The notes under the pieces: generated by a model
Told to the model about the DNA's origin: nothing
The model's input: only the letters and a program-made list of their open reading frames with translations
The model's database searches: none
In this document: piece after piece, positions 1-64,000 of the stretch
Layout: every line of letters begins with the position of its first letter
How positions within the stretch are numbered: the stretch's first letter is position 1
From: Flammeovirgaceae bacterium 311
GTDB taxonomy: Bacteria; Bacteroidota; Bacteroidia; Cytophagales; Cyclobacteriaceae
Length of the DNA stretch: 64,000 bases
Assembly (NCBI GenBank): GCA_000597885.1
Contig: CP004371.1
Span: 4,307,001-4,371,000, forward strand
Reading direction: 5' to 3'
Program-made: the position numbers and the translations under genes

Positions 1-591
1 ATTAAAGAAAGGATTGGTACGGTAGAAATTGCGGTTATGGGTATCCATGATCTGCTGCTGCGAATACCGTTTGTAGTTCTCACTGCCGTCCATGGGCATG
101 TCCTGCATCATCATGGCCAGCAGGTTGGCGTTCATGTTGCGCTTCAGCAGATCTTCCTCCTCTTCCTTAGGCAGGTCCATAGATATAATGGCCTGCTTGA
201 ACAGCTGTTCCGTAGGGTACGGAAAAATAGTAAGTTCCGGCAGATAGGTTGTATCCGGCGATAGCTCAACCACAATGGTAATGGCATCGCCTACATTATT
301 GGGAATCTTAAAATGCTGTTTGCGGTAGCCCAGGTAGCTGATCACCACACTATCGCCCACCAGCACAGGCATGCTGAAAAAACCGAGCATGTTGGTAACA
401 GTACCACGGCCGGCTTTCGGTACATACACATGCACGCCTGGTAAGCTGGAGGTAGTGTCGTCTGTAGCCAGTACAATACCCGAAAACTGCACTATTGGTG
501 CTTTTCGCTGGGCCAGCACCGGGAGGCTAAACAAGCCAAGTACCAGCAACAGCATCAACGAACAGAGATACGATTTCCGCTTTGCGCGCAC
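1..591 (-). CDS. Carboxypeptidase-like regulatory domain protein, C-terminus cut off by window edge
   Basis: The reading frame is open from the window edge and encodes about 197 visible residues. A basic start and hydrophobic stretch ending in LPVLAQ look like a signal peptide. It is followed by a CarboxypepD_reg-like beta-sandwich with the usual GVHVYVP, GTVTN, GFFSMPV and SYLGYRK pattern (roughly residues 25-105). The part after that, rich in Met, Asn and acidic residues, is not recognised. Proteins of this layout in Bacteroidota are surface or periplasmic and of unknown role. The start is uncertain: GTG at 591 gives a basic n-region (MRAKRKS), while ATG at 555 or TTG at 615 are alternatives. 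It is divergent from the ArsR gene. Confidence 0.7.
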   Translation of the reverse strand, partial: MRAKRKSYLCSLMLLLVLGLFSLPVLAQRKAPIVQFSGIVLATDDTTSSLPGVHVYVPKAGRGTVTNMLGFFSMPVLVGDSVVISYLGYRKQHFKIPNNVGDAITIVVELSPDTTYLPELTIFPYPTEQLFKQAIISMDLPKEEEEDLLKRNMNANLLAMMMQDMPMDGSENYKRYSQQQIMDTHNRNFYRTNPFFN

Positions 592-698
592 GCCTGTATG
601 GTTAGTTTGTACCAAGTTACGTTAAGTTCTAAAAAGAAAATAATAAATTTACCTTAAAGTAGGTTCCACAAAAGAAGCCTTTTTTGTTCTAACAAAGC

Positions 699-1091
699 AT
701 GCGACTTAAAAATTTCAGTATACAGTTTGGCGCCCAGATCTTTAAGGCCGTATCCGATGAGGCCCGGCTTCGTATACTACATTTACTTTACCGAAACAAA
801 GAAATGTGTATATCAGACCTGGAGCTTACCCTGGATTTTACCCAAACCAAAACGTCGCGGCACATCAATTATTTGAAGAACGCAGGTCTGTTAAGCTTTC
901 GTAAGGAAGAATTATATATTTTCTACTTTGTTAAGGAAGAAATGGAAGATATCGTTCGCCAGCTAATAGAATTACTGGAGAAAGATCCTGTGCTGAAGCG
1001 CGATCTGGAAGTTTACCAGATTCTCCACTCCAACCGCGAACTTGCCGTAAATAAATTGCAGCGTCGTCGCTGGATGGGCCTCCCCCAATAA
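699..1091 (+). CDS. ArsR/SmtB-family winged-helix transcriptional regulator
   Basis: A 130-residue protein with an ArsR-type winged helix-turn-helix over residues 10-80: AVSDEARLRILHLL, then the recognition helix TQTKTSRHINYLKNAGLL, then a beta wing. The classical metal site ELCVCDL is here EMCISDLEL, with only Cys37, so metal sensing at that site is unlikely. The C-terminal tail is basic (QRRRW). The HAD phosphatase gene begins 13 bases after its stop, so the two are probably cotranscribed. The target is unknown. Confidence 0.85.
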   Translation: MRLKNFSIQFGAQIFKAVSDEARLRILHLLYRNKEMCISDLELTLDFTQTKTSRHINYLKNAGLLSFRKEELYIFYFVKEEMEDIVRQLIELLEKDPVLKRDLEVYQILHSNRELAVNKLQRRRWMGLPQ

Positions 1092-1104
1092 TATTTTGAA
1101 GACT

Positions 1105-1818
1105 ATGCGTCCGCTAAAAACAACATACAAGTATTTATTCTTCGATCTGGACCATACCCTCTGGGACCATAATGCTAATTCAGAAGAAACCCTTAGAGAA
1201 CTTTATCAGAAATATAGCCTGGAGCAAATCGGAAATTTCTGTTCCGATTCTTTCTGCCAGACCTTCGATACGATTAATAGGCAGCTGTGGTCGCTGAACG
1301 AAGCAGGAGAGATGGGGCGTGAAGAACTAAGGAGCCAGCGTTTTGTGCGGGTGCTGGAAGCCCTGGGCAGCACCTCTCATCCTGAATGGGTAACGGTGGG
1401 TTTAGACCGCGACTATATGAGTATTTGCCCTGCTAAACCCGGTCTCCTGCCTTATGCCCGCGAAGTACTGGAGTATTGCCATAAGCGCTTTCCCATGTAT
1501 GTACTTACCAACGGATTCAGCGATGTGCAGGACATTAAGCTAAAGGCTGCGGGCATCGAGCACTTTTTCGACGGTATTTATACGGCCGAAGATGCAGGCG
1601 CTGCAAAGCCCAGTACCATTTTTTTTGATTATGTGCTGAAGAAAATAAACGCAAAGCCCCAGGATTGCCTGATGGTAGGCGATAACCTGAAGGCAGATAT
1701 CATAGGTGCTGCTTCAGCAGGAATCGACAGTGTGTTTTACAATCCATATAGGCGAAAATATAATATTCCTGTTCAGCGGGATATTCACTGCCTTAGCGAA
1801 TTGCTGAAAATACTTTAA
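1105..1818 (+). CDS. yjjG: HAD-superfamily hydrolase, YjjG/YfnB-type nucleotidase
   Basis: A 237-residue cytoplasmic phosphatase. Motif I is FDLDHTLWD with nucleophile Asp14 and acid Asp16; motif II is VLTNG; motif III is the Lys of AAKPSTIFF; motif IV is MVGDNLKADI. The DHTLWDH signature and length match the YjjG subfamily, which dephosphorylates (often non-canonical) pyrimidine nucleoside monophosphates. Substrate assignment is by family only. A TTG nine bases upstream (1096) is in frame, but ATG 1105 is preferred. It lies 13 bases behind the ArsR gene and is likely in the same transcript. Confidence 0.85.
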   Translation: MRPLKTTYKYLFFDLDHTLWDHNANSEETLRELYQKYSLEQIGNFCSDSFCQTFDTINRQLWSLNEAGEMGREELRSQRFVRVLEALGSTSHPEWVTVGLDRDYMSICPAKPGLLPYAREVLEYCHKRFPMYVLTNGFSDVQDIKLKAAGIEHFFDGIYTAEDAGAAKPSTIFFDYVLKKINAKPQDCLMVGDNLKADIIGAASAGIDSVFYNPYRRKYNIPVQRDIHCLSELLKIL

Positions 1819-2116
1819 GCAACCGGCTGACATAGACTGCAGCTTCAGCAAAGTCCGGCCTGCCTAACAACATGCTGTTATACCATCCTGCTGTACTTTG
1901 CTGATGATCAGGACCAATTCCGTTAAGTATCCGTCATATAGTTGCGAAGTATAGCGCAGGTGGTTTATATGATATGCCGTGGCGGTATCTGTTTGAACAA
2001 CAGACGTTTTGTTTGTTTCTGTGCAGTATTTCTTTGAAAATATAGGGACGGGCAATGTTGATTTTACTAGCTTTATCTTTAATTTGAATGTAGTCTAAGA
2101 ATTATCTTGTAAGCTT

Positions 2117-4213
2117 TTGAAAATCAAGGCTCTTTTTGGGTGTATGTTGCTGTGGCTCTTTTTTTTGCCTGCCCTTGGGCAGCATCAAAAAAAGTTCGAG
2201 GATATAGAGCGCCGTTTGATAAAGGCAAAGAAAGATACGCTCTACATAGATAACCTGAATGTACTAAGTAATGAGTATGCTATTTCTGGCGGCAAAGATC
2301 CATTACCGCTGGCCAGAAAAGCCCTGCATCTGGCTGATAGCCTCAACTACCTGCGCGGGCAGGGCGTTGCCAACATGAACCTGGCCATTATTTATGATAC
2401 CCGCGGCAATTACCACCAGGCACTCGAGCATTACCTGATCAGCTTACGGCAGCTGCGCCAGGTAAACAATGAAGATTACCTCTCGCAGCTGCTGCAAAAC
2501 CTTGGCCTTTTTTACGGAACCCAGGGCAATTACCGCAAGGCCATTGAGGTAACCAAGCAGGCTGCGGACCTCACCTATAAAAATCATGGCGAAAAAGGTT
2601 CCAGTTATTGCTGGAGTAACTTAGGCTTTTATTATACCGAAGCAGCCGAATATGACAGCGCCCTTTACTTTACCCTCAAGGCCTATGAAACCCTGAAGAC
2701 CGATAAAGACACAGCCGGCCTGGCCGATGTATTTTACAACTTAGGCAATATTGCCTGGAGGGCCGATGAGAATGCCACAAAAGCATTGAATCACTGCCTG
2801 CAGGCACTTGAGTATTATCAGAAGCCTCCCTTTGAGGCAGAGGCTTACATAGCATGCAAGGCGTTTGTAGGGTTTCTGTACCTGCAGCTGAACGATCATG
2901 CCATGGCAGAGCACTACCTGCAGGAATCGCTTCGCGATGCCCAAAAGAACCAGTATCGTTTTCTGATGAAAAACATATACAGCTGGCAGTCCCGGCTTTA
3001 TGCCGATATGCAGGTGTGGGATAAGGCTTACGATACACACATGAGATTCTTTCAGCTGCATGATTCGATTTTCAGCGAACACTCTGCAAACAGGGTAGAG
3101 CAGTTTAAAGCAGAATATGAACTGGAAACCCGCGAAGCCAATATAGAGCTGCTTAAAAAGAGTAAGATTATTCAGGAAGATGAACTGGAACGGCAAATGC
3201 TCTACCGCAACAGCTTTATGGCATTATTTGCCCTGTTTTTGCTAATAACAGGGGTTTTGTACAAGAGCAATACCATAAAGAACCGCACCAACAAGCTTCT
3301 GACAGAGCAAAAGCGGGAAATAGAAGAAAAGAATAAGGCCATACTGCAGCAAAACCTGCTCCTGGAAGAGCAGCAAAAAGCAATTGCATCGCAGGCACAG
3401 AACTTAAACAGGGCAAACCATCAGATTAACAGGCAGCGCCAAGCCATTGAGCAAACTGCGCAGGACCTAAGCTCCAGCCTCAGCTACGCCAGCCGCATTC
3501 AGCATGCCATGATGCCACGCCCGGTAGAGCTTAAGGCAGCACTGCCCGACTCATTTATCTGGCTGAACCCCAGGGATATTGTAAGTGGTGATTTTTACTG
3601 GTTTACCCAGCTTGGCCATAAGGTGTTTTTGGCAGCCATAGATTGTACCGGACATGGCGTGCCGGGTGCATTTCTCTCCCTGATTGGCGATGTATACCTG
3701 AACCAGGCCATTTTGCAGGAGAATATTCAGGATGCTGGCAAAATACTTGATCACCTGCACGAAAATGTGCGCCGCACCCTGAACCAGGAGGTAAGCTACA
3801 GCCAGGATGGTATGGAGGTAGGCATGTGTGTGATTGACCTGAAATTCAGGGAGATTGAATTTGCCGGTGCCCGTAACAGTTTATACTACTGTCAGGGCGG
3901 AGAGGTGCACAAAATAGGGGGCGACAGAATGTTCATTGGCGGCCTGAACAGAACCAGCTTTTCCGGCTTTACCACCCATAAGTTTGCGCTCGATCAGCCT
4001 GCCTCATTTTACCTAAGTACCGATGGCGTACGGGATCAGTTCGGAGGCGAGCAGGATAAAAAATTTGGTGAAAAAAGAATCCTGGAACTGATTGCACAGG
4101 TGCATGCCTTGCCTATGGAGCAGCAAAAAGAGCACTTTCGGGAGCACTTGCTCCAGTGGATGAGGGGCTATGAACAAACAGACGATATGATGCTAATTGG
4201 CTGGAAGCTGTAA
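2117..4213 (+). CDS. TPR-repeat membrane protein with SpoIIE-type PP2C phosphatase domain
   Basis: A 698-residue signalling protein. Residues 1-21 form a signal peptide ending ALGQ. Residues 30-330 carry tandem TPR repeats (for example NMNLAIIYDTRGNYHQALEH). A single membrane segment lies near 366-382, followed by a long coiled coil (about 390-450), then a SpoIIE/RsbU phosphatase domain with DIVSGDFYW (487-495) and AAIDCTGHGVPGAF (506-519). The family dephosphorylates Ser/Thr anti-sigma antagonist proteins, here with periplasmic TPR input. The start is TTG; it is the only one in frame that keeps the signal peptide. No partner kinase or antagonist gene is adjacent. Confidence 0.85.
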   Translation: MKIKALFGCMLLWLFFLPALGQHQKKFEDIERRLIKAKKDTLYIDNLNVLSNEYAISGGKDPLPLARKALHLADSLNYLRGQGVANMNLAIIYDTRGNYHQALEHYLISLRQLRQVNNEDYLSQLLQNLGLFYGTQGNYRKAIEVTKQAADLTYKNHGEKGSSYCWSNLGFYYTEAAEYDSALYFTLKAYETLKTDKDTAGLADVFYNLGNIAWRADENATKALNHCLQALEYYQKPPFEAEAYIACKAFVGFLYLQLNDHAMAEHYLQESLRDAQKNQYRFLMKNIYSWQSRLYADMQVWDKAYDTHMRFFQLHDSIFSEHSANRVEQFKAEYELETREANIELLKKSKIIQEDELERQMLYRNSFMALFALFLLITGVLYKSNTIKNRTNKLLTEQKREIEEKNKAILQQNLLLEEQQKAIASQAQNLNRANHQINRQRQAIEQTAQDLSSSLSYASRIQHAMMPRPVELKAALPDSFIWLNPRDIVSGDFYWFTQLGHKVFLAAIDCTGHGVPGAFLSLIGDVYLNQAILQENIQDAGKILDHLHENVRRTLNQEVSYSQDGMEVGMCVIDLKFREIEFAGARNSLYYCQGGEVHKIGGDRMFIGGLNRTSFSGFTTHKFALDQPASFYLSTDGVRDQFGGEQDKKFGEKRILELIAQVHALPMEQQKEHFREHLLQWMRGYEQTDDMMLIGWKL

Positions 4214-4252
4214 GCACAAGTGCCCGGGCAATACTTTTCCTCTCTTTTTTCG

Positions 4253-4260
4253 TACCTTTG
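4253..4260 (+). promoter_or_regulatory. Bacteroidota -7 promoter box for pruA
   Basis: TACCTTTG matches the Bacteroidota -7 consensus TAnnTTTG and lies 30 bases upstream of ATG 4291. No convincing -33 TTTG is visible at the expected spacing. The box overlaps an in-frame TTG at 4258, which argues against translation starting there. Confidence 0.45.
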
Positions 4261-4290
4261 TCGGGTTATAAAATTTTAAATGAACCCGTC

Positions 4291-5922
4291 ATGTCAAACG
4301 GATTTTTCAAAGTTCCTTATCCCAAAAACGAACCTGTACTGAACTATGCCCCTGGTTCTCCGGAGCGTAAGGCGCTAAAGGCAGCGCTTGCCGAAATGCG
4401 AGAGCAGGAGATGGATGTACCAATGTTCATTGGTGGTGAAGAAGTACGTACAGGAAATAAAAAGAAGCTTAGCCCCCCGCACGACCACCAGCACGTGCTT
4501 GGCTTTTTTCACGAAGGCGATACCGAGCATGTGGAGCAGGCCATACAGGCAGCCCTCAATGCCAAAGAATTATGGGAAGGTATGAGCTGGGAGATGCGTG
4601 CGAGCATTTTCTTAAAAGCTGCCGACCTGATTGCCGGTCCATACCGGGCCAGGCTGAATGCGGCCACCATGCTGGGGCAGTCAAAAAATGCCTACCAGGC
4701 CGAAATAGATTCTGCCTGCGAATTCATAGATTTCCTGCGTTTCAATGTCTACTTCATGAGCGAGCTGTACAAGGTGCAGCCCGAAAGCTCCCCCGGCATC
4801 TGGAACCGCACAGAGTACCGTCCGCTGGAAGGCTTTATCTTTGCCCTCACCCCTTTTAACTTTACAGCCATTGCAGGTAACCTGCCTACAGCACCTGCCA
4901 TGCTGGGCAACACCGTTGTCTGGAAACCTGCCGAAACCCAAATTTATTCTGCCCATGTGCTTATGGAGGTATTCCGTGAGGCAGGCGTACCTGAGGGCGT
5001 CATTAACCTGATTTATGTAGACGGACCAAAAGCGGGCGAGGTGGTATTTAAACATCCTGACTTTGCCGGCATCCACTTTACAGGCAGCACCAGTGTATTT
5101 CAGATCATCTGGAGAACCATTGGCGAGAACATTGGCCGCTACAAGGGTTACCCGCGTATTGTAGGCGAAACCGGTGGCAAAGACTTTATCCTGGCCCACC
5201 ACTCTGCCAATGCAAAAGCACTGGCAACGGCTATTACCCGTGGTGCTTTTGAATACCAGGGGCAGAAATGTTCAGCAGCATCGCGCGCCTATGTACCTGC
5301 CAACCTCTGGGAGGAGGTGAAAGGATATGTGGTAGAAGACTTAAAGAGCCTGAAAATGGGTGGCGTTGAAGATTTCGGCAACTTTATCAATGCCGTGATT
5401 GATGAAAAGTCATTCAACAAAATCAGCAAATACATTGAGGGTGCTAAAAACGATCCGGATGTAGAGCTGGTAGCCGGTGGTAACTACGACAAGAGCAAGG
5501 GCTATTTCATTGAGCCTACCATTTTTAAGGTAGAGAATCCAAGCTACACCACAATGTGTGAGGAAATCTTCGGGCCGGTACTGACGGTATATGTATACCA
5601 GCCAGAGCGATTCGAGGAGACCCTGGAGCTGGTGGATAAAACCTCTCCCTATGCGCTTACCGGAGCCATTTTCTCGCAAGACCGCTATGCCATAGAGCTG
5701 GCTACTAAAAAATTAACGCACGCAGCGGGCAACTACTATATAAACGATAAGCCCACAGGTGCCGTAGTAGGGCAGCAGCCATTTGGTGGCGGCCGTGCAT
5801 CAGGCACTAACGACAAAGCCGGCGCTCAGCTCAACCTGCTGCGCTGGGTATCTGCCCGCACCATCAAAGAAACCTTTGTACCGCCAGTAGATTACCGTTA
5901 CCCCTTCCTGGACAAGGACTAG
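4291..5922 (+). CDS. pruA: L-glutamate gamma-semialdehyde (1-pyrroline-5-carboxylate) dehydrogenase
   Basis: A 543-residue aldehyde dehydrogenase that oxidises glutamate semialdehyde/P5C to glutamate with NAD+, the second step of proline catabolism. Visible motifs are FTGSTSVF of the nucleotide-binding region, catalytic Glu293 in VGETGGKDF, nucleophile Cys327 in GQKCSAASR, and EEIFGPVLTVY. The length is normal for the stand-alone bacterial enzyme. ATG 4291 is chosen because the upstream TTG (4258) sits inside a promoter box and because the family begins near GFFKVPYPKNEPV. No proline dehydrogenase gene (putA/prodh) is in the window. A strong terminator follows. Confidence 0.93.
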   Translation: MSNGFFKVPYPKNEPVLNYAPGSPERKALKAALAEMREQEMDVPMFIGGEEVRTGNKKKLSPPHDHQHVLGFFHEGDTEHVEQAIQAALNAKELWEGMSWEMRASIFLKAADLIAGPYRARLNAATMLGQSKNAYQAEIDSACEFIDFLRFNVYFMSELYKVQPESSPGIWNRTEYRPLEGFIFALTPFNFTAIAGNLPTAPAMLGNTVVWKPAETQIYSAHVLMEVFREAGVPEGVINLIYVDGPKAGEVVFKHPDFAGIHFTGSTSVFQIIWRTIGENIGRYKGYPRIVGETGGKDFILAHHSANAKALATAITRGAFEYQGQKCSAASRAYVPANLWEEVKGYVVEDLKSLKMGGVEDFGNFINAVIDEKSFNKISKYIEGAKNDPDVELVAGGNYDKSKGYFIEPTIFKVENPSYTTMCEEIFGPVLTVYVYQPERFEETLELVDKTSPYALTGAIFSQDRYAIELATKKLTHAAGNYYINDKPTGAVVGQQPFGGGRASGTNDKAGAQLNLLRWVSARTIKETFVPPVDYRYPFLDKD

Positions 5923-5941
5923 TATTAAGTGCCAAGACAAC

Positions 5942-5985
5942 AAAAGAGCCGCCTCTATAAAAAGAAGCGGCTCTTTTGCATTTTA
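5942..5985 (+). terminator. Rho-independent terminator after pruA
   Basis: Inverted repeat AAAAGAGCCGC (5942-5952) and GCGGCTCTTTT (5967-5977), with an A-rich loop and T-rich exit. It is symmetric enough to act on both strands, between pruA and the opposing DUF3127 gene. Confidence 0.8.
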
Positions 5986-6073
5986 GTTGTTTTGTATAGA
6001 ATTTGTATAGAACAAGTATTTTGAAGCGGCATAAATAACACCGGCTGAAGGCTGCTATCCTCGGGAATTCAGT

Positions 6074-6108
6074 CTCAATACTTAATACTTTGTACTCAAT
6101 ACCTTAGA
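6074..6108. repeat. Degenerate heptanucleotide tandem repeat
   Basis: Five in-phase 7-base units with consensus CTYAATA on the plus strand, ending directly against the stop codon of the minus-strand DUF3127 gene. Similar 7-base arrays occur at 39111, 40403 and 55165. Confidence 0.6.
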
Positions 6109-6561
6109 TTAAAACGGCAGGTCATCCTCCTGAATGTCGTTCAGGAAGCTGCCGGTACCTGCCTCTTTGCCGGCCACCTGCATCCAGCTTGGGGGCTCTG
6201 CGGTATTGCTGGCAGGTGCGCCTGCCGGCTTGCGGTAGCCACCGTTGGGAGCATCTCCTGCTGGCGCTCCGCTTTCGGCTCCGGCACGCTCCAGGCGCCA
6301 GGCCTGCAGGGTGTTAAAATATTGAGTGGCGCCCTGGTTGTTGGTCCAGGCACGGCCGCGGATGTTGAAATGCACATCAACATCTTCACCTACTTTATAC
6401 TCATCCAGCATATCACAACGATCTTTCACGATCTCAAACTTAATTAACTGCGGATATTGAGGATTATCTGCATATTCAATAACAAACTCGCGTTTGCTGA
6501 AACGATCGTTAATGTGCTGGGTATCGAAAATCTCTTTGATCTTACCTCTCAAGTTCATCAT
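6109..6561 (-). CDS. DUF3127 protein, single-stranded-DNA-binding/OB-fold-like
   Basis: About 150 residues. The N-terminal 85 or so (NLRGKIKEIFDTQHI, FVIEYADNPQYPQLIKFE, VDVHFNIRGRAWTN, FNTLQAWRLE) match the DUF3127 family of Bacteroidota, an OB-fold-like domain with SSB-like features. The rest is a low-complexity Pro/Ala/Gly linker ending in an acidic tip, IQEDDLPF, which resembles the SSB C-terminal acidic hook that recruits partners. That resemblance suggests nucleic-acid binding but is inference. The start is placed at the MMN pair (6561 or 6558), since the longer frame adds 11 atypical residues. Confidence 0.75.
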   Translation of the reverse strand: MMNLRGKIKEIFDTQHINDRFSKREFVIEYADNPQYPQLIKFEIVKDRCDMLDEYKVGEDVDVHFNIRGRAWTNNQGATQYFNTLQAWRLERAGAESGAPAGDAPNGGYRKPAGAPASNTAEPPSWMQVAGKEAGTGSFLNDIQEDDLPF

Positions 6562-6666
6562 AGCTGCTGTAATTAACCAATTGACGGGTAACAAAGTTAA
6601 TCAAACTAAGTCGTGTTAAAAACCATTATATAACTTATCCTAATTTTTTTAGCAACAGCCTGATCA

Positions 6667-7443
6667 ATGCCGCAAAAAACCTTTTCTCCGAGATACTTGG
6701 CCAGGGAAGCCCGCAGGTTTCTCTACCACTTTTACCGTTCTTATAAGGATTACCTCGTTTTTTTTGGTGGTATGTTCCTGGGGATCCTGATTGTGGCTCT
6801 CCTGGGCAGGGTTTTCTATGAATTACTGAACGACCTGCGGGCAGAGAAGCTTGGAGCATTTGATGACAGCATTACACTGAGGGTATTGAGCTGGAAAACA
6901 CCATTCCTGGATTGGTATTTGTCTACCATCACACACCTGGGCGATCATTACGCGTACTTCATCCTAACGCCGCTACTGGGGCTCTACCTGTACTTTCGCA
7001 AAGGTAACCTTATATTTACCCTGGAGGCACTTGCAGTACTGATTGTAGCAGGGGCCATCAGTTTCTGGCTTAAGGATCTTATCGGCAGGCCACGCCCCGA
7101 GGCAGTGCATCATTTGCGCATCAGTACCCTAAGCTTTCCCAGCGGGCATGCCATGGGCAGCATTGCCTTCTATGGATTTTTAATACACCTAAGCTGGCGC
7201 ATTTACAAAAACAGGCTTAAAAAAATAATCTTCACACTTATATTAACCATCATCATTCTAAGTATTGGTTTAAGCCGCATCTATTTGCAGGTGCATTACC
7301 CCAGCGATGTGCTCTCGGGCTTTGCTGCAGGAGGTATCTGCCTGATATTTTTCATTCTCTTGTTTTCAGCCCTGCGTTTCAGGCTGCGCATAAAAGGAGA
7401 AGACCGCCAGCCAGACACAGCCACTGCCGAAGAAAAACCTTAA
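6667..7443 (+). CDS. PAP2-family membrane phosphatase
   Basis: A 258-residue integral membrane protein with about six hydrophobic segments. The three acid-phosphatase motifs are intact: KDLIGRPRP (136-144), PSGH (158-161) and SRIYLQVHYPSD (203-214, with Arg204, His210 and Asp214). Family members dephosphorylate lipid phosphates such as phosphatidate, phosphatidylglycerophosphate or undecaprenyl pyrophosphate on the outer face of the inner membrane; the exact substrate cannot be read from the sequence. The C-terminal 20 residues are charged and probably cytoplasmic. It is a single-gene unit. Confidence 0.85.
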   Translation: MPQKTFSPRYLAREARRFLYHFYRSYKDYLVFFGGMFLGILIVALLGRVFYELLNDLRAEKLGAFDDSITLRVLSWKTPFLDWYLSTITHLGDHYAYFILTPLLGLYLYFRKGNLIFTLEALAVLIVAGAISFWLKDLIGRPRPEAVHHLRISTLSFPSGHAMGSIAFYGFLIHLSWRIYKNRLKKIIFTLILTIIILSIGLSRIYLQVHYPSDVLSGFAAGGICLIFFILLFSALRFRLRIKGEDRQPDTATAEEKP

Positions 7444-8173
7444 CATACAGTATAGTAGGCAATCAATGTTTTAGTATAACTCCACCATTCAGATTTAGGC
7501 AGGCAGGCAATTTGAATAACAGCTTTTCTGCAGCAGGATAGTTCTGCCTGGCCCGGGAGGCGAAGCTCCTGAAAATAGCATTTTAAGGCAGAATAGGGGG
7601 TGATCAGGGCGGCTGCATTCCATTCAGAGTCGGTTTTTTTTCTGTGGCTCAATCCTCTGCGCAGCGCCATAACACTCTATATAAGGGCGTAATTGCTGAT
7701 ATGCCATCTCTGCAGCAAGTATTCTTTTCAGGAGAATTCAGGTTGCTCCAGACTACCCTGATATTAGTTTAGTGCAATAAAAGTGGGATAAAGGCAATAT
7801 CGGGTGATAAATGAGTTAATGTTTAACTAATGGTTGAATAAGCTATACGTACTTAAGGATAATCAGCAGCTATTCAGCTATACAGCCTGTTTTGTGAAAA
7901 TGAAAAATCCTTTTTCTGTTCATTTAGGATATTTCATGCTGTATTGAAAAATAATATTATTCAATTTTATATCATAAAGAATAAAACTTTAAAAGAGAGT
8001 CTAAAGGGTTTATAAAATGCGGTATTCTTTGGATAAAACCGTGGAAAAGGAAAATTAAACCGATTGCGACAACCTTTTCACAGCAAAATTTCTGATAAAC
8101 GCGTGTAAAATTAGTTTTTAATTTTAATATTGATGAATACTTTTCTCCTCCGCAACCAATCAACTTTTTTAAT
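7444..8173. other. 730-base gene-free stretch upstream of the SusC operon
   Basis: No supportable gene. The left half contains an 8-base inverted repeat (TTCTGCCT 7542-7549 with AGGCAGAA 7586-7593), which may be a weak stem-loop after the PAP2 gene. The right half (about 7740-8173) is strongly AT-rich, as expected for the regulatory region of the following operon, but no exact TAnnTTTG box was found. A 76-codon frame on the minus strand at 7440-7670 has no recognisable features. Confidence 0.5.
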
Positions 8174-11137
8174 ATGAGAAAAATTCTACTTGTTCTACTT
8201 TTACTAGGCTGTTTTTTATGGCAGCCAGTACTGGCACAGGAGCGCAAAATTACGGGAACCGTAACAGATGCCTCCAGTGGTGAAGCATTACCTGGTGTAA
8301 GTATCCTGATTCAGGGAACCTCTACCGGAACAGTTACCGACATGAACGGTAATTATGCACTCAGTGCAGCACCAAATGCAACCCTTGTTTTTTCCTTTAT
8401 AGGCTATTTAGAGCAACGGGTGCCTGTTAACAACAGGAGTGTGATTGATATGAAGCTTCGGGAAGATGTGGAGCAGCTGTCTGAAGTAGTAGTGGTAGGC
8501 TATGGTACGCAGGAGAAGAAAGATGCTACCGGTGCAGTTACCTCAATCAGTTCAAAAGAATTCAACCAGGGTATTATCAGCTCTCCTGAGCAGCTTATAC
8601 AGGGTAAATCTGCTGGTATACAGGTAACGGAAACCAGTGGCGAGCCAGGTGCTGGTATGACCATACGCATCAGGGGCACCTCTTCTATCAGAAGCGGTAA
8701 TAATCCTCTGTATGTAATTGATGGCGTTCCCCTAAGTGGCAGTGATGCCAGCAGTGGTGGTACTGATGTTGGTTTTGGATCAGCCTCCGCCCGTAACCCG
8801 CTAACATTCATTAACCCTAATGATATAGAAAATGTAAGCGTCTTGAAAGATGCCTCTGCCACCGCCATTTATGGTTCTAGGGGTGCTAATGGCGTGGTGC
8901 TTATCACTACAAAACGTGGACAGGGCGAAAACGAGACTCTGGAGTTTTCTTCTTCAGTGAGCACCAGCCGTATTACGAATACTTTTGATTTACTGGATAG
9001 AGAGGCTTTTCTTGATGGGGCTGCAGCCCTGGGTGCAGACAGAGAAGCCCTTGATTTAGGAGCTAATACCGACTGGCAGGATGAGGTTTTCAGAACTGCC
9101 ATTTCTCATAACCAGTACCTTGCCTATAGTGGACGGGGAGAAGCCGGAAGCTACAGGTTGTCTCTGGGCTATATGGATCAGCAGGGTATTGTAAATGAAA
9201 GTGGCCTGAGAAGGGTTACTGGCAGGATCAATGCCAACAGAAGCTTTCTTAACGAGAGAGTTACGCTTTCTACACAGTTAACCCTTGCAAATGTTAGAGA
9301 CGATAACGTACCCATTACCAACAACTCTGGCTTCCGGGGAGACTTGATTGGAGCCATGATCATTGCCAATCCTACACGCCCGGTTCGTAACCAGGATGGT
9401 ACCTTTAACCAGCCAGGGGTAGATCAGCTTAATCCGGTAGCGATGCTGGCCTATAATAAGGACTATACCAACACCTTAAGGGCACTGGCCAGTTTTGGGG
9501 TAGATGTAAAAATTTTCAAAGATCTTTCTTTCCGTACCAGCCTGGGTTTTGATCAGTCAACCTCTTCCAGAAAAGCTGCTTACTCAGGCGATCTGGTGGC
9601 TGCTGGTATTCAGGATGTGGGCAGAGGAGGTTTCCTGGATGTGCGCGAAAATAACCTCTTATCTGAAAATTACTTTACCTATAATTTAGGATTGGGCGCA
9701 GAGAGCAAACTTGATATTTTGCTTGGTCATGCCTATCAAAGATTTGACTATGAAACGCAAACCGTTCTGACCCGGGATTTCGGCACCAGGAATCTGGATG
9801 TTATGATCAATAATGCGGCTTCGGCAAGCCAGTTTCTGGTAAATACGGCTAACAGAGTAGATGAACTGCAGTCATTCTTTGGCCGGATGAACTTAAACCT
9901 GACTGATAAATTCCTCATTACCGGTACGCTGCGTACTGACGGATCTACAAAATTTGGAGAGAATAATAAGTATGGGGTTTTTCCTTCCGGCGCTGTTGCT
10001 TGGCGCATCTCTGATGAAGCCTTTATGCCGGCAGTGTTCTCTGATCTGAAATTAAGGGTAGGCTACGGTATTACCGGAAACCAGGAAATTCCGCACAACC
10101 TGGTGTACCAAAGGCAAAGGTACAGCGACTACAGTTTTAGTGAAAGCGGCACCATTGAGGGTGGAGACCTGGGAGATGTGGCTTTTGCCAACCCCAACCT
10201 GAGATGGGAATCTACCAGACAGTTAAATATTGGTCTGGACTATGGATTTGTTAATAACCGCATAAGAGGTTCACTGGACTATTACCATAAAACCACTTAC
10301 GATCTGTTAATTCAACAGGTTGCAGCACAGCCGGCTGCGCAACCATTTGTGTGGACAAACCTGGATGCAGATATCATCAACCAGGGAGTGGAGCTTAACA
10401 TTGAAGCAAATATCATCAATTCAACTTCCTTTAGCTGGGATGTGAACGCTAATGCTGGCTATAACGAAAACAGGGTAGAGAATTACACCAGTATTACCAA
10501 CACCGGTGAAATTACCGGTCAGGGCCTTACCGGAGCCTATGCACAGCGTATTGCAAACAATCAGCCCTTATATGCTTACTACCTCAGAGATTTTGCCGGC
10601 TATGATTCTGAAGGCAATGCTGAATACAATGGCGGCGATGTGCAGCGCTTTACCGGCGATTCTCCACTGCCTAGGCTTACAGCTGGTTTAACCAATAATT
10701 TCAGGTTAAATAACTTTGACCTGAGCTTCTTTTTCAACGGTATGTTTGGCCACAAGATCTACAACAATACGGCAAACGCCTTCTTTACAGCAGGCTCATT
10801 AGTGGTTGGCCGTAATGTTACCTCAGATGTGGTAGGGAATGGAGAGTCGCCTTTGAATGCGGCAGATGTTTCTACCAGATTCCTGGAGAGCGGCAACTTT
10901 GTAAGGCTGCAAAATGCATCTCTTGGATATACACTACCGGTAGGTACCATTAAAAACATCTCCGGCATACGCATATTCATTACCGGGCAGAACCTCCTGC
11001 TGTTTACCAACTACACTGGTCTGGATCCGGAGGTAAATATCAGCAAAGCTATTGATGGCATACCTTCTGCAGGTATAGATTACACCGCCTATCCAAAAGC
11101 ACGCACGTTTACTTTTGGGCTTAATGTTACTCTTTAA
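8174..11137 (+). CDS. SusC/RagA-family TonB-linked outer membrane protein
   Basis: A 987-residue TonB-dependent transporter: signal peptide 1-22 (ending VLAQ), CarboxypepD_reg-like domain (about 25-110; ITGTVTDASSGEALPGVSI), the SusC-type EVVVVGYGTQEKKDATG segment, plug domain to about 230 (GTSSIRSGNNPLYVIDGVP, YGSRGANGVVLITTK), then a C-terminal beta barrel ending in FTFGLNVTL. With the SusD lipoprotein it forms a lidded outer-membrane importer. It is the first gene of a run of five (8174-20980). No carbohydrate-active enzyme is adjacent, so the substrate need not be a glycan. Confidence 0.95.
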   Translation: MRKILLVLLLLGCFLWQPVLAQERKITGTVTDASSGEALPGVSILIQGTSTGTVTDMNGNYALSAAPNATLVFSFIGYLEQRVPVNNRSVIDMKLREDVEQLSEVVVVGYGTQEKKDATGAVTSISSKEFNQGIISSPEQLIQGKSAGIQVTETSGEPGAGMTIRIRGTSSIRSGNNPLYVIDGVPLSGSDASSGGTDVGFGSASARNPLTFINPNDIENVSVLKDASATAIYGSRGANGVVLITTKRGQGENETLEFSSSVSTSRITNTFDLLDREAFLDGAAALGADREALDLGANTDWQDEVFRTAISHNQYLAYSGRGEAGSYRLSLGYMDQQGIVNESGLRRVTGRINANRSFLNERVTLSTQLTLANVRDDNVPITNNSGFRGDLIGAMIIANPTRPVRNQDGTFNQPGVDQLNPVAMLAYNKDYTNTLRALASFGVDVKIFKDLSFRTSLGFDQSTSSRKAAYSGDLVAAGIQDVGRGGFLDVRENNLLSENYFTYNLGLGAESKLDILLGHAYQRFDYETQTVLTRDFGTRNLDVMINNAASASQFLVNTANRVDELQSFFGRMNLNLTDKFLITGTLRTDGSTKFGENNKYGVFPSGAVAWRISDEAFMPAVFSDLKLRVGYGITGNQEIPHNLVYQRQRYSDYSFSESGTIEGGDLGDVAFANPNLRWESTRQLNIGLDYGFVNNRIRGSLDYYHKTTYDLLIQQVAAQPAAQPFVWTNLDADIINQGVELNIEANIINSTSFSWDVNANAGYNENRVENYTSITNTGEITGQGLTGAYAQRIANNQPLYAYYLRDFAGYDSEGNAEYNGGDVQRFTGDSPLPRLTAGLTNNFRLNNFDLSFFFNGMFGHKIYNNTANAFFTAGSLVVGRNVTSDVVGNGESPLNAADVSTRFLESGNFVRLQNASLGYTLPVGTIKNISGIRIFITGQNLLLFTNYTGLDPEVNISKAIDGIPSAGIDYTAYPKARTFTFGLNVTL

Positions 11138-11155
11138 TCCTTAACTATAACTTAT

Positions 11156-12658
11156 ATGTTAATATATAATTATATAAAGCGGATATCCGGCTTTGTATTA
11201 GGCGGCCTGATTGTGTTAGGCTGTACTGACCTGGAAACGGAATTTCCGGATTCACTTCCAATTACCAACACTGGAGGTACTACTTCGGGAGATCCTGCAG
11301 CGCTCTTGTCTACTAACTATAACAGGCTTGGCGATCATATCTGGCAGGACAATGTAATGTCTATACTGGAGCACCCCACCGATGAAATGATGGGGCCCAC
11401 CAGGGGTACCGACTGGGGTGATAATGGCATCTGGAGGCAATTACACCAGCATACCTGGGACCCTACCCACAACTGGATCAGGGTTTCCTGGAATAGCCTG
11501 AATTCGCTGGTGTTTGTTAGTAACCAGGTTTTAGGGTTTAACCCTACTCCGGAACAGGCAGCAGAAGCGCGGTTCCTGCGGGCATTCAATATGTTTTATG
11601 GAATGGATTTGTTTGGCCAGGTGCCCTTCCGCGAAGTTAATGAGGGCGTGGAGGTAGATCCGCGGGTATTCAGCAGGGCAGAGGCTTTTGATTTTATCGT
11701 GGATGACCTTGAGCAGGCAATCCCTAACCTGCCTGAGGGTATGCCGGGAGCAGGTAATGATATTGCCGTACCTCCGGGTAGAGCCTCTAAAGCAGCTGCT
11801 TATGCGCTTCTGGCCAGGTTGTATCTCAACAAAGCTGTTTATATGAGCGATGATCCCGCCGGCCCTTATTCATTCGATGCAGCCGATATGAACAGGGTTA
11901 TTGAATATGCAGATCTTGTTACTGCCTCCGGCTTTTCGCTGGATGAGAATTATTTCGAAAACTTTCAGGATGTTGAAACAACAGAAAAAATATTCACCAC
12001 TCCTAAAAGCGTAACCGCACAGCCTGAAGCTTATTACTTCATGGGTGCTCATTACAACATGAACCCGAGCGGCTGGAACGGTTTTGTTACCCTGGCCGAC
12101 TTCTACAATAAGTTCGATCAGGAAGATGAGCGGCTAGGCGAGCCCAATACTCCCGGACAGGGATTTAAAGTAGGTCCTCAGGTAGATGCCAATGGCGAGC
12201 CAATCTTGAACAGGAGGGGTAATCAGCTCACCTTTACTCCCGAGGTGCAAATTGCCGGTAACGACGATCAGTCAGGCATACGTGTTTACAAATACCACCC
12301 CGATGTAAATATTGGTTCGCTGGTGTTGTTAAGATATGCAGATGTTTACCTGATGAAGATAGAAGCGATTCTTAGAGGAGGAACGGCAACGGGAGGTGTA
12401 ACTGCTCAGAGTATGCTCGATGAGTTGCGGGCTTTAAGAGGCGTAGAATCCATTCCTGCCACACTGGAAAACATACTGGATGAAAGAGGGCGGGAGCTTT
12501 ACTGGGAACGTGTTCGCAGAACCGACCAGATACGCTTTGGTACCTATACCGACACCTGGCAGGAGAAAACAGTTACAGATCCTACCAGAATACTGTTCCC
12601 TATTCCGCAGGTGGCCATTGACTCCAACCCTAACCTGGAGCAAAATCCCGGTTATTAA
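11156..12658 (+). CDS. SusD/RagB-family surface lipoprotein
   Basis: A 500-residue partner of the preceding SusC gene, starting 18 bases after its stop. The lipobox VLGC (Cys23) predicts lipidation and surface exposure. The helical SusD fold is indicated by ARFLRAFNMFYGMDLFGQVPF, the RASKAAAYALLARLYLN TPR-like segment, the LRYADVYLMKIEA helix and the C-terminal ILDERGRELYWERVRRTDQIRFG region. It is the substrate-binding lid of the transporter. A terminator-like hairpin follows, so the downstream VCBS genes may be transcribed at a lower level or from their own promoter. Confidence 0.95.
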   Translation: MLIYNYIKRISGFVLGGLIVLGCTDLETEFPDSLPITNTGGTTSGDPAALLSTNYNRLGDHIWQDNVMSILEHPTDEMMGPTRGTDWGDNGIWRQLHQHTWDPTHNWIRVSWNSLNSLVFVSNQVLGFNPTPEQAAEARFLRAFNMFYGMDLFGQVPFREVNEGVEVDPRVFSRAEAFDFIVDDLEQAIPNLPEGMPGAGNDIAVPPGRASKAAAYALLARLYLNKAVYMSDDPAGPYSFDAADMNRVIEYADLVTASGFSLDENYFENFQDVETTEKIFTTPKSVTAQPEAYYFMGAHYNMNPSGWNGFVTLADFYNKFDQEDERLGEPNTPGQGFKVGPQVDANGEPILNRRGNQLTFTPEVQIAGNDDQSGIRVYKYHPDVNIGSLVLLRYADVYLMKIEAILRGGTATGGVTAQSMLDELRALRGVESIPATLENILDERGRELYWERVRRTDQIRFGTYTDTWQEKTVTDPTRILFPIPQVAIDSNPNLEQNPGY

Positions 12659-12686
12659 TTTATTCTGATTTTTTTATAGAAATCCG

Positions 12687-12724
12687 GAAAGCAAGTAAGT
12701 GTGTATTTACTTGCTTTCTCTTTC
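12687..12724 (+). terminator. Hairpin terminator after susD-like gene
   Basis: A perfect 12-base inverted repeat, GAAAGCAAGTAA (12687-12698) and TTACTTGCTTTC (12707-12718), is followed by a T-rich tract. It covers the in-frame GTG at 12701, so the next gene starts downstream of it. It may be an attenuator within the operon. Confidence 0.65.
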
Positions 12725-12745
12725 TATTTTGATGAAATTAAAAGG

Positions 12746-15700
12746 ATGAAGAGGATTGCTACTGCGCTGATTGTGCCTGCTTTTGCTTGTCTGTGCCTCC
12801 TGTCCTGCAAGCAAAAAAACAGTGACCCCGATACCCGGCAGTTCACCCGATTGCCTGCCTCTCATACAGGCATAAATTTTAAAAATGTACTATCGGTAAG
12901 CGAAGACCTGGATGTTTTTCGCTACCGTAATTACTATAACGGAGGCGGTGTGGCCATTGGCGACATCAACAACGATGGCCTGCCCGATATATTCCTTACC
13001 GCCAACATGGGCCAGAACCGCCTCTACCTTAACAAGGGAAAGCAGGGCGCTGCCCCCTTACAGTTCGAAGACATTACCCAAAAGGCAGGTATCCTGAATG
13101 ACAAGATCTGGTCTACCGGTGTGAGCATGGCAGATGTAAACGGCGATGGCCTGCTCGATATCTACGTTTGCAACTCAGGAGATGTAAAGGGCGGTAAACG
13201 CGAAAACGAGCTGTACATCAATGGGGGCAATCTTACCTTCAGCGAGCAGGCAGAAGCCTACGGCCTAGCCGATAAAGGCTTTGGCACCCATGCTGCCTTT
13301 TTCGATTATGATCAGGATGGCGACCTGGACTGCTACGTTCTTAATAACTCTTTCCGCCCTGTTTCCACACTGGGCATGAACAACATTCGCCACGAGCGCG
13401 ACAGCACCGGTGGCGATAAGCTCTACCGCAACGATGGCGGCCGCTTTACAGATGTAAGCGAAGAAGCAGGTATCTGGGGAAGTGTAATAGGCTTTGGCCT
13501 GGGCGTAACCGTGGTAGATGTTGACAGCGATGGCTGGCTGGACATGTACATTTCTAATGATTTCTTTGAGCGCGATTACCTCTACATGAACCAGAAAGAC
13601 GGCACCTTTAAGGATGAACTCCCCCAGCGCGTTGGGCATATCAGTAATTTTTCCATGGGTACCGATGCTGCCGATCTTAACAACGATGGCACTCCTGAGA
13701 TCTTTGTAACCGACATGCTGCCCGAAGATGACCGCCGCCTGAAAACCATGGTGATGTATGATGATTACGACCTATATCAGGTAAAGCTGAAGAATGATTA
13801 TTACGAGCAATACATGCGCAATACCCTGCAGCTGAACCGCGGCGATGGTAATTTCCTGGAGGTAGGGCAGTACGCAGGGGTAGCTGCTACCGACTGGAGC
13901 TGGGGCGCCCTTATTGCCGATTTCGATAATGATAATAGCAAAGAGATATTTGTTACCAATGGCATTGAGCGCGACCTGATCGATCAGGATTTTATCAACT
14001 ATATGGCCAGTGAGGAAACCCTGCTGGCCACCATGCGTGAGGGCAAGGCCGATTTTAAGAGCCTGGTAGAAAAAATGCCATCTACCAAACTTCCCAATTA
14101 CCTTTTTAAGCAACAGCAGCCCCTGCGTTTTCAGAATGTGGCCGACGCCTGGGGCCTGGCCGATGCCGGATTTTCTAATGGCGCTGCCTATGGAGATCTG
14201 GATGGAGATGGCGATCTGGATCTGGTAGTGAATAACCTGCAGGAGGAAGTGGGAATCTACCGCAATAACACAAACGAGCTATCAGGCAATCATTACCTGA
14301 AAGTATCGCTAAAAGGCCCTGATAGGAATACATTTGGCGTTGGCGCCCGGGTATATACCTATGCCGGAGCCGATGTGCAGATGCTGGAAAACATTCCCAC
14401 CAAAGGTTTTCAGTCTTCTATGGATTACTCCCTGCTCTTTGGTCTTGGCAAAGCAGAAAGGCTCGATAGCCTGGTGGTACAATGGGGCTACGGCAAAGTC
14501 CAGACCATCCGGGAGGTAAAAGCCAACCAGCTGCTGCAGCTCGATATTCAAGATGCTGAAGATAAGGCCCCTGCAGGGACGGCCTCTGGTAAAGCGCTGG
14601 CAGCAGCGGTTCCTATTTTTACGCCGGTAGCGCTGCCGGCTGCCATTCCCCATCAGGAAAACTACTATGTAGATTTTAACCGCGAACGGCTCATTTACCA
14701 CATGCTCTCTAAAGAGGGCCCTGCCCTGGCCATTGGCGATGCCGATGGCGACGGCTTGGAGGATGTATATGTAGGCGGCGCTACAGGCCAGCCTGGGCAA
14801 CTCTACCTGCAGGATAAGGCCGGTGGACTGAAAGTACATTTGCTGCAGGCTTTCAACACAGATCTGAATTACGAAGATGTACGTGCCGAGTTTTTTGATG
14901 CCAATGGCGATGGCCGGCTGGATCTATATGTAGTAAGCGGCGGCAGCGAATTTGCCTCCGATGCCAGAATGCTGCAAGACCGGCTGTACCTGAACAGGGG
15001 TGGGCTGCAGTTTGAGCGCTGCGATGGCTGCCTTCCCACTTTCTACTCTATGGGCTCTGCCGTAAAAGCTGCCGATTGGGATGCTGATGGCGATGTAGAT
15101 CTGTTTGTAGGCGGCCGTGCGGTGCCGGGGCAGTATGGTCTTGCTGCAGCCAGCTACCTGCTGCAAAACGATGGCAGGGGTAATTTTACCAATGTAACGG
15201 CCAGGGTATCGCCAGGCCTGGGAAATTTTGGGCTGGTAACAGATGCTGTCTGGACCGATGTGGATGATGACAGTGACCTTGACCTGGTGGTGGTAGGAGA
15301 GTGGAGCGCCCCCACCATCTTTAAGAATAATGGTGCAAACCTGGAGCGTCTGCACAATACCGAAGGACTTGAAAAAGCAGAAGGCTGGTGGAACAGCATT
15401 GCCGCCACCGATCTGGATGGCGATGGCAATACAGATTTTATCGTGGGCAACTGGGGCCTGAATTCCAAATTCTCCGCCTCTCCCGAAGCACCCCTGGCCC
15501 TATACGTATCCGATTTTGATGATAACCAGACCATTGAACACATCTTTGCACAAACCAGGGGGGGGGAGGAAAGCCCACTGGTGCTGCGGCACGATCTGGT
15601 AAAACAGCTTAGCAGTCTCAAGAAGAAATACAACACTTATCAGGCTTATGCCGGCCAAAGCGTGCAGCATGTGTTCTCTCCCGAGCAGCTCACCAGCGCC

Positions 15701-16087
15701 ATTCGGCGGGAAGTAAACACCCTGGCCAGCAGTGTGATCTACAACAATGGCGATGGAACCTATACCGTACAGTCTTTGCCGGAAGAGGTGCAGTACTCAC
15801 CCGTCAGGTCTATACTGGTAGATGACTTTGATGGCGATGGAACAAATGAAATCCTTCTGAGCGGCAATTTTGAGGGCACCAAACCAGAAGAAGGACGCTA
15901 CGATGCCAATTTTGGCATTCTGCTAAAGGTTGCACCAGACCGCAGCTTTCAGGTGCTGAAACAGCAGCAAACAGGATTGGATGTGAAAGGGATGGTGAAC
16001 CAGTCTGCCATTCTAAGGGCTGCAAATGGTAAAAAAAGGGTGGTTTTTGCCAGAAACAATGAAACGGTACAACTCTATGCGTATTAA
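12746..16087 (+). CDS. FG-GAP/VCBS-repeat lipoprotein with ASPIC/UnbV domain (first copy)
   Basis: A 1113-residue exported protein. The lipobox LLSC (Cys21) follows a hydrophobic leader. Many repeats of the form DxNxDGxxDIY carry Ca2+-binding DxDGDGDLD loops and build one or two beta propellers (about residues 60-500 and 640-1080). An ASPIC/UnbV domain lies between them (about 515-600; FGVGARVYTYAG, PTKGFQSSMDYSLLFGLG, LVVQWGYG). Function is unknown; CRTAC1-like proteins are extracellular. ATG 12746 is chosen because the longer GTG start lies in a terminator hairpin and spoils the signal peptide. The next gene overlaps its 3' end. Confidence 0.88.
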   Translation: MKRIATALIVPAFACLCLLSCKQKNSDPDTRQFTRLPASHTGINFKNVLSVSEDLDVFRYRNYYNGGGVAIGDINNDGLPDIFLTANMGQNRLYLNKGKQGAAPLQFEDITQKAGILNDKIWSTGVSMADVNGDGLLDIYVCNSGDVKGGKRENELYINGGNLTFSEQAEAYGLADKGFGTHAAFFDYDQDGDLDCYVLNNSFRPVSTLGMNNIRHERDSTGGDKLYRNDGGRFTDVSEEAGIWGSVIGFGLGVTVVDVDSDGWLDMYISNDFFERDYLYMNQKDGTFKDELPQRVGHISNFSMGTDAADLNNDGTPEIFVTDMLPEDDRRLKTMVMYDDYDLYQVKLKNDYYEQYMRNTLQLNRGDGNFLEVGQYAGVAATDWSWGALIADFDNDNSKEIFVTNGIERDLIDQDFINYMASEETLLATMREGKADFKSLVEKMPSTKLPNYLFKQQQPLRFQNVADAWGLADAGFSNGAAYGDLDGDGDLDLVVNNLQEEVGIYRNNTNELSGNHYLKVSLKGPDRNTFGVGARVYTYAGADVQMLENIPTKGFQSSMDYSLLFGLGKAERLDSLVVQWGYGKVQTIREVKANQLLQLDIQDAEDKAPAGTASGKALAAAVPIFTPVALPAAIPHQENYYVDFNRERLIYHMLSKEGPALAIGDADGDGLEDVYVGGATGQPGQLYLQDKAGGLKVHLLQAFNTDLNYEDVRAEFFDANGDGRLDLYVVSGGSEFASDARMLQDRLYLNRGGLQFERCDGCLPTFYSMGSAVKAADWDADGDVDLFVGGRAVPGQYGLAAASYLLQNDGRGNFTNVTARVSPGLGNFGLVTDAVWTDVDDDSDLDLVVVGEWSAPTIFKNNGANLERLHNTEGLEKAEGWWNSIAATDLDGDGNTDFIVGNWGLNSKFSASPEAPLALYVSDFDDNQTIEHIFAQTRGGEESPLVLRHDLVKQLSSLKKKYNTYQAYAGQSVQHVFSPEQLTSAIRREVNTLASSVIYNNGDGTYTVQSLPEEVQYSPVRSILVDDFDGDGTNEILLSGNFEGTKPEEGRYDANFGILLKVAPDRSFQVLKQQQTGLDVKGMVNQSAILRAANGKKRVVFARNNETVQLYAY

Positions 16088-19000
16088 TATAAATTTTAGC
16101 CTGGCTGTTGCATTAGTATGTGCTGCCGGCTTTACGCTGGCCTGCAACAGGGCGCCGGAGCCAAGGTTTGAGCTAATCCCGGCAGAGCAAAGCGGCATTA
16201 CTTTTGAGAACAGGCTACAGGAAAGTGTGCAGCACAATATATTTTCCTACCTCTACTTTTACAACGGCGGCGGTGTGGCTGCCGGAGACCTGAATGGCGA
16301 CGGATTGCCCGATCTTTACTTTACAGCCAACCAGGATGAAAACAAGCTGTACCTGAACAAAGGCAGTTTTAAATTTGAAGATATAACCTCGCAGGTAAAA
16401 CTGCAGGGCAAAAAGGGCTGGACTACCGGCGTTACCATGGCCGATGTAAACGGCGATGGCCGGCTGGACATTTACGTGAGCCAGCTGGGCGACTTTCAGA
16501 ACATCAGGGGAAAAAACCAGCTCTACATCAACATGGGCAACAATAGCAGCGGGGTGCCGCAGTTTGAAGATCAGGCCAAAGCCTATGGACTCGACCTGGT
16601 CGGATTTTCTACTCAGGCTGCTTTTTTCGATTATGATGGCGATGGTGACCTGGATATGTACATGCTCAACCACTCCGTGCATGCCAATGGTACTTTTGCC
16701 AAGTCAACTATACGCAAGGAGCCTCACCCCCTGGCAGGCGATAAGCTGCTGCGCAACGATGGCGGCAGGTTTACAGATGTTACGGCAGAAAGCGGTATTT
16801 ACAGCAGTGCCCTGGGTTATGGCCTGGGCATAACTGTTGCAGATATTAACTGGGATGGCTACCCGGATATTTACGTGGGTAACGATTTCCATGAGAATGA
16901 TTACCTGTACCTGAATAACGGCGATGGCACCTTTACGGAAAGCCTGGAAAAAATGATGCAGCATACCAGCCGCTATTCCATGGGCAACGACATTGCAGAT
17001 ATTAATAACGATGGCCTGCCGGATATACTGTCGCTGGATATGCTCCCCGCCGACCCGGTAAAGCTAAAGGCATCGGCAGCAGAAGATGCTTACGATGTGT
17101 ATAACTTTAAACTCGGTTATGGTTACAACCACCAGTTTGCACGCAATACACTGCAGCTCAACCTGGGCAATGGCAAGTTTAGTGAAATAGGGCTGCAGGC
17201 AGGCGTGGCCGCCACAGACTGGAGCTGGTCGGGCCTTTTTGCAGATCTGGATCTGGATGGCTACAAAGACATCTATATTGCCAATGGCATAAAGCGCCGC
17301 TCCAACGACCTGGACTACATCAACTATGTGTCCAGCGAGGCTATACAGTCGCGCCTGGCAGGCAACATCAGCGAAGAAGACCTGCAGCTCACCGAAAAAA
17401 TGCCGGAGGTAAAGATTCCCAACGCTGCCTTCAGAAACAGGGGAGATCTCTCCTTCGAGGATGTTTCCCAAAGCTGGGGCCTCAACCAGGAGTCTTTCTC
17501 AAACGGCGCTGCCTATGCCGATCTGGATGGCGATGGCGATCTGGACCTGATCACCAACAATGTAAACCAGCCAGCCTTTGTCTATAATAACCTAACCATA
17601 AACGGTAAAAAAGCAGATAACAACTATCTCAGGATCCGCCTCAATGGCGAGGGTGGCAACCGTATGGGCATCGGCACCAAGATCATCATACCTAAAAACG
17701 GGCAGGTGCTCACTTTTGAGTGCTTTCCAACCCGTGGCTACCAGTCGGCTGTAAGCGACGATCTAACCATAGGCATGGGAAAAGATTCAGTAGTGGAACG
17801 CCTGATTGTGGTATGGCCCGACCGCCGCTTTCAGGAGCTGCACAGGCTAAAGGGTAATGGTATGCTAACGCTGAACCAGGCAGAAGCCAGTGGTACTTAT
17901 TCTTTTGCCAGGGAGGCTACAACCCCTGCTTTTACCGACCTGACTGCAGCGTTGCCTGTACCATATAAGCACGAAGAGAATAAGTATGTAGAGTTTAACA
18001 GGGAAGCATTACTTCCGCACATGAGCTCTACAGAAGGACCCAAACTGGCCGTGGGAGATGTGAATGGCGATGGGCTGGAAGATTTCTTTGTTGGCGGTGC
18101 CAAGCGGCAGCCGGGCAGCCTGTTCATCCAAACTGCTACAGGAGTTGCCAGCTCCAACGTGGCGCTTTTCAAGGCAGACAGCCTGGCTGAAGATGTAGCT
18201 GCCCTTTTTCTGGATTACGATGGCGACCACGACCTGGACCTGGTGGTGGTAAGCGGGGGCAATGAATTTCAGGGGAAAAGCAAAGCCCTGGAAGTACGCT
18301 TTTACCTGAACGATGGCAGGGGCAACTTCAGCAGAGATCAGCAGGCTTCTCCTGGGATCCATGTAACCGGCTCCTGCATAACAGCTGCAGATTATGATGG
18401 CGATGGCGATCCGGACCTTTTTATTGGAGGCCGTGTAGTGCCCTGGAATTATGGCAGCACACCCAACAGCTATCTACTCCAGAACCAGGGTGGGGGCAGG
18501 TTTAAAGATATCACTACTGAAGTAGAAGGCCTGGCCAATGCAGGTATGGTAAAAGATGCTACCTGGGCCGATCTGGATGGCGATGGCTTTCAGGAGCTGG
18601 TGCTGGTGGGAGAGTGGATGCCCATCACTGTTTTCAGCAACCAGAAAGGAAAGCTCGGAAAAGCTGATTTTTCCTCGCTCGATAAATCCAATGGCTGGTG
18701 GAATGTGGTAAAGGTCGCCGATATAGATGGCGATGGCGACCTGGATTTAATAGCAGGCAACCTGGGGCTGAATTCTAAGCTTAAGGCAAGCGCAGAGAGA
18801 CCTGTTAGCCTCTATATTCACGATTTTGATGGCAATGAGAAATCTGATCCGCTCCTGTATCATTATATGGGCGACAAGCAATACCTCTTTGCTACCAAAG
18901 ATGAGCTGGTAAGCCAGCTGCGCACCGTAAAGGGCAAATTTGTACAGTATGGCGAATTTGCCAACACAGACCAGACCCGGCTGTTTGAGCAGCAGCAGAT

Positions 19001-19418
19001 AGACAAAGCTGAAAAACGCTATGCTTACGAGTTCAGATCTGGTGTATACCTGAACGATGGCGATGGAAAGTTCACCTTTAAGCCGTTGCCGGCACAGGCG
19101 CAGTTCTCTCCCATACAGTCCCTGGTGCTGGTGGATTTCGATGGGGATGGAAAGCCGGACCTTCTGTCTGGGGGCAATATGTATGAGGTAAACATTCAGC
19201 GGGGCCGCTACGATGCCGACTTCGGTACCCTGATGCATAATGCAGGCAATGGGCTTTTTACGGTTGTTCCGCCTGCACAGAGCGGAGTTTTAATAGAAGG
19301 CCAGGTGCGCGATATGCAGAAAATCAGGCTGCAGGGGCAGGAGCTTGTCCTGATCAGCAAAAATAATGCACCGCTGCAACTCTTACAGCCTGGCCGTAAA
19401 AAGGCTTTGCTGCAATAA
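16059..19418 (+). CDS. FG-GAP/VCBS-repeat lipoprotein with ASPIC/UnbV domain (second copy)
   Basis: About 1119 residues with the same architecture as the gene before it: lipobox TLAC, N-terminal propeller with repeats such as DLNGDGLPDLYFTAN and DYDGDGDLDMYMLNH, central ASPIC/UnbV domain (MGIGTKIIIPKNG, PTRGYQSAVSDDLTIGMG, LIVVWPD), and a second propeller. The two are tandem paralogues throughout, with conserved order of blocks. The start is ATG 16059 or 16077; both keep the leader and overlap the previous gene by 29 or 11 bases, suggesting translational coupling. A longer start at 16026 adds residues before the leader and is disfavoured. Function is unknown. Confidence 0.88.
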   Translation: MKRYNSMRININFSLAVALVCAAGFTLACNRAPEPRFELIPAEQSGITFENRLQESVQHNIFSYLYFYNGGGVAAGDLNGDGLPDLYFTANQDENKLYLNKGSFKFEDITSQVKLQGKKGWTTGVTMADVNGDGRLDIYVSQLGDFQNIRGKNQLYINMGNNSSGVPQFEDQAKAYGLDLVGFSTQAAFFDYDGDGDLDMYMLNHSVHANGTFAKSTIRKEPHPLAGDKLLRNDGGRFTDVTAESGIYSSALGYGLGITVADINWDGYPDIYVGNDFHENDYLYLNNGDGTFTESLEKMMQHTSRYSMGNDIADINNDGLPDILSLDMLPADPVKLKASAAEDAYDVYNFKLGYGYNHQFARNTLQLNLGNGKFSEIGLQAGVAATDWSWSGLFADLDLDGYKDIYIANGIKRRSNDLDYINYVSSEAIQSRLAGNISEEDLQLTEKMPEVKIPNAAFRNRGDLSFEDVSQSWGLNQESFSNGAAYADLDGDGDLDLITNNVNQPAFVYNNLTINGKKADNNYLRIRLNGEGGNRMGIGTKIIIPKNGQVLTFECFPTRGYQSAVSDDLTIGMGKDSVVERLIVVWPDRRFQELHRLKGNGMLTLNQAEASGTYSFAREATTPAFTDLTAALPVPYKHEENKYVEFNREALLPHMSSTEGPKLAVGDVNGDGLEDFFVGGAKRQPGSLFIQTATGVASSNVALFKADSLAEDVAALFLDYDGDHDLDLVVVSGGNEFQGKSKALEVRFYLNDGRGNFSRDQQASPGIHVTGSCITAADYDGDGDPDLFIGGRVVPWNYGSTPNSYLLQNQGGGRFKDITTEVEGLANAGMVKDATWADLDGDGFQELVLVGEWMPITVFSNQKGKLGKADFSSLDKSNGWWNVVKVADIDGDGDLDLIAGNLGLNSKLKASAERPVSLYIHDFDGNEKSDPLLYHYMGDKQYLFATKDELVSQLRTVKGKFVQYGEFANTDQTRLFEQQQIDKAEKRYAYEFRSGVYLNDGDGKFTFKPLPAQAQFSPIQSLVLVDFDGDGKPDLLSGGNMYEVNIQRGRYDADFGTLMHNAGNGLFTVVPPAQSGVLIEGQVRDMQKIRLQGQELVLISKNNAPLQLLQPGRKKALLQ

Positions 19419-19633
19419 TTCTCTATTTACAACCGGTACCGATTTACTTTGGTGGCTGCCTAGTTTTATCGGGTATTAAACCCAGTAGCCCGGGAGGCTG
19501 GCAATGTATAATCAGGCAAAACCAACTATAGAGAAGCAGGCCCTGAAAAGATTGAAAATTGGGGAGAATTGTGTAAATTTTGCCTTAGCTCTCTGGGCCG
19601 TTCAAGACACGGAACCCTCTAAACATCAATAGC

Positions 19634-20980
19634 ATGGGAAGAATTTTTTATTCCAGCTTATTTCTGTTGCTGGCCTGCTGGGGCTGTAGCCTGCAGCCGC
19701 AGGAAATTAAGGAAGTAACAGTGGCTCCGGATGCACTGCACGAAAGTATGCAGCAGCTCACCGATGTGATTGTGCATGACATTTTCTCTCCGCCCGTTGC
19801 CAGTCGTATCTATGCTTATTCCAGTATTGCTGCCTATGAGGTGCTTGCCCGGCACGATTCTGTATACCTGCCGCTTGCCGGTCAGCTAAGCGGACTGGAG
19901 CTGCTGCCTGCACCGGCAAAGCCCATTCATTACCAGGTGGCTGCAGTCGACGCTTTTCTACTCACCGGTAAAGCCCTTACCTTCTCCGACGATCAGGTGG
20001 AAGAATATCGCCAGCAGTGGCATCAGCGCCTGCTTGAGCAGGGAATTTCAGCAGAATTACTTAAACAAACACTGACCTACAGCCAGCTGGCCTCTTCCCA
20101 CATTTTGGCCTGGGCCGCTACAGATAACTATAAACAAACCCGCACCTTCGAGAAGCACACTATTGTGAGCGAAGATCCGGGCAAGTGGAAGCCTACACCT
20201 CCCGCCTATATGGAGGCAATTGAGCCTCACTGGTTCAAGATCCGGCCCTTTGTAATGGACTCCTGCAGCCAGTTTAAGCCTGCCAGGCCAACCCAGTTCA
20301 GCGAAGCAAAAGAGAGCCTCTTTATGCAGGAGGTGGCAGAGGTATATGAGGTAGGCAAAAATCTAAGTACAGAGCAAAGAGAAATTGCCAGCTTTTGGGA
20401 TTGTAACCCCTTTGTGATGAATGTGCACGGGCATGTGATGTTCGCCGCCAAAAAAATAACCCCCGGCGGCCACTGGATGGGCATTGCAAAAATAGCCTGC
20501 CAGAAAGAAAACACCGACCTGATCCGGACAGCACAGGTATACGCCCTCACTGCAATTTCGGTGGCCGATGGCTTTATCAGCTGCTGGGATGAAAAATACC
20601 GCAGCAATCTTATCCGCCCGGAAACTGTTATTAACCGCTACATCGACGAAGACTGGGCACCACTGCTGCAAACCCCACCCTTTCCGGAATACCCCAGCGG
20701 GCACAGTGTTATTTCTACCGCTGCAAGTGTAACCCTTACTTCACTCTTTGGCGATAATTTTAGGTATGTAGACTCTACTGAGGTGCGCTATGGCCTGCCT
20801 GCCCGCTCCTTTACTTCCTTTGAACAGGCTGCCGAAGAGGCTGCTATCAGCAGGCTGTACGGCGGCATCCACTACAGGCCGGCCATCACCAATGGCATGC
20901 ACCAGGGCAGGGCAGTAGGCGAACTGGTGGTACAAAAAGTTAAAACCCAAAGGGAGATTCTGGCAGAGAACAGGGAGTAG
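19634..20980 (+). CDS. Vanadium-dependent haloperoxidase/PAP2-fold lipoprotein
   Basis: A 448-residue exported protein with a leader and lipobox LLAC (Cys15). The phosphate/vanadate pocket motifs are in order: KYRSNLIRP (Lys321, Arg328), YPSGHS (His357 the likely acid/base) and SRLYGGIHY (Arg407, His413). The same pocket serves vanadium haloperoxidases and acid phosphatases, so sequence alone does not decide between halide oxidation and phosphate-ester hydrolysis; the long alpha-helical N-terminus is typical of the haloperoxidase-like group. It ends the SusC-SusD-VCBS-VCBS run, 215 bases after the previous gene. Confidence 0.83.
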   Translation: MGRIFYSSLFLLLACWGCSLQPQEIKEVTVAPDALHESMQQLTDVIVHDIFSPPVASRIYAYSSIAAYEVLARHDSVYLPLAGQLSGLELLPAPAKPIHYQVAAVDAFLLTGKALTFSDDQVEEYRQQWHQRLLEQGISAELLKQTLTYSQLASSHILAWAATDNYKQTRTFEKHTIVSEDPGKWKPTPPAYMEAIEPHWFKIRPFVMDSCSQFKPARPTQFSEAKESLFMQEVAEVYEVGKNLSTEQREIASFWDCNPFVMNVHGHVMFAAKKITPGGHWMGIAKIACQKENTDLIRTAQVYALTAISVADGFISCWDEKYRSNLIRPETVINRYIDEDWAPLLQTPPFPEYPSGHSVISTAASVTLTSLFGDNFRYVDSTEVRYGLPARSFTSFEQAAEEAAISRLYGGIHYRPAITNGMHQGRAVGELVVQKVKTQREILAENRE

Positions 20981-21118
20981 CAAATCCGGGCCAGTCATTA
21001 TGTTGGTAATTATTTTCCGCTAAAATGCAGTTTTATCAACAGCAGGGGCATAACCCTTTGTCTATACTTTGTATCACTTAATTGAAACAGCGGCCAACAT
21101 ACAGGCCAATGGTATGCT

Positions 21119-21544
21119 TCAGGCAACTTTGCTGATCAGGTTTCTGATCTCTTCCAGCCGGAGGGGTTTCTCTAAAACGGCCAGTACATCGTACCGGCTG
21201 GCTAATTGTTCTTCCTTCTCTGTTTTATGCGAAGTAATAATGGCAAAGTGGGTGTTATCCAGGTAAACGAGCCCTGTTTTTTTTAGGTCCTTTAGAATGG
21301 TTAGGATTTCAAAGCCTCCAAAACCAGGCATATCAATGTCTAGAAGTACCAGGTCAGTGGCGGCATGCTGCTGATTTTCCTGACTGGAGCCATATTTTTC
21401 TTTCAGGAATTTTAATCCTTTCAGGCTATCTGAAAATACCATGACTTCTACCGTTACCAGCATCTGTTCCAAAAGCCTTTTGGTAACCATGCCGATGATT
21501 TCATCATCATCAACAAGTATAATGTTCTTTAATTTTCTATCCAT
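21119..21544 (-). CDS. Stand-alone CheY-like response regulator
   Basis: A 141-residue receiver domain without an output domain. Acidic pocket Asp12/Asp13 (LVDDDE), phospho-acceptor Asp69 (LVLLDIDMPGFGG), Thr104/Ser105 switch residue and Lys126 (VLEKPLR) are all present. An insert with EKYGSSQENQQHA between alpha 2 and beta 3 is slightly long. It is a single-domain phosphorelay or chemotaxis-like protein; no kinase is adjacent. The start is placed at MDRKLKN (21544) rather than five residues earlier. Confidence 0.85.
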   Translation of the reverse strand: MDRKLKNIILVDDDEIIGMVTKRLLEQMLVTVEVMVFSDSLKGLKFLKEKYGSSQENQQHAATDLVLLDIDMPGFGGFEILTILKDLKKTGLVYLDNTHFAIITSHKTEKEEQLASRYDVLAVLEKPLRLEEIRNLISKVA

Positions 21545-22063
21545 GGTTGGTAAAATCATTTGCTAATACACCACCGGCCAAAATCCCGAAACATTTCAGT
21601 AATTCCTTAGGATATACCCCGGCATGTTTAACCAGGGCACTCTAAAAGAGATGTACTGTGAATATTATTCTTTATAAATAATCCCCCATCAGCATTTTAA
21701 GAAATACAGGGAATAGCTCTACAGCCTTTATAACAATACCGCAGTACTGAGATACAAATACGTCTCTCCAACTACTTATCCTGTTTCCAGACTGGATTAG
21801 CACTGTTTAGTAGTAAGACGTTGAGCACAGGCAGAAGGTACGAAGCCAGTGAGGCTGAATAGCAGATATTTACAGCGTGCCTGTATTATCTTTTTGTTAT
21901 TTTTTGAATCAGCCTTAATAATATACCTCACAAACTGTACTTTTGAATAAAATCAGCCTAAGCCATGCCTATTAGAACCGCTGTTTGTGATTTGATGATA
22001 TTTTTTACGGATTGTGGCATTTTTTTCATTAAGTAGGGCTTTATATCTTTTTTCAACTGTGCA
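21545..22063. other. 519-base intergenic stretch between divergent genes
   Basis: It should contain promoters for the response regulator (minus) and the glycosyltransferase (plus), but no exact TAnnTTTG box was found. Two copies of AATCAGCCT lie about 45 bases apart near 21910-21960. No RNA gene or open frame is supportable. Confidence 0.4.
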
Positions 22064-23746
22064 ATGTTAACCTTCGATAAGACTTTAATTCCTGCACCTG
22101 CTGCACCTGCTGCAGTTATGAATATTTCGCCTTCCTCTGATAAGTTTCAGAACATAACTAAGACTCTTGTCTGGACCCTGGTGGGGGTTGGTATTTTCCT
22201 AAGGCTTTACCATTACTTCAATAACAGGTCTTTGTTTATAGATGAGGTATATCTTTCTGTCAGCCTCATAAAGATGAATTTTGCTGAGCTCACCAGCCCC
22301 ATGCTGGAGTATGAGCAGAAAGCACCTGTTGGTTTTCTATGGCTGGTAAAGCTCTCGGTGGTGCTGTTTGGCAAAAAAGAGATGGCGCTTAGGCTCGTAC
22401 CCCTATTGGCTGGTATTGCTTCTCTCTTTGTTTTTTTGCCTGTTGCCCGCTACTTTCTAAAGCCGCTTGGGGTGGTGCTGGCCGTGGCCCTGATGGCACT
22501 TGCGCCGGTGCTGGTGTATCACAGTGTAGAAATAAAGCAGTATTGCACCGAAATGCTGGCTACTGTAGTAGCTCTTTATTTCTATATGCGCTACCATCAG
22601 CGGCAGGATTATCTATCCCTGTTGCTGTGGGGGCTTTGGGGAGCTCTCATGCTCTGGTTTTCTTTTTCTGTGATATTTGTACTGGCGGGCATGGCCATTG
22701 GGCTGAGTCTGCATTATATGCTGAAGCGAGACTGGAAAATGCTGTTTCTCTCGCTGATCCCCTTTGGCTTCTGGCTCTTTAGCTTTGGGCTGAATTTTTA
22801 CCTCTTCACCTACCAGCATACCGACTCCGGTTGGCTGGTGGAGTGGTTCAGGCTGCGCAATGGCTTTCTGCCCCAGAATCCTTCGGCTAAAGATTTGGTT
22901 ATATGGGTGTTGCAGGCAATTTACAGCTTGCTCACGCATCCCTTAGGAGTTTTGTGGAATGCAAATGCCATACATTCCCTGGGAAATCCGCTGCTTAAGC
23001 TGGTGTTAAAGATGCCCCTGGTTCTGTTCCTTTTCTGGGGCACAGGCCTGTATATGTTTTTTAAACACAACAGGAAAGCTTTTCTGGTATTGAGCCTCCC
23101 CCTGGTGTTAACACTATTTGCTGCCCTCATTGAAAAGTATCCTTTTTATGAAAGGCTTACGGTGTTTCTGGCGCCGCTGCTTATCCTGATGTTTGCCCAC
23201 GGCTGTGCTACCATTACCAGTTACTTTCCTGCCCGGGCAAAGTGGCGCTGGATATTTCCTGTAATCCTGCTCTTGTGGCCTTTGTGGAAGTCTGTAGATC
23301 AGGTAATGGATACCCATCAGTTTGGAGACCGAAAGATGTCTTTCTACCGGGAGGGTATTTTATATCTGAAGGAAAGAATGCAGCCCAATGATTTAGTGTA
23401 TGTATACTGGAATGCCAGGCATTACTACAACTACTATAACGAAGCCTATAATTTAAATTTGGGGGCCATTCAGCTTAATGATTATCGGTTGGTCTCTAAG
23501 AGTCCGGAAGAGTACCTGGAAAGACTAAGGCCGGAATATAGTGCCGTAGCACAAGCCAGTCGGGTTTGGTTGGTGCATGACCCCTTGTTAAAGATAGATA
23601 TCGGCGAGTATGATCACCAGCCACCATGGTATAATGAGGAGGCTAATGCAGCAGGAGCATTGCTTTGTAAGGATATAGCGTCTATGGGCAAACAGGAGGC
23701 GGATTCTTACGTCAGGCTGAATTCAGCTGTTAGATTATTTAAATAA
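22064..23746 (+). CDS. GT39/ArnT-like membrane glycosyltransferase
   Basis: A 560-residue polytopic membrane protein with about 10-11 hydrophobic segments and a soluble C-terminal part (about 430-560). The first loop carries LFIDEVYLS with the Asp-Glu pair typical of the GT39/PMT-type GT-C fold, followed by YEQKAPVGFLW and YHSVEIKQYCTEM, which match the Bacteroidota dolichyl-phosphate-mannose-transferase-like family. Members transfer sugars from polyprenyl-phosphate donors to periplasmic acceptors; donor and acceptor are unknown here. The N-terminal PAPAAPAA comes from a 9-base DNA repeat. Met19 (22118) is an alternative start. Confidence 0.75.
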   Translation: MLTFDKTLIPAPAAPAAVMNISPSSDKFQNITKTLVWTLVGVGIFLRLYHYFNNRSLFIDEVYLSVSLIKMNFAELTSPMLEYEQKAPVGFLWLVKLSVVLFGKKEMALRLVPLLAGIASLFVFLPVARYFLKPLGVVLAVALMALAPVLVYHSVEIKQYCTEMLATVVALYFYMRYHQRQDYLSLLLWGLWGALMLWFSFSVIFVLAGMAIGLSLHYMLKRDWKMLFLSLIPFGFWLFSFGLNFYLFTYQHTDSGWLVEWFRLRNGFLPQNPSAKDLVIWVLQAIYSLLTHPLGVLWNANAIHSLGNPLLKLVLKMPLVLFLFWGTGLYMFFKHNRKAFLVLSLPLVLTLFAALIEKYPFYERLTVFLAPLLILMFAHGCATITSYFPARAKWRWIFPVILLLWPLWKSVDQVMDTHQFGDRKMSFYREGILYLKERMQPNDLVYVYWNARHYYNYYNEAYNLNLGAIQLNDYRLVSKSPEEYLERLRPEYSAVAQASRVWLVHDPLLKIDIGEYDHQPPWYNEEANAAGALLCKDIASMGKQEADSYVRLNSAVRLFK

Positions 23747-23859
23747 GAAAGGTGGGAACAAGATTAGTCCGGCCTTGTTTTCTGAAACTATTTTAGTAAA
23801 GCTATAAATCCTGGTTCTGCTGTCCGCATTAGCTACGTGGCAAACACCTGGTGGCAAAA

Positions 23860-23897
23860 AAAGCTGCAGCCCATATTTTATCAGGGGCTGCAGCTTT
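23860..23897. terminator. Bidirectional hairpin terminator
   Basis: A perfect 13-base inverted repeat, AAAGCTGCAGCCC (23860-23872) and GGGCTGCAGCTTT (23885-23897), with a 12-base loop and A/T-rich flanks. It sits between the convergent glycosyltransferase and membrane-protein genes. Confidence 0.7.
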
Positions 23898-23991
23898 CAG
23901 GTTTTATGGGGTCAGCATCCGCAAAAATTATTCAGCCGGATCCTGACAGCTAAAGTCTCAAATTAAATAATTTATAACAGCTTAAGGGGGC

Positions 23992-24762
23992 TTATTTTGC
24001 CAGATGTGTTTTGTGTGCTACCTGGTTAGGCTCATACATTACTCTGCCAGCTTCTGTAATAAAGCTGTTGCTTCTGGAGGTGAGCCTGAAAGAAACACCC
24101 CCCAGTTCAACATCCAGGTAGTAAAGCAGGCAGCGCAGAAATAATAAAAGCCCTGACAGCTCCATGCTTTCTTCAATAATAGTAAAAATTACCAGGGTAA
24201 GACTGTTTTCTAAGGTTTGAGAGAAATAGTAGCTGGCAACAGCTTCCATCCCAAGGGCGCCTCCAACATAAATGGCGCCGGCTAATATCATCAATTTTTT
24301 AATTCTGGCGGGAAGATTCCATACAAAACGGAGGTAGGCAGCTCCTACGCCCAGTACCAGCAATCCATAGGGTATTATCCAGGCAAAGTGAAAAACACCG
24401 GAGGTGTTAAGTGCAGTACGGGTCCAGGCACCAATCCGCTCATGGATCTGAACAGACTCATCAATGCTGAGCAGTAAAAAAATAATGGCCAGACCTATCC
24501 AGTAAGGGTGTTTTTTAGAATTTTTCTGTTTTTCCAGGTAGGCAATAATACCCAGGGTTGCAGCACAGCCAAGTAGCAGCAAGCTAGAAAAATAGGTTGG
24601 AATATTATTTTCCTTATCCATATTGAAAAGTTCTATGATATAGGACCCCTCAATGCCAAATGAAAATCTGGCAACCATGCCCGTTATATTGGCAAGAATA
24701 AGAAAGCATATGATCAGGCCTAATATAAAGATAATTCTGTTTGGTTTGCTGGTAATTTCCAT
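23992..24762 (-). CDS. Uncharacterised polytopic membrane protein with buried acidic/His residues
   Basis: A 256-residue protein with about six hydrophobic segments (near 10-30, 57-76, 87-100, 124-143, 157-175, 186-207). I do not recognise a named family. The segment LFNMDKENNIPTYFSS precedes TM2. Potential metal or catalytic residues lie in or near membrane segments: Asp101-Glu102 with His107-Glu108 (LSIDESVQIHE), Glu173 and Glu197-Glu198-x-x-Glu201 (IIEESMELSG). This acidic/His clustering is more typical of membrane metalloenzymes than of transporters, but that is inference. It is a monocistronic gene, divergent from the sulfotransferase gene. Confidence 0.7.
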   Translation of the reverse strand: MEITSKPNRIIFILGLIICFLILANITGMVARFSFGIEGSYIIELFNMDKENNIPTYFSSLLLLGCAATLGIIAYLEKQKNSKKHPYWIGLAIIFLLLSIDESVQIHERIGAWTRTALNTSGVFHFAWIIPYGLLVLGVGAAYLRFVWNLPARIKKLMILAGAIYVGGALGMEAVASYYFSQTLENSLTLVIFTIIEESMELSGLLLFLRCLLYYLDVELGGVSFRLTSRSNSFITEAGRVMYEPNQVAHKTHLAK

Positions 24763-25144
24763 ACACTTAAAAAGTTGGAGTTGGAGATGAGTAGTAAAAA
24801 ATTAACAAAAATTAAACGTTAAAATCTGCTAGGTCAGCAGCATATAACATCTATGGCTAAGGCTGAAAAAATTAAAGTTCCATACTAAAGATCCTAAAAA
24901 GTTAATTAACTACCATATTGTCGAAAGGTTATTTTTATATTAATTTTTTTACTCAGTGCTTTGCTGCATTGCCAGAAATTTTAAAAATGTCAATGACGAT
25001 CTCTGAACAGCGATCGCAATCGGCTGGTGAATTGTGCCGTATTTCTTTTAAAAATTTCTCATCTTAAGGGCTGATAATGGTAAGATATGATTGAGCAGCC
25101 GGCGATAACATACACTTTTACCTATAAACATTAAATCTATTCCG
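24763..25144. other. 382-base AT-rich intergenic stretch between divergent genes
   Basis: Contains only presumed promoter regions; one isolated GCGATCGC palindrome near 25010. No gene, RNA or exact promoter consensus is supportable. Confidence 0.4.
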
Positions 25145-25891
25145 ATGGTCCGCATTCATCTTATATCTGGCCCGCGTAATATCTCTACAGCCCTGATGTA
25201 CTCCTTTGCCCGGCGCAGTGATACTGTGGTGGTAGATGAACCCTTTTACGGCTACTACCTGGCCAGTACAGGTATTCTGCATCCAGGTAGGGAAGAGGTG
25301 CTGGCCAGCATGCGCACCGATCCGCAGGCGGTTATTGAAGAAGTGATCTTTGGTAACTATACCGCTGAAGCAGTATTCTTCAAGAATATGGCAAAGCACT
25401 TATTGGGTCTGGACCATTCCTTTTGCCAAAAGCTAAGCAATGTATTCCTGATACGCGATCCTGCCAGGCTTATTACCTCATTTGCCAAAGTAGTGCCAGA
25501 GCTGGATGAATCTGAAATTGGCCTTAAGCATGCCTGTGAATTATTTAAAGCACTTAAGGAAGAAGGCAATGCCCCGCTGGTACTTAATTCTGATGTAGTG
25601 CTTCAGAATCCGCCATTGATATTACGAAAACTATGTGTTGCCCTGGGTATTGCTTTTGAGGAAGATATGCTGCATTGGGAGCCAGGCCCACGCCCGGAAG
25701 ATGGCAGCTGGGCAAAGTACTGGTACAGCAATGTGCATAAAAGCTCAGGATTTCAGCCACCTCCTGCCGCAGAAACTGACGTTCCGGAGCAATACAGGCC
25801 TTTGCTGGAGGAGGTGGAGCCTTATTTTACATATTTAAATCAGTTTGCTATTACTTTAGACCATAACGATGCTTCAACAGTACAATTCTAA
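25145..25891 (+). CDS. Sulfotransferase-like P-loop protein
   Basis: A 248-residue cytoplasmic protein. The N-terminal strand and loop HLISGPRNISTALMYSF (5'-phosphosulfate-binding-loop-like, residues 5-21) and FLIRDPARLITSFAKV (3'-phosphate-binding-like, Arg104 and Ser112) match the sulfotransferase fold. The DEPFYGYYL segment after beta 2 is typical of a subgroup that occurs with class IV aminotransferases. The nucleotide loop has GPRNIST instead of the classical lysine-containing loop, so PAPS use is not certain. It overlaps the next gene by 23 bases, implying translational coupling. Confidence 0.75.
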   Translation: MVRIHLISGPRNISTALMYSFARRSDTVVVDEPFYGYYLASTGILHPGREEVLASMRTDPQAVIEEVIFGNYTAEAVFFKNMAKHLLGLDHSFCQKLSNVFLIRDPARLITSFAKVVPELDESEIGLKHACELFKALKEEGNAPLVLNSDVVLQNPPLILRKLCVALGIAFEEDMLHWEPGPRPEDGSWAKYWYSNVHKSSGFQPPPAAETDVPEQYRPLLEEVEPYFTYLNQFAITLDHNDASTVQF

Positions 25892-26771
25892 AAATGCAGA
25901 TATACAGGTATGGGTGAATGGCCTGTGCCACCGCAACAGTGCTAAAGTTTCGGTATTCGACAGTGTAGTGCAGGGTGGCGATGCCGTATGGGAGGGGCTA
26001 AGGGTATACCAGGGAGGTATTTTTTGCCTCGATAAACACCTGGAGCGCCTGGAACATTCTGCCAAAGCCCTGGCTTTTAGTGAAGTTCCCACCAGGGAAG
26101 AAATCAAAAAGGCTATTTTTACCACCCTACAGGCTAATGGCATGCGTCACGAAACGCACATACGCCTTACACTCACCCGTGGCGAAAAAGTTACCTCTGG
26201 CATGGATCCGCGCCTGAACACCAAAGGCACTACCCTGATTGTGCTGGCCGAATGGAAACCCCTGGTGTACGATAATGATAAGGGTATCCGGGTGATCAGC
26301 TCCTCCATTCAACGTAATTCTCCCAGATTTCTGGATAGTAAGATCCACCACAACAACCTGCTCAATAACATACTGGCTAAAATACAGGCCAATGTTGCCG
26401 GGGCAGATGCTGCCCTGATGCTGGATGCAAACGGCTTTGTGGCAGAGCTTAACGATACCAATCTGTTTATGGCAAAGGTCGGTGTACTTTACACCCCGCA
26501 TGCCGATGCCTGCCTGCACGGCATTACCCGGGGACTGGTGATTGAGCTGGGCCGTGAACTGGGACTGCAGGTAGTGGAAAAAAACCTGTCTCTTACCGAG
26601 TTTTATAATGCGGATGAGGTGTTTTGCTGCGGTACCATGGGTGAGCTTACACCCGTAGTGGCCATAGACGGACGAAAGATTGAAAACAATTGGGGCAGCT
26701 CCCTGAAAGACCAGGTACACGCTGCTTTTGAGCGCAAAGTGTCGGAGCTTAGCGAGCCCCTGCCTTTTTAA
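25869..26771 (+). CDS. Class IV (branched-chain/D-amino-acid type) aminotransferase
   Basis: A 300-residue fold-type IV PLP enzyme. The Schiff-base lysine is Lys158 in DSKIHHNNLLNN, and Glu193 in GFVAELNDTNLF contacts the cofactor nitrogen. FDSVVQGGDAVWEGLRVY is the N-terminal substrate-loop signature and CCGTMGELTPV the C-terminal phosphate-binding region. The family includes branched-chain aminotransferase, D-alanine aminotransferase and aminodeoxychorismate lyase; the IHHNN stretch fits the branched-chain-like side, but the substrate is unproven. The pairing with the upstream overlapping sulfotransferase-like gene suggests a shared pathway. Confidence 0.85.
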   Translation: MLQQYNSKNADIQVWVNGLCHRNSAKVSVFDSVVQGGDAVWEGLRVYQGGIFCLDKHLERLEHSAKALAFSEVPTREEIKKAIFTTLQANGMRHETHIRLTLTRGEKVTSGMDPRLNTKGTTLIVLAEWKPLVYDNDKGIRVISSSIQRNSPRFLDSKIHHNNLLNNILAKIQANVAGADAALMLDANGFVAELNDTNLFMAKVGVLYTPHADACLHGITRGLVIELGRELGLQVVEKNLSLTEFYNADEVFCCGTMGELTPVVAIDGRKIENNWGSSLKDQVHAAFERKVSELSEPLPF

Positions 26772-26950
26772 TAGTAGGGGCAGTGTGGGCGGGTATTACA
26801 TCTGCCGCCGGGCCTGCCCCCATACGGCAGCTCGCTGCCTTACCACTCATCCCAAAATTTAAGCTGATGCTCCCAAAACCATAGCCTTTGTGTATAAAAG
26901 AAGCTATTTTGGGCGTTGTAGGCTAACCAAATACCAGACACCAAAAATAT

Positions 26951-28285
26951 ATGAAGAGATTAATACTGCTGGGCCTGCTCTGCTGGGCGGGGCTGGCGCA
27001 GGGGCAAAACAAGCCTGAGGATGTCAATACCTTTACCCTTGCCAATGGCATGAAGGTGCTGGTGCTGGAAGATCACTCCATTCCCAATGCCAATATGTAC
27101 TTGTTCTGGAAGGTGGGCAGCCGCAACGAATACCCCGGTATAACCGGTTTAAGCCACTTTTTTGAGCACATGATGTTCAATGGGGCTAAAAAGTATGGTC
27201 CTAAAATGTTCGACCGCACCATGGAGGCCGCCGGCGGCAGCAACAATGCCTATACCACCGAAGACCTTACCGTATATACCAACTGGTTCCCCAGCAGTGC
27301 CCTGGAAACCATCTTCGATCTGGAGGCCGACCGTATTGCCGACCTGGCCCTGGACGATGCCATGGTGGAGAGCGAACGCGGCGTAGTGCTAAGTGAACGC
27401 AGCACCGGTCTGGAGAACAGCAATTTCAGGATGCTGCACGAGCAGGTAAAATCATCAGCCTTTATGGCTCACCCTTACCGCTGGTCGGTAATCGGTTATG
27501 AGTCTGATATAAAAAACTGGACCAAAGAAGACCTGCAGCGCTATTTCGATACCTATTATGCACCTAATAATGCTGTGCTGGTAATTGCCGGGGCGGTAAA
27601 AGTGCCAGAGGTAAAGCGCATGGCAGAGCAGTATTTCGGCAGTATTAAGGCACAGGAGCCGCCGCGGGAAATTCATACCGTTGAGCCCGAGCAGCTGGGC
27701 GAAAAGCGGGTAAGGGTGCATAAAACAGTAAGCACTCCTAACCTGATGATGGCCTGGCATACACCTGCCACCAGCCACGAGGATTTTTATGCCATAGAGC
27801 TGATGAATGTAATTTTGAGCGGGGGCAACAGCAGCCGCCTGCACCAGGCGCTGGTAGAAGAGCAGCAGGTGGCAACAGATGTATTTACCTATTTCCCCGA
27901 AAGCTTCGATCCCAACCTGATGTACCTGTATGCCGTAGCCGGCGGCGATGCCGACGAAGCCAGGCTGGAGGCCTCTATTGACGAGGTGCTGACAAAATTT
28001 GTAAAGGAAGGGCCGACAGACCGTGAGCTTCAGAAAGCAAAAAATGCAAAGCTGATGGAGCTGTACCGTACCCTGGAAACCATTAATGGTAAAGCCAACA
28101 CACTGGGCACCTATGAGTTGTTTTTTGGCGACTACCGCAAAATGTTCGATGCGCCAAAACTTTACGAGCAGGTAACAGCAGCCGATATTCAGCGGGTGGC
28201 CAAAAAGTACCTGACCAATCCAAACCGTACTGTTGGTGTTTTAAAAGATCTTTCTAATGAACTTGCTCAAGATGATCAACAATAA
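26951..28285 (+). CDS. M16 zinc peptidase, catalytic subunit
   Basis: A 444-residue exported protein with signal peptide 1-19 (GLAQGQ). The inverted zinc motif HFFEH (69-73) is intact, and a glutamate about 76 residues on (Glu149 in VVLSER) is placed to be the third zinc ligand. The C-terminal half repeats the fold without the metal site. It is the active half of an M16B heterodimer with the next gene, which overlaps it by 14 bases. These periplasmic peptidases degrade or process peptides; the substrate is unknown. Confidence 0.9.
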   Translation: MKRLILLGLLCWAGLAQGQNKPEDVNTFTLANGMKVLVLEDHSIPNANMYLFWKVGSRNEYPGITGLSHFFEHMMFNGAKKYGPKMFDRTMEAAGGSNNAYTTEDLTVYTNWFPSSALETIFDLEADRIADLALDDAMVESERGVVLSERSTGLENSNFRMLHEQVKSSAFMAHPYRWSVIGYESDIKNWTKEDLQRYFDTYYAPNNAVLVIAGAVKVPEVKRMAEQYFGSIKAQEPPREIHTVEPEQLGEKRVRVHKTVSTPNLMMAWHTPATSHEDFYAIELMNVILSGGNSSRLHQALVEEQQVATDVFTYFPESFDPNLMYLYAVAGGDADEARLEASIDEVLTKFVKEGPTDRELQKAKNAKLMELYRTLETINGKANTLGTYELFFGDYRKMFDAPKLYEQVTAADIQRVAKKYLTNPNRTVGVLKDLSNELAQDDQQ

Positions 28286-29663
28286 AATATTCTCATTGCT
28301 GACGGGCCTTCTGCTGTTTGGCGCTGCCCTAAGCACACAGGCACAGAATTTTAAGCTGCCTGCTTACCAGAAAACAGTACTGCCCAATGGCCTTACCCTC
28401 TACCTGATGGAGCAAAAGGAAGTGCCGCTGATCAGCGTATCTACCGTATTGCCAGGCGGTACTATTTACGAAACCAACAAGCCAGGCCTTGCTGCCGTAA
28501 CTGCCGATGCCCTTATGTTTGGCGCAGGCAAGCGCAGCAAGCAGGAACTCGAAGAAGCCCTTGATTTTGTAGGTGCTTCTGTAAATACCTGGGCCGATAA
28601 GGAAACCGCCAACCTGCAGGCAAGTTTTGCCAAGAAAGACGCAGACCTGGTATTGGGAATTATTCATGATCTGCTGGTAAATCCAAAGTTTGATGCCGGC
28701 GAATGGCAGAAACTGCAAAGCCGCCTCCTGGTGCAGTACGATCAGGCAAAGGAAAGCCCCCGCAACGTGATATCTTCTTACTACGATAACTTTGTGTTTG
28801 GCAACCACCTCTACGGACGCTCCTCCAGCGGCACCAAAGAAGGTCTTAAAAGTATAGCAGTAGCCGACATCCAGTCTTTCTATCAGCAGAATTACCAACC
28901 TGGTGGCGCTGCCATGGCCATTGTAGGTGATTTTAATTCGAAAGAAATGAAGAAAAAGATTCAGTCACTCTTCAAAGACTGGAAGGGCAGGGGAAATGCT
29001 GCAGCAGTACAAAATGCACAGCTGCCAACACCCGATGCGGCAAAAGTGCTGCTGGTGAACAAGTCCGATGCCCGCGAAACCACCTTTTACATTGGCGGCC
29101 CCGGCGTTGCCCGCAATAATCCGGATTGGGTGCCAATTCAGGTGGTAAACACCATCCTGGGCGGACGATTTACCTCCTGGCTAAACGATGAACTGCGCGT
29201 AAACAGCGGACTTACCTACGGCGCCCGCAGCAGTTTCGATAGCTACAAACAGGGGGGCAGGTTTGTTATCAGTACCTTTACAAAAAATGAAAGCACCGAA
29301 GAAGCCATAGACCTGGCCCTTAAGACCTACGGCAGGCTGCAAGAGCAGGGCATCGATGCCGAAACCCTGGCTTCTGCCAAAAGTTATGTGCAGGGCCAGT
29401 TCCCGCCCCGCTACGAAACTGCTGGCTCGCTGGCCCGCCTGCTTACCGATATGTACTGGCATGGTTTCGATGAAAATTTCATCAACACCTTTCAGCAAAA
29501 AGTAGCTGCACTGGATGTGGAAAGTGCCAATGCCATTGCCCGTAAATACTTCCCGAAAGAAAACCTGCAGTTTGTGCTCATCGGCAAAGCCGACGAACTG
29601 CGCGAAACCGCCAAAAAATGGGGAACAGTGACTGAAAAAGAGATCAAGGAGGATGGTTTTTAG
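28272..29663 (+). CDS. M16 peptidase, non-catalytic partner subunit
   Basis: A 463-residue exported protein with signal peptide MINNKIFSLLTGLLLFGAA to STQAQ. It has the M16 fold, but at the zinc-motif position the sequence is AAVTADALMFGAG, so the HxxEH motif is absent. The Arg/Tyr-type segment of inactive subunits is likely near VNSGLTYGARSSF. In M16B pairs this subunit helps form the substrate chamber. ATG 28272 is preferred over 28257, since it starts directly at the leader. A strong bidirectional terminator follows at 29835. Confidence 0.88.
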   Translation: MINNKIFSLLTGLLLFGAALSTQAQNFKLPAYQKTVLPNGLTLYLMEQKEVPLISVSTVLPGGTIYETNKPGLAAVTADALMFGAGKRSKQELEEALDFVGASVNTWADKETANLQASFAKKDADLVLGIIHDLLVNPKFDAGEWQKLQSRLLVQYDQAKESPRNVISSYYDNFVFGNHLYGRSSSGTKEGLKSIAVADIQSFYQQNYQPGGAAMAIVGDFNSKEMKKKIQSLFKDWKGRGNAAAVQNAQLPTPDAAKVLLVNKSDARETTFYIGGPGVARNNPDWVPIQVVNTILGGRFTSWLNDELRVNSGLTYGARSSFDSYKQGGRFVISTFTKNESTEEAIDLALKTYGRLQEQGIDAETLASAKSYVQGQFPPRYETAGSLARLLTDMYWHGFDENFINTFQQKVAALDVESANAIARKYFPKENLQFVLIGKADELRETAKKWGTVTEKEIKEDGF

Positions 29664-29711
29664 GCTTAAACAGGACTGTCAGGTACTTTTAAATGGTTAA
29701 ACCACTTGGCT

Positions 29712-29733
29712 AGCGCAAGCATCCGCTTGTGCT
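29712..29733. repeat. Small REP-like palindrome
   Basis: AGCGCAAGC and GCTTGTGCT (one G-T pair) with a 4-base loop form a compact hairpin in the intergenic DNA after the M16 pair. It has no T-run, so it is not a typical terminator. It resembles single REP elements, but other copies would be needed to confirm this. Confidence 0.4.
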
Positions 29734-29834
29734 TTATGAGTCCAGGCGAAATGTTCAAACGAATGAAACCTTGGGATCATAAGAGCCTGCGCCTTTGCGG
29801 GGATGGATGAGCAGTCGATAGAGATCAATATAAC

Positions 29835-29871
29835 AAAAAGAGGCCGCTACACTCACCAGCGGCCTCTTTTT
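29835..29871. terminator. Bidirectional rho-independent terminator
   Basis: A perfect 14-base inverted repeat, AAAAAGAGGCCGCT (29835-29848) and AGCGGCCTCTTTTT (29858-29871), with a 9-base loop. A-tract and T-tract flanks allow termination for both converging genes. Confidence 0.88.
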
Positions 29872-29890
29872 GTTTACTGCTTTTTTTGCT

Positions 29891-31336
29891 TTACTGCACC
29901 ACGAGCTTAGTCCTGTACACCTGCCCCTGGCATTCCAGGTGAACCAGGTACATGCCCTGTTTTGCTTCTTTCAGTACTACAGCCTGCTGCCTGCCAAAGT
30001 TTGTGTAAGCTTGCCGGTGTACAATTTTTCCGCCCATATCAAAAACCTGCAGCTTTGCCGCTTTGCCTACAGCTTCAGGAATGTTGATATAAAAGGTGTT
30101 TTCTGCCAAAGGATTGGGATATACGGTGGCCTCAGAGATTTTGGGATCACTGATGCCTAATGGCGATGATGGATCATAATAAATGATGGTGCTGCGGTTC
30201 CGGGTATGCTGGGGTTGCTCGGGAAAATAGGATCTGGCAATCAGCTGATAATGCTGGCCCAGGTCTTCCTCGCCTGTCCAGCTAATAGTGATGGAGGCTT
30301 CTCCCAGGGCACGAACGCTGCTGCTGCTTACTGTGGCATTGGTTCGTAACAGAAAATCGCCCCATAGCTCCAGCACCACACTATCGTCTGGTATGGGGGC
30401 AGTGGCAGTAATGGTCCAGCTAAGTGCCTCTCCGGCAGCTGGGGTAATTTGTGCCGAGGTAAAAGGCAGGTTAAGCTGTGGATAAAGATCTTCATTTGCA
30501 TCAATTACCTTGATTAGCATATCACGTACTACAGAGCCCATGCGGTAGTACTGCCCGTCAACCTTTCGCCATTCATCTACAGCAAAGGCAATTGTATATT
30601 GGCCTGCAGTCCCGGGGGCATCCCAGCTGATGTCGCCGCTATAAGGGTTGATGGTAAAGGCAGGCGTGCCGCCCAGCTCCTGGGTTCCGTTTCTGTTGTC
30701 TCCCTGCTGAAAAATACGATGTGGATGCCGGTAATTAGATATTGGTACCCCTTTATCCTGCAGGGATTGTGCCAGTCTGTATGACAGGCTGTCGCCATCT
30801 GGATCAGTTGCACCTGGCTGATGATGATAGGTTTTGCCCATAAAAGCTGTTTCAATGGGAGCTCTTGTGAACACAGGGCTGCTGTTAACCCCCAAAAATG
30901 AATCAATCTTAATTACTGTTTCTATATAAAAAGGAGCATTATCGGAATTATCAACGTTCAAGATGGAAGCATTGCGGTAAACCTCCCGAAATGAAATTGT
31001 ATAGTTGCCTCCTGTAGGATAGGTGTGTCTGACTTTATATTCGAATACCATCACACCTTCGCTGATAAATGTTGGCGTTACATTGCTGCCGTCGCTGGAA
31101 AGGACCAGAGATGTGCCGTCACCAAAATCCATCACGCCGGTGCTGCCAAAGAGCACAGAAGAATTGGCATCTGAATAGCCTCTTACTGTTATTTCAAAAG
31201 TAAGGCTTTGGGCATCCAGCCTGCGGGCTGTTATCTCTCCGCCTACAATATGGGTGGCAGTAGCTGTTAGGGATAAAAAGCATAGGCCTGACAGTAAAAA
31301 GTACAACAGGGGCAGGCGATGTAAAAATGGGTTCAT
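29891..31336 (-). CDS. Secreted protein with type IX secretion C-terminal sorting domain
   Basis: A 481-residue secreted protein: signal peptide about 1-27; beta-sandwich region starting THIVGGEITARRLDAQS, seen in many Bacteroidota gliding/T9SS cargo proteins; Ig/cadherin-like segments (FTRAPIETAFMGKTY, GATDPDGDSLSYRL, INPYSGDISWDAPGTAGQY); and a C-terminal type A sorting domain (about 405-481; EATVYPNPLAENTFYI, LQVFDMGGKIV, KQGMYLVHLE, KLVVQ). The sorting domain sends it through T9SS to the cell surface or medium. No enzymatic motif is visible; it is likely an adhesin or structural protein. Confidence 0.88.
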   Translation of the reverse strand: MNPFLHRLPLLYFLLSGLCFLSLTATATHIVGGEITARRLDAQSLTFEITVRGYSDANSSVLFGSTGVMDFGDGTSLVLSSDGSNVTPTFISEGVMVFEYKVRHTYPTGGNYTISFREVYRNASILNVDNSDNAPFYIETVIKIDSFLGVNSSPVFTRAPIETAFMGKTYHHQPGATDPDGDSLSYRLAQSLQDKGVPISNYRHPHRIFQQGDNRNGTQELGGTPAFTINPYSGDISWDAPGTAGQYTIAFAVDEWRKVDGQYYRMGSVVRDMLIKVIDANEDLYPQLNLPFTSAQITPAAGEALSWTITATAPIPDDSVVLELWGDFLLRTNATVSSSSVRALGEASITISWTGEEDLGQHYQLIARSYFPEQPQHTRNRSTIIYYDPSSPLGISDPKISEATVYPNPLAENTFYINIPEAVGKAAKLQVFDMGGKIVHRQAYTNFGRQQAVVLKEAKQGMYLVHLECQGQVYRTKLVVQ

Positions 31337-31404
31337 CAGCGCAGCAGTATTGGTGGTAACACAAGTTACTCATATACTGCTATGAATGAAACAAAAGCTA
31401 AAGT

Positions 31405-32157
31405 TTAACTTCTGCTCTGCTGTCGCTCCAGCAGACGTATCAGAACAGATGCTACCACCAAACCGGCGGCAGCCGCCCAAATCAGTACAGTAACCCCTAT
31501 GCCCACTCCTTCAAAACCACCTTTATCAAACCAATCCCACGCCAGTAAGCTTGCAATTGTAATGATCAGCAGGGCCCAAAATATACCCTTATAAGTAGCA
31601 GGAGCTTTTTTATAATCCGGAGCTGGTTTATTTAAGCGTAATGCCAGCACAAACAACACCAGGGTTCCCACCACATCAAAGGTGCGCTCTGCCACTATGA
31701 GCGGCCTTGTTCGCAGTGGACCAATGTCTATTACTTTGGTAATTACGGTATTACCCAAAGGACCACTGAAGGGGTGCGTAACCCAGTCAAGCAGAAAATG
31801 GGTGGCAATGCCTAAAATCATAGAGGTGATAAATACCAGCCAGTGTTTTCCCAGGTAGGCTAAAAAAGAGTTTTGTGCATATCCACTTAAGCGCAGGTCG
31901 TAAGGCTGGGGCAGGTTTCGGATCAGGGGCCTTTTTACCAGCAGGTGAAAAACCAGCGCAACAATGAGCGCCAGTGGCAAATCAAAGAGCAAAGCTCCCC
32001 AGAGTGTTTCGCCCAGGCTGGGACTGGGGTACTTCTTTAAAAAATATTCATAATCCGGGGCCATGCTGCCCACAACAAGGCCGGTGGTGGAGAACCAGCC
32101 CTTTTTTATCCATTTTAGTGGTAAGGCTCCTGCAGGATGTGCTAAGGTAAAAGGCAT
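31405..32157 (-). CDS. DUF4184-family membrane protein
   Basis: About 250 residues with five to six hydrophobic segments. The N-terminus MPFTLAHPAGALPLKW and VVGSMAPDYEYFL are the signature of DUF4184 (also the AHP...D pattern of membrane-bound metal-dependent hydrolase-like proteins), and HFLLDWVTHP carries a second His/Asp pair. The conserved His and Asp residues suggest a metal site at the membrane face, but no activity is established. The start is set to MPFTLAHPA (32157), four residues inside the longest frame. Confidence 0.8.
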   Translation of the reverse strand: MPFTLAHPAGALPLKWIKKGWFSTTGLVVGSMAPDYEYFLKKYPSPSLGETLWGALLFDLPLALIVALVFHLLVKRPLIRNLPQPYDLRLSGYAQNSFLAYLGKHWLVFITSMILGIATHFLLDWVTHPFSGPLGNTVITKVIDIGPLRTRPLIVAERTFDVVGTLVLFVLALRLNKPAPDYKKAPATYKGIFWALLIITIASLLAWDWFDKGGFEGVGIGVTVLIWAAAAGLVVASVLIRLLERQQSRS

Positions 32158-32221
32158 AATTGCCAACAAAAATTAATTCTAGGGAGTAAACTAAATAGAC
32201 ATACGGTTGAACAGTTTTTTT

Positions 32222-33304
32222 ATGGAAGAAAATCAGAAATTTTTATACAAGTATCTTAACAACCCTTCACCCACGGGCTTTGAAACTTCAGGGCAGGAAA
32301 TCTGGCTCGATTATATCAAACCTTATGTAGATAGCTGGTTTACGGATACCTATGGCACAGCTGTGGGCGTCATTAATCCGGATGCTAAATTCAAGGTAGT
32401 CATAGAGGCGCATGCTGATGAAATAAGCTGGTTTGTGAACTACATTACAGAACAGGGTTACATCTATGTTAAGCGCAATGGAGGCTCCGACTTTACCATT
32501 GCACCCTCCAAGCGTGTTAATCTGCACACACGTAAAGGTATGGTAAAGGGCGTTTTTGGCTGGCCGGCCATTCATGTGCGCAAAAAGGAGGGAGAACCCT
32601 CACCCAACCAGGAAAATACTTTTATTGACGTAGGCGCCAGCACCCGCGAGGAGGTGGAGAACATGGGCATCCATGTAGGCACCGTTATCACCTTCGAAGA
32701 TGAGCTGACAGAGCTGAATGACAAATACTACTGCGGCCGGGCGCTCGATAACCGTATTGGCGGCTATATGATTGCAGAAGTAGCCCGCCGCTTGCACGAA
32801 GAGGGGGTTCGGCCCGACTTTGGCCTCTATGTAGTAAATGCCGTGCAGGAAGAAGTAGGTTTGCGTGGTGCCGAGATGATTGCCCACCGAATCAGGCCAA
32901 ATGTTGCTTTAGTTACTGATGTTACTCATGATACTACTTCTCCGGGCTATAACAAAATTATTAGCGGCGATCTGCAATGTGGCAAGGGTCCTGTATTAAC
33001 CTATGGGCCGGCCATCCAGTACAAGCTGCAGCAAATGATCATAGATGTTGCCCAGCGGGCCGAAGTGCCCATTCAGCGGGCGGCAGCCAGCCGTGCCACC
33101 GGTACCGATACAGATGCATTTGCTTACTCCAGCGAGGGTGTAGCTTCGGCCTTGATTTCACTGCCCCTCAAATACATGCATACCACGGTAGAGGTAGTGC
33201 ACAAAGAGGATGTAGAAAACATCATCCGCCTGATGAGCGAGTTCCTGAAAGAACTTCCGAACAATTATGATTTCCGCTACATTCAGGAAGCAAAGAAGCT
33301 TTGA
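32222..33304 (+). CDS. M42-family metallopeptidase (aminopeptidase)
   Basis: A 360-residue cytoplasmic di-metal aminopeptidase of the TET/glutamyl-aminopeptidase family. Metal ligands and catalytic residues are visible: His in EAHADE, Asp in ALDNRIGG, Glu-Glu in VQEEVGLRG, Asp in TDVTHDT and His in KYMHTTVE. Known members form dodecamers that trim N-terminal residues from peptides. ATG 32222 (MEENQKF) is chosen over an upstream TTG. The GNAT gene follows after 31 bases and the BtuF-like gene another 31 bases later, so the three may form an operon. Confidence 0.92.
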   Translation: MEENQKFLYKYLNNPSPTGFETSGQEIWLDYIKPYVDSWFTDTYGTAVGVINPDAKFKVVIEAHADEISWFVNYITEQGYIYVKRNGGSDFTIAPSKRVNLHTRKGMVKGVFGWPAIHVRKKEGEPSPNQENTFIDVGASTREEVENMGIHVGTVITFEDELTELNDKYYCGRALDNRIGGYMIAEVARRLHEEGVRPDFGLYVVNAVQEEVGLRGAEMIAHRIRPNVALVTDVTHDTTSPGYNKIISGDLQCGKGPVLTYGPAIQYKLQQMIIDVAQRAEVPIQRAAASRATGTDTDAFAYSSEGVASALISLPLKYMHTTVEVVHKEDVENIIRLMSEFLKELPNNYDFRYIQEAKKL

Positions 33305-33335
33305 AGAAGAGAATTTAATTGAGGACACAACAGGG

Positions 33336-33788
33336 ATGAGCATAGAGGCCGCAAATTCCGGCGATAGCAGCTTACTGACTAAGCTTGCAATGGACTCAAA
33401 AGCCTATTGGAAGTATACGCCTGAACAGCTAAACGAATGGAAAGAAGAGCTTACTGTTACAGAACAGTACATAGCTGACAAGCATGTGTATAAGTGCATT
33501 TATGATGGTAAGGTTGTAGGATTTTATGCCCTGAGCAGCCTCGTTGGCCGCATTATATCGCTAGATTTTCTGTTTGTGCTGCCGCAATATATTGGTTGTG
33601 GCGTTGGCAGCTTACTGGCTGAACATGCCATTGCATTAAGCAGGCGCTTATCGGCAGAAGCGATCATGCTGGATGCTGATCCAAATGCAACAGCATTTTA
33701 TCTGAAGCTGGGATTTGAAGTACTGGGCCATAAGCAAAGTACCATACCGAACAGGTATTTGCCGGTGATGAGAAAAACACTGAGCTGA
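33336..33788 (+). CDS. GNAT-family N-acetyltransferase
   Basis: A 150-residue GNAT-fold protein. Motif A, LDFLFVLPQYIGCGVGSLL, holds the acetyl-CoA pyrophosphate loop (Q-x-x-G-x-G), and LDADPNATAFYLKLGFEVLG is the motif B region. The acceptor substrate is unknown. The longest frame runs 23 residues further upstream into the M42 gene; ATG 33336 gives a normal domain start and no overlap. Confidence 0.82.
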   Translation: MSIEAANSGDSSLLTKLAMDSKAYWKYTPEQLNEWKEELTVTEQYIADKHVYKCIYDGKVVGFYALSSLVGRIISLDFLFVLPQYIGCGVGSLLAEHAIALSRRLSAEAIMLDADPNATAFYLKLGFEVLGHKQSTIPNRYLPVMRKTLS

Positions 33789-33819
33789 AAACAGATGACA
33801 ACCTACTTACCTATCCTGC

Positions 33820-34623
33820 ATGAACAGCAATCAAAAGACCTTTACCGATCAGATGGGACGCCAACTCACCATTAACTGGCCGCCTGCGAAGATCATTTCA
33901 CTGGTACCCTCACAAACAGAGCTGCTCCATACGCTGGGGCTGGAGGAGCAGGTGGTGGGGCTCACCAAATTCTGTATCCATCCACCCCGGTGGCGTAAGC
34001 AAAAGAAAGTAATCGGAGGAACTAAAACTCCACATCTGGATCAGGTAAAGGCCCTACAGCCTGATCTGATTATTGGCAACAAGGAAGAAAATGAGCAGGG
34101 ATCCATCGAAGCGCTGGCCCGGGAGTTTCCCGTTTGGATGAGTGATATCTACGGACTGGAGGATGCCCTGGAAATGATGCGGCTGGTAGGTGCGCTTACC
34201 AACAAGCAGGAAGAATCGGCAAAGCTGGTGGCCAAAATTGTGACAGCCTTTGCTGATTTGCCCAGGATATCACCTGTTTCGGTGCTCTACCTGATCTGGC
34301 GCGATCCCTGGATGGGCACAGGCAGCCATACCTTTGTACACCAGATGCTGGAGCTCTGTGGGTTCAGAAATGTACTGGAAGACCAGCCGCGTTATCCCCA
34401 GCTAAGCAATGATCAGCTGCAGCAGCTAAATCCCGAGGTGGTGCTGCTCTCATCAGAACCCTACCCCTTCCGGGAAAAGCACATGGCAGAGCTGCAAACT
34501 CTCCTGCCTCAGTCAAAGCTCCTGCTGGTAGACGGAGAAATGTTCAGCTGGTACGGCAGCCGCCTGCTGCAAGCCCCGGAGTATTTTCGGGAGGTGCAGG
34601 AGAAACTAGTGGTGAGGGAGTGA
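33820..34623 (+). CDS. BtuF-like helical-backbone metal receptor, apparently cytoplasmic
   Basis: A 267-residue periplasmic-binding-protein-fold (BtuF/FepB class III) protein: RLTINWPPAKIISLVPSQTELL, VVGLTKFCIHPP, KTPHLDQVKALQPDLIIG, and the second lobe VSVLYLIWRDPWMGTGSHTF. Relatives bind cobalamin or other metal chelates. There is no signal peptide or lipobox, so it probably stays in the cytoplasm unless the start is misplaced; the upstream bases give no leader. No ABC transporter genes are adjacent. The role is therefore uncertain. Confidence 0.8.
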   Translation: MNSNQKTFTDQMGRQLTINWPPAKIISLVPSQTELLHTLGLEEQVVGLTKFCIHPPRWRKQKKVIGGTKTPHLDQVKALQPDLIIGNKEENEQGSIEALAREFPVWMSDIYGLEDALEMMRLVGALTNKQEESAKLVAKIVTAFADLPRISPVSVLYLIWRDPWMGTGSHTFVHQMLELCGFRNVLEDQPRYPQLSNDQLQQLNPEVVLLSSEPYPFREKHMAELQTLLPQSKLLLVDGEMFSWYGSRLLQAPEYFREVQEKLVVRE

Positions 34624-34694
34624 TTTACTGATGGAGTGAGTGAATGCGTGCCCGCATGCGGCGCTTAGCCTAGGGCGCTCAATATAGGGTGTTG

Positions 34695-35030
34695 CCACTG
34701 CGACTAATCTATTAATGTGCTAAATAGAGTAGCTGCTAAATTCCTGGTATTGATGGGTTAAATTTTGCAGCGGCCCCTGTAGCGTTGATGCATGCATCGA
34801 CGTGCTGGCGGATAGCATTGAAGGAAATTTAGTTCCAGCAAGAATAAAGAAAGCAGAAATGTCTCTCAACATTCTCTTCATTCAGTCGCGAAAAGATACG
34901 CTGCTGCATTCCTACACCACGCCGATGCGTGCATCAGCGCTACAGGGACCGTTGCGATTTTTTATTAATTTCAAATAACAGCAGCGGCCCCAATTAGCGC
35001 ATTAAAAAATTACCACATTAGTCGCAGCGG
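34695..35030. repeat. Nested inverted-repeat block, BIME/MITE-like
   Basis: Inner arms: 34771-34804 and 34918-34951 are inverted copies of a 34-base element with four differences, all transitions. Each arm has a GTAG tetranucleotide next to a 20-base near-palindrome (around GATGCATGCATC, left arm), the layout of REP elements. Outer arms: 34695-34708 is inverted at 35017-35030 (13 of 14), and 34711-34723 at 34993-35005 (12 of 13). There is no open frame inside, so it is a non-autonomous element if it is mobile. Confidence 0.65.
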
Positions 35031-35070
35031 CTACGCGCCCCGGACTACGTGTCCCTGACTACGCGCCCCG
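35029..35070. repeat. Three tandem 14-base repeats
   Basis: Units at 35029-35042, 35043-35056 and 35057-35070 share the consensus GACTACGCGCCCCG; the middle one is the most diverged. The array abuts the outer arm of the inverted-repeat block and lies 15 bases beyond the aroA stop codon. Confidence 0.65.
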
Positions 35071-35084
35071 GGTGAGCCCTCACA

Positions 35085-36314
35085 TTAACTCACCCTAAAC
35101 CCTGCCCGCTCAATCTGTTCCCAGAAACGGGGGAAGGACTTATCTACCACCTCGGGGTCTTCAAGCTCCACCTGCATTTTAGTGGCAAGGGGTGCAAAGG
35201 CCATGGCCATGCGGTGGTCGTCGTAGGTATTGATGTAGACCTGCTGAGGAAATGTTGTGGATGGCGTTAAGATCCAGGCCCCATTTCCTTCTTTTTCTTC
35301 CAGCAGAGTGGCGCCTATTTTGCCCAGCTCGTTTTGCAGGGCAGCAATGCGGTCGGTTTCTTTGATGCGCAGGCTTTGCAGGCCGGTAAAGCGGCCCCTT
35401 ATGCCTTTTGCAGCACAGCATACTGCTATGGTTTGGGCAAGGTCGGGGCAGTCGTCAAAATCCTGCTCAATGGTGGCTTGTGCTTCCTGCTTGAACAGAT
35501 GCACACCATTACCCTCCCAGCGGGTGCCTACACCCAGCTTTTCCATAATTTCTATCACTCGCTTATCACCCTGCAGGGAGTGCTGGCGCAGGTCGGGCAG
35601 AAAAATCGCAGCCTCATCGGCCAGGGCCACCAGGCTAAACCAATAGCTGGCACCAGACCAGTCGCCTTCAATGCTGTATTCATTTGGCGTGTAACCGCCG
35701 GGCGCTATTTCAATGGTGTTGCCTTCCCACTGGCAGCGGGCACCGAAGTGTTCCATCAGGTCGAGGGTCATCTGGATGTAGGGGCGGCTGCTGATGGCTC
35801 CTACCAGCTCCAGCTTCAGGCCTTTGGGCAGGGTGGGGGCAATCATGAGCAGTGCAGAAATAAACTGGCTGCTGATGTCGCTGCGAATACTTAGACGCTC
35901 CGTTTGCTGCTGGAAATTTTTTTCTACTCTCAGTGGTGGATATCCTTCTTTAACCGCATAGTGAATAGGAGCACCCAGCTGCTGCAGGGCATTTACCAGT
36001 GGGCCAATGGGGCGTTCCAGCATGCGGGGGGTGCCGGTTAACAGGGCTTCCCGTCCGCTGGCGGCGCAGTAAGCAGCCAGAAAGCGCATGGTGGTGCCGG
36101 CATCCAGCACGTTTAGTTCATGCTCTCCGCTGTTTAGCAGGCGCAGCATGGTTTGGGTATCGCGTGCTTCGGAAAGGTTGTGCAGTGTAGGCCGGGGCTG
36201 GCAAAGGGCCTGTATGATAAGGGCCCGGTTACTTTCGCTTTTAGAGGCAGGAAGTTGTATGCTTACCGGTGGCAGTGTTTCCTTAGGATAAATGGATATG
36301 GAAGCTGGGGACAT
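35085..36314 (-). CDS. aroA: 3-phosphoshikimate 1-carboxyvinyltransferase (EPSP synthase)
   Basis: A 409-residue enzyme joining shikimate-3-phosphate and PEP in chorismate synthesis. Visible signatures are LPASKSESNRALI, DAGTTMRFLAAY (PEP site), SRPYIQMTLDLM, the ESI-type GDWSGASYWF, LRIKETDRIAAL and INTYDDHRMAMAFA. The length is normal for the shorter Bacteroidota form. The EPSP-synthase core is complete. It is on the same strand as aroB and the DAHP synthase gene, with the opposing small YtxH gene between, so it is probably a separate transcript. Confidence 0.93.
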   Translation of the reverse strand: MSPASISIYPKETLPPVSIQLPASKSESNRALIIQALCQPRPTLHNLSEARDTQTMLRLLNSGEHELNVLDAGTTMRFLAAYCAASGREALLTGTPRMLERPIGPLVNALQQLGAPIHYAVKEGYPPLRVEKNFQQQTERLSIRSDISSQFISALLMIAPTLPKGLKLELVGAISSRPYIQMTLDLMEHFGARCQWEGNTIEIAPGGYTPNEYSIEGDWSGASYWFSLVALADEAAIFLPDLRQHSLQGDKRVIEIMEKLGVGTRWEGNGVHLFKQEAQATIEQDFDDCPDLAQTIAVCCAAKGIRGRFTGLQSLRIKETDRIAALQNELGKIGATLLEEKEGNGAWILTPSTTFPQQVYINTYDDHRMAMAFAPLATKMQVELEDPEVVDKSFPRFWEQIERAGFRVS

Positions 36315-36443
36315 GATTAATCATTTTCCTGTTAAAATTCAAAACAATTTCTTAAAATTGAGCGTATTCTAAAGTTGAATCAAGATCTACTTCAATTTTA
36401 CATCAGTTAATACAATTTTTTTATTCTAAACCTCAAATCTCCT

Positions 36444-36698
36444 ATGGGCAACTCAGGAAAATTTATGGCCTTTTTGGCCGGTGCAGCTGCTGGTGCAGCA
36501 ATTGGTCTTTTAATGGCTCCAGACAAAGGTGATGTAACCCGCGAAAAACTTTCTCGTCAGGCAGATGATCTGCTCAGCGACCTGGAAGATCAATGGGAGC
36601 AATCCTATGCTAAAATTCGTGATTTAGCGAATAACGCAATAGAAGAGGCTGAAAAGCTTAGCGCACAGGCGCAGGAAAAAGTAGATGATAATGCTTAA
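36444..36698 (+). CDS. Small YtxH-domain protein
   Basis: 84 residues: a glycine/alanine-rich membrane segment (FMAFLAGAAAGAAIGLLMAP, residues 8-27) with the DKG turn, followed by an amphipathic charged helix (REKLSRQADDLLSDLEDQWEQ) likely forming a coiled coil. This is the YtxH/GvpP-like layout of small stress-associated envelope proteins. Function is unknown. It opposes aroB and shares a terminator with it. Confidence 0.8.
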   Translation: MGNSGKFMAFLAGAAAGAAIGLLMAPDKGDVTREKLSRQADDLLSDLEDQWEQSYAKIRDLANNAIEEAEKLSAQAQEKVDDNA

Positions 36699-36707
36699 AT
36701 AAATCAG

Positions 36708-36734
36708 GGCTGGTACTATTGCCAGCCTTTTTTT
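36708..36734 (+). terminator. Terminator after the YtxH gene
   Basis: GGCTGG (36708-36713) and CCAGCC (36722-36727), followed by seven T. The hairpin overlaps the last codons of the opposing aroB gene. Confidence 0.7.
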
Positions 36735-37774
36735 ATGTACCACTCCAGGGCCTGTCGCGCCTCTGCCTGCTGAACAGCAACATTATATACCGATTCTCCC
36801 GGTGCCTTCAATAAGCTGAAAAGCACCTGCCTTCCTTCATTTTTCTTATCCTGCTCCAGTCTTGTCAGGATTGGCGGAATATCCTCAAGCTTTGCCATTG
36901 GCTGCGGCCATACGGTACTGAGGTAGCGGGCAATTTTATTTAAATCTTTTTCCGGAAGACCGCTCTTTTTGGTCGATAGCCATGCCTCGCATAACATACC
37001 GGCGGCAATAGCCTCACCGTGCAGAAGCTGCTGTGCCTTTGAACCCTCCAGCCGGTAACTTTCAAGAGCATGCCCCAGGGTGTGGCCAAAGTTCAGGATT
37101 TTGCGAAGCCCTTTTTCGGTAGGGTCCTGTGCCACCACTTTGCCTTTAACAGCAATGCTGTGGCTGATGATGCTGTGCCAGTCAAGCTCCTGCCAGCGCT
37201 CCTGCTCCATGAGCTTATGCCAGTGCTTAACATCGGCAATCAGGGCATGTTTCACTACCTCTGCATAGCCGGAACGTAGCTCGCGCTGTGGCAGGGTGTT
37301 CAGAAAAACAGGATCTACGAGAACAGCCTCTGGCTCGCCAAACAGGCCAATATGATTTTTGTAGCCCTCAAAATCTACGCCCAGCTTGCCGCCTACGCTG
37401 GCATCTACCTGGGAGAGCAGGGTGGTGGGAATGTTGATAAAACGAATACCGCGCTTATAGGTAGCTGCACAAAAACCGCCCATGTCTGTAATAACGCCTC
37501 CACCCAGGTTAACAACCAGCGCCTGCCTGTCAAGGCCGGCGCTGGTCATTTCACTCCAGATGCTGATGCAGGTTTGAAGCGTTTTATACTCCTCGCCGGC
37601 AGGCACACTAATGTGCAGGTGCCCGGCTGGTAAAATTTTACTGATGAGCGGATAACAGTGGGCTGCAGTATTCTCATCAGTAAGTACAACAAGCTTGCTG
37701 AATGAGGTATTTTGCAGGGTTTGTTCCAGTACATGCCCAATTGGCTCTATCAGTACATTTTTGGGTATGGCCAT
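36716..37774 (-). CDS. aroB: 3-dehydroquinate synthase
   Basis: A 352-residue NAD+/Zn-dependent enzyme converting DAHP to 3-dehydroquinate. Motifs are VVLTDENTA, NLGGGVITDMGGFCAATYKRG (NAD-binding, broken here at 20 residues), FINIPTTLLSQVDASVGGK, and the zinc ligands in RSGYAEVVKHALI and ILNFGHTLGHALE. Its ATG shares one base with the TAA of the upstream DAHP synthase gene (TAATG), so the two are translationally coupled and consecutive in the pathway. Confidence 0.93.
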   Translation of the reverse strand: MAIPKNVLIEPIGHVLEQTLQNTSFSKLVVLTDENTAAHCYPLISKILPAGHLHISVPAGEEYKTLQTCISIWSEMTSAGLDRQALVVNLGGGVITDMGGFCAATYKRGIRFINIPTTLLSQVDASVGGKLGVDFEGYKNHIGLFGEPEAVLVDPVFLNTLPQRELRSGYAEVVKHALIADVKHWHKLMEQERWQELDWHSIISHSIAVKGKVVAQDPTEKGLRKILNFGHTLGHALESYRLEGSKAQQLLHGEAIAAGMLCEAWLSTKKSGLPEKDLNKIARYLSTVWPQPMAKLEDIPPILTRLEQDKKNEGRQVLFSLLKAPGESVYNVAVQQAEARQALEWYIKKGWQ

Positions 37775-38838
37775 TAGTCTTTGTTCATAATCTTGGTTTG
37801 TCTGCGAATGGATCCCTGGTGGATCAGCATATACAAATCACGAATAAACGATTTTTTCAGGTTCAGGTGTTTGCCCCATTTCTGGCGGCTTTCCAGAATC
37901 TCCTGCCAGCGTTCCAGGTCCAGTACGGCCAGGTTGTGCGCACGCTTGTACTCACCAATCTGGTCTACCAGCTGCATGCGGCGGTGTAGTGCTTCCAGAA
38001 TTTCACGATCGGCCGTATCAATACCATGGCGAATCTCCTCCAGCTTATTGCGGAATTCAGGGTGTTCGCTGGCCGCTTCGGGGTAACGCAGGCTTCTTAA
38101 AATATCGTGCAGCATGGCAGGGTTCACCTGCTGTTTGGCGTCACTCCAGGCATTTACCGGATCGGGGTGCGTTTCTATAATCAGGCCGTCGTAGTTCAGG
38201 TCCAGGGCTACCTGGGAGATTTCCTGGATCATGTTCCTGTCGCCCGAAATATGGCTGGGATCACAGATGAGTGGCAGGTCTGGCATTTCGCGCTTCAGCT
38301 CAATGGCCATATGCCAGGCGGGCACGTTGCGGTAACGGCTTTCGCCAAAGAAGCTAAAGCCGCGGTGAATGGCCCCCAGGTTTTTAATGTTGCGGTTTGC
38401 CAGGCGCTCCAGGGCGCCAAACCAAAGGGCCAGCTCAGGGTTGATAGGGTTTTTTACCAGTATTGGCTTATCTGTACCTGTTAATGCTTCTGCAATTTCC
38501 TGAACGGTAAAAGGATTTACGGTAGAGCGGGCACCAATCCACAGCACCTCAATATCGTGCTTAAGGGCCAGTTCTACGTGCTGAGGGTTGCCTACTTCAA
38601 TGGCAAAGGCTACATCCAGCTCTTTGCGAATATCGTCCATCCAGAACAAAGCTTCTTCGCCAACGCCTTCAAAATTGTTAGGGCGGGTGCGGGGTTTCCA
38701 AACACCGGCACGTACCAGTTTTATACCCTGATCGCGTACCGCCTTGGCTGTGGCGTACAATTGATCATAAGTTTCGGCGCTGCAGGGACCTGCAATAACA
38801 AGGGGTTGCCTGCCCCATTGACTCATCCATTCTTTCAT
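37774..38838 (-). CDS. Bifunctional DAHP synthase/chorismate mutase type II
   Basis: 354 residues. The N-terminal 255 or so are a KDPG-type DAHP synthase (PLVIAGPCSAET, LVRAGVWKPRTRP, LWIGARSTVNPF, PILVKNPINPE, LICDPSHISG, GLIIETHP). The C-terminal 90 (EEIRHGIDTADREILEALHRR onward) form an AroQ-type chorismate mutase. The fusion links the first step of the shikimate pathway to the branch to Phe/Tyr and is usual in Bacteroidota, where the mutase part also mediates feedback. It is cotranscribed with aroB. A -7 box lies almost against the ATG. Confidence 0.92.
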   Translation of the reverse strand: MKEWMSQWGRQPLVIAGPCSAETYDQLYATAKAVRDQGIKLVRAGVWKPRTRPNNFEGVGEEALFWMDDIRKELDVAFAIEVGNPQHVELALKHDIEVLWIGARSTVNPFTVQEIAEALTGTDKPILVKNPINPELALWFGALERLANRNIKNLGAIHRGFSFFGESRYRNVPAWHMAIELKREMPDLPLICDPSHISGDRNMIQEISQVALDLNYDGLIIETHPDPVNAWSDAKQQVNPAMLHDILRSLRYPEAASEHPEFRNKLEEIRHGIDTADREILEALHRRMQLVDQIGEYKRAHNLAVLDLERWQEILESRQKWGKHLNLKKSFIRDLYMLIHQGSIRRQTKIMNKD

Positions 38839-38842
38839 TCGG

Positions 38843-38850
38843 CAAAAATA
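38843..38850 (-). promoter_or_regulatory. Possible -7 promoter box of the DAHP synthase-aroB operon
   Basis: Read on the minus strand it is TATTTTTG, matching TAnnTTTG. It ends 4 bases before the ATG at 38838, so the transcript would be leaderless or start at the next Met (38826). No -33 element is evident. Confidence 0.35.
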
Positions 38851-39110
38851 CAGAATTTTTTATATGTTAGATGCAGGAATGGATCTAAAGAATTTGGCAG
38901 GAGCCGGCTGTGGAATCTGCTAAAGATGCAGGATCGGCTTGTAATGGATGTTCAAACGTTTTCAGCGCCTCAGTATTTTTTTTGATTTTTTCTTTTACAA
39001 CTCTCCCGGATTGTTAATAAAGCATGGTTCTGTGGAAAGAAAACTCCCAGCGCCTTTTACAGCCAGTCGTCTATGCCAATACAATCTAGAAGCTCCTGCT
39101 AAGTCTGGAA
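38851..39110. other. Intergenic DNA between divergent DAHP synthase and gcvT genes
   Basis: No gene is supportable in this part of the 406-base gap; the remainder holds the heptanucleotide array (39111-39187) and the gcvT promoter box. A 76-codon plus-strand frame (38948-39178) runs through the repeat array and looks spurious. Confidence 0.4.
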
Positions 39111-39187
39111 TCTATCGTCTATCATTTATCGTTTATCGTCCATTTTGCAACATCTATTCTCTATCTTCTCCTTTCTAACCTCTCCTG
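39111..39187. repeat. Degenerate heptanucleotide repeat array, about 11 units
   Basis: Eleven consecutive 7-base units keep phase over 77 bases, with consensus TCTATCG drifting to TCTMYCT. One interior unit (39146-39152) is unrelated in sequence but still 7 bases long. The array ends 27 bases before the gcvT promoter box. Confidence 0.65.
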
Positions 39188-39214
39188 AAGCTATCGCCAT
39201 TTGCCAGAAATGGT

Positions 39215-39222
39215 TAGCTTTG
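39215..39222 (+). promoter_or_regulatory. Bacteroidota -7 promoter box for gcvT
   Basis: TAGCTTTG matches TAnnTTTG and lies 22 bases before ATG 39245, which predicts a short leader. A TTTG at 39200-39203 is too close to be the -33 element. Confidence 0.45.
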
Positions 39223-39244
39223 CAAAGATTATAATATACTGCTG

Positions 39245-40333
39245 ATGGAACTGAAAAAAACTGCTTTACACGATAAACATGTGGCTCTGGGTGCCAAAAT
39301 GGTACCTTTTGCAGGTTATAACATGCCTGTGCGTTACTCTTCCGATATTGAAGAGCACAAAACAGTGCGCGAAGGAGTGGGAGTATTCGATGTATCGCAT
39401 ATGGGTGAGTTCATGGTGCGTGGTTCTGAGGCAGCACTGCTCATTCAGCTGGTTACTACAAACGACATCAGTAAATTAAAAATTGGCCAGGCACAGTACA
39501 GCTGCATGACCAACCTGGAAGGGGGTATTGTAGACGACCTGATCGTTTACAAGCTGGCCGACGAAGAGTTTATGCTGGTGGTGAATGCCTCTAATATTGA
39601 AAAAGACTGGAACTGGATCAGCCAGTATGCCAAGGGCGATGTAATGCTGGAGAATATATCCGATAACCTTTCTCTCTTTGCCGTACAGGGGCCAAAGGCC
39701 ATAGAAGCCCTGCAGTCGCTAACGCCCGTAAAGCTGGCCGATATCCCTTTCTATCATTTCGTAAAGGGAGAATTTGCTGGTGTTCCGGATGTGATTATTT
39801 CCGGCACAGGCTATACCGGATCTGGCGGATTTGAGCTGTATGTGCCCAATCAGACTGCCGGGCAGGTATGGGATAGGATATTTGAGGCAGGCCAGCCTTA
39901 CAACATAAAGCCAATAGGTTTAGGTGCTCGCGATACGCTGCGCCTGGAGATGGGCTATTGCCTGTATGGCAATGATATTGATGATACCACCTCGCCGCTG
40001 GAGGCGCGCTTAGGCTGGATCACCAAGTTTAGCAAGGAGTTCAATAATGCTGAAAACCTGCGTAAGCAGAAAGAAAGTGGTGTGGAGCGCCAGCTAAGCG
40101 GCTTTAAAATGATAGACCGTGGCATTCCGCGCCAGGGCTATGAGTTGGTAGATGCCGATGGCAACAAGATTGGTGTAGTAACCAGCGGTACCATGTCGCC
40201 CTCGCTTAGCCAGGGCATCGGCATGGGCTATCTGAAAAAAGAATATTCGCAGCCCGGAACAGAAATTTTTGTAGATATACGTGGCCGCCGTATAAAGGCA
40301 GAAGTTGTGAAGCTGCCTTTTTACCAAAACTGA
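39245..40333 (+). CDS. gcvT: Glycine cleavage system T protein (aminomethyltransferase)
   Basis: A 362-residue folate-dependent enzyme that releases ammonia from the aminomethyl-lipoyl H protein and makes methylene-tetrahydrofolate. Signatures are [24 protein letters not shown], the catalytic-Asp/arginine region [20 protein letters not shown] and the C-terminal barrel [19 protein letters not shown]. Length and domains are normal. The gcvH and gcvP genes are not in the window. A promoter box precedes it. Confidence 0.94.
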
Positions 40334-40402
40334 TTTGACTCGTTTAAACTTGTAATAAAGTATCAGATAAGCAGCGTAGTAGATTGGGTATTGAGTCAAG
40401 TC

Positions 40403-40458
40403 CTGATACCTGTTACCTGACACCTCATACCCGACACCACATTTCCCATACCTACTCA
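40403..40458. repeat. Degenerate heptanucleotide repeat array upstream of comB-like gene
   Basis: Eight in-phase 7-base units with consensus CTGATAC (equivalently TGATACC) on the plus strand end 2 bases before the ATG at 40461. The same unit and orientation relative to the gene recur before the SDR gene at 55158. Confidence 0.65.
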
Positions 40459-40460
40459 AT

Positions 40461-41186
40461 ATGAATCGACAAATAGATGTTTGTTTAACCCCGGAGCTGA
40501 TCAATCTGTATGATTTGAAAGGGCAGATCGTGGTGGTAATTGATATATTACGCGCCACCTCCTGCATGGTAACAGCACTGGCAGAAGGGGTAGAGAGTAT
40601 TAGGCCGGTTGCCACCCTGGATGAGTGCCAGCAGCTGGGCAAGCGGGGTTACCTGACGGCAGCCGAAAGGGGAGGTGAGCAGGTAGCTGGTTTTGATCTT
40701 GGTAATTCGCCCCGGGCCTACCTGGAGAGTGCCTACGCCGGAAAAAAAGTGGCTGTTACCACAACCAATGGTACGCTGGCTATAACCCGCTCTGCACCCT
40801 TTGCCAAACAGGTGCTTATCGGTGCTTTCCTGAACCTCTCTGCCCTGGCAGGTTACCTGCGCCAGCAGCCCGAAGATGTGGTGCTGTTGTGTGCCGGCTG
40901 GAAAGGCAAGGTTAATATGGAAGATACGCTGTTTGCCGGTGCGCTGGTAAGTATGCTTAGAGATACCCACGAACCCTGCTGCGATTCGCCGCTGGCCGCT
41001 ATGACGCTGTATGAAACGGTAAAGGACCAGTTGTTCGATTACCTCATGCAGGCATCTCATGCCCGCAGGCTAAGCAAGTTTGGGGTGGAAGATGATATTC
41101 GCTTCTCGCTGGAGACGGATGTTTATGACGTTATTCCAATGCTGAAAGGCGAAGAACTGGTAATGTTGAGAGACGTTGTACGCTAA
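40461..41186 (+). CDS. comB: 2-phosphosulfolactate phosphatase (ComB) family protein
   Basis: A 241-residue cytoplasmic Mg2+-dependent phosphatase-family protein. Family signatures are VVVIDILRATSCMVTALAEG near the N-terminus, GNSPRAYL, KKVAVTTTNGTLAI and VLLCAGWKGKVNMEDTLFAGAL. In archaea the enzyme makes sulfolactate for coenzyme M; in Bacteroidota, which lack coenzyme M, it is presumed to serve sulfolactate or sulfonate metabolism. No other sulfonate genes are adjacent, so the role is inference. Confidence 0.88.
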   Translation: MNRQIDVCLTPELINLYDLKGQIVVVIDILRATSCMVTALAEGVESIRPVATLDECQQLGKRGYLTAAERGGEQVAGFDLGNSPRAYLESAYAGKKVAVTTTNGTLAITRSAPFAKQVLIGAFLNLSALAGYLRQQPEDVVLLCAGWKGKVNMEDTLFAGALVSMLRDTHEPCCDSPLAAMTLYETVKDQLFDYLMQASHARRLSKFGVEDDIRFSLETDVYDVIPMLKGEELVMLRDVVR

Positions 41187-41194
41187 GTTTAGCT

Positions 41195-41218
41195 AGCCGG
41201 TTATAGGCGGCTTTTTTT
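41195..41218 (+). terminator. Terminator after comB-like gene
   Basis: AGCCG (41195-41199) and CGGCT (41208-41212) with an 8-base loop, followed by seven T. Confidence 0.7.
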
Positions 41219-41828
41219 AATCCTCCAGTTCACCATCCAGTTTCTTTATAACATCATCATAGGCCAGAATCAGGTACGATTCCTGCCCTACAAGTTCAGT
41301 TATAGTGAGCTGAAAAAGCATAAGCGTTTGGCCAACCCGTTCCTGTTCATGGGTGGGTCGCTCAAAGATCAGTGCAATCAAGTTATCTGCAGAATTTGCA
41401 ACACCAATTCGCTGCATATCATAAATATCTGAAAGGGAGTTGGCGAGCTGGAGATCAAAATTATGAAGTATCCCTGTGCTTTTGGCCGTTTCCCAGGCGG
41501 TGCTGCGTACAATATTGGGTATGAGCGTTCCCTCAAAAATCTTCTCGAACTGAAAACGATGGTTTACCACCAGGCTGTCCTGTGGAGCAGCTCGGTTCCT
41601 GTAAGCTTCAATGTTGGTCAAAGCCTCTTGGTGAATTTGCTGCCATTGCTGGATGATTTTTTTGTTTTCCAGAAGCTCCTGCCGAATGCTAACCATCGAC
41701 TGCCGGGTTCTTTCATCCTCTTTACTGGCAGCTCTGTACTCGTTAAGAGCCAAAGCCAGTAACACACTAAAAACGATGAGCATGGATTCTATGCCTAACT
41801 TGATCCAGAACGATTTGCCGAGCTTCAT
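41217..41828 (-). CDS. Single-pass membrane protein, DUF6090-like
   Basis: 203 residues. A short cytoplasmic start (MKLGKSFWIKLGIE) and one membrane segment (about 15-30, SMLIVFSVLLALALNEY) are followed by a long helical periplasmic domain with a coiled-coil feel (RQELLENKKIIQQWQQIHQE). The layout of membrane segment running straight into NEY/NxW resembles DUF6090 proteins common in Bacteroidota. No catalytic motif is visible and function is unknown. Confidence 0.7.
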   Translation of the reverse strand: MKLGKSFWIKLGIESMLIVFSVLLALALNEYRAASKEDERTRQSMVSIRQELLENKKIIQQWQQIHQEALTNIEAYRNRAAPQDSLVVNHRFQFEKIFEGTLIPNIVRSTAWETAKSTGILHNFDLQLANSLSDIYDMQRIGVANSADNLIALIFERPTHEQERVGQTLMLFQLTITELVGQESYLILAYDDVIKKLDGELED

Positions 41829-41868
41829 GAGGTGCTGTTTTAAGCCAATATAATATTATCCTAAAAAT

Positions 41869-41904
41869 AAAAAAGCCATGCAGCTTAATACTACATGGCT
41901 TTTT
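41869..41904 (-). terminator. Terminator after the SulP transporter gene
   Basis: AAAAGCCATG (41871-41880) and CATGGCTTTT (41894-41903 or so) with a 13-base loop and A/T tracts on both sides; on the minus strand it follows the SulP stop codon. Confidence 0.75.
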
Positions 41905-41923
41905 GTTCTATCAAAATTCCTGA

Positions 41924-43543
41924 TTAATGCTTGAAGGCCAGCTCGCCGGAGGCGGCAGCAGCTGCACGTTCTTTTGCTTTATCGCTTGCTTTGTATGTAT
42001 CTATGGCTACAAAGTAGTTAGGGTCTTCCAGTACGTTTACTTCGCAGATCTTCTCTGCACGCTTCACAAGCCGCACACAATCGGCGCTAAGGTGGCGCAG
42101 GTGCAGGGTTTTACCCGCACGCAGGTACTTTTCATCCAGCTTATTAATAGCTTCAATGGCCGACTGATCTGCAATGCGAGATTCTTTAAAGTCAATGACT
42201 ACTTCATCCGGGTCATTGGCAACATCAAATTTGGTCATAAACAGGGTAGTAGACCCAAAGAAGAGCGGTCCGTAAATCTCGTAATGCTTAATGCCCTTCT
42301 CATCTACGTACTTACGTGCCCTGATGCGTAGTGCATTTTCCCAGGCAAATACCAGTGCCGATACAATAACACCGGCTACTACGGCAATTGCCAAATCGAA
42401 AATAACGGTTAATCCTGTTACCAGTACAATTACAAGGGTGTCGGTGGCTGGTATTTTATTCCATACATTGAAGGTGCCCCAGGAGAAGGTGCCAATCACA
42501 ACCATAAACATAACGCCCACCAGTGCGGCGATGGGTACCATTTCAATATACTCGGCACCAAAAAGAATAAAAGCAAGTAAGGCAAGTGAGGCTACTACAC
42601 CAGAAAGCCTGTTGCGGGCTCCACCTTTAATGTTGATTATACTCTGGCCAATCATGGCACAACCACCCATACCACCAAAGAAACCATTTACAATGTTGGC
42701 GGCACCCTGTGCTAAGCTTTCCTGGTTGCCGCTGCCGCGGGTTTCAGTTATTTCGTCGATCAGGTTAAGCGTCATCAGGGATTCAATCAGGCCAATGGCG
42801 GCCAAAATTGCCGCATAGGGCAGGATAAACAACAGCGTATCCAGGGTTAAAGGAATGCTGGGTACAGCAAAGCTTGGCAAACCTGCGCTGATGCCGGTGC
42901 CGCCTCTTTCCAGAATAAAGCTTTTTACAGTGGCCGTTTCAAAACCGCCAAAGATGGCAATAAGTGAAACCACAATAATGGCGGTTAATGCAGCCGGTAC
43001 TTTGGTTGTAAGCTTAGGCAGAAAATACATAATGCCCATGGTAAGCGCCACCAGGGCCAGCATGTAGTAAAGCACAGTGCCACTTAACCACTCACCCCCG
43101 GATTTAAACATCCCCAGCTGTGAAAGGAAAATTACAATGGCAAGACCATTTACGAAGCCCATCATTACGGGATGGGGTACCATCCGGATAAACTTACCCA
43201 TTTTAAACAGGCCGGCGGCGGCCTGTAAAATACCTGTGAGCAAAAGGGTGGCAAACAAAAACTGCAGCCCCATGCCTTCGCCCAGCTGGTTGCCTTCGCT
43301 GATCAGGCTCACCATTACCACAGCCATGGCGCCTGTAGCACCGGAGATCATGCCTGGACGGCCACCAAAGAGGGAGGTAATAAGGCCCATCATAAAAGCA
43401 CCATATAAACCTACTACTGGCGAAACACCAGCCACAAAGGCAAAGGCAACTGCCTCTGGTACAAGGGCAAGGGCTACGGTTAAGCCTGAAAAGATCTCGT
43501 CTTTAAGTGTGCCCTGGGTTTTGTCAAATAAAGTATACTTCAC
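41924..43543 (-). CDS. SulP-family (SLC26-type) anion transporter with STAS domain
   Basis: A 539-residue inner-membrane protein with about 12 hydrophobic segments and the SulP signature near the start (GLTVALALVPEAVAFAFVAG, then SPVVGLYGAF). A cytoplasmic STAS domain occupies about 430-520 (FKESRIADQSAIEAINKLDE). The family carries sulfate, bicarbonate and dicarboxylates. The ETRGSGNQESLAQGAANIVNG and GGMGGCAMIGQS stretches are of the BicA/SulP type often assigned to bicarbonate, but specificity is not provable here. It is a single-gene unit with a promoter box and terminator. Confidence 0.9.
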   Translation of the reverse strand: MKYTLFDKTQGTLKDEIFSGLTVALALVPEAVAFAFVAGVSPVVGLYGAFMMGLITSLFGGRPGMISGATGAMAVVMVSLISEGNQLGEGMGLQFLFATLLLTGILQAAAGLFKMGKFIRMVPHPVMMGFVNGLAIVIFLSQLGMFKSGGEWLSGTVLYYMLALVALTMGIMYFLPKLTTKVPAALTAIIVVSLIAIFGGFETATVKSFILERGGTGISAGLPSFAVPSIPLTLDTLLFILPYAAILAAIGLIESLMTLNLIDEITETRGSGNQESLAQGAANIVNGFFGGMGGCAMIGQSIINIKGGARNRLSGVVASLALLAFILFGAEYIEMVPIAALVGVMFMVVIGTFSWGTFNVWNKIPATDTLVIVLVTGLTVIFDLAIAVVAGVIVSALVFAWENALRIRARKYVDEKGIKHYEIYGPLFFGSTTLFMTKFDVANDPDEVVIDFKESRIADQSAIEAINKLDEKYLRAGKTLHLRHLSADCVRLVKRAEKICEVNVLEDPNYFVAIDTYKASDKAKERAAAAASGELAFKH

Positions 43544-43584
43544 AATTAGTGCTCTATAAATTCCTGATTCTTGAAATGAACCGG

Positions 43585-43592
43585 CAAAGATA
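43585..43592 (-). promoter_or_regulatory. Bacteroidota -7 promoter box for the SulP gene
   Basis: TATCTTTG on the minus strand matches TAnnTTTG and lies 41 bases before the ATG at 43543. No clear -33 element was found. Confidence 0.45.
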
Positions 43593-43783
43593 GAGATTAA
43601 TTCAGCGACTGATAACAGCTGGAGCAGAAGCAGATTTGGGCCAGTAACGTTTGAGGATTTATAAAAAATAGACCCCTTCTTAATATCGCAATATATCGTT
43701 ATAGCTGTTGGAGCTATTTACTTAATAATATTCTGTTAACTACTGATTTGATGAAAATTACGATAACGTTTGATATTGAGCTT

Positions 43784-44110
43784 TTACTTCAGCTTTTCGT
43801 TGTTCTTGTGACGCTCGCTGTCCCTACGATTTTTTTTCTCTATATTATTCTGCAGGGCCTCGGTAAGGTCAACGCCGGTTTGGTTAGCCAGGCACATGAG
43901 TACCCAGAGCACATCGGCCATCTCATCGCCCAAATCGCGGTCTTTATCGCTTTCCTTAAAACTTTGTTCGCCATAGGTGCGGGCCATCAGGCGGGCCAGC
44001 TCGCCCACTTCTTCCATCAGAATGGCTGTGTTGGTAAGTTCGTTAAAATAACGAACGCCGGTGGTTTTGATCCACGCATCTACTTGTTCCTGTGCTTCTT
44101 TGATCGTCAT
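43784..44110 (-). CDS. MazG-like nucleotide pyrophosphohydrolase
   Basis: A 108-residue all-alpha NTP pyrophosphohydrolase. The metal-binding pattern is visible as EEVGEL (residues 33-38) and DEMADVLWVL about 28 residues on. Short MazG-like proteins hydrolyse (d)NTPs, often damaged ones, to monophosphates. The C-terminus is basic (EKKNRRDSERHKNNEKLK). The substrate is unknown. It is followed on the same strand by nothing for 240 bases. Confidence 0.85.
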   Translation of the reverse strand: MTIKEAQEQVDAWIKTTGVRYFNELTNTAILMEEVGELARLMARTYGEQSFKESDKDRDLGDEMADVLWVLMCLANQTGVDLTEALQNNIEKKNRRDSERHKNNEKLK

Positions 44111-44242
44111 AAATACAAGGTATTGTCTGCAGCCTGTATTTGCAAGCCACTACAGAATTGAAACATAAACCCCAGTATGATTTACAACGGCAGGCACATA
44201 AGGCTTAAAAGTGATATTTATCAAGCAGGAGGTAATACAGTA

Positions 44243-44593
44243 TTAAAGATCCTGCTCGTTTGGTTCAAACCTGATGATCTGGCTGGGGCGGGAGTTGCGG
44301 AGAATATCTTCGTAAACCAGCAGGTAGTGAATGCCTGTTTTTTTATGCCGTGCATGCGCAATCACAAAGGCCCGTCCTTCATTACCTTCCATCCACGTAT
44401 CGCCGCCGGATATTCTGGTGTACATTTCTGCATCGTAATTTAGCCTGATAATTTCAAGATTGGGCGGCAACCACAGGCTGGTTTCCTGTGTAGGGGTGCG
44501 CGTGGGGTCGGGGGGAAGTGTGTTTACAGAAGGGGTACAGCCAACAGCCATCAATAAGAAAAGCGCTATGGGCAAAAAAAACTTCATGGACAT
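44243..44593 (-). CDS. Small hypothetical lipoprotein
   Basis: 116 residues with leader MSMKFFLPIALFLLMAVGC; the lipobox AVGC predicts lipidation at Cys19. It is followed by a Pro/Thr-rich linker (PPDPTRTPTQETS) and a compact domain of about 75 residues (IIRLNYDAEMYTRISGGDTW and HYLLVYEDILRNS). I do not recognise the family. It lies 81 bases downstream of dtd on the same strand. Start at 44593 or 44587 is undecided. Confidence 0.65.
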   Translation of the reverse strand: MSMKFFLPIALFLLMAVGCTPSVNTLPPDPTRTPTQETSLWLPPNLEIIRLNYDAEMYTRISGGDTWMEGNEGRAFVIAHARHKKTGIHYLLVYEDILRNSRPSQIIRFEPNEQDL

Positions 44594-44674
44594 TATGTTT
44601 GGTAAAACAATCCCTGGATGAGGCGCAAATACCTTGCCCTTCTGTAGTAAAAGCAGACCCGAGTTCCAAGTATT

Positions 44675-45127
44675 TTACTTCTTATCCTTTGTATCGATGA
44701 TGATGGTAACGGGCCCGTCGTTGATCAGGCCTATTTTCATGTCTGCACCAAATTCGCCGGTGGCAACAACTTTTCCTAAATCAGCTTCTAATTGCCGAAT
44801 GGCTGCCTGGTAAAGCGGAATGGCTACCGGAGGTTTGGCCGCTTTTATATAGCTGGGGCGGTTCCCTTTTTTTGTGCTGGCATGCAGCGTAAACTGACTG
44901 ATGAGGAGCAATTCACCGCCCTCTTCCAGCAGGCTCCTGTTCATCACACCAGCTTCATCGTTAAATATGCGCAGGTTTACAATCTTCTTGCTAAGCCACT
45001 GGAGGTCTTCGGTCGTATCGGCATCTTCAATACCCAGCAGCACCAGTAAACCGGCCCCGATTTTGCTTTTTACAGTTCCCTCAATGGTGCAGGAGGCTTC
45101 AGAAACGCGTTGTAGTACAGCTATCAT
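44675..45127 (-). CDS. dtd: D-aminoacyl-tRNA deacylase
   Basis: A 150-residue homodimeric enzyme that removes D-amino acids (and Gly) mischarged on tRNA. The two family motifs are present: LLISQFTLHAST and GLINDGPVTIIID (the NxGPVT type), with GIGAGLLVLLGIED near the N-terminus slightly changed (SKIGAGLLVLLGI). It is downstream of an oxidoreductase gene by 10 bases, likely in one transcript with it. Confidence 0.93.
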   Translation of the reverse strand: MIAVLQRVSEASCTIEGTVKSKIGAGLLVLLGIEDADTTEDLQWLSKKIVNLRIFNDEAGVMNRSLLEEGGELLLISQFTLHASTKKGNRPSYIKAAKPPVAIPLYQAAIRQLEADLGKVVATGEFGADMKIGLINDGPVTIIIDTKDKK

Positions 45128-45137
45128 AGGAGCAAAC

Positions 45138-45845
45138 CTACGCAGATAGTCGTTTTTGTCCCAGCTTTTTTATTTCTTCTGAAGGGTGAAGCATCACACC
45201 ACGCTGATCTGACTTGGCGGCAGCCAGCATGCCTTCTGCCACAACATGCCCCTGAATGGGCCGGTACTTGCGGAAAGGACCTATCATCAGCGGACGAATA
45301 AACCTGGTAATTTTTTGCGCAAATTCTTCTCCTTTTCGATCCTCCTGCCGTTGGCCCAGCAGCAGCGAAGGCCTGAATACATGAATGCTTCTGAACTGGC
45401 TGATTTTGCAAATAGCCTCTTCCACATCTCCTTTAACCCGGTTGTAGAAGAACAAACTGCTTTTATTGGCACCCATGGCAGAAACGAGCAGGAACTGATG
45501 GGCACCATTTTCTGCAGCCAGTTTGGCCAGCTCGTAAGGGTAGGTGAAATCTACTTTACGAAAAGCTTCCTTAGAACCGGCTTTTTTCATGGTCGTGCCC
45601 AGGCAGCAGTACACATCCTGTACTTCCGGTATCAGGTTGCGGTCGGCAAGGGTATCAAAATCAATGACCAGCTGATCGAGCTTAGGGTGCTCCATCGTTA
45701 GTTTTCTGCGCGTCAGCACATATATCCGGTCGTAGTAGGGGTCGCTTAAGAGCATGTTAAGCAGGTGCCAGCCAACCAGACCGGTTGCGCCGGCAATCAG
45801 CGCCGAACGCTGTCCAAAGGTTTCGGTGGGTGATGGTACGTTCAC
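45138..45845 (-). CDS. NAD(P)H-binding Rossmann oxidoreductase (HTATIP2/atypical SDR-like)
   Basis: About 235 residues. The Rossmann glycine motif ALIAGATGLVGWHLL lies near the N-terminus, then VYCCLGTTMKKAGSKEAF and FLLVSAMGANKSS, which characterise the TIP30/HTATIP2-type atypical SDRs; FYNRVKGDVEE holds the YxxxK-like position as Asn-Arg-Val-Lys. The activity is unknown. GTG 45845 is preferred as start because it shares one base with the upstream YkvA stop (TAGTG); a longer ATG start at 45881 would overlap that gene by 37 bases. Confidence 0.8.
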   Translation of the reverse strand: MNVPSPTETFGQRSALIAGATGLVGWHLLNMLLSDPYYDRIYVLTRRKLTMEHPKLDQLVIDFDTLADRNLIPEVQDVYCCLGTTMKKAGSKEAFRKVDFTYPYELAKLAAENGAHQFLLVSAMGANKSSLFFYNRVKGDVEEAICKISQFRSIHVFRPSLLLGQRQEDRKGEEFAQKITRFIRPLMIGPFRKYRPIQGHVVAEGMLAAAKSDQRGVMLHPSEEIKKLGQKRLSA

Positions 45846-46279
45846 TATTGTTTTAAGGCTACCCTGCTTTCGTATTCCCATTCCTGAAAACGCTGTACAT
45901 CGGAATCCAGGGTTTTGTAGGCCCAGCCCAGTACGGCAATGTCATCGATCAGCCCAATACCCGGAATGAAATCAGGGATAAGATCTAATGGATTGATAAA
46001 ATATAATATGGCGCCAACAATGGTTAAGAGAGACTTCCAGGGCAGGTGCGGATATTCTTTTCTGGAGTAAGCCCTAAGCAGGCGCTGAAAAACGATCAGC
46101 TGGTTGAAAAAATTCAGGATGTTAGGCTTTCTGTCCTTAACGTTGCTCATTTTTCTGCGGGACTTGTTCACCAGCTTGTCCAGCTTGCCTGAATCCTTGG
46201 CAATTCCTTCTGCCTCGTCAGAGGAACCTTGCATAAGCCTGATGGCTTTTTGTAAAAAAGTATCGTCGCTGTTTCTCAT
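45845..46279 (-). CDS. YkvA-family (DUF1232) membrane protein
   Basis: 144 residues. The conserved DUF1232 core is YPHLPWKSLLTIVGAILYFI then NPLDLIPDFIPGIGLIDDIAVLGWA (residues about 85-125), containing a hydrophobic hairpin that probably inserts in the inner membrane. The N-terminal 60 residues are charged and helical. The family function is unknown. It is coupled by a one-base overlap to the downstream oxidoreductase. Confidence 0.85.
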   Translation of the reverse strand: MRNSDDTFLQKAIRLMQGSSDEAEGIAKDSGKLDKLVNKSRRKMSNVKDRKPNILNFFNQLIVFQRLLRAYSRKEYPHLPWKSLLTIVGAILYFINPLDLIPDFIPGIGLIDDIAVLGWAYKTLDSDVQRFQEWEYESRVALKQ

Positions 46280-46349
46280 GTTGAATAGTTAGCTCTAAAA
46301 ATATGTAACCCGCTGCCTACAATTTGGTTTCAGGTGCAGGTGCATCTAT

Positions 46350-46871
46350 TTAAAAAATAGTGCGTATTTCCTGTTTAATACGGTACAGGGCCTGACCGGT
46401 AGGGTCTTTTTGATGGTCTATGGCTTTTTGCAAAACCGTACGGCTAAGGTCAATGCTGCGGGCCTCATCGGGGAGTTCATCTGTTGCCTGGTTAATCAGG
46501 GCAATTACCTCTTCCATGGCAGCCCGTACCGATGCCCAGCTTTCTTCGCTCATATACACCTGCTGCGAAAGGTTATGGTTGTATTCCTCCCGAACCTCAT
46601 GCACGAGCACCTGCTGAAACTCACGGGCCGAGTAGCGGCTGTCGCTAAGGCGCAGCAGCAGGTTATTGGGGGTAATGCGTTCCAGAAAAAGTACTATACG
46701 CTCAAATGCCTGCAGCCTGATGGGCAGCAGCACCTCCCTGTCCCGGGACTTTACCTCAAGTGCTTTTTGCTGAAATTCTCTTTCCAGAAAGGATTTAACC
46801 ATCAGGTACATGGCATACAGCACCAATACGGCAGGAACAATAATCTTCAATAAATCAGCCAAAACTTCCAT
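46350..46871 (-). CDS. Conserved single-pass membrane protein, Bacteroidota-type
   Basis: About 173 residues: one N-terminal membrane segment (LADLLKIIVPAVLVLYAMYLM split by short polar ends, residues 3-24), then a cytoplasmic helical domain with LLPIRLQAFERIVLFLERI and REFQQVLVHEVREEYNHNLS. This layout is common as an uncharacterised conserved family in Bacteroidota. The start is set to MEVLADLLK (46871). No function can be assigned. Confidence 0.7.
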   Translation of the reverse strand: MEVLADLLKIIVPAVLVLYAMYLMVKSFLEREFQQKALEVKSRDREVLLPIRLQAFERIVLFLERITPNNLLLRLSDSRYSAREFQQVLVHEVREEYNHNLSQQVYMSEESWASVRAAMEEVIALINQATDELPDEARSIDLSRTVLQKAIDHQKDPTGQALYRIKQEIRTIF

Positions 46872-47098
46872 AGTGTATTTTCTCAAACGCCTTAAGGCTT
46901 TGTTGCTGCACTAAAGTAAATAAAATACTGTAGCAGGGGCAGGCCTTTCTAAAAAAATGTGCTGTTACTTAAATTGTGCGGAGCCAGTGGTATACACTGC
47001 TTGCTGATTTTTCCTGGCGCAGCGTTCTCCCGGCAGGAGAAATTTAATTTCCCGGAATCAACTACCCCACTACTGATGTTAATATTATCAGGCTGCCA

Positions 47099-47106
47099 TA
47101 TCTTTG
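47099..47106 (+). promoter_or_regulatory. Bacteroidota -7 promoter box for the IscA-like gene
   Basis: TATCTTTG matches TAnnTTTG and lies 43 bases before ATG 47150. The -33 region is not convincing. Confidence 0.45.
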
Positions 47107-47149
47107 TTTTTTAAAGCAGCCTGCCTGACTCTATCTATACCATAGCACT

Positions 47150-47470
47150 ATGTTACAGCCCGTAGAATTGACGCCCAAAGCAGTAGCCGAGGTAAAGCAT
47201 ATCATAGAAAACAAAAATATCCCTGAAGGCTATGGCCTGCGGGTGGGCGTAAAAGGCGGCGGCTGTGGAGGTGTATCTTATATATTAGGCTTTGATAAGC
47301 CCAAGGAAGGTGATCTGCAGTATGAGGTACACGGGGTGCCGGTGCTGGTAGAAAAGCGCCATACCATGTACCTGCTGGGCCTGCAGGTAGATTTTTACGA
47401 GGGCTCCGACGCAAGAGGGTTTTTATTCACCAACCCCTCGAAAGAGGAGCAGAGCGAAGAGGCGAAGTAG
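47150..47470 (+). CDS. HesB/IscA-type iron-sulfur carrier lacking the C-terminal CxC
   Basis: A 106-residue A-type carrier fold: VELTPKAVAEVKHII, GYGLRVGVKGGGCGGVSYILGF with Cys39, and VDFYEGSDARGFLFTNPS. Typical IscA/ErpA proteins add a CGCGSS-type ending with two more cluster ligands; here the protein continues KEEQSEEAK with no further Cys. Cys39 is the only cysteine, so cluster binding would need a dimer or other ligands. No isc or suf genes are adjacent. Assignment to the family is firm; activity as a carrier is doubtful. Confidence 0.85.
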   Translation: MLQPVELTPKAVAEVKHIIENKNIPEGYGLRVGVKGGGCGGVSYILGFDKPKEGDLQYEVHGVPVLVEKRHTMYLLGLQVDFYEGSDARGFLFTNPSKEEQSEEAK

Positions 47471-47477
47471 TACAAAA

Positions 47478-47500
47478 AAAAGAGGCCTAAAGCCTCTTTT
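47478..47500. terminator. Bidirectional terminator
   Basis: AAAAGAGGC (47478-47486) and GCCTCTTTT (47492-47500) with a 5-base loop, between the convergent IscA-like and folB genes. Confidence 0.8.
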
Positions 47501-47535
47501 AAAATTTCTCTGGTTCTGTTTCTCAACCCCTGCTG

Positions 47536-47901
47536 CTAAACCTCTTCCCGCCTTTTGCTCATGATTACTTTAGCTTCACGGCAAACACCGCCAATCGGGG
47601 GGTTGAACTTTGATATGTTCACTTCTACCCGTTCTGCCTGCGGAAAGCGATTGAATACCTCACGAATAATCTGCAGGTTCAGGGTTTCCAGCAAACGGCT
47701 GGGCCTGCTCATGACCTGGGCAATGATCTTGTATAGTAGCTCGTAATTGACTGTTTCTGCCAGGGCATCGTGCTGGGCGGCAGAGGTTAGGTCGGTTTCT
47801 ACTGCAACATCTACTGAGTACTTATTGCCCATCTTTTGCTCTTCATCATAATACCCATGATAAGCAAAAAACTCCATGCCCTCCAACGCTACTTTTCCCA
47901 T
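47536..47901 (-). CDS. folB: Dihydroneopterin aldolase
   Basis: A 121-residue folate-biosynthesis enzyme cleaving dihydroneopterin to 6-hydroxymethyl-dihydropterin and glycolaldehyde. Signatures are VALEGMEFFAYHGYYDEEQKMG with the catalytic Tyr/Glu region (break at 20 residues), LAETVNYELLYKII, SRLLETLNLQII and the C-terminal VNISKFNPPIGG with the catalytic-type Lys. It lies 9 bases after the DivIVA-like gene and is probably cotranscribed with it and the WD40 gene. Confidence 0.92.
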   Translation of the reverse strand: MGKVALEGMEFFAYHGYYDEEQKMGNKYSVDVAVETDLTSAAQHDALAETVNYELLYKIIAQVMSRPSRLLETLNLQIIREVFNRFPQAERVEVNISKFNPPIGGVCREAKVIMSKRREEV

Positions 47902-47910
47902 AACAGTGGT

Positions 47911-48633
47911 TTAGATGGTGTCGAAAAAAGAAGAATTATCTTTTTTTTCACTGCTTTCCTGCTCCTCTCCACTCATTCTTAATTCTTCTACACCATTCTC
48001 TTCATCGTCGCCGAAAATAGTTGCTTCATTTTCCGCTTCTGCAGATTCCTGGTGGTAGCGGCGCTCGCGCACGGCCTGCTCTGCAGCATTTACCAGCCCG
48101 CTTACATCATGCTTCTGAACTTTCTTTTCGGCCTGTTCCACACGTTCAAGGGTGTTATTGGCCAGCACCAGTAAATCACTCAGCAGGTTATCGCGGTGGC
48201 TCTCCAGCATGCGGTAGTGATGCTCCATTTCCTTCACGCGTTTTTCCATGGCCTGCAGAATTTTTTCTGATCTTTCATCAGCCCTGTCCTGAATTTCACG
48301 GGCACGGGCGCGTGCATCATTTAAGATGGTTTCAGCTTTCAGCTCAGCTTCGCGCATGTGTAGCTCGGCTTTTTTTGTAGCCTGCTCCACCATGCTGTTG
48401 CCGGTGTCTTCTGCTGTTTTCAGGGTTTTGAAAAGAGAAGATTCTACATCCCGTAGCTTGCTAACTTCTTTATCGGCCATTTCGAGCTTGTAGCGTAGCT
48501 CTTTGTGCTCTTCTACCACGCGCTCCCACTCCTGCGAGAGGGTGGTTAAAAATGCGTCTACTTCTTCTTTGTCGTATCCTCTAAAGTTGCGCTCAAAGCT
48601 CTTCTGGCGTATTTCCAGTGGTGTAATTTTCAT
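47911..48633 (-). CDS. DivIVA-domain coiled-coil protein
   Basis: 240 residues. The N-terminal DivIVA signature is MKITPLEIRQKSFERNFRGY then DKEEVDAFLTTLSQEWERV (residues 1-39), followed by a long coiled coil (about 40-185) and an acidic tail (ENEATIFGDDEENGVEELRM). DivIVA proteins sense negative membrane curvature and organise poles and division in Gram-positives; Bacteroidota homologues are uncharacterised. Its ATG overlaps the stop of the WD40 gene (ATGA). Confidence 0.88.
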   Translation of the reverse strand: MKITPLEIRQKSFERNFRGYDKEEVDAFLTTLSQEWERVVEEHKELRYKLEMADKEVSKLRDVESSLFKTLKTAEDTGNSMVEQATKKAELHMREAELKAETILNDARARAREIQDRADERSEKILQAMEKRVKEMEHHYRMLESHRDNLLSDLLVLANNTLERVEQAEKKVQKHDVSGLVNAAEQAVRERRYHQESAEAENEATIFGDDEENGVEELRMSGEEQESSEKKDNSSFFDTI

Positions 48634-49550
48634 ATTGCCTCTTGATGCTCTATGTTCCAGATTGATATTGTCCTGTCGTCGCTGGCAGATGCCAGTGTAT
48701 CATTGTTTAACCACAGCAGCCGGTTAACGGAGGTGCCGTGGCCGGCATGGCGTACCTTGTCAATTACCTTCAGCAGTTTAAAGGCCTTTGCATCCCATAC
48801 CTTTACGGATTTATCCATGCTGCAGCTGGCAAATAAATTGCCATCGGGGCTGTAGCTAAGGTGGTTAATGGTGTACATATGCCCCACAATGCTTTCGGCC
48901 AGCTCGTAACGGTCGGCTACCGACCAGGCTTTGATATGTGCATCGCGACTGCCACTGAGTAGGTAACGGCCATCCGGCGAATATTGTACGGTAAAAACAG
49001 AATTTTGGTGTGCGTCTATTTCATGTTTTAAGGCAAGGGTATTTAAATCCAGTATGCGGATTTTGCCATCGCTGTAGCCGAGTGCCAGTTCCTGCCAGCC
49101 GGCATGTAGGGCAATGGCCCTAAGGCTTTTTTCTGAAAGCTGTATTTCATGCAGTACCCGCAGCGGATTTTGCTGCAGCACCACCAGATGGCCGCTGCCG
49201 GTACCTGCAAATATTTTTCCGCCCCAGGCCTCCAGGCTAAAAATAGCTGCTTTGGTTATTTGCAGGGAGCTCAGGTTTTTTTTGCTGTTGATTTCTATCA
49301 GTCTGATACCATCGTAGTTCTGCCCGAAAAAAAGCCAGTCCTGCTCCTGCTCGTAGGCCATGGCGTAAATAGAAGCCTCTGCCTTGGCCAGTAGCTGTCC
49401 CTGGTCGGGGTTTGCCAGCTGCCACTGCACCACCAGTCCGTCGGCACCGGCAGAAAAAAAAGATTCTCCAGTGCCGGTAGGGGCCAGGGTATAGAGGCAG
49501 TCACGGTGGCCACTAAAGGTGTGCTGCTTTTGTACGGCTAGGCGGGGCAT
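48630..49550 (-). CDS. WD40-repeat beta-propeller protein
   Basis: A 306-residue protein made almost wholly of WD40 repeats: HTFSGHRDCLYTLAPTG, HQNSVFTVQYSPDGRYLLSG then SRDAHIKAW, HMYTINHLSYSPDGNLFASC then SMDKSVKVWD, and a closing TLASASDDRTISIWN. About seven blades make one propeller. There is no signal peptide, so it is a cytoplasmic scaffold. The 4-base overlap with the DivIVA-like gene suggests the products act together, possibly in cell-envelope organisation (inference). Confidence 0.88.
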   Translation of the reverse strand: MPRLAVQKQHTFSGHRDCLYTLAPTGTGESFFSAGADGLVVQWQLANPDQGQLLAKAEASIYAMAYEQEQDWLFFGQNYDGIRLIEINSKKNLSSLQITKAAIFSLEAWGGKIFAGTGSGHLVVLQQNPLRVLHEIQLSEKSLRAIALHAGWQELALGYSDGKIRILDLNTLALKHEIDAHQNSVFTVQYSPDGRYLLSGSRDAHIKAWSVADRYELAESIVGHMYTINHLSYSPDGNLFASCSMDKSVKVWDAKAFKLLKVIDKVRHAGHGTSVNRLLWLNNDTLASASDDRTISIWNIEHQEAI

Positions 49551-49606
49551 GCTGTAGTTTTACAATTGTGGTGTAAATTAACGATATTTGTCCGTAAACC
49601 TAAACC

Positions 49607-50218
49607 ATGCCCCTATTCCAGACTGGTAATTTAACGGACGGCGGTAGTTGGGCACTCTGGCAGCTGGAGGAGCCGGAACATCAACTCCAACAGCAACTTA
49701 ACCCCTTATGTTTTCCGCTTCAGGAGCTGCAAACCATACGGGTGGAGCAGCGCCGGCTGGAGTGGCTGGGGTGCAGGCTGGCATTGCAGGCACTCTTGCC
49801 TGATGCTGGTGCATCCTGCCTGCAAAAGAACCCTTTTGGCCGGCCGTTTTTGCAGCCGGCTTCCCTGCACATTTCACTATCGCATGCCTATCCATTTGCG
49901 GCAGCGGCGGTGCACCCGCTAAAGCCCGTAGGCCTGGATATTGAAAAACCCCGCCCACAACTACTGCGTATTAAGCACAAGTTTCTTTCAGAGCGGGAGC
50001 AGAATCTTGTTGGCGATAACCTGGAGCAGCTCTGCCTCTGGTGGGCTGCCAAGGAAGCACTCTATAAGCTCAACGGGCAGCCCGGGCTTATATTTGCCCG
50101 CGATATGGAGGTTGCGCCGGTAAATGGTACAGACAGGTTGCATGCCCTGCTGTATGGCAGGCCCTATGAACTCCATTATCAGTGGTATAATGACCTGTTA
50201 ATGTGTGTGGTAGCCTAA
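49607..50218 (+). CDS. 4'-phosphopantetheinyl transferase superfamily protein
   Basis: A 203-residue Sfp/HetI-like enzyme that moves phosphopantetheine from CoA to carrier-protein serines. Mg2+-site motifs are GLDIEKPRPQ and LCLWWAAKEALYKL; KNPFGRPFL and LHISLSHAYPFAAAAV give the N-lobe. The family is intact and monodomain. It lies about 770 bases from the end of the KAS III/CoA-ligase operon on the opposite strand, but that operon has no visible carrier protein, so a link is unproven. Confidence 0.88.
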   Translation: MPLFQTGNLTDGGSWALWQLEEPEHQLQQQLNPLCFPLQELQTIRVEQRRLEWLGCRLALQALLPDAGASCLQKNPFGRPFLQPASLHISLSHAYPFAAAAVHPLKPVGLDIEKPRPQLLRIKHKFLSEREQNLVGDNLEQLCLWWAAKEALYKLNGQPGLIFARDMEVAPVNGTDRLHALLYGRPYELHYQWYNDLLMCVVA

Positions 50219-50281
50219 GCGGTACAGATTCGTAAAGCTGGTACAGATTTTGTCATATAATAGATAACAACGAGTGTAGAT

Positions 50282-50887
50282 ATGAAAAAGCTATTGATAA
50301 TGACTGTGTTAGGAGTGGGATTGGCGATTGGCGCTTATGCGCAAAGTGGGGCAGCTCCCGGAGCCACTGCGCCGGATTTTAGCCTGACCGATGCTGTTAG
50401 CGGAAGAGCTATATCACTGGCTGATTTTAAAAGTCAGAAAGCAGTAGTGTTGGTGTTTACCTCTAACTACTGCCCTTACTCACGGTTGTATGAAAGCCGT
50501 ATTAATCAGCTGGTGGGGCAGTACAGAGACAGGGGCGTTGCTTTCGTATTAATCAACCCTAACGATGCCCAGCAGAACAAGGAAGAGTCTGAGCAGGCCA
50601 TGAAGCAAAAAGCAGAGAGCTGGGGCAATGGTTTGCCGTACCTTTCAGACAAGAAGCAGGCAACAGCCAAAAAATATGGTGCCAGTAAAACGCCTGAAGT
50701 GTATGTGCTCACGCCCCGCAATGGTAACTTCACCGTTTACTATGCCGGTGCCATTGACGATAATCCCCAGGTGGCTGAAGATGTAAGCCAGCCTTACCTG
50801 CAGCAGGCCATCGAAGGTGCTCTAAGTGGTAAGACAGCCGTGGTGAGAAGCAAGCGCCCGGTGGGTTGTATGATTAAAACGCCTTGA
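50282..50887 (+). CDS. Exported redoxin/thioredoxin-fold protein with CPYS site
   Basis: 201 residues; signal peptide 1-20 (IGAYAQ). Redoxin domain from ATAPDFSLTDAVSG, with active-site segment FTSNYCPYSRLYE: a single Cys64 where TlpA-type proteins have CxxC (here CPYS). KTPEVYVLTP is the cis-Pro region. The other cysteine is near the C-terminus (GCMIKTP), so it could act as a resolving thiol. It is a periplasmic thiol enzyme, more like a one-Cys peroxiredoxin or monothiol reductase; substrate unknown. Confidence 0.82.
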   Translation: MKKLLIMTVLGVGLAIGAYAQSGAAPGATAPDFSLTDAVSGRAISLADFKSQKAVVLVFTSNYCPYSRLYESRINQLVGQYRDRGVAFVLINPNDAQQNKEESEQAMKQKAESWGNGLPYLSDKKQATAKKYGASKTPEVYVLTPRNGNFTVYYAGAIDDNPQVAEDVSQPYLQQAIEGALSGKTAVVRSKRPVGCMIKTP

Positions 50888-50927
50888 ATCTTACCGCTCA
50901 GCAAGCGGGTATAAACGATAGATATAG

Positions 50928-50955
50928 AAAGCCATCTCTGTTGAGGTGGCTTTTT
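50928..50955. terminator. Bidirectional terminator after redoxin gene and the CoA-ligase operon
   Basis: AAAGCCATCTC (50928-50938) and GAGGTGGCTTT (50943-50953, one G-T pair) with a 4-base loop and T-run; it separates the redoxin gene from the converging seven-gene operon. Confidence 0.78.
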
Positions 50956-50988
50956 GCATGTGTAGCCAGGCACTCTCTAAACTGGAGG

Positions 50989-51864
50989 CTAATGTGCTTG
51001 CTCCTGGTAAAACTTATGGAGCAGTTTATTTACCCTGCCGGCCTGCTCCCATTGAATAAAATGGCCGCAGTTGTTAATCAGCTCAGGCTGTGCCTGGGGT
51101 ATGAGGGTGGAGGCTGCCTGTACCAGGCTTTCCAGAGAAAGCTGTGGGTGCAGCAGAGGGCTGGGGATATAGCGGTCCTGCAGGCCAAAAAGCAGCAGAA
51201 CCGGCATCTGCAATTCTGGGAGTAAGGTGGATACAGGCTCATTCAGCATGGCCGTTACGCAGCCGGAAAGGGTTTGGCAAAAGCGGGGGTAATCACTGCA
51301 GTGGGTGTAGTAGAGGCGGTCTTCCAGTAATGCCTGTGCATCGTCGAGGAAATGGTGAAAGTTGGCCTTTACATTTTGGGCTACTACAGCGCGAGGTGCC
51401 TTTATCAGCTTTTCTACTGAAAACCATTCTTCCAGCTGCCTGGCTTCCGAAGTGCTGAAGGTTTCAAGGCCGGCAGGGGCAAGTAAAGCCAGTTTTTTAA
51501 CACGACGAGGATACCGTAGGGCGGTGTGAATTGCTACCTGCCCACCCATGGAATGGCCAGTCAGAAAGCATTCGTTCAGTGCCAGGCTATCCAGAAATTC
51601 CGCCACCACATCTGCATAAAAGCCCATACCGGGACTAAAACCTTCTTTGGAAGATTTGCCATAGCCTGGCAGGTCGAGGGCCAGGCAGCGGTAGTGACGG
51701 CTTAAGAAGGGGAGGTTTTTACTCCAGGCTGTTAAATTACTACCTAGGCCATGCAAAAACAGCAGGGGGAGTCCCTGCCCAACTTCTGTATAGGCCAGGC
51801 GGAGACCACCTGCTGTATTTACCCATGAGGTAGGAAAGGCATAGGAAATATTTTCGATCAGCAT
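50989..51864 (-). CDS. Cytoplasmic alpha/beta hydrolase of the uptake/CoA-ligase operon
   Basis: A 291-residue alpha/beta hydrolase. Nucleophile elbow GHSMGG with Ser105, acid Asp230 (FGLQDRYIP), base His268 (NNCGHF), oxyanion region FLHGLGSN. There is no signal peptide. It is paralogous to the exported hydrolase at 57693-58634 (both have LPGYGxS, GHSMGGQ, AP.G.ETF.T.EA). It is last in the operon, 2 bases after the CoA ligase. It likely acts as an esterase or thioesterase on the pathway intermediate; this is inference. Confidence 0.87.
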   Translation of the reverse strand: MLIENISYAFPTSWVNTAGGLRLAYTEVGQGLPLLFLHGLGSNLTAWSKNLPFLSRHYRCLALDLPGYGKSSKEGFSPGMGFYADVVAEFLDSLALNECFLTGHSMGGQVAIHTALRYPRRVKKLALLAPAGLETFSTSEARQLEEWFSVEKLIKAPRAVVAQNVKANFHHFLDDAQALLEDRLYYTHCSDYPRFCQTLSGCVTAMLNEPVSTLLPELQMPVLLLFGLQDRYIPSPLLHPQLSLESLVQAASTLIPQAQPELINNCGHFIQWEQAGRVNKLLHKFYQEQAH

Positions 51865-51866
51865 TT

Positions 51867-53354
51867 TTACTTCAGCAGACTGCGGGCAATTTTGCCGGTA
51901 TCGGTTTTAGGCAGCTCGCCTACAAAATGGATGTACTTGGGTATTTTATACTTGGCCAGTCCCTGGCGGCAAAACTCCAGTATTTCCTGCTCACTAAGCA
52001 TAGCGCCCTCCTTCAGTGCTACAAATGCCTTGCCTGTCTCGCCCCAGCGGTCATCGGGGGTGCCTACAATAGCTACTTCTTCAATGGCTGAATGAGTCTG
52101 CAGGTACTTCTCTACCTCGGCCGGATAAACGTTTTCTCCTCCGCTGATGAACATATTTTTCTTACGGTCAACCACGTACAGAAAACCTTCCTCATCCTGC
52201 AGTACCATATCACCGGTCTTAAACCAATCGCCCTCCTTTGCTGCAGCGCTTGCTTCCTCATGTTGCCAGTAGCCCGGTGTAACCATGGGGCCCCGCAGCC
52301 ATAATTCACCAGCTTCACCTGCTGCTACAGGATTGCCTTCGTCGTCCATCAGCTGATAGTCCACATAAAAGTTAGGTTTGCCAATGGATCCTCTTTTCCG
52401 GGCAGCATCCTGATGGTTAAGGGAAGTTATATTGGGGCCAACTTCTGTGAGGCCATAGCCCTGACGGATCAGGATTCCCTTTTGGTGCCATCGTTCTATA
52501 GTAGGTAGCGGCAGGGCCTCTCCACCCACAATAAAGTAGCGAATGTGCGCCAGTGCCACCTGCTCAAAGGCCTCAGCCTCCTGCATCATCTTCAGCATGG
52601 TAGGCACGGCCATGTAGAGTGTAGCATTTTCCTGCTCCAGCACCCGCAGCACCTCCTCTGCCTCAAACTTTGCCATCAGGGTAAAAGAAGCACCATGGTG
52701 CAGAAACGGCGTGAGGAAAACATTCCAGCCGCCGGTGTGGAAAGGCGGCATGCTGATGAGCGTATGGTCACGGGAGGTAATATCCAGCCTGGTGGCAGTA
52801 TTGATGCTGTTCCAGAAGGCCATTCCATGGGTATAAAGAGCACCTTTGGGAAAGCCGGTAGTGCCTGAGGTATAGAGAATAAATAGGGGATGATCTTCCT
52901 CCAGTTCAACAGGAGTAGACTCCCGTGGCAGGTGTCCGCTTACTGCTTCGCTAAAAGTGGCCGGCGTCATGATATGGCGGATCCGTTCCAGAATATGGTG
53001 CCCTTCCAGCAGTGCATTGTAGTGGTCATCTGCCAGAAAAAGCTCAGGCTGGCAATTATCCAGCATATAGGCCAGCTCGCGGCCGGTAAGGCGGTAGTTT
53101 AGGGGCACCAGGATTATGCCCAGTTTTTGCGCTGCTGCAAAGAGCAGGATGTGCTCCAGGCAAAAATCAGCCAGAATGGCTACCCGGCTGCCCTTCTTCA
53201 GGGATAGCTCATGTTGTAGAAAGGAGGCTGCTTTTAATCCTCTTTCCTGAAGCTGGCCATAGGTTAAGCTTCGCTGGCTGCTGTGTTCCCGTACAGCTAG
53301 TTTATCGGGCTGATAAGTAGCCCATCGCTCAATCCAGTCTTTACGATACTGCAT
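51867..53354 (-). CDS. AMP-forming acyl-CoA ligase
   Basis: A 495-residue ANL-superfamily enzyme: P-loop FILYTSGTTGFPKGALYTH, adenine motif RQGYGLTEVGPN, hinge DRKKNMFISGGENVYPAEVE, and catalytic lysine in PKTDTGKIARSLLK. It activates a carboxylic acid with ATP and CoA. Closest in style to medium/long-chain or o-succinylbenzoate-type ligases; the acyl substrate is not readable. It follows the KAS III-like gene by 15 bases and precedes the hydrolase by 2, so it is in the same transcript. Confidence 0.9.
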   Translation of the reverse strand: MQYRKDWIERWATYQPDKLAVREHSSQRSLTYGQLQERGLKAASFLQHELSLKKGSRVAILADFCLEHILLFAAAQKLGIILVPLNYRLTGRELAYMLDNCQPELFLADDHYNALLEGHHILERIRHIMTPATFSEAVSGHLPRESTPVELEEDHPLFILYTSGTTGFPKGALYTHGMAFWNSINTATRLDITSRDHTLISMPPFHTGGWNVFLTPFLHHGASFTLMAKFEAEEVLRVLEQENATLYMAVPTMLKMMQEAEAFEQVALAHIRYFIVGGEALPLPTIERWHQKGILIRQGYGLTEVGPNITSLNHQDAARKRGSIGKPNFYVDYQLMDDEGNPVAAGEAGELWLRGPMVTPGYWQHEEASAAAKEGDWFKTGDMVLQDEEGFLYVVDRKKNMFISGGENVYPAEVEKYLQTHSAIEEVAIVGTPDDRWGETGKAFVALKEGAMLSEQEILEFCRQGLAKYKIPKYIHFVGELPKTDTGKIARSLLK

Positions 53355-53369
53355 ACAGGCGCTGTTAAA

Positions 53370-54359
<990 letters not shown>

Positions 54360-54414
54360 AAGATTTTAATAAATGGGGTAGTAGGGGTATCCCCCTGCCG
54401 CATACCAATCCACA

Positions 54415-55158
54415 TTAACCAACCATTCCTCCATCCACACTAAGCACGGCGCCGTTTATGTAGCGGGCTTCTTCTGAGGCCAGAAATACATAGGCACTGG
54501 CGATATCATCGGGTGTGCCCATTTTCCCGCTAGGAATTTTAGCTTCTATCTGTTTCAATACTTCTTCAGGAATAAGCCCCGTCATTTCTGTAGCAATAAA
54601 GCCAGGGGCTACGGCATTGGCGGTTATGCCTTTGCGGCCCAGCTCCCGGGCCCACACCTTGGTCATGCCAATAACGCCGGCCTTGGTAGCCACATAATTG
54701 GTCTGCCCAAAGTTGCCGTACAGCCCCACTACCGAAGAAGCACTAATGATGCGCCCCCAGCCGTTGCTGACCATATATTCGGAGATTACCTTGGTGCAGT
54801 TAAAAACACCTGTCAGGTTTACATCCAGCACCTGCTGCCATTGTTCCGGCGTCATTTTCTTCAGCGAGGCATCGCGGGTAATACCGGCATTGTTAATGAG
54901 GATATCGATGCGGCCAAAGCGCTCTATGATCTGCCTGGCAGCCTGTTCTACCTCATTAAACTGTGCAGTATTTACTTTCATGAAATGAGCCCTGCCTCCT
55001 GCAGCTTCAATGCTGTTGGCGGTTTCGAGTCCCTTTTCTTCTGCCAGGTCCCAGATGATAACACTGGCACCTTCCCGGGCAAAGCGCTGGGCTGTTACTT
55101 TCCCTATTCCGTTGGCTCCCCCGGTTATCAGGGCAGTTTTATTTTCAAGTCGTTTCAT
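54415..55158 (-). CDS. FabG-like short-chain dehydrogenase, NAD-type
   Basis: A 247-residue classical SDR: TGGANGIGK (12-20), NNAG, catalytic Ser142, Tyr155 and Lys159 (NYVATKAG), and NAVAPGFIATEMT. Asp37 at the end of beta 2 (VIIWD) favours NAD(H) over NADP(H), which suits an oxidative 3-hydroxyacyl role rather than fatty-acid synthesis; this is inference. The longer frame to 55203 adds residues encoded by a heptanucleotide repeat and is rejected. It lies 55 bases before the KAS III-like gene. Confidence 0.9.
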   Translation of the reverse strand: MKRLENKTALITGGANGIGKVTAQRFAREGASVIIWDLAEEKGLETANSIEAAGGRAHFMKVNTAQFNEVEQAARQIIERFGRIDILINNAGITRDASLKKMTPEQWQQVLDVNLTGVFNCTKVISEYMVSNGWGRIISASSVVGLYGNFGQTNYVATKAGVIGMTKVWARELGRKGITANAVAPGFIATEMTGLIPEEVLKQIEAKIPSGKMGTPDDIASAYVFLASEEARYINGAVLSVDGGMVG

Positions 55159-55164
55159 GAATGA

Positions 55165-55199
55165 GGTATCGGGTATGGGGTATGAGGTATGAGGTTTCA
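55165..55199. repeat. Heptanucleotide repeat array upstream of SDR gene
   Basis: Five in-phase 7-base units with plus-strand consensus GGTATGA (minus strand TCATACC) end 6 bases from the SDR start codon at 55158. On the coding strand the unit and its position match the array before the comB-like gene at 40461. Confidence 0.65.
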
Positions 55200-55245
55200 G
55201 CACAGCGGGTGCATAAGAATTGTGCTCCCGCTGTGCCTGGCCTAT

Positions 55246-57681
55246 TTATTTTCTTCTGATGGCGGGCAGGTCTACGCGCAGTTCCATGGAGAAGAGGCGC
55301 CCGGTTGGAGGGGCTGCGGTAAACTCACGCTGTTCGGTATTAAAGAGGTTGGTTACCTGGGCAGAGAGGCGGAACATAGGGCTGAACTTGTAGCCGGCAC
55401 TTAGATCGAAGGTAACAAAACCACCCAGCGGACCATAGTTCCAGGCATTGCCACTAAGGGCATCTTCTACAATGGGCATACCACCGTATGTTGCACCTGG
55501 AATGGTCTCTGAAGCAATCTGGTAGCTGGAGTAGTAGTTGTAGCTTTCTACCCAGCGGCTAAAGAGGGAGCCAAACACCCGGGTGCCTGCATAATTAAGA
55601 CCGGCAGCCGCTTTGTGGTTGGGCGCATTTACCAGCAGATCCAGCTCGGTTACCTTGCCATCTTTATTAAAGTCGTTCTCCAGGTTTTCTTCGTCGATGC
55701 TGTAGCCAAAGTAGGAGTAATTGGCAAACATGCTAAGGGCTTCGGTAAGGGCATAATTCAGGCCAAGATCGAAACCATAGGTGTTAAACTTGCCAAAGTT
55801 GATGTACGAAATCACGAGGCCGTTGTAGGCGGCATAGCCAGACTGTACTTCCGACATAGGCTGATCTCCACGATGGGTGGCAACTCCTAGGGTAGTGGCA
55901 GGGCTTAAGAAATTTTCAGAGATGTTGTAATAGGCATTTGCATCCAGGTAGAATTTTTTGCCTACCGGCTGGCCTTTGTAGCCAAGCTCTATGGTCTGCA
56001 TTTTTTCTACCTTCTGCTTTTCAATTTTTCTGCCATCAGCCATGGTGAAACCTTCTGCATTGCCCAGAATAAGGCCGCTAAAGAGGTCGCCATACATATT
56101 CAGGATGGTTGGTGCTGCAATACCCTGTCCGTAAGTAAGGCGCAGGCCGCCCCAGTCGCCGCTTTTTACCAGGCCAAATTTTGGCAGGAAGTTAAAACCA
56201 TAGATCTCATGCTGATCACCACGGAAGGCTGCAGTGGCTTTGAAGCCCTGGCCAAAATTGTAATCGAACTGGCCATATGCACCAATCTGGCTAACGGTTA
56301 TATAATCATTCTCATCTTTATCCAGCAGGTAGGTGCCCATGCTATTAGCCATATCGCGCTGCCACTGTGCACCAAAGGTGTAGTAAAATTTCTTGTTGAT
56401 GTGGTTGTTGTACTGCAGCTCGGCATTAAAGCGGCGGGATTTGTCCTGGAAAAGGGCGCCGGTACCAAAAGAGCGTCTCTGCAGTTCCGCCTCAGGCATT
56501 TCCGGGTTGGCAGCCTTTAGGGCATGATAGGCTTTTGTGCGGTCGTCAATGGAGTAAGTGCTGTCGGTGCTGCTCCAGGTGTGGTAGAACTGAGCAAACC
56601 AGTTGTTGTGTACCAGTTTAGCCTGCAGGTAGTAAATGTTCCAGTCGCGGATCTGGTTGCGGCCCACATTGGTAGGCGAGAGGTAGGTAGAATTAGAAGC
56701 TCCTGCCTGTACAATGATATCGGTACCGCTTACAGGCGTAAAGTAAAGGCCTGTTTCACCACGCAAAAATTTAATATCGTTGTTCAGCATATACTCCTCT
56801 ACACCAGTTTTGGGTACAGCACCTATGTACACACTATCTGCAAAATCAAATTCCTGGGCAGTGGTGTACTCACCAGTTACCTTGAAGGCAAACTTATCGC
56901 TAAGTACCTGGGCATGGCGTGCGCGGGCAGTAAACATGCTCTGGTTGCCGGCACCAACACTTACAATGGTTCCGGCGCTGCTGCGCGGATCTTTGGTGAT
57001 GGTATTTACCAGGCCGTTGTGCGCATTAGGACCAAATAGGGCAGCATTCGGACCTAATACAATCTCCATGCGCTCAATATCTTCCTTGATCACGGTATTG
57101 AGCGGGCCCATGGGCAGGCCGGTGGCGATGAGTGTAGAGAAACGGCCGTCGGTTACCTGCAGGTTTTTAGCGTTAAAGTTGCTGTTAAAACCCCGTACGT
57201 TGATACCGGTACCCACAACACCTGCCCGTACAAAATCTACCCCTTTTACGCGGGCCAGCAGCTCGCCAGGATTAAAGGTTGGAATGTTCTCCAGCTCCTG
57301 CTTGCCTATTACCTCAATGGTTGCAGGTGTTTCAGTGATTTTTTCGGCACGGCGGGTACCGGAGATCACCACCTCACCCATTTGCTCCAGGTCTTCAGAT
57401 AGCCGCAGGTCGAGGGTCTGGCGGTTGCCTACCTTTACTTCTTCCGATATAAAGCCTACAAAGCTGAATACCAGTACTGCCTCCGGACCCGGAACGGCGA
57501 TTTCGTAATACCCGTTGGTATTGGTAACCACACCGGTGCCAGTATCTTTAAGCTGGATGTTTACCCCGGGCAAACCTTCATTGTTCAGGGCGGAAGATAC
57601 CCTCCCTTTGATGATTCTTTCCTGTGCCAGCAGCAGCGTGCAGGAGAAGAGTAATAAACAGGTGAAGAAAAGGTGTTTCAT
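55246..57681 (-). CDS. TonB-dependent outer membrane receptor
   Basis: 811 residues: signal peptide 1-19 (TLLLAQ), CarboxypepD_reg domain (about 22-105; IKGRVSSALNNEGLPGVNI), then plug domain (RRAEKITETPATIEVIGKQE to about 225, with NVRGFNSNF and GPNAALFGPNA), and a 22-strand barrel ending FSMELRVDLPAIRR. It is a classical receptor without a SusD partner. The gene is flanked by a periplasmic hydrolase 11 bases upstream and the SDR 87 bases downstream, so it is the outer-membrane gate of this operon. The ligand is unknown; no siderophore genes are nearby. Confidence 0.93.
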   Translation of the reverse strand: MKHLFFTCLLLFSCTLLLAQERIIKGRVSSALNNEGLPGVNIQLKDTGTGVVTNTNGYYEIAVPGPEAVLVFSFVGFISEEVKVGNRQTLDLRLSEDLEQMGEVVISGTRRAEKITETPATIEVIGKQELENIPTFNPGELLARVKGVDFVRAGVVGTGINVRGFNSNFNAKNLQVTDGRFSTLIATGLPMGPLNTVIKEDIERMEIVLGPNAALFGPNAHNGLVNTITKDPRSSAGTIVSVGAGNQSMFTARARHAQVLSDKFAFKVTGEYTTAQEFDFADSVYIGAVPKTGVEEYMLNNDIKFLRGETGLYFTPVSGTDIIVQAGASNSTYLSPTNVGRNQIRDWNIYYLQAKLVHNNWFAQFYHTWSSTDSTYSIDDRTKAYHALKAANPEMPEAELQRRSFGTGALFQDKSRRFNAELQYNNHINKKFYYTFGAQWQRDMANSMGTYLLDKDENDYITVSQIGAYGQFDYNFGQGFKATAAFRGDQHEIYGFNFLPKFGLVKSGDWGGLRLTYGQGIAAPTILNMYGDLFSGLILGNAEGFTMADGRKIEKQKVEKMQTIELGYKGQPVGKKFYLDANAYYNISENFLSPATTLGVATHRGDQPMSEVQSGYAAYNGLVISYINFGKFNTYGFDLGLNYALTEALSMFANYSYFGYSIDEENLENDFNKDGKVTELDLLVNAPNHKAAAGLNYAGTRVFGSLFSRWVESYNYYSSYQIASETIPGATYGGMPIVEDALSGNAWNYGPLGGFVTFDLSAGYKFSPMFRLSAQVTNLFNTEQREFTAAPPTGRLFSMELRVDLPAIRRK

Positions 57682-57692
57682 AATAGATACGT

Positions 57693-58634
57693 TTAAGGGG
57701 TTGATTTTTTTGTAGTTGAGTTGAGTTTCAGAAACTGTAGCAGTGCCTTGTTGAAGGCTTCCGGTTGTTCGAACTGCAGCAGATGACCTGCTGCTGGCAG
57801 GAGCACCAGCTGACTATCCGGTATGACGGTTTGTGCCTGCTGTGCGATGGCCTCGGTGGTGAGCCCGGGGTGCAGGTAGCGGTTTGGGATCAGCTTGTCT
57901 TCTGCACCAAACACGATCAGGGCAGGCATTTTAATCTCCCCCAGCCTGCTGGCTACCGGCGCCTCCAGCATACCGCTCACACCTGCCTGCAACACCTGTG
58001 CGTAGGTTGGGTAGTAGTCGTATTCGTTGAGTGCCAGGCGGGCCCGGATGAGTGGTTCTGTTTCGGCAGGCATGGCAGAGAAATTCATGGCCCAGGACTG
58101 GCGAATCTGCTCTTCCGACTGCTTTTGTTGAAAACTGGCAGCGGCGTAAGCCTTTAAGCCGGTGGCTTCCTGTGTGGTAAAAGTTTCGATACCGGCAGGT
58201 GCTGCCAGTACAAGACTGCTTACACGCTGGGGCTGCTCCAGTGCCAGCAGCAACGCCAGCTGACCACCCATGGAATGACCCACGAGGTGTGCCTTCTGAA
58301 CGGACAGACTATCCATAAGGGCTACTACTGCCTTGCTGAAGAACAGCAGCAGGTTTTCTTCGGGCAGCTGTTGTAGCTGCGACTGACCATAACCAGGCAG
58401 GTCGAGGGCCAGTACCCTGTAGTGCTGGCTAAGGCCGGGCAGGTTGCGCATCCAGTGGTCGCGGGTGCCGCCCAGGCCGTGTAGCAGGATTAAAGTTTCT
58501 TTTCCCCTGCCGGCCTCTGTATAGCTAATGGCAATACTATCCAGCACCCGCAGCACCTTTTGCTGTTGCTGGGCCTGTAGTGAGAGCGACAGGCAGCTTA
58601 ATAGTATGCAGTAGAGGAATATCCTTGCTGTCAT
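57693..58634 (-). CDS. Exported alpha/beta hydrolase
   Basis: 313 residues; signal peptide 1-22 (SLSLQAQ) predicts the periplasm. Nucleophile elbow GHSMGG with Ser121, acid Asp246 (FGAEDKLIP), base His284 (AAGHLL), oxyanion LLHGLGG. It is a paralogue of the last gene in the operon, but exported. Its start overlaps the symporter stop by 4 bases (ATGA). It probably cleaves the imported substrate (ester or similar) between TonB receptor and symporter; this is inference from order and localisation. Confidence 0.88.
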   Translation of the reverse strand: MTARIFLYCILLSCLSLSLQAQQQQKVLRVLDSIAISYTEAGRGKETLILLHGLGGTRDHWMRNLPGLSQHYRVLALDLPGYGQSQLQQLPEENLLLFFSKAVVALMDSLSVQKAHLVGHSMGGQLALLLALEQPQRVSSLVLAAPAGIETFTTQEATGLKAYAAASFQQKQSEEQIRQSWAMNFSAMPAETEPLIRARLALNEYDYYPTYAQVLQAGVSGMLEAPVASRLGEIKMPALIVFGAEDKLIPNRYLHPGLTTEAIAQQAQTVIPDSQLVLLPAAGHLLQFEQPEAFNKALLQFLKLNSTTKKSTP

Positions 58635-60151
58635 GCTTTAACGGTTTTAAGTTTTTTAGAGGTGCGTGCACGCCATAAAATGTAGATGCTTCCGGAAAAG
58701 ATTACTGAGCTGCAAATGGCCAGCGCAGCGGCAACGCCGGGGTTGCGTACTGCTTCCTGCATGTATGGGGTCAGGCGTCCGTAATAAATGGCAAAATGTA
58801 CTGCCACAGCTACTACAGCGCCAGCTACCGGCACCATCAGAGGCACCCGCTTAAAGAAGATACCAAAAAGTACTGGTATAAAAGCGGCCGAGAAATAGGC
58901 ATATACACCGTTCTGAGCAAAAATGCCCACACTTAAATCGGGAGCGACCAGCTGCTGCCAGGAGAAAAAGAAGGAGATCAGCGCCAGCAGGAAGATCACT
59001 ATACGGTTTACGGCCACTTCGTTCTTTAGCTGCTTTCCCCTGCGGCCCATCAGGTTGCTGAAAATATCTGAGGTAATGGTGGTGGAGAGCGACTGGATAA
59101 GGCCCTCCAGGGTAGAAATACCTGCGGCGATAAGTCCCATCAGCACAACCAGGCCAATTACCCAGCTAAACTCCTGCAGCACATAGGCCGACATGACACC
59201 ATCTACAGCCAGGGGCTGTCCGTTTACCTGAAGGTCAGGGAAGGCCAGGCGGGCATATAAACCGGCAGCCACTACACAGAAAAAAAGAATCTCTACCACG
59301 ATGCCGGTGGCCAGGTAACGGTTTACGTCGGCATCTTTCTTCAGCAGCAGCGATTTGGTGATGATGTGCGGCTGGCATACAATGGCAATCCCTACCACAA
59401 TCTGGCAGAATACCACCTCAAACAAATCGCGGAACAGGGGACTTTGCGGGTTCAGGGGTTTGGCCAGCTGCGGGTCTATGGCAGCCAGTTTGCCTATAAA
59501 TCCCTCTATACCTTCCTTAAAATGCTCCAGTCCTGAGCCCAGCAGCAATACAGCCACTACAATCATCAGCAGGGCCTGGATCATATTGGTGTAGACCATG
59601 GAGTTAGCACCGCCGAACATCATATAGCCAAAAATAACGGTAATGATCACGGCCAGGGTAGGAAGCTCTGGTGTGTTGAGCATGGCTGCCAGTACTTTGG
59701 TAAGGCCCACGCAGATGAGTACAACAAAGGTGATGAGCAGCAGCGACAGAAATGCAAAGAAGAGCGCAAAGCTCTTGTTGTTGTAGCGGGCGCCGATCCA
59801 CTGCGCCATGGTCATGGCCTTGATAACGGTACCAACCTTTCTGAAGCCCTTGGTAAAAATAACCAGCGACACCAGCGCTCCCAGCGGAAGCATAAGCGCC
59901 ATGGCCAGAAAACCACTAAGGCCATAGTAAGCAACAAAACCAGGGTTGATGATAAAGGTAGCGGCAGAGGTCATGGATGCCGCCAGCGATAACCCGACAG
60001 CATAGGGAGAAAAACTGATGCTGCCCAGGGCATAATCGGCAATGCTTTTTGTGCTGGAGGCTCCCTTGATAACAAAGTAGAGCGTTACCAGCAAATAAAG
60101 CGCTATGATGGTCCATCCCGCTATGATCAACTCTTGTGATGCCAGGTTCAT
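58631..60151 (-). CDS. Sodium/solute symporter family protein
   Basis: A 506-residue inner-membrane protein with about 13 hydrophobic segments of the SSS (SLC5) family: the motif AVGLSLAASMTSAATFIINP near the N-terminus, GFRKVGTVIKAMTMAQWIGA, MVYTNMIQALLMIV and ISTLEGLIQSLSTTITSD. Members import acids, sugars or amino acids with Na+; panthothenate/acetate/proline-type subgroups are not distinguishable here. It is the first gene of the seven-gene operon, downstream of the LytTR regulator by 155 bases. Confidence 0.9.
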   Translation of the reverse strand: MNLASQELIIAGWTIIALYLLVTLYFVIKGASSTKSIADYALGSISFSPYAVGLSLAASMTSAATFIINPGFVAYYGLSGFLAMALMLPLGALVSLVIFTKGFRKVGTVIKAMTMAQWIGARYNNKSFALFFAFLSLLLITFVVLICVGLTKVLAAMLNTPELPTLAVIITVIFGYMMFGGANSMVYTNMIQALLMIVVAVLLLGSGLEHFKEGIEGFIGKLAAIDPQLAKPLNPQSPLFRDLFEVVFCQIVVGIAIVCQPHIITKSLLLKKDADVNRYLATGIVVEILFFCVVAAGLYARLAFPDLQVNGQPLAVDGVMSAYVLQEFSWVIGLVVLMGLIAAGISTLEGLIQSLSTTITSDIFSNLMGRRGKQLKNEVAVNRIVIFLLALISFFFSWQQLVAPDLSVGIFAQNGVYAYFSAAFIPVLFGIFFKRVPLMVPVAGAVVAVAVHFAIYYGRLTPYMQEAVRNPGVAAALAICSSVIFSGSIYILWRARTSKKLKTVKA

Positions 60152-60306
60152 GCTTATGCTGTGTTTGGGTTTTCAGGCAGAACAAACGTTAGCTCAATCG
60201 TTTGCAGTACAGAATAAACCTAATGAAAGCACATCAATTGCCATAATAAAACATGCCAATGGAAAAATAATTGGGGTAAAGGGAGCGGTGTGGCAGGTGA
60301 ACGGAA

Positions 60307-61047
60307 TTACATCACATCGAAAAACTGCATAAGTTCATCGCGGTAGGTTTTGCCAATGGGAATCTTATGTCCCTGTATGATCAGATCGTTATATTCCAGT
60401 GCCTCTACCTTTTGGTGATTTACCAGGTATGAGCGGTGTACGCGCAAAAAGGTGCTTTCCGGAAATTTTTCGGCAATGGCTTTAAGGGTGTAGTTTACCA
60501 GGTATTTGTTGTCGGTGGTATAAACGTTGGAGTAGATGTCGTTAGCTTCTACAAACAGAATATCGCGCAGGGCCACTTTTACCAGCCGGTTTTTTGATTT
60601 GATAAAAATGGCATCGTCGAGTGTGTATTTTTTATCCCTGATCTCGGCATCTTCCGGCGTATGCTGCTTTTGCTGATGGCTTTTGTAGAGTGCCAGCTCT
60701 ATGGAAGAGCGGAGGGTGGTTTCATTAAAAGGCTTTGCCAGATAGGCCCAGGGTTCGGTAGGCAGGGCCTCGCTCATGGTGGCACCATCGGCATGTGCCG
60801 TGATGTAAATAAAGGGAATGTGCAGCTGCTCCTTGAGCTTTTTGCCTACTTCAATGCCATTCATCACACCGGCCAGGTCAATATCCAGAATTACCAGGTC
60901 AGGCTTTTCTTTCAGGATCTGTAACAGGCCTTCTTCGCCGGTTTCAGAGATGCCCACTACTTTGTAGTCCAGACTCTCCAGCTGAAAAGACAGGTTTTTG
61001 GCAACTACGTAGTCGTCTTCTACAAGGTAGATTCTGGCATTCTTCAT
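60307..61047 (-). CDS. LytTR-family response regulator
   Basis: 246 residues. Receiver domain 1-125 with Asp11/Asp12, phospho-acceptor Asp55 (VILDIDLAG), Thr83 and Lys105 (LAKPFN); LytTR DNA-binding domain about 145-246 (LRDILFVEANDIYSNVYTTD, FLRVHRSYLVN, PIGKTYRDEL). It sits between the symporter gene (same strand) and a divergent histidine kinase, the usual arrangement for a two-component pair. Probable local control of the downstream operon is inference. Confidence 0.92.
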   Translation of the reverse strand: MKNARIYLVEDDYVVAKNLSFQLESLDYKVVGISETGEEGLLQILKEKPDLVILDIDLAGVMNGIEVGKKLKEQLHIPFIYITAHADGATMSEALPTEPWAYLAKPFNETTLRSSIELALYKSHQQKQHTPEDAEIRDKKYTLDDAIFIKSKNRLVKVALRDILFVEANDIYSNVYTTDNKYLVNYTLKAIAEKFPESTFLRVHRSYLVNHQKVEALEYNDLIIQGHKIPIGKTYRDELMQFFDVM

Positions 61048-61123
61048 TTTTGGTTAAATCTATTTTCCGTTGTTGGAAAATAACCCTAAATTATTTCAAA
61101 TAAAAAAGTGTCGGGAGCTGACC

Positions 61124-63241
61124 ATGGCTATTTTTAGCAAGAATTCTTCTTTTTCAATGCTGCAGGCGCTGTGTATGGGCCTGCTGTTGCTGCTATGCTG
61201 CCAGCCTGCTGCTGCTTCAGAAGAAACGCCAGTTTACCTGGGCCATATTCGTTACCTGCCCGATTCCCTGAATGAGCAGACGCTGGAGCGGGTACAGCAA
61301 TTAGCGGAACAGGGCTGGCAAACCAGCTATAATCCTGCCGCCGGTGGTAGCCTCTGGGTAAGCTTTACTATAAAAAACAGGGCAGATGCACCTACAGCAG
61401 TCCTGCTGTCTGTAGGAGACATCGCGCTGATGGAGCTATACATGCAGCGGGAGGAGGGGCTGGAGTTGCAGCGTAGCGGCCTTTTTATGTCGATAGCGCA
61501 GCGCAGCTACGCCCACCACAGGCCGCTTTTCTCCATTTCTCTTGCTGCAGGCGAAGAGGTGCAGGCGCTGCTGAAGCTGGATACCCAAAACAGGCAGCAC
61601 TTACCCGGGCAATTCAAACCACTGCTCAAGACTGCAGCCGCCCAAAAGGTTGATGATGATCGCCGCCTGCTGCTGCAGGGCTTATTTTTTGGCATTATCC
61701 TGGTAATGGCATTTTACAACCTGCTGCTCTACATTGGGGTGCGCGATATTAGCTACCTCTGGTATGTATTGTCTATTCTGGGCATCGGTGTTTACTTCTT
61801 CTTCTACTATGGCTTTAGCCTGCAAACCATCTGGCGGCACCAGCCCCTCTGGAATGCCTACAGCTTTGCCCTGATTGTGCCCCTTACGAACATGATGCGC
61901 ATCATGTTTACCAAAACCTACCTGCATACCCGCGACCTGCTGCCCTGGCTAGACCGCTTCCTGAACTTTCTGTTTGTGCTGTGCTTTGTTCCCATCATCA
62001 TTGGAGGAATGGCCTGGTGGTGGGGATTTGCCTGGTATGAGCTAACCATTGATGTAACCGGTGTGCTGGGTACTGTGGTACTGGTTTGTATGCTGATAGC
62101 GGGGGTATATGCCTATCTGCAGGGCTATACGCCGGCGTTATTTTTTATTGTGGCAAACCTGCTGTTTGTGCTGGGGGCCAATATGTTTATCATCAAGGAA
62201 ATGAGGCTGATCGAGGACAGCCTTTTTTCTCGCTATGTGGTGCAGCTGGGGGTAATTGCGCAGGTAGTGCTGTTTTCACTTGGTTTGGCCTATCGCCTTA
62301 AAAAAGCCCGGCAGCAGGAGGCTGAGCACCGGCTTACCCTGGAGCGTATTGAGCGCGAAAAAGAAGTGGAACGTAAGCAGGAAGCCGAAGAGCAAAAGGC
62401 CAGGCTGGAGGAAAAGGTACGGGAGCGTACGGCAGCCCTTCACGAGAAAACGCTTGAGCTGCAGGCAACGATCCATAAGCTGCAGGAGTCGCAGGAGGGC
62501 CTGCGGCAGCTAAACAAAATCAAGGACAAGCTTTTTTCAGTGATATCGCACGATTTGCGGGGACCGGTGGCAACACTCGATTCCTTTATCAGCCTGATTA
62601 CGAACCATGCGGCACGCATTTCGGCAGCAGAAATGGAAAAGCTTTCAGACAAAACCAGGGAATCGGTGCATAGCCTGTCTTTTCTGCTGGATAACCTGCT
62701 CAACTGGTCACGTACCCAAATGGGAACACTGCCTTATAATCCCCAGCCGGTTGTGCTTACCGATACCATTCTGAGGAATGTAGAGCTGTATCAGCTCATG
62801 GCCGAGAATAAAAAGGTAAGCCTGGTGATGGACGTGCCTAAAGCTTCGCTTGCACTGGCCGACAGGGGCATGCTGGATTTTATTATCCGCAACCTGCTAA
62901 GCAATGCCATTAAATTTACCCCTCGCTTTGGTACCATTAAGCTTATTGTGCAGGAGCAGAAGGGGAGCATCTGGGTACGGGTTACCGATACGGGGATAGG
63001 AATTGCGCCGGAAAAATTACCCTTTGTACTGGATACAGAAAGTAACTACAGTACCCCCGGAACTGCCCGTGAAAAAGGAACCGGCCTGGGGCTGATGCTC
63101 TGCCAGGAGTTTCTGGCCTTCCACGGCAGCCAGCTGCAGGTGCACAGCGAGGTGAGTATAGGTTCAGAATTTTTCTTTTCTCTTCCCGGGGCAGTGGCTG
63201 AAGTCCAACAAAAGCATGCTACAGCAGGCCCGGCCTGGTGA
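61124..63241 (+). CDS. 7TMR-DISM sensor histidine kinase
   Basis: 705 residues: signal peptide about 1-32 (QPAAAS), 7TMR-DISM extracellular sensor domain (about 35-175), seven membrane segments (about 185-392), a coiled coil (about 395-470), HisKA with His476 (FSVISHDLRGPVATL) and HATPase (NLLSNAIKFTP, DTGIGI, GTGLGL). The family senses small extracellular ligands, often carbohydrate-like or unknown. ATG 61124 is chosen over TTG 61070. The divergent LytTR gene starts 76 bases away; the pair may share a promoter region. Confidence 0.92.
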   Translation: MAIFSKNSSFSMLQALCMGLLLLLCCQPAAASEETPVYLGHIRYLPDSLNEQTLERVQQLAEQGWQTSYNPAAGGSLWVSFTIKNRADAPTAVLLSVGDIALMELYMQREEGLELQRSGLFMSIAQRSYAHHRPLFSISLAAGEEVQALLKLDTQNRQHLPGQFKPLLKTAAAQKVDDDRRLLLQGLFFGIILVMAFYNLLLYIGVRDISYLWYVLSILGIGVYFFFYYGFSLQTIWRHQPLWNAYSFALIVPLTNMMRIMFTKTYLHTRDLLPWLDRFLNFLFVLCFVPIIIGGMAWWWGFAWYELTIDVTGVLGTVVLVCMLIAGVYAYLQGYTPALFFIVANLLFVLGANMFIIKEMRLIEDSLFSRYVVQLGVIAQVVLFSLGLAYRLKKARQQEAEHRLTLERIEREKEVERKQEAEEQKARLEEKVRERTAALHEKTLELQATIHKLQESQEGLRQLNKIKDKLFSVISHDLRGPVATLDSFISLITNHAARISAAEMEKLSDKTRESVHSLSFLLDNLLNWSRTQMGTLPYNPQPVVLTDTILRNVELYQLMAENKKVSLVMDVPKASLALADRGMLDFIIRNLLSNAIKFTPRFGTIKLIVQEQKGSIWVRVTDTGIGIAPEKLPFVLDTESNYSTPGTAREKGTGLGLMLCQEFLAFHGSQLQVHSEVSIGSEFFFSLPGAVAEVQQKHATAGPAW

Positions 63242-63278
63242 GGCCCAGCCTGGTGAGGCCCAGCTTGGCAAGGTCCGG
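63234..63278. repeat. Three tandem 15-base repeats over the kinase stop codon
   Basis: Units at 63234-63248 and 63249-63263 are identical (CCTGGTGAGGCCCAG); the third at 63264-63278 is diverged. The kinase TGA lies in the first unit, and since the unit is five codons long, copy-number change would not alter the protein. Confidence 0.75.
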
Positions 63279-63539
63279 CCCGGGATGCTGGTTTGTAGAA
63301 CTGTAATGCTGCAGAGCAGGCTTCCCTGGAGTTGGAAAATCATGCCTGGGGAGCCGCGGCAGATATTCCTAGCATACTTTACTGTAAAGCTCTGAATTTA
63401 TTACACAGGCAAAATAAAGTATTTCCGGCTGTGCCTTAACATCAGATAAATTTTTGATGTTTTTTTGTATTTTGCAGCACTGCATAGTTCTGGAACCCCG
63501 GGAACAGCAGTTAACAGCACTCTTTATCTTCAGCTTAAA

Positions 63540-64000
63540 ATGATGAAACAAGCACTACTCATCTTAGTAGGAATTTTCCTATGTCTGAACCTGTATGCAC
63601 AGCCCGATTATCGGGAAGGATATATGCTTACCCTTACAGGGGATACGCTTACAGGCCTTATCAATTACAGAGAAAGCAAAAAGAGTACGAAGATCTGCGA
63701 ATTTAAAAAAGACCCGGCCCAGGAAGCTGCTACCTACGGACCTGCTGATATCAGGGGGTATGGATTCAGGAACGGCAAATTTCATCAGTCTATCGAGATC
63801 AAGGATAAACTGAATGAAAGCAAAGAGGCAATCTTTGTGGAGGTACTGGTAAGGGGAACTGTTTCTTTGTACAAGGATCCCTCATCTTTTTACATAGCCA
63901 AAGGAGATACTACACTGCACAGGCTGTATATCAAGGAAAAAGATGATTTTAATAAATATGATAAGGACAAGCTGCAGTATAACCGTCATATTGGCCTTTT
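63540..64000 (+). CDS. Exported hypothetical protein, cut by right window edge
   Basis: At least 153 residues, open to the end of the window. A leader MMKQALLILVGIFLCLNLYA with cleavage after YAQ predicts export. The mature part starts PDYREGYMLTLTGDTLTGLI, a beta-rich opening seen in uncharacterised Bacteroidota proteins, followed by charged segments (IRGYGFRNGKFHQSIEI, YIAKGDTTLHRLYIKE). No enzymatic motif is visible. Start is ATG 63540 or the next codon. Its full length cannot be judged. Confidence 0.75.
   Translation, partial: MMKQALLILVGIFLCLNLYAQPDYREGYMLTLTGDTLTGLINYRESKKSTKICEFKKDPAQEAATYGPADIRGYGFRNGKFHQSIEIKDKLNESKEAIFVEVLVRGTVSLYKDPSSFYIAKGDTTLHRLYIKEKDDFNKYDKDKLQYNRHIGL

What the first reader, a model, noticed from the sequence alone, without database searches (positions are those of the whole stretch)
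50989..60151. Seven-gene import-and-activation operon for an unknown carboxylic acid or ester
Seen: symporter, exported alpha/beta hydrolase, TonB receptor, SDR, KAS III-like enzyme, AMP-forming CoA ligase and cytoplasmic alpha/beta hydrolase on one strand, with 4-base overlap, 11, 87, 55, 15 and 2-base spacings. The parts cover every compartment: outer-membrane gate, periplasmic cleavage, inner-membrane Na+ import, CoA activation, oxidation and chain handling. Known families give only generic activities; this combination does not match a textbook pathway I can name. Hydroxyacid oligoesters or acylated natural products are candidate substrates (inference).
Basis: partly seen in the sequence, partly recalled or inferred. 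Interest (0 to 1): 0.72.

Follow-up and report, generated by a model that had tools for sequence, protein, structure and literature searches.

The report
Hydroxy-acid ester uptake and breakdown operon
This stretch holds a gene set, kept together in many bacteria, that most likely takes up small hydroxy-acid esters such as fragments of the natural bioplastic PHB and breaks them down; one of its enzymes looks like a fatty-acid builder but has lost the parts needed for building.

Summary
The seven genes are real, at the stated coordinates and spacings, and not a chance row. The KAS III-like gene has close relatives in 56 of 395 sampled genomes of the phylum. Of 47 related loci with full flanks, 46 also hold the ligase, 40 a hydrolase, 39 the SDR (13 of them divergent) and 41 an SSS or MFS carrier. 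Each of the 47 has the TonB receptor or an alternative outer-membrane barrel (27 and 21; one has both). None of 23 FabH-type loci shows these partners. Best reading: uptake and catabolism of a short 3-hydroxyacid ester, most likely 3-hydroxybutyrate oligomers. Related loci carry PHA depolymerases (2 of 84), an acetoacetate-CoA ligase (1), a 3-hydroxybutyrate dehydrogenase (1), a class III PHA synthase (1) and, in 15 of 84, a thiolase just upstream of the SDR. The window's genome has no PHB depolymerase or 3-hydroxybutyrate dehydrogenase over the model cut-offs, so the substrate is inferred, not shown. The unexpected part: the KAS III-like enzyme keeps its Cys, but Thr and Tyr replace the catalytic His and Asn in 50 of 50 relatives aligned, so it is probably not a condensing enzyme. 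What it does is open.

The parts
58631..60151 (-). SSS-family sodium:solute symporter (506 aa): proposed inner-membrane import of the freed acid
   Evidence: PF00474 123.5 bits; nearest NCBIfam PanF 107 bits, under its cut-off; SSS in 37 and MFS in 4 of 47 long-flank loci
57693..58634 (-). exported alpha/beta hydrolase (313 aa): proposed ester cleavage in the periplasm
   Evidence: PF00561 115.4 bits; hydrophobic N-terminus; 45 of 60 hydrolase ORFs of this kind in the 84 loci pass a crude hydropathy rule for export
55246..57681 (-). TonB-dependent receptor with carboxypeptidase-regulatory domain (811 aa): proposed outer-membrane uptake
   Evidence: PF00593, PF07715, PF13715; receptor in 27 and alternative barrel in 21 of 47 loci, both in one, neither in none
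54415..55158 (-). classical FabG-like SDR (247 aa): proposed NAD-dependent 3-hydroxyacyl-CoA dehydrogenase
   Evidence: TIGR01830 301 bits, over cut-off 297.75 (scanned from the GTG start); Asp at the end of beta-2 in all 65 loci where the position was aligned, of 66 with a hit; best PDB sequence match 4nbu
53370..54359 (-). KAS III-like enzyme with Cys114-Thr256-Tyr286 instead of Cys-His-Asn (329 aa); exact reaction unknown
   Evidence: PF08545, PF08541; 50 of 50 relatives C/T/Y; 23 of 23 FabH-type controls H and N, two of them only after reading the right strand; AlphaFold2 pLDDT 94, FabH/BioZ fold
51867..53354 (-). AMP-forming acyl-CoA ligase (495 aa): proposed CoA activation of the acid
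   Evidence: PF00501, PF13193; present in 46 of 47 long-flank loci
50989..51864 (-). alpha/beta hydrolase without an export signal (291 aa), paralogue of the exported one
   Evidence: PF00561 105.2 bits; 40.7% identity to the exported hydrolase
60307..61047 (-). LytTR response regulator, probable regulator of the operon
   Evidence: PF04397, PF00072; homologues (44-82% identity, rounded) directly upstream of the SSS gene in L046, L042, L057 and L117, and one gene further out in L044
61070..63241 (+). 7TMR-DISM histidine kinase, divergent partner of the response regulator
   Evidence: PF07695, PF02518; homologue divergent from the regulator in L046, L042 and L057, and between SSS and regulator in L044

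Best explanation
A catabolic uptake locus for a short 3-hydroxyacid ester, most likely 3-hydroxybutyrate (3HB) oligomers or similar esters. The TonB receptor carries the ester across the outer membrane, the exported hydrolase frees the acid, and the symporter imports it. The second hydrolase cleaves any ester that enters uncut. The AMP-forming ligase makes the acyl-CoA, the NAD-type SDR oxidises the 3-hydroxyacyl-CoA to the 3-oxoacyl-CoA (acetoacetyl-CoA for 3HB), and a thiolase (in the locus in some relatives, elsewhere in the genome here) yields acetyl-CoA. The KAS III-like protein forms an acyl-Cys intermediate and transfers or cleaves the acyl group rather than condensing. A LytTR/7TM-kinase pair probably switches the operon on. 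Shown by sequence: gene content, families, linkage, altered active site. Inferred: substrate, direction, every enzymatic step.
For: Linkage over 84 loci, with replacement of parts (TonB receptor by barrel plus lipoprotein; SSS by MFS) that keeps outer-membrane entry, carrier, ligase, SDR and KAS-like. PHA depolymerase at the operon's end in two related loci (L042, 22-base gap; L044, 1-base gap), both over the NF050058 cut-off. Acetoacetate-CoA ligase beside L044 (TIGR01217 834.9 bits). A 3-hydroxybutyrate dehydrogenase about 2 kb from the KAS gene in G046 (TIGR01963 363 bits), a family over cut-off in only 5 of 395 genomes of the phylum. Thiolase on the same strand just upstream of the SDR in 15 of 84 loci, e.g. 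35 bases before it in L063. Class III PhaC upstream in L115 (TIGR01836 449.8 bits). The SDR has the Asp at the end of beta-2 that marks NAD use (recalled rule) wherever it could be read (65 loci). A Chloroflexota plasmid has SDR, KAS-like (Thr/Tyr too), CoA-transferase, thiolase, hydrolase and ABC importer together. Co-occurrence in genomes of KAS-like and PHA-depolymerase family: 14 observed, 6.1 expected of 395, p=0.0009.
Against: The window's own genome has no PHB depolymerase over cut-off, no 3HB dehydrogenase over cut-off and no acetoacetate-CoA ligase over cut-off. PHA depolymerase sits in only 2 of 84 loci and those two are sister lineages; the acetoacetate-CoA ligase in 1, the 3HB dehydrogenase in 1; PhaC was seen in 1 (only ORFs chosen by eye were scanned for it). 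Counted by genus the co-occurrence is not significant (11 against 7.8 expected, p=0.11). In the 14 genomes with both none of the listed depolymerase places is near the KAS gene. The hydrolases match a PHA depolymerase model only far below cut-off (76 and 86 of 300 bits). Simple 3HB catabolism would not need the KAS-like enzyme, so the true substrate may be something else.
Confidence: 0.5

Rival explanations
1. Same architecture (uptake, activation, oxidation), but for a different acid: an aromatic, branched or terpenoid ester whose breakdown needs the KAS-like enzyme for a dedicated carbon-carbon or ester cleavage.
For: The best ligase match in the PDB is named feruloyl-CoA synthetase; the best hydrolase matches are BphD/HsaD-type; the alternative barrel's weak fold hits include OprD-family porins such as OpdK with vanillate and a BenF-like porin; the KAS-like gene is the anchor of the locus though 3HB does not need it.
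Against: Among the 14 ORF clusters that recur in at least 4 of 84 loci (read by eye, only some annotated) none looked like a hydratase, dioxygenase or ring-cleavage enzyme. The extra genes with known families point to acetoacetyl-CoA and PHA. The nearest-structure hits are remote.
Confidence: 0.3
2. Scavenging of an exogenous acid as starter for fatty-acid synthesis: ligase makes acyl-CoA, KAS III elongates it with malonyl-ACP, the FabG-like SDR reduces it.
For: The gene annotations alone (KAS III plus FabG) read this way; the KAS passes the broad PRK09352 model and the SDR the FabG model TIGR01830.
Against: KAS His and Asn replaced by Thr and Tyr in 50 of 50 relatives; NAD-type Asp in the SDR wherever readable; thiolase and PHA genes are the added neighbours. 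Acyl carrier proteins were not tested for: ORFs under 90 aa were not called.
Confidence: 0.1
3. An OleABCD-like hydrocarbon or beta-lactone pathway, since the core (KAS III/thiolase-fold, alpha/beta hydrolase, AMP-ligase, SDR) matches the four Ole gene kinds (recalled).
For: The four enzyme classes coincide; the OleA structure 3row (recognised by recall) is among the weak hits (1.4e-21).
Against: The KAS-like is far closer to FabH (2ebd, 3.2e-64) than to 3row, which matches over residues 34-138 only; the SDR is a short classical FabG type; the hydrolase looks exported in 45 of 60 ORFs and travels with an outer-membrane channel and carrier.
Confidence: 0.04

Closest known systems
PHB/3-hydroxybutyrate utilisation (extracellular depolymerase, oligomer hydrolase, 3HB dehydrogenase, acetoacetate activation, thiolase; recalled from Cupriavidus and relatives)
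   Same: Ester cleavage outside, uptake, route to acetoacetyl-CoA and thiolase; some relatives of this locus carry the depolymerase, 3HB dehydrogenase or acetoacetate-CoA ligase
   Different: Activation before oxidation (ligase then SDR), TonB or barrel entry, and a KAS III-like enzyme; the window genome lacks depolymerase and 3HB dehydrogenase over cut-off
KAS III-like acyltransferases CerJ and ChlB3 (PMC9573744, passages seen)
   Same: KAS III fold that has given up or altered the condensing triad and moves acyl groups from a Cys
   Different: ChlB3 is described with Cys113-His296-Asp301, as in CerJ; here the two other positions are Thr and Tyr, and the context is uptake and breakdown, not antibiotic synthesis
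FabH / KAS III family (E. coli FabH, Agrobacterium BioZ)
   Same: Fold (TM-score 0.84-0.94 for the top hits), Cys nucleophile, overall sequence
   Different: Catalytic His and Asn replaced by Thr and Tyr; Asp83 and Lys147 in 50 of 50 here, but 0 and 1 of 23 FabH-type rows (two rows mistranslated); catabolic neighbourhood
Bacteroidetes polysaccharide utilisation loci (SusC/SusD type)
   Same: Clustered outer-membrane receptor, exported hydrolase, carrier and regulator
   Different: Receptor far below the SusC cut-off (114.8 against 368 bits), no SusD among the seven genes, esterases instead of glycosidases, CoA chemistry inside
OleABCD olefin/beta-lactone enzymes
   Same: Same four enzyme classes (recalled)
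   Different: Different subfamilies and transport context

Membership tests
FabH / KAS III condensing enzyme | Catalytic Cys-His-Asn | tested here: not met
   Cys114 kept, Thr256 and Tyr286 in 50 of 50 relatives; His and Asn in 23 of 23 FabH-type controls (21, two on the right strand)
FabH / KAS III condensing enzyme | KAS III fold and sequence models | tested here: met
   PF08545/PF08541 over cut-off, PRK09352 258.8 over 249, AlphaFold2/Foldseek; but TIGR00747 fabH 226.8 under 292.1
PHB/3HB utilisation system | PHA depolymerase encoded | tested here: not met
   Own genome: one PF10503 hit, 20.8 bits, under cut-off 23; none for NF050058 at 1e-30. Other depolymerase families were not searched. 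Met in relatives L042, L044
PHB/3HB utilisation system | 3-hydroxybutyrate dehydrogenase encoded | tested here: not met
   Best own match 194.9 of 307 bits, which is the operon's own SDR; met beside the locus in G046
PHB/3HB utilisation system | Thiolase available | tested here: met
   Three thiolases over cut-off elsewhere in the genome; just upstream of the SDR in 15 of 84 related loci
PHB/3HB utilisation system | Growth on, or enzyme activity with, 3HB or its oligomers | not testable with these tools
   Needs bench work
SusC/SusD polysaccharide utilisation locus | SusC-type receptor with SusD partner | tested here: not met
   TIGR04056 114.8 of 368 bits; no SusD family among the seven genes
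OleABCD | OleA-type KAS and extended-SDR OleD (recalled) | tested here: not met
   KAS closest to FabH, 3row only partial; SDR is 247-aa FabG type
KAS III-like acyltransferase (CerJ, ChlB3) | Cys-His-Asp in place of Cys-His-Asn | tested here: not met
   The aligned His and Asn positions hold Thr and Tyr; triad as given in passages of PMC9573744. The works-like claim is not affected

The most novel reading that the evidence does not exclude
The Cys-Thr-Tyr KAS-like proteins are a new enzyme class: a thiolase-fold acyltransferase that cleaves 3-acyloxyacyl-CoA (an activated hydroxyacid oligomer) with CoA. The altered residues would serve alkoxide rather than enolate as the leaving group, so one ATP could activate a whole oligomer. 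The locus would then be a dedicated polyester-oligomer utilisation system shared by Bacteroidota, Ignavibacteria, Chlorobi and relatives.
Probability: 0.15. Interest if true: 0.82.

Novelty: new variant of a known kind. Interest (0 to 1): 0.56.

Why it matters
If right, it names a widespread route by which Bacteroidota and allied phyla take up hydroxyacid esters, possibly fragments of PHA bioplastic. In this phylum the textbook 3HB dehydrogenase was over cut-off in only 5 of 395 sampled genomes. It also singles out a KAS III subfamily that has lost the residues for fatty-acid condensation but is likely to be annotated as such; the one annotated relative seen with Thr/Tyr is called 'ketoacyl-ACP synthase III'. 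A small set of purified proteins would settle both questions.

Tried and rejected
Fatty-acid starter scavenging and OleABCD were considered and rejected (see rivals). The 'HBDH' labels in L112 and L115 proved false: 27% identity, and the L115 protein is far below the 3HB dehydrogenase cut-off; L112 stays mislabelled in the counts; only L043 counts. The first ORF-based counts hid genes under antisense ORFs and were replaced by tblastn counts. A thiolase count of 16 of 84 includes L089, whose thiolase lies apart on the other strand, so 15 is used. Two of 23 FabH control rows (L020, L031) were translated on the wrong strand; the right strand shows HQAN and GNT; they remained in the tree, where the Thr/Tyr group is one side of a branch with only moderate support (94/64). 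PhaC co-occurrence was tried with PF07167 (0 of 395 genomes); that model is recalled to cover class I/II enzymes, so class III was not surveyed. The promoter/terminator scan was uninformative. AlphaFold2 of the alternative barrel was weak (pLDDT 59), so its AlgE/OprD-type fold hits are only a hint. The best-ranked plasmid hit, a Streptomyces KAS III of 39.6% identity, has the normal HQAN and GNT motifs and a different neighbourhood; the Chloroflexota one of 38.9% has Thr/Tyr and a like neighbourhood, one record, no further plasmid relative. Nine literature searches listed no paper whose title or abstract start describes this locus or a Thr/Tyr KAS III; only asked about the KAS III triad, and the library lacks most subscription papers. 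From PMC5877338, PMC10304962 and PMC9573744 I saw passages only.
Full report
OBSERVATION. The gaps are -4, 11, 87, 55, 15 and 2 bases. The window lies at 4307001-4371000 of a single 6.67 Mb contig. The nearest named relative of the locus is Cesiribacter andamanensis (85% for the KAS-like protein). Beyond the last hydrolase it has the same thioredoxin-like and phosphopantetheinyl-transferase-like genes. The two hydrolases are paralogues, one with and one without a hydrophobic N-terminus.

LINKAGE. In 194 genomes of the order (the window's own included) the KAS-like protein has a sharply separate orthologue group: own 744 bits, six others 445-531 bits, next best 166 bits. None of the 15 other genomes of the same family has it, so the distribution is patchy. 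In 395 genomes of the phylum 56 have it at E<=1e-110. A scan of named genomes gave 452 stretches encoding a relative at E<=1e-3, of which the best 80 were kept. I analysed these 80 plus four unnamed loci (L040, L042, L043, L044). L039 and L041 were left out because L050 and L051 are contigs of the same lengths with matching contents. The loci were chosen by similarity of the KAS protein only, not by neighbourhood; they are related to each other (L040, L050 and L051 closely), so the counts are not independent events. By tblastn, 47 of the 84 have at least 8 kb on both sides. Of these 47, 46 have the ligase and 40 a hydrolase on the KAS strand, 39 the SDR (26 on the same strand, 13 only on the other), 37 the SSS carrier and 4 an MFS carrier. 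In 23 FabH-type control loci of about 4 kb none of the query families but KAS itself appears at E<=1e-12. Within 1.5 kb of the 84 KAS-like genes, the SDR appears in 48, the ligase in 47, the SSS in 40 and the TonB receptor in 28.

REPLACEABLE PARTS. Outer-membrane entry is filled in each of the 47: 27 have the TonB receptor and 21 a roughly 525-residue barrel, found with a lipoprotein. L117, with both, is counted in each; none has neither. The two barrels scanned have no Pfam or NCBIfam match of note. Of the lipoprotein, only a variable N-terminal part in L103 matches a carboxypeptidase-regulatory domain over cut-off. The barrel's low-confidence model resembles AlgE and OprD-type porins. Carriers swap between SSS and MFS. 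Fixed chemistry with exchangeable gates is what an uptake pathway should look like. A homologous LytTR regulator lies directly upstream of the SSS gene in L046, L042, L057 and L117; in L044 the kinase comes first and the regulator next. The 7TM kinase is seen in L046, L042, L057 and L044; in L117 the fetched stretch ends before its place. L040 and L050 have the same operon order without this LytTR gene.

SUBSTRATE. Five kinds of neighbour in related loci point to 3-hydroxybutyrate or PHA. (a) L042 and L044 end the operon with an exported short-chain PHA depolymerase family protein, 249 and 238 bits against a cut-off of 150, 22 bases and 1 base from the next operon gene. (b) L044 has an acetoacetate-CoA ligase convergent to it (834.9 bits, cut-off 520.9). 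(c) In G046 a 3-hydroxybutyrate dehydrogenase (363 bits, cut-off 307) lies 2 kb from the KAS gene, on the other strand; that family is over cut-off in only 5 of 395 genomes. The other four of these five have no KAS-like orthologue. (d) A thiolase lies on the same strand just upstream of the SDR (in four loci with a GbsR-like gene between) in 15 of 84 loci, of Lentimicrobium, Bacteroidales, Ignavibacteria and others. (e) L115 (Kapaibacterium) has a class III PhaC (449.8 bits, cut-off 365.3) and a weak PhaE match (60.5 bits, cut-off 155) upstream of the GbsR-like regulator and SDR; this is vicinity, not the same operon. L042 and L044 are sister lineages, so (a) may be one event.

Genome-level co-occurrence of the KAS-like gene with the depolymerase family (E<=1e-30) is 14 observed, 6.1 expected, p=0.0009. 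With only over-cut-off depolymerases it is 7 of 17 against 2.4 expected, p=0.005. Counted by genus it is 11 against 7.8, p=0.11, so relatedness may explain much of it. Lewinella cohaerens, which carries the locus (L089), is the closest species (99.4%) of a minor OTU in a PHBH-film biofilm (PMC5877338, passages); this is an anecdote. PMC10304962 reports Saprospiraceae lower on PHBV than on PLA (passages), which does not help.

AGAINST. The window's genome has no PHB depolymerase over cut-off, no 3-hydroxybutyrate dehydrogenase over cut-off and no acetoacetate-CoA ligase over cut-off. It could use oligomers or other esters, not PHB polymer through those families. It has three thiolases elsewhere. 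The operon hydrolases match a PHA depolymerase model only far below cut-off.

ENZYMES. The SDR is FabG-like (TIGR01830 301 bits, cut-off 297.75). It has Asp at the end of beta-2 in all 65 loci where the position was aligned (of 66 loci with a hit of at least 55% identity). By a recalled rule this marks NAD(H), which fits oxidation. Its best sequence match in the PDB is 4nbu. 45 of 60 hydrolase ORFs of this kind in the 84 loci have a hydrophobic N-terminus by a crude rule, so ester cleavage mainly outside the cytoplasm is likely.

THE KAS-LIKE PROTEIN. Model confidence is high (pLDDT 94) and the fold is FabH/BioZ. Cys114 is kept, but Thr256 and Tyr286 stand in 50 of 50 aligned relatives where the FabH-type controls have His and Asn: 21 of 23 in the alignment, and the other two, which that script had read on the wrong strand, show HQAN and GNT on the right one. 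The Chloroflexota protein (38.9% identity) also has Thr and Tyr, whereas a Streptomyces KAS III of like identity has the normal motifs. Asp83 and Lys147 are invariant in the 50. A Ser (50 of 50) replaces the position that aligns with Phe in 11 of 23 FabH-type rows and, by recalled numbering, with the FabH pocket Phe; this suggests a roomier acyl pocket. In thiolase-fold enzymes the His/Asn pair steadies the enolate in Claisen chemistry (recalled). Its loss argues against condensation and against a normal thiolase, and leaves acyl transfer or ester thiolysis as the most economical guesses. There is precedent for a KAS III fold turned acyltransferase in CerJ and ChlB3, with a different triad (PMC9573744, passages). 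The Chloroflexota plasmid locus keeps SDR, KAS-like, CoA activation (a CoA-transferase), a thiolase with a ChsH2-like OB protein, hydrolase and an ABC importer, so the logic appears in another phylum, in one record.

CONCLUSION. I put about 0.85 on an uptake, activation and oxidation locus for a carboxylic ester, and 0.5 on the stated reading with 3-hydroxyacid esters such as 3HB oligomers. The KAS step is unresolved. Nine literature searches of an open-licence library listed no paper that by title or abstract start describes the locus.

Noticed in passing
L063 6363-7793; L043 3898-5334: A roughly 477-residue protein with no Pfam or NCBIfam match of note lies near the KAS gene in 18 of 47 long-flank loci (5 same strand, 13 opposite); no match to it in the window.
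   Followed up: partly
L117 5794-6558 and 6655-8223: An uncharacterised lipoprotein and a predicted multi-strand barrel replace the TonB receptor in other lineages; L117 has both systems in one gene row.
   Followed up: partly
L134 6179-14942 (CP069395.1): A Chloroflexota plasmid carries a variant of the locus with CoA-transferase, thiolase, ChsH2-like OB-fold protein and ABC importer.
   Followed up: partly
window 50989-51864 and 57693-58634: Exported and non-exported hydrolases are paralogues inside one operon (40.7% identity), a duplication with re-targeting.
   Followed up: partly
L103 8705-9193 and similar: A GbsR/MarR-like gene sits near the KAS gene in 25 of 84 loci, in the Ignavibacteria- and Chlorobi-type loci just upstream of the SDR; a likely alternative regulator.
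   Followed up: no
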